A stretch of 7,034 nt of DNA. It comes from Bryobacterales bacterium. GTDB lineage: Bacteria; Cyanobacteriota; Vampirovibrionia; Obscuribacterales; Obscuribacteraceae. The translations under genes were made by a program, and so were the position numbers. The first letter of the stretch is position 1, and every line of letters begins with the position of its first letter. The stretch is from contig CAJCHQ010000908.1 of NCBI GenBank assembly GCA_903970295.1, positions 1 through 7,034 on the forward strand. Direction: 5' to 3'. Under the pieces are notes generated by a model. It saw nothing but the letters and a program-made list of their open reading frames with translations. It made no database searches and was not told the DNA's origin. This document shows, one piece after another, positions 1 through 7,034 of the stretch.

Positions 1-809
1 TTTTGGGCAACAGCTTGCCGTATGTAAGGGCAATTGTCGTTGGCAGCAACCGTCAATGTTTCCGGATCCATACCCGGATTACCCGCCGCAGCGGCACGCA
101 CACCAATTTCTCGATCGGCAGCGAGAGCCGCGAGCGCATCAGGTCGAGTTGCTAGATTAGCTGCCACAGCCCTCCTGGTATATTCATAGCTGTCTCCGGC
201 CAGCTTGCTTAGTGCTATCGAGGGGGTTTTCGGATTCGCCGCCACTGCTGCTCTCACCCAACTCACCTTGTCGCCGGCCAGAACAGCAAGATCCGCAGGC
301 AAGGTGGCAGTGTTTTCCGCCACCTGTGTCCTGACCTCTTTATCAATGTCTGAGGCAAGCAATGTCAACACGTACTGGGGAGCGACTGGATTGGCTGCCA
401 GAGCAAATCTAACGCGGGCATCACGATCAGTTGCGAGGTGGGTAAATACTGCCAGCGGCGTTGATTGATTGTGCGCCACTGATTTTCTAATCAGACCGTC
501 GACATCGCTAGCCAGCCGGTTGAGAGTTTCCGTGCGGGCATGAGGATTACTCGCCACAGCCTCCTTGATCGCTTGCGCCTCGTGCGATGCCAGCTGATCT
601 AGGCTAGCAAGAGAAGTGGTGGTAGCAATTGTTTTCAAAGCGGCTTCACTGACATGCCAATGAGAGTCGAGTGCGAGTTTGGCCAGCACCGCTGGTGGTA
701 TGGCTGGATGTTGCGCCGCAGATTGCCTGACAGAAGGGTTATCGTCGAGTGCGAGCTTGATGAGAGTCTGGGGCGGAGTATGCGGATTGCAAGCGACGGC
801 TTGCCTGAC
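1..809 (-). repeat. 78-bp coding repeat array (26-residue LRV-like units)
   Basis: Ten complete units and the beginning of an eleventh are visible, each 78 bp except the third, which is 84 bp. The conserved protein core is VRxAVAxNP and LxxLAxD. The DNA is clearly diverged between units, so this is an old protein repeat and not a recent tandem DNA expansion. The array continues past the left edge. Confidence 0.8.
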
Positions 810-1055
810 CAATTTGTCTGGGTTGGCGGAAAGTTTATCCAGAGCTTGTTCAGAGCTCAGCTGCGCAGCTAATTCGGCGATGTGCTGAGCCGGCATGATT
901 TCGACCGGAGTCGATGCACTATCGGCGGTTGCTACTCGTATATAGATATCAGGGGAGACTTGTTTTCTTGGTCCTAGATTCGAGGCAATCGAACATTGCT
1001 TGCTTTCGTCTGTAGATTCTAAATCTGGTTTTTTTAGTTGCTTGCCCTGAGCCAT
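1..1055 (-). CDS. Leucine-rich-variant (LRV/HEAT-like) repeat protein, 3' part cut by window edge
   Basis: An open frame runs from ATG at 1055 to the left edge without a stop, giving 351 visible residues. The start is supported by GGAGG seven bases upstream. Residues 1-60 are hydrophilic with no signal peptide or membrane segment, so a cytoplasmic protein is likely. From about residue 83 it consists of 26-residue repeats of the form VRxAVAxNPxTPxxxLxxLAxDxxxx, beginning near residues 83, 109, 135, 163, 189, 215, 241, 267, 293, 319 and 345. This resembles the LRV family of alpha-helical solenoids. The third repeat (135-162) is irregular: 28 residues and no NP. The N-terminal iron-sulphur cluster cysteines known from the Azotobacter LRV protein are absent; only Cys21 lies in that part. 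Such solenoids usually bind other proteins; the partner here is unknown. HEAT repeat is the alternative label. The family assignment is from the repeat pattern only. Confidence 0.85.
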   Translation of the reverse strand, partial: MAQGKQLKKPDLESTDESKQCSIASNLGPRKQVSPDIYIRVATADSASTPVEIMPAQHIAELAAQLSSEQALDKLSANPDKLVRQAVACNPHTPPQTLIKLALDDNPSVRQSAAQHPAIPPAVLAKLALDSHWHVSEAALKTIATTTSLASLDQLASHEAQAIKEAVASNPHARTETLNRLASDVDGLIRKSVAHNQSTPLAVFTHLATDRDARVRFALAANPVAPQYVLTLLASDIDKEVRTQVAENTATLPADLAVLAGDKVSWVRAAVAANPKTPSIALSKLAGDSYEYTRRAVAANLATRPDALAALAADREIGVRAAAAGNPGMDPETLTVAANDNCPYIRQAVAQ

Positions 1056-1100
1056 AATGAAACCTCCGCCATAAATTGGCCAAAACCGACGCTTGGGATT

Positions 1101-1132
1101 ATTGTGCATGCGGAGCATTACCGAAGGATTAC
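1101..1132 (-). promoter_or_regulatory. Candidate operator/promoter of the repeat-protein gene (GTAAT direct repeat)
   Basis: On the minus strand the site reads GTAAT-CCTTC-GGTAATG (1132-1116), followed after 9 nt by CACAAT (1106-1101), a possible -10 element. There is no good -35 hexamer; the direct repeat sits where one would be, as at an activator-dependent promoter. The start codon at 1055 would then have a leader of about 40 nt. The same arrangement recurs upstream of the next two minus-strand genes. The 130-bp gap holding it shows no clear terminator for mocR. Confidence 0.55.
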
Positions 1133-1185
1133 AAGGCTATCTGCGAGATCATTGTGTGAGTGGGATGCCCTCTAGCGGTAACAAT

Positions 1186-2655
1186 TTACGCCGGGCAGGT
1201 CGCTTCCAAAAATTCAGAGAACTCTATTATCTTCCGCGGTATAGCATCTTTTTCCAGCAAGCCAAAGGGAACCAAGAATTCGCGATCGACTGGATTTCGC
1301 ACATAATACGCTCTGGTCGAGACCATGGGCAGCCCAGCTCGAGCAGCACATGCAAGGATCTGGGCCTCATCAAGGTTTGATTCCAATCTAATTAGTTGAT
1401 GCAGTCCGGCAGTGTATTTCGGAATCTCCACTAAATCCAAGAATCGTTGCTTTAAGCTGAATATCAATGCCTGACGCCGACTCTCGTATACGGAACGGCT
1501 TCTGCTTATATGACATTCAAGGTGTCCTTGATTAATGAAATCGGTCAGAGCATATTGTTCAATCGGCGAAAAGTTCCTTTCAATCAAAAGTTTTGCCTTA
1601 GTGAACAAATCGATCATGTGCTCAGGTATTACAAGCACGCCGGTCGTGACAATCGGAAAAAGCAGCTTCCAAAAACTGTAGCTGTAAACGACCCGCTCGC
1701 TTTTATCAAGACCTTGCAATGCTGGCAAAGCCGGAGGACAGTAGTGGTAGTCGCTATCCCATGCATCTTCGAGGATAAAAGCATTTTTTCGTTCTGCCCA
1801 ACTGAGAAGCTGTTTCCTTCTTTCCATCGAAAGGATGGCACCAGTAGGGTCATGATGCGACAAAGAAACACAAACTAATTTGCAGGGGCCTTCAATCTTC
1901 TCCAACTCAGAAACCTTCATTCCATCGTCATCCACGTCAATGGCCTCGATACGCGCGTGCCTCGACTCGAGATTATTGCGCGAGCCTGCATAGCCTGGGT
2001 TTTCCACAACTACCAGATCGCCTTCATCGACCAACAGAGTCGATACGTAATGCATAGCCGTCTGCGAACCAGAAAATACAATTACTTGATCTGCACTGCA
2101 GTTGACAGCTTTAGATCTGCGCAAATAAGACGCCAGGGACTCACGCAAAGGTCGGTACCCAAACACCTCATGATCAGCTGCTTTTCGCGGTGTTTGCAGG
2201 GTACGGCAATGTCGGCTGAACAATGCGCGCCACTGCCTTTGGGGCAGAAGATCCGCGGGCGAGCAACCAAAATTCAGCTCCGGCATGTCGCCTGATGTGC
2301 CTGGCGCCAGCTCTACATTCATAATGGCGCGGCTCAAGTTTGACACTTTCAACTCGGGAGTGTCGGGTCTTGAACTTATAAGACGACCACCAGCTACCGT
2401 CGCAAGCTCGAGATTGCGTCTCACGTAAGTACCCGAACCTACCTGTGTCTCCAGGATGCCCTCTCCATGGAGTTGCTTATATGCCTTCACGACCGTCGAC
2501 CTTGATAGTGCTAATGACTCTGCTAATTCTTTCGCAGAGGGTAAATGTTGTCCGGGGCGGAGTCGGCCGTTGAGTACTGATTCGCGAAGCTCGGCTGTCA
2601 GTTGTCGTGACAACGGTAAATTTGAATTTGGGGCCAATACAATTGGAAAATCCAT
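1186..2655 (-). CDS. MocR/GabR-type regulator: GntR winged helix fused to PLP aminotransferase-like domain
   Basis: The protein has 489 residues from ATG at 2655, which has AAAGG nine bases upstream; an in-frame TTG at 2664 directly abuts that AAAGG and is rejected. Numbers below count from the TTG; subtract 3 for the ATG. Residues about 13-83 form a GntR DNA-binding domain (LPLSRQL, LPSAKELAESLALSRSTVVKAY, GSGTYV). Residues about 128-490 form a fold-type I aminotransferase-like domain with FSGSQTA (197-203), ENPGY (221-225), HDPTG (271-275), LED (298-300) and the cofactor lysine K333 in SFWKLLFP. Length is normal for MocR proteins, which sense PLP plus an amine or amino acid and regulate transcription. 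Two usual pocket positions look changed: W302 where the family has Tyr (EDDYDSE motif) and T340 where an Arg normally follows the lysine by seven. No target enzyme gene is adjacent, so the effector cannot be named; PdxR, GabR and TauR subtypes remain possible. Confidence 0.93.
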   Translation of the reverse strand: MDFPIVLAPNSNLPLSRQLTAELRESVLNGRLRPGQHLPSAKELAESLALSRSTVVKAYKQLHGEGILETQVGSGTYVRRNLELATVAGGRLISSRPDTPELKVSNLSRAIMNVELAPGTSGDMPELNFGCSPADLLPQRQWRALFSRHCRTLQTPRKAADHEVFGYRPLRESLASYLRRSKAVNCSADQVIVFSGSQTAMHYVSTLLVDEGDLVVVENPGYAGSRNNLESRHARIEAIDVDDDGMKVSELEKIEGPCKLVCVSLSHHDPTGAILSMERRKQLLSWAERKNAFILEDAWDSDYHYCPPALPALQGLDKSERVVYSYSFWKLLFPIVTTGVLVIPEHMIDLFTKAKLLIERNFSPIEQYALTDFINQGHLECHISRSRSVYESRRQALIFSLKQRFLDLVEIPKYTAGLHQLIRLESNLDEAQILACAARAGLPMVSTRAYYVRNPVDREFLVPFGLLEKDAIPRKIIEFSEFLEATCPA

Positions 2656-2720
2656 TTTTTTCAACCTTTGGAAGATGGGGTGAATGATAGCAAGCAGATA
2701 GAGCCCGAGAATTCGATTGA

Positions 2721-2741
2721 ACTGCGTTTAGAGAACGCAGT
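2721..2741 (-). other. Perfect 8-bp hairpin in the region upstream of mocR
   Basis: ACTGCGTT, a 5-base loop and AACGCAGT form a perfect inverted repeat. No T tract follows on either strand, so it is not a standard terminator. It would lie in the mocR leader if transcription starts near 2760, or it could be a protein-binding site. Confidence 0.4.
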
Positions 2742-2767
2742 CTGAGACCGCTAGTGCTATTCAACTC

Positions 2768-2799
2768 AATGTAGGTTGATTTCATTACCAAGACATTAC
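2768..2799 (-). promoter_or_regulatory. Candidate operator/promoter of mocR (GTAAT direct repeat)
   Basis: The minus strand reads GTAAT-GTCTT-GGTAATG (2799-2783), then after 9 nt TACATT (2773-2768), a plausible -10. It lies about 130 bp upstream of the mocR ATG, giving a leader of roughly 105 nt. Twelve bases of this site (CATTACCAAGAC on the plus strand, 2783-2794) recur exactly at 4274-4285. Autoregulation by the mocR product is an inference. Confidence 0.55.
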
Positions 2800-2801
2800 G
2801 T

Positions 2802-2832
2802 AAACAACTTCGAATGCAAATGTTGTTTGCAT
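2802..2832 (-). other. Two overlapping inverted repeats downstream of the 2871-3935 gene
   Basis: ATGCAAA-TGTTG-TTTGCAT (2814-2832) is a perfect 7-bp inverted repeat, and AAACAAC (2802-2808) pairs with GTTGTTT (2822-2828); the two structures exclude each other. On the minus strand they lie about 40 nt after the stop codon of the upstream gene but no T run follows, so a terminator role is weak. They also lie just upstream of the candidate mocR promoter. Confidence 0.35.
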
Positions 2833-2870
2833 GGCCGACGGTAAGTGTCAAACGCGACATGTCTGCGGCG

Positions 2871-3935
2871 CTAGATTCTTGCGCTATTTCCCTCGCCGCG
2901 AATAACGAGGCTCTGCTCGCTAAATTGTGAAAGCATATTCAAAGCTCTCGGTCGCACAAAGTGGTACGCGTCTGGAACATTAAGTCTGCCTGTCTTCCAT
3001 GTTTCCGCCGCCTGATTGAAAACGTTTTGGGGCGCCCGCGTAGCGTTGACAAATGTGCTGGCCGGTTTATTAGAGCGTAAGCTGCGTGGCTGTGCCGTTT
3101 GACGAAGCATCAGTCCGAGTGACTCGATACCACTCGCCTGGGCGCCGACAAAACTGTCTTTCACGGGCTTCAGTCCAGAAAGGCTAAACGTCAGATGGGC
3201 CGGCAAATCAGCCTGATTGTGACTGATCATGCTACCGAGAACTTTGGTGCCAGTATTGTCCTCGAGATGCTTGAGCAAGTCGCTCAAGCTACGCAATTTA
3301 GTTGTGTCAAAAAAAGACTGAATTCCCAGCAATTCGCCCTTCGCAAAAAAAGCCACGCACTCCGCTCCCTTGCTCTCGTCAAAAAGAGCAACAGCCCCGA
3401 GTGCAGAGGCCTTGTCGAAGCGATTGACCAGAGAGTAAAGGCTTGGCGCTTGAGTGCTGTCAACGTAATCAATATCAATCTGATTATGGAACATTGACCC
3501 CGCCGCTAGTGCTACCTCTTCCGACAACAGATAACCATTAGATAAGCTTTGATTGCTGCTCAAATCAAGCAATAGTCTGTCATAGGCAGCCTTGCCAAAA
3601 AGTTGCTCCGGGCAAACTTTGCTGCCATAAACGCAAGCGAGAACGCGTCCTCGCAAAATCAACAGCCCCGCTCTCGACTGGCTCTGGGACGAATCAATCT
3701 TCACGCAGCAAGTCAAACGCTGGACTTCGATATCGAGTAATTGCTGCAGTGTGCTCATCTTTCCTGGAGACGGTAACATCTCTCCCGCAAAGCATTCGCT
3801 GGGCAACAGAGAAGTTGTACGACGATTGCGCCCATCATATTTGCGACCGACCACAAAGCTGTTCTCCTGTGCGCTGACTAGATCGCTAGCACGGTCATCC
3901 TGCTGAACATAGAAATCATAATTGTGAACATACAT
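2871..3935 (-). CDS. Unrecognised protein with two tandem DUF4388/PatA-like segments
   Basis: The protein has 354 residues from ATG at 3935, preceded by AGGAG ten bases upstream. An in-frame GTG at 3968 would add 11 residues and also has a GGAG, but it lies in the loop of a small hairpin, so the ATG is preferred. There is no signal peptide or membrane segment. Residues 61-106 (STLQQLLDI ... GLLILRGRVLACVYGSK) resemble DUF4388/PatA N-terminal domains, in which a strand of the type gxLyfxxGrixxA is followed by GxxAxxxLL, here GKAAYDRLL (114-122). Residues 165-210 (SLYSLVNRF ... VAFFAKGELLGIQSFF) align to 61-106 without gaps over 36 positions up to a shared glycine (G96 and G200), which suggests an internal duplication. 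Residues about 275-354 look less ordered. DUF4388 proteins often act in signalling or gliding systems; no such role can be assigned here. Confidence 0.72.
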   Translation of the reverse strand: MYVHNYDFYVQQDDRASDLVSAQENSFVVGRKYDGRNRRTTSLLPSECFAGEMLPSPGKMSTLQQLLDIEVQRLTCCVKIDSSQSQSRAGLLILRGRVLACVYGSKVCPEQLFGKAAYDRLLLDLSSNQSLSNGYLLSEEVALAAGSMFHNQIDIDYVDSTQAPSLYSLVNRFDKASALGAVALFDESKGAECVAFFAKGELLGIQSFFDTTKLRSLSDLLKHLEDNTGTKVLGSMISHNQADLPAHLTFSLSGLKPVKDSFVGAQASGIESLGLMLRQTAQPRSLRSNKPASTFVNATRAPQNVFNQAAETWKTGRLNVPDAYHFVRPRALNMLSQFSEQSLVIRGEGNSARI

Positions 3936-3958
3936 GTTAATTGCGCTCCTGTACTTGG

Positions 3959-4018
3959 TCGCGTTCACGCGATACTTCTCCGCATAGCGACGCTGGTGAG
4001 ACCTCAGAACAAGAGGTC
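3959..4018 (-). other. Two small hairpins in the leader of the 2871-3935 gene
   Basis: TCGCG-TTCA-CGCGA (3959-3972) and GACCTC-AGAACAA-GAGGTC (4000-4018) are perfect inverted repeats of 5 and 6 bp. The first encloses the alternative GTG start at 3968. Both would be transcribed if the promoter at 4049-4077 is used. They could be chance; no ligand-binding class of riboswitch is recognised. Confidence 0.35.
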
Positions 4019-4048
4019 ATCCCAGGAAAATCATCTCCGGTGCTAAAA

Positions 4049-4077
4049 AAAATAGACTTAGTAATTCGATTAGTCAA
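4049..4077 (-). promoter_or_regulatory. Candidate sigma-70 promoter of the 2871-3935 gene
   Basis: The minus strand has TTGACT (4077-4072), a 17-bp spacer and TATTTT (4054-4049), matching the -35 in five of six and the -10 in four of six positions. Transcription would start near 4042, giving a leader of about 105 nt to the ATG at 3935. Confidence 0.5.
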
Positions 4078-4178
4078 ACAGCCGCTTGTTGGAATAGCGG
4101 CATTGAAAATGAGCTTCTCAAATAAAGCTGAAAGGAAGTCTCGTTATCTCCTCCAAAAAAAACATTAGGTAGAACTGA

Positions 4179-4215
4179 CATTACCGTAGCGGTTTAACAT
4201 TACCAATTGATTACC
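4179..4215 (-). promoter_or_regulatory. Third GTAAT direct-repeat site plus an extra GGTAATG
   Basis: The minus strand reads GTAAT-CAATT-GGTAATG (4214-4198), followed after 9 nt by TACGGT (4188-4183), a poor -10 match. A further single GGTAATG occupies 4185-4179 and another 4280-4274. The site lies about 265 bp upstream of the start at 3935. The stretch 4078-4398 otherwise holds no gene I can support; it contains a run of eight A at 4155-4162 and a GCCGCT/AGCGGC hairpin near 4081-4102. Confidence 0.5.
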
Positions 4216-4398
4216 GCATTTTGTGAAACGCCCCTTTTTGTCATTTTGCCACCAACTGAGTTTGTCTTACAGACATTACCAAGACCTTCCCGAGCATTGC
4301 GTGCGGTTGTGGCTATGGGTATGAGCCGCAAACTCAGCGCAGAGTAGCAGAAGTGGAGAATACCGAAAATGTTTTTAAACAGCAAAAATACAACCAAC

Positions 4399-4449
4399 AA
4401 AAAAAGTCACCGTTACGGGGCGACTGGCAAGAATTCGTTCTTGCCAGTC
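4399..4449 (-). terminator. Intrinsic terminator of the secreted-protein gene, with an adjoining 12-bp hairpin
   Basis: On the minus strand GTCGCC (4424-4419) pairs with GGTGAC (4411-4406) with one G-U pair and is followed at once by seven T (4405-4399), a standard rho-independent terminator 48 nt after the stop codon at 4472. Immediately before it lies a perfect 12-bp hairpin, GACTGGCAAGAA (4422-4433) with TTCTTGCCAGTC (4438-4449), loop TTCG on the plus strand. The two stems share 4422-4424. Confidence 0.75.
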
Positions 4450-4471
4450 TGTGTTGCTGGATCGCTGAGTG

Positions 4472-4942
4472 TTAGTGTTTGCGACTTTGATCCACAGGGG
4501 TGGCGACTATCTGGACTTCGAATACCCACGGCCTGTTTTCATCGTCGGGGGTTAAGATCACGAAACTGTCTCCAGGCTGAGCATAATATGTCAGCTCAGG
4601 CTCGTGCTCGCGGCTGACAACGTCAATGCCTCGTGTGCGGACGATCTCCCATGGGAGTTTAGCGTAAGTGATAAAGTCTATTTCTTCTCCAGCTGTCACC
4701 TTGATGACAGTTGGCTTTGCGTGGCGATCGATTACATAGGAGAAGCCCACGCTCAGCTTGTCGGGATTGCCAGGATCTTGTTCGAAGACCATCGAACAAG
4801 CCGCCCCCTTCACACAGTCAATGACTTCGCCGGGAGCACGATCAGACTCTCCGCAAAATGCTGGTGGGCTGAACATCAACAAAGCGGCCGCGGCCATTGC
4901 GATCGTTGAACGCCGTGGATTCAGTGTACCTACTATGCGCAT
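4472..4942 (-). CDS. Small secreted protein of unknown function
   Basis: The protein has 156 residues. The ATG at 4942 is well supported by AGGAG six bases upstream. It begins with a typical Sec signal peptide: Arg-rich start, hydrophobic core IAMAAAALLMF (14-24) and a likely cut after AFC (residue 30), so the mature protein of about 126 residues should be in the periplasm or outside the cell. Cys30 does not sit in a proper lipobox, so a lipoprotein is less likely. The mature part has two cysteines close together (C43 and C49, DCVKGAAC) that could form a disulphide. The rest looks beta-rich (PTVIKVTAGEEIDFITY, YYAQPGDSFVIL, WVFEVQIVA), somewhat like a cupredoxin or Ig-type sandwich but without a visible set of copper ligands. 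I do not recognise the family. It has its own terminator and no partner on the same strand nearby. Confidence 0.78.
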   Translation of the reverse strand: MRIVGTLNPRRSTIAMAAAALLMFSPPAFCGESDRAPGEVIDCVKGAACSMVFEQDPGNPDKLSVGFSYVIDRHAKPTVIKVTAGEEIDFITYAKLPWEIVRTRGIDVVSREHEPELTYYAQPGDSFVILTPDDENRPWVFEVQIVATPVDQSRKH

Positions 4943-4960
4943 TTCTAACTCCTGAGTAGC

Positions 4961-4989
4961 GCCAGACCGGCAGATAAGGACTGTCTGGC
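4961..4989 (-). promoter_or_regulatory. 7-bp inverted repeat upstream of the secreted-protein gene
   Basis: GCCAGAC (4961-4967) and GTCTGGC (4983-4989) are perfect arms around a 15-base spacer, ending 18 bases upstream of the ATG at 4942. The 22-bp centre-to-centre spacing (two helical turns) suits a dimeric repressor, and an mRNA hairpin next to the ribosome site is the alternative. A TTGACG about 5028-5033 on the minus strand could be a -35, but no good -10 follows at the right distance. Confidence 0.4.
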
Positions 4990-5065
4990 AAATGAAAGAG
5001 AATCATCCATTTCACCCTTCAATAAACCGTCAACCAAAAAGACAACCTGTTGCCTGAGATTCAAC

Positions 5066-5311
5066 CTAATTGAGCAGAGGTTGTTGATTTTTCTGGTTCT
5101 TGTATTGCTCCCAATAGCTTGTGTCGGTAAATGAAGGGTATCCGCACCTTAGCAACCCCGCTTGGCTACTAGCAATCTGTATTACGGAATGAGACCGAGC
5201 AAAGGGAGTCAGGCTCTCCGGGGTTAGGCAGAATCGAGTGTCTGCAAGTGGATTTTCTTCCGACCAGACTTCTAAATAAAATAAGCTAGTAAATCTAGCA
5301 ACCTGCGGCAC
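5066..5311 (-). CDS. Doubtful small ORF (81 aa) in the divergent region
   Basis: A GTG at 5311 with AAGG seven bases upstream opens an 81-residue frame with no signal peptide, membrane segment or known motif; the C-terminus is rich in Gln, Asn and Tyr. It is the only sizeable frame in the 513-bp gap between two divergent genes. It may be a real small gene, a decayed remnant or noise. Downstream, ACAACCT (5042-5048) and AGGTTGT (5078-5084) form an inverted repeat without a T tract in this direction. Confidence 0.25.
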   Translation of the reverse strand: MPQVARFTSLFYLEVWSEENPLADTRFCLTPESLTPFARSHSVIQIASSQAGLLRCGYPSFTDTSYWEQYKNQKNQQPLLN

Positions 5312-5317
5312 CTTGCA

Positions 5318-5369
5318 ACCTTAAGTTATCAATGCACACGCTGAGGGTGCAGTCGTACCTTAAGTTGTC
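5318..5369. repeat. Pair of 13-bp direct repeats upstream of the HTTM operon
   Basis: ACCTTAAGTTATC (5318-5330) and ACCTTAAGTTGTC (5357-5369) differ at one base and start 39 bp apart. Each contains the palindrome CTTAAG. Between them TGCAC and GTGCA form a 5-bp inverted repeat. The position, about 90-140 bp upstream of the operon, suits a regulator-binding region. No convincing -35/-10 pair is visible between here and 5456. Confidence 0.4.
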
Positions 5370-5419
5370 CGCATATCACCTGATGGGGGCGGCTATCACA
5401 CAGAACGGCTGGTGCTAAC

Positions 5420-5452
5420 ATGAACATCAGTTGCAAACACGTCTTTATTTAA
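5420..5452 (+). CDS. Possible 10-codon leader peptide before the HTTM operon
   Basis: ATG at 5420 preceded by GGTG five bases upstream encodes MNISCKHVFI and ends in TAA at 5450-5452, three bases before the ATG at 5456. The next gene has no Shine-Dalgarno sequence of its own, so translation of this leader could deliver ribosomes to it. It contains no run of regulatory codons typical of attenuators. Short ATG-stop frames also arise by chance. Confidence 0.35.
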   Translation: MNISCKHVFI

Positions 5453-5455
5453 ATC

Positions 5456-6040
5456 ATGAATTCCGAGAAAAAGTCCCTCGTTGCCACTTATAAACAAGCC
5501 TGGGAAAAAACTCGAAAACCGCTTTTATCGGTCTTCATTGCTTTCATTGTCTATGGTTTTTGGTTGATGGCCTGGCCGACGAACCCCTATTTCGACCCTA
5601 AAGTTCAATTCTTGAAACCGGTCGCTGAGCCATTTCGTTTTTTTGGCATCTATAGAGAATTCAAGCTCTATGCGCCCACGCCTCCGCTCAAGAACTTTTC
5701 TATTTTCTTCCGCATCAGTTTTGATGATGGGACTGGAATTGACTGGGTCTTTCCGCGTCAGAAATTAACACCTTGGGATTCACCGCACTCATTCGATCGC
5801 TACATTCAACAATATTTTTTTTGGGAGAAGGTACCGATTTACCATCAAATCAGAACTGCTCTTGCTCGATACGTTGCCAGACAAAACAATTCTCAAAACA
5901 AACACCCAATACGCGTTGAATTCATTAGCAGAGTGAGCTTGATTCCACTGCCTGTGGCAGGAACAGGCAAGCCCTCGGAGCAGCTACCCAAAGACCATCA
6001 GTTCTTCTCATATGATGTCGAACCCGGTGACTTGCTTTGA
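5456..6040 (+). CDS. Membrane-anchored DUF5819-like partner of the HTTM protein
   Basis: The protein has 194 residues. A short basic N-terminus is followed by one membrane helix (about residues 22-40, LLSVFIAFIVYGFWLMAW); the remainder is soluble and, by the positive-inside rule with N-terminal Lys/Arg, should face outward. It carries FRFFGIYREFKLYAPTPP (60-77) and FRISFDDGTGIDWVFP (85-100), which match the W/F-x-LFAPxP and VRxxxxDGxxTxW pattern that I associate with DUF5819 proteins, a family often encoded beside HTTM genes. Here the stop overlaps the start of the HTTM gene, so the two are translated together. The sequence before ATG 5456 is AT-rich with no ribosome site. Biochemical role unknown; working together with the HTTM protein is inferred from context. 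Confidence 0.82.
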   Translation: MNSEKKSLVATYKQAWEKTRKPLLSVFIAFIVYGFWLMAWPTNPYFDPKVQFLKPVAEPFRFFGIYREFKLYAPTPPLKNFSIFFRISFDDGTGIDWVFPRQKLTPWDSPHSFDRYIQQYFFWEKVPIYHQIRTALARYVARQNNSQNKHPIRVEFISRVSLIPLPVAGTGKPSEQLPKDHQFFSYDVEPGDLL

Positions 6041-6963
6041 TCTTTGCGCGCCTTCTGAAAACCTTGGACTCATTTTGGTTTGCTCCAGTTTCACCCAGCC
6101 CGGTTTGTGCTCTGCGCATTCTTTATGGCATTTTGTCGTTCATTAATGGGTTACTTTATGCTCCGGATTTCCTGACTTGGTTTGGACCCCGCGGTGTACT
6201 GCCGATTGAAACTGTCGGGTTGCTCGGCCCCCGGCCAAGTTTAATGCTGTATTTCAATCTTACAGACGATCAAACGCTGATTTTTTTATGGCTTTTCCTG
6301 GCCTTCTCAATCCTGGTCATTGTCGGCTTCTGGACACGAGTAAGCATATTTCTGCTCTGGATTTTGACTTTGTCAATCAATTTCCGCAACCCTTTTATGT
6401 TTCATCAAGTAGACAGCGTGCTGCGGATCGTAGGTTTTGGTCTTTTACTCTCACCGGCTGGAGCCATGTATTCAATTGATCGTTGGTTGCGTCAGCGAAG
6501 AGGTAACTGCGCGGCACCTCTACTGTATGCCCCGTGGGCTCAGCGGCTGATTCAAATTCAAGTGTCCTGCATTTATTGGAAAGCCTTCTGGGCCAAGCTC
6601 TTGGGCGAGCCATGGCGTCAGGGCACGGCAGTTTACTTCGCCGTTCACTCGACGACACGGCATCAAATTCCTGGCTTTTTGGACAACATGCTTTTCTACA
6701 AGATCGCCACTTATTACACTCTAATTGTCGAAAGTTGCATGTGGAGCCTGGTCTGGATACAACCGCTGACTAAATGGATTCTCCTGTCTGCGACGATTCT
6801 TCATGCTGGCATCGATTGGTGCATCAATCTTGATTTACTCGAATGGGGAGTGATCAGCACCTACGTTGTATTCTTGAAGCCCTCCGACATCGAGAATTTC
6901 ATGAACTTTATCGGCAAAAAATTGGCAATCTTAATCGCCCACCTCAGGCGCCACCATAACTAG
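6037..6963 (+). CDS. HTTM-domain (vitamin K-dependent gamma-carboxylase-like) membrane protein
   Basis: The protein has 308 residues and several membrane helices, and matches the HTTM family along its length: ALRILYGILSFINGLLY (25-41), GPRGVLP (50-56), VGFWTRVSIFLLWILTLSINFRNP (96-119), VDSVLRIVGFGLLLSPAG (125-142), SIDRW (146-150), RLIQIQVSCIYWKAFWAKLLGEPWRQGTAVYF (170-201), YYTLIVES (226-233) and LHAGID (255-260). K187 in AKLLG sits where the catalytic lysine of gamma-carboxylase occurs (KKL), though bacterial HTTM proteins have no proven carboxylase activity in general. The start is TTG at 6037, overlapping the previous stop as TTGA, with GGTGA five bases upstream; no ATG is available before residue 70. 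Length is on the short side but contains all core helices. No thioredoxin-like DCC gene, a frequent companion, is in view. Confidence 0.92.
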   Translation: MIFARLLKTLDSFWFAPVSPSPVCALRILYGILSFINGLLYAPDFLTWFGPRGVLPIETVGLLGPRPSLMLYFNLTDDQTLIFLWLFLAFSILVIVGFWTRVSIFLLWILTLSINFRNPFMFHQVDSVLRIVGFGLLLSPAGAMYSIDRWLRQRRGNCAAPLLYAPWAQRLIQIQVSCIYWKAFWAKLLGEPWRQGTAVYFAVHSTTRHQIPGFLDNMLFYKIATYYTLIVESCMWSLVWIQPLTKWILLSATILHAGIDWCINLDLLEWGVISTYVVFLKPSDIENFMNFIGKKLAILIAHLRRHHN

Positions 6964-7003
6964 TAAGCAGTACAAAAAAACGAGAAGCTAGCCAGCCGAC
7001 CTT

Positions 7004-7034
7004 TTAACCGCCGCCGTCACCACCGCCGCCACCA
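7004..7034 (-). CDS. C-terminal tail of a glycine-rich protein entering from the right edge
   Basis: On the minus strand the frame reads GGGGGDGGG and stops at TAA (7006-7004). Glycine-rich tails of this kind end several bacterial membrane and surface proteins, but nothing more can be said from nine residues. The plus-strand alternative, a proline-rich frame, follows an in-frame stop with no start codon, so it is less likely. A run of seven A at 6974-6980 gives a T tract about 25 nt after this stop, with only a weak stem before it. The gene would converge with the HTTM operon. Confidence 0.45.
   Translation of the reverse strand, partial: GGGGGDGGG

Follow-up and report, generated by a model that had tools for sequence, protein, structure and literature searches.

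Genes and repeat copies in the window

The window, the whole stretch of 7,034 nucleotides that was analysed, carries on its minus strand genes for an LRV/HEAT-type repeat protein, a MocR-type regulator and a protein weakly resembling DUF4388, each downstream of one or two copies of a short direct repeat (Table 1).

Table 1. Genes and repeat copies of the window, in order of position.
Feature	Position	Strand	Remarks
LRV/HEAT-type repeat protein	3..1055	(-)	Pfam LRV, E 8e-28; downstream of site A; runs off the window
Site A	1101..1132	(-)	GTAATCCTTCGGTAATG at 1132-1116, N9, -10-like CACAAT at 1106-1101; upstream of the LRV-repeat gene
MocR-type regulator	1186..2664	(-)	GntR winged helix and aminotransferase fold; downstream of site B
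Site B	2768..2799	(-)	GTAATGTCTTGGTAATG at 2799-2783, N9, -10 TACATT at 2773-2768; upstream of the mocR/pdxR-like gene
Weakly DUF4388-resembling protein	2871..3935	(-)	Downstream of sites C and D; family of 22 proteins including itself
Lone half-site GGTAATG	4179-4185	(-)	Overlaps the -10 of site C
Site C	4183..4214	(-)	GTAATCAATTGGTAATG at 4214-4198, N9, -10-like TACGGT at 4188-4183; upstream of the DUF4388-like gene
Site D, degenerate fourth copy	4259..4290	(-)	GGAAGGTCTTGGTAATG, N9, CAAACT; two mismatches

The MocR protein of the window exceeds the cut-off of the NCBIfam family PLP_TF_PdxR (355 versus 320 bits). As read from the sequence, its gene would start at ATG 2655 or TTG 2664, and the third gene at ATG 3935. 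The third gene's product has no Pfam match; within its family of 22, three members touch DUF4388 (best E 0.033) and three touch DUF2226 (best E 0.0034). The name “DUF4388-like” given in the preliminary description is thus weakly supported and marks a faint resemblance. The family was found at 30 loci, 24 of which are labelled Cyanobacteria, Melainabacteria or Obscuribacter(ales). Viral and phage searches returned no relative, and every one of the 1392 records from a plasmid search with the MocR protein was below 60% identity. Synteny between the window and G010:C517 through an HTTM gene and its partner was not counted, because tblastn gave no match at 1e-3 and G010 has eight HTTM matches.

A scan of the window for GTAAT-N5-GGTAATG gave three exact matches (sites A to C), all on the minus strand and each at the position given in the preliminary description. 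Each is followed, after exactly 9 bp, by its -10-like hexamer (CACAAT, TACATT or TACGGT), as had been described, and the -10 elements of the window conform to YANNNT. When up to two mismatches were allowed, the window contained four matches, against a mean of 0.38 and a maximum of 2 in shuffled sequences; none of 200 shuffles reached four. The fourth match, site D, begins 76 bp upstream of site C and had been overlooked. A weight matrix built solely from the sites of other genomes, with no window site included, ranked the four copies first (site B, 29.0 bits; site C, 23.7; site D, 21.0; site A, 16.0), and the next place in the window reached 4.7 bits. The best of 100 shuffled windows scored 20.9 bits, just below site D; it was the only one to score higher than site A.

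In each case the direct repeat, with its period of about 11 bp, takes the place of the -35 element and is separated by a fixed short gap of 9 bp from a sigma70-type -10, so the activator-like layout noted earlier is present. No second heptad stands 11 bp from the lone half-site. The preliminary description placed every copy between genes. Site A would be intergenic because the LRV gene likely starts at ATG 1055, behind a GGAGG; that placement depends on this start, as the longest reading frame of the gene begins inside the site (ATG 1118). The 5' leader from site C to the third gene is about 240 nt long and folds no better than shuffled sequences (z -0.62). Rfam at gathering thresholds gave no match in the window or in three loci of related genomes (L102, L103 and L104).

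The operator family in Obscuribacterales

We searched 53 genomes of the order Obscuribacterales for the whole promoter, that is, the 11-bp direct repeat followed by N9 and TANNNT. Nine copies were found in four of the genomes, and the reversed control gave none. With up to two mismatches these four genomes hold 29 sites against three in the control, and for 27 of the 29 the next gene lies on the same strand, which bears out the expectation that sites in relatives would stand upstream of genes. When the -10 was not required, all four matches in G010 and G023 nevertheless had TANNNT at +9, as against none of the nine matches outside these two genomes; the control gave three matches. Elsewhere the exact promoter occurs at chance level (two matches in the remaining 385 genomes sampled from the phylum, two in the control). 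The genome G006 has four sites (L119). This is an operator family with a constant -10 spacing, placed ahead of genes and restricted to few genomes, and the repeat appears to be a genuine promoter element in Obscuribacterales.

Eighteen proteins encoded downstream of sites were scanned; 11 have no Pfam match, and four reach the cut-off, with LysM (two), glucosaminidase and GHMP kinase. No phosphate gene was recognised among the 18. One site, at L102:7576, precedes an unannotated small RNA. The operator had been expected upstream of orthologous genes as well; for two genes of the window this was not so, as neither the 30 mocR loci (27 with at least 1.4 kb of upstream sequence; L080, L084 and L101 include less than 80 bp) nor the 30 loci from the family of the third gene contained a site of at least 18 bits. 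Membership of the regulon is therefore not conserved gene by gene.

A response regulator clade near the sites

An OmpR/PhoB-type response regulator is encoded near operator copies in all four exact-promoter genomes. In G048, G047 and G023 (L102, L103 and L104) its gene is oriented away from a site at a distance of 190-410 bp, and in G010 (L177) it lies about 1.3 kb downstream of one. The linked regulators carry only Response_reg and Trans_reg_C domains at E <= 0.01. A HisKA-type histidine kinase gene adjoins an operator copy of the regulator's locus in G048, G023 and G010; no kinase gene lies beside the sites of G047. The kinases near sites are of one broad kind, with no clear one-to-one orthologues beyond those of L102 and L104.

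With this regulator as query, the matches in G048, G023 and G047 are at 98-100% identity, paralogues in G023 and G047 show 67 and 62% identity and the G010 match 62%, and the remaining best matches in the 53 genomes, beyond the clade, are at 58% or less. The recognition helix reads VRVC, or VRAC in two paralogues, and VRVC was seen only in those genomes among the loci compared. Six regulators of this type, all from the four exact-promoter genomes, form one clade (SH-aLRT 99) among 86 that were fetched, a sample picked largely by similarity to the query. No site lies within about 6.5 kb of the paralogues at G023:C137 and G047:C20. Because G023, G047 and G048 are syntenic at one locus and share many of the 29 sites as orthologues, the association of operator and regulator rests on about two independent lineages. 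Nearness alone says little in the large genomes, since each of the nine counted carries 14-70 OmpR-type (Trans_reg_C) domains.

The protein that works the operator

By comparison with the literature, the layout of the sites is that of PhoB/SARP-type activator sites. The Pho box consists of two 11-nt direct units, each of seven conserved and four variable bases, and PhoB contacts sigma70 (PMC4415409). Like PhoB, the protein encoded near the sites is a response regulator with a Trans_reg_C domain. However, the heptad here is GGTAATG and that of the Pho box CTGTCAT, the linked regulators reach 175.8 and 178.0 bits on TIGR02154 against a cut-off of 296.2, and the downstream proteins scanned lack recognisable phosphate functions. 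The sites of the SARPs ActII-ORF4, DnrI and AfsR are likewise built of directly repeated heptamers, with a classical period of 11 bp, that overlap the -35 (PMC10972967), but the regulators linked to the sites here carry a receiver domain and gave no BTAD match. RpaB and RppA are OmpR-type regulators of the phylum associated with a direct repeat; HLR1, (G/T)TTACA(T/A)(T/A) twice with 2 nt between, differs in sequence and has a 10-bp period, in contrast to 11 bp here (PMC9241938). The L102 regulator scores 137.5 bits for RpaB (cut-off 330) and 179 bits for RppA (cut-off 250).

The preliminary description attributed the sites to the MocR/PdxR-type protein encoded between them, which would control its own gene and the neighbours. 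Site B does lie upstream of mocR, one mocR of G047 is about 2 kb from a site, and MocR proteins such as GabR and PdxR often bind direct repeats, and transcription factors often regulate themselves (PMC5320631). Nevertheless, we rejected MocR as the binder because of the distribution of the operator and the published repeat spacing, and consider this reading very unlikely. Sites do not follow mocR orthologues: relatives of mocR occur in 50 of the 53 genomes and the exact promoter in four, the closest relatives of the window's MocR (G016, G021, G036 and G039) belong to genomes without it, and mocR is the next gene at none of the 29 sites. The characterised MocR direct repeats in the same source are spaced by two or three helical turns, as opposed to the single turn seen here. 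Another OmpR-fold regulator, whether SARP-like or a further response regulator, may instead bind the operator, with the VRVC clade near it by chance. PhoB and SARPs share the site geometry, OmpR-fold candidates are plentiful, BTAD matches occur in 52 of the 53 genomes, and G006 has sites although no VRVC regulator was found there (33 of the 52 loci listed were fetched; the most similar DNA-binding piece carries IRVH). The VRVC clade, however, coincides with the four exact-promoter genomes, and its genes are close to sites in two distinct settings, which makes such a coincidence unlikely. A SARP was set aside, as the BTAD matches are mostly weak (among those listed, all but two are below 36 bits) and the linked regulators have none. 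Instead of being an activator site, the repeat may belong to a promoter read by an alternative sigma factor or to a dispersed element, and the fixed -10 spacing would equally suit a family of promoters. Equal heptads that follow each other after one turn and precede an ordinary -10 suit an activator better, and, unlike a mobile repeat, the sites point at genes and their flanks differ except in orthologous copies. We regard this last explanation as extremely improbable.

An OmpR/PhoB-class response regulator fits the spacing, the neighbourhood and the distribution of the sites better than MocR, and a two-component signalling protein, not the product of the neighbouring mocR gene, probably works the operator. 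We favor, with good confidence, the reading of the repeats as class-II activator promoters under such a regulator, the likely one being of the VRVC clade; we infer that it binds the operator, that it activates and that the organism of the window has it. Two GGTAATG heptads, 4 bp apart and thus with an 11-bp period, would stand in for the -35, with a constant 9 bp between them and the sigma70-type -10 (TANNNT) downstream. On the model of PhoB, two subunits of the regulator may bind them in head-to-tail order, on the same face of the helix, and bring in RNA polymerase via the sigma factor. In the window, the regulator would then activate the genes for the LRV protein, the MocR regulator and the DUF4388-like protein.

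Obscuribacterales, a group of non-photosynthetic cyanobacteria about which little is known, are to our knowledge uncultured. We are not aware of any operator assigned in the order, and a literature search found no such assignment among the matches listed. A broader picture, which we hold to be evenly balanced, is an Obscuribacterales-specific two-component system with the operator GGTAATG-N4-GGTAATG-N9-TANNNT, whose regulon would consist largely of proteins without a name, some of them bearing LysM or glucosaminidase domains, together with tandem proteins of 78 aa and a new, roughly 105-nt small RNA. A third lineage would be represented by the window, where the system captured mocR, so that one regulator would feed another. 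Our analysis provides a testable operator-regulator pair in Obscuribacterales, in which one switch would tie together a regulon of mostly nameless proteins and a small RNA.

Operator copies in the window

The preliminary description had reported three copies of GTAAT-N5-GGTAATG, and this observation is confirmed and extended. A pattern search recovered three exact minus-strand copies at the coordinates reported there, and the -10-like hexamers CACAAT, TACATT and TACGGT each lie exactly 9 bp past the repeat; a fourth, degenerate promoter is present as well. At up to two mismatches the window holds four matches, against a mean of 0.38 in shuffled sequence, and none of 200 shuffles reached four. 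The GGTAATG heptad alone occurs five times versus 0.45 expected, always on the minus strand.

Coordinates of the operator copies and associated features
Feature	Location	Strand	Comment
Site A	window 1101-1132	minus	
Site B	window 2768-2799	minus	
Site C	window 4183-4214	minus	
Site D, fourth promoter	window 4259-4290	minus	degenerate; CAAACT also at 9 bp distance
HTTM/SdpB-like membrane protein and short partner	window 5456-6963		weak matches; ORFs overlapping by 4 bp
Conserved stretch, ~105 nt	L102:7608-7725; L103:6662-6776; L104 about 13792-13941	minus in L104	directly after operator copy
Tandem paralogues, ~78 aa (MYNPSNVHAFFEKL...)	L102:7861-9000; L103:7026-8000; L104:13523	minus in L104	behind operator copies

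Distribution of the promoter in related genomes

The third protein of the window, weakly DUF4388-like, gave 22 database matches including itself. Its family occupies 30 loci in genome contigs, 24 of them labelled Cyanobacteria, Melainabacteria or Obscuribacter(ales) and the other six Actinobacteria (locus L010 of genome G010), Proteobacteria, Chloroflexi or plain bacterium. The order of G010 comprises 53 genomes in our set, and since the genomes of Candidatus Obscuribacter loci fall among them, we infer that it is Obscuribacterales; the window was taken as DNA of this type.

The plain pattern matched 13 times in 29 related genomes, versus three times for the reversed control. The two matches in G010 and two in G023 are intergenic, lie upstream of a same-strand gene and carry TANNNT at +9. 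The remaining nine matches all lack this hexamer there, though at least one of these (L043) also lies between ORFs. The exact full promoter (11-bp direct repeat, N9, TANNNT) was found nine times in four of the 53 genomes (G010, G023, G047 and G048) and never in the control. At two mismatches these four genomes contain 29 sites versus three in the control, many of the 29 being orthologous copies among G023, G047 and G048. A slightly tighter pattern at two mismatches matched in 13 of the 53 genomes, including these four and G006 with four matches, three on one contig; the eight genomes outside these five gave nine matches together versus 14 control matches outside the five. Across 386 genomes sampled from the phylum, the exact promoter matched twice outside G010, as did the control.

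The placement upstream of genes, noted for the window, also holds in the relatives: 27 of the 29 sites are followed by a gene model that shares their strand, two of these genes lying ~0.9 and 1.2 kb away because a small gene or putative non-coding transcript intervenes. The exceptions are a weak match (L056) and a site (L062) whose small GTG-started gene was missed by the gene model. By this crude model, 22 sites lie in no ORF and seven overlap ORFs of 74-152 aa.

A weight matrix was built from 16 of the 29 sites, omitting identical and weaker ones and including no window site. The four window sites took its top four places (29.0, 23.7, 21.0 and 16.0 bits), and the fifth place scored 4.7. For 100 dinucleotide-shuffled windows, the top score was 4.9 on average and 20.9 at most, so that one of the 100 beats site A. 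The repeat and TANNNT positions of the matrix are partly circular, because the training-site patterns required them.

Genes and a candidate small RNA behind the operator

Eighteen proteins downstream of the sites were scanned; some are truncated where the locus ends, and there are orthologues among them. Pfam gave no match at E 0.01 for 11. Four reach a Pfam cut-off: LysM (L060, L064), glucosaminidase (L054) and a GHMP kinase (L049), the last homoserine-kinase-like by our reading. Locus L119 (G006:C403) carries four operator copies in the same orientation, followed by LysM, FHA and unknown genes. The tandem-paralogue loci share a conserved box, GGCAATGGTGAAATTCCCAT, which ends ~23 bp upstream of the operator and may be a binding place for a second factor. 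A pair similar in appearance to the HTTM pair of the window is found close to an operator at L177 (G010:C517), and comparison of the two pairs detected no sequence similarity.

The conserved ~105-nt stretch ends in a strong terminator-like hairpin and T-run, and in two of three genomes its neighbour is a histidine kinase gene. It is present in three of the 53 genomes at 90-100% identity, its fold has z-scores of -2.3 and -3.3 for two copies, and it has no Rfam match. We read it as a putative small RNA governed by the same operator.

Candidate binders of the operator

MocR-type regulators (in the 53 genomes) and OmpR-type regulators (14-70 per genome in nine genomes counted) are both numerous in the order. 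The preliminary description proposed MocR as a possible binder and asked whether the operator follows mocR orthologues. No such association was seen: an earlier matrix that included three window sites found no site of at least 18 bits in 30 mocR loci, 27 of which include at least 1.4 kb upstream and three (L080 of G010, L084 and L101) less than 80 bp. The same matrix found none in the 30 third-gene-family loci. In the entire 0.94 Mb scanned, comprising these two sets and later loci, only ten loci reached 18 bits, all fetched around known operators or linked regulators; a weaker second site in L178 is among the matches. Relatives of mocR occur in 50 of the 53 genomes, with up to 14 per genome, and the exact promoter is absent from those holding the closest relatives of the window protein (G016, G021, G036 and G039). 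The window protein scores above the NCBIfam PdxR cut-off, and characterised MocR factors, according to a comparative study (PMC5320631), have direct repeats two or three helical turns apart. MocR is more likely a target than the binder.

A response regulator of the OmpR type is the other candidate. One syntenic locus in G048, G047 and G023 (L102, L103 and L104) contains several operator copies and such a regulator gene, which lies 190-410 bp from one of these copies and points away from it. A histidine kinase gene adjoins an operator copy there in G048 and G023, and the corresponding place in G047 has no room for one. At a different locus in G010 (L177), a kinase gene is followed by an operator a few bases past its stop, then two small genes and a response regulator that is 62% identical and ~1.3 kb from the operator. 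A search of the 53 genomes with the regulator protein gave 505-516 bits in G048, G023 and G047 and 315-340 in G023, G047 and G010, the next matches being at 277 bits and below. The recognition-helix letters VRVC occurred only in operator-linked regulators among the loci fetched by then, and VRAC in the two paralogues. A tree was built from 86 regulators, every one that a script extracted from fetched loci; in it the four operator-linked regulators and the two paralogues form one clade on a long stem (SH-aLRT 99). Against this candidate, no VRVC regulator was found for G006, which has four sites, in the 33 loci examined of 52 matches listed.

By rough estimate, the chance that any of 14 regulators lies within 1.5 kb of any of three good sites in the 3.7 Mb of G010 is ~3%. 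For G048, with 58 regulators, 11 sites and 6.3 Mb, the corresponding chance at a distance of 0.5 kb is ~10%. Neither estimate is decisive, and the shared clade and distribution carry the weight. The regulator of the operator is probably this specific response-regulator clade, which is predicted to bind it and to act as an activator, and may be the regulator in the window too. The operator itself is a promoter family of restricted lineage, and its geometry is of the PhoB type.
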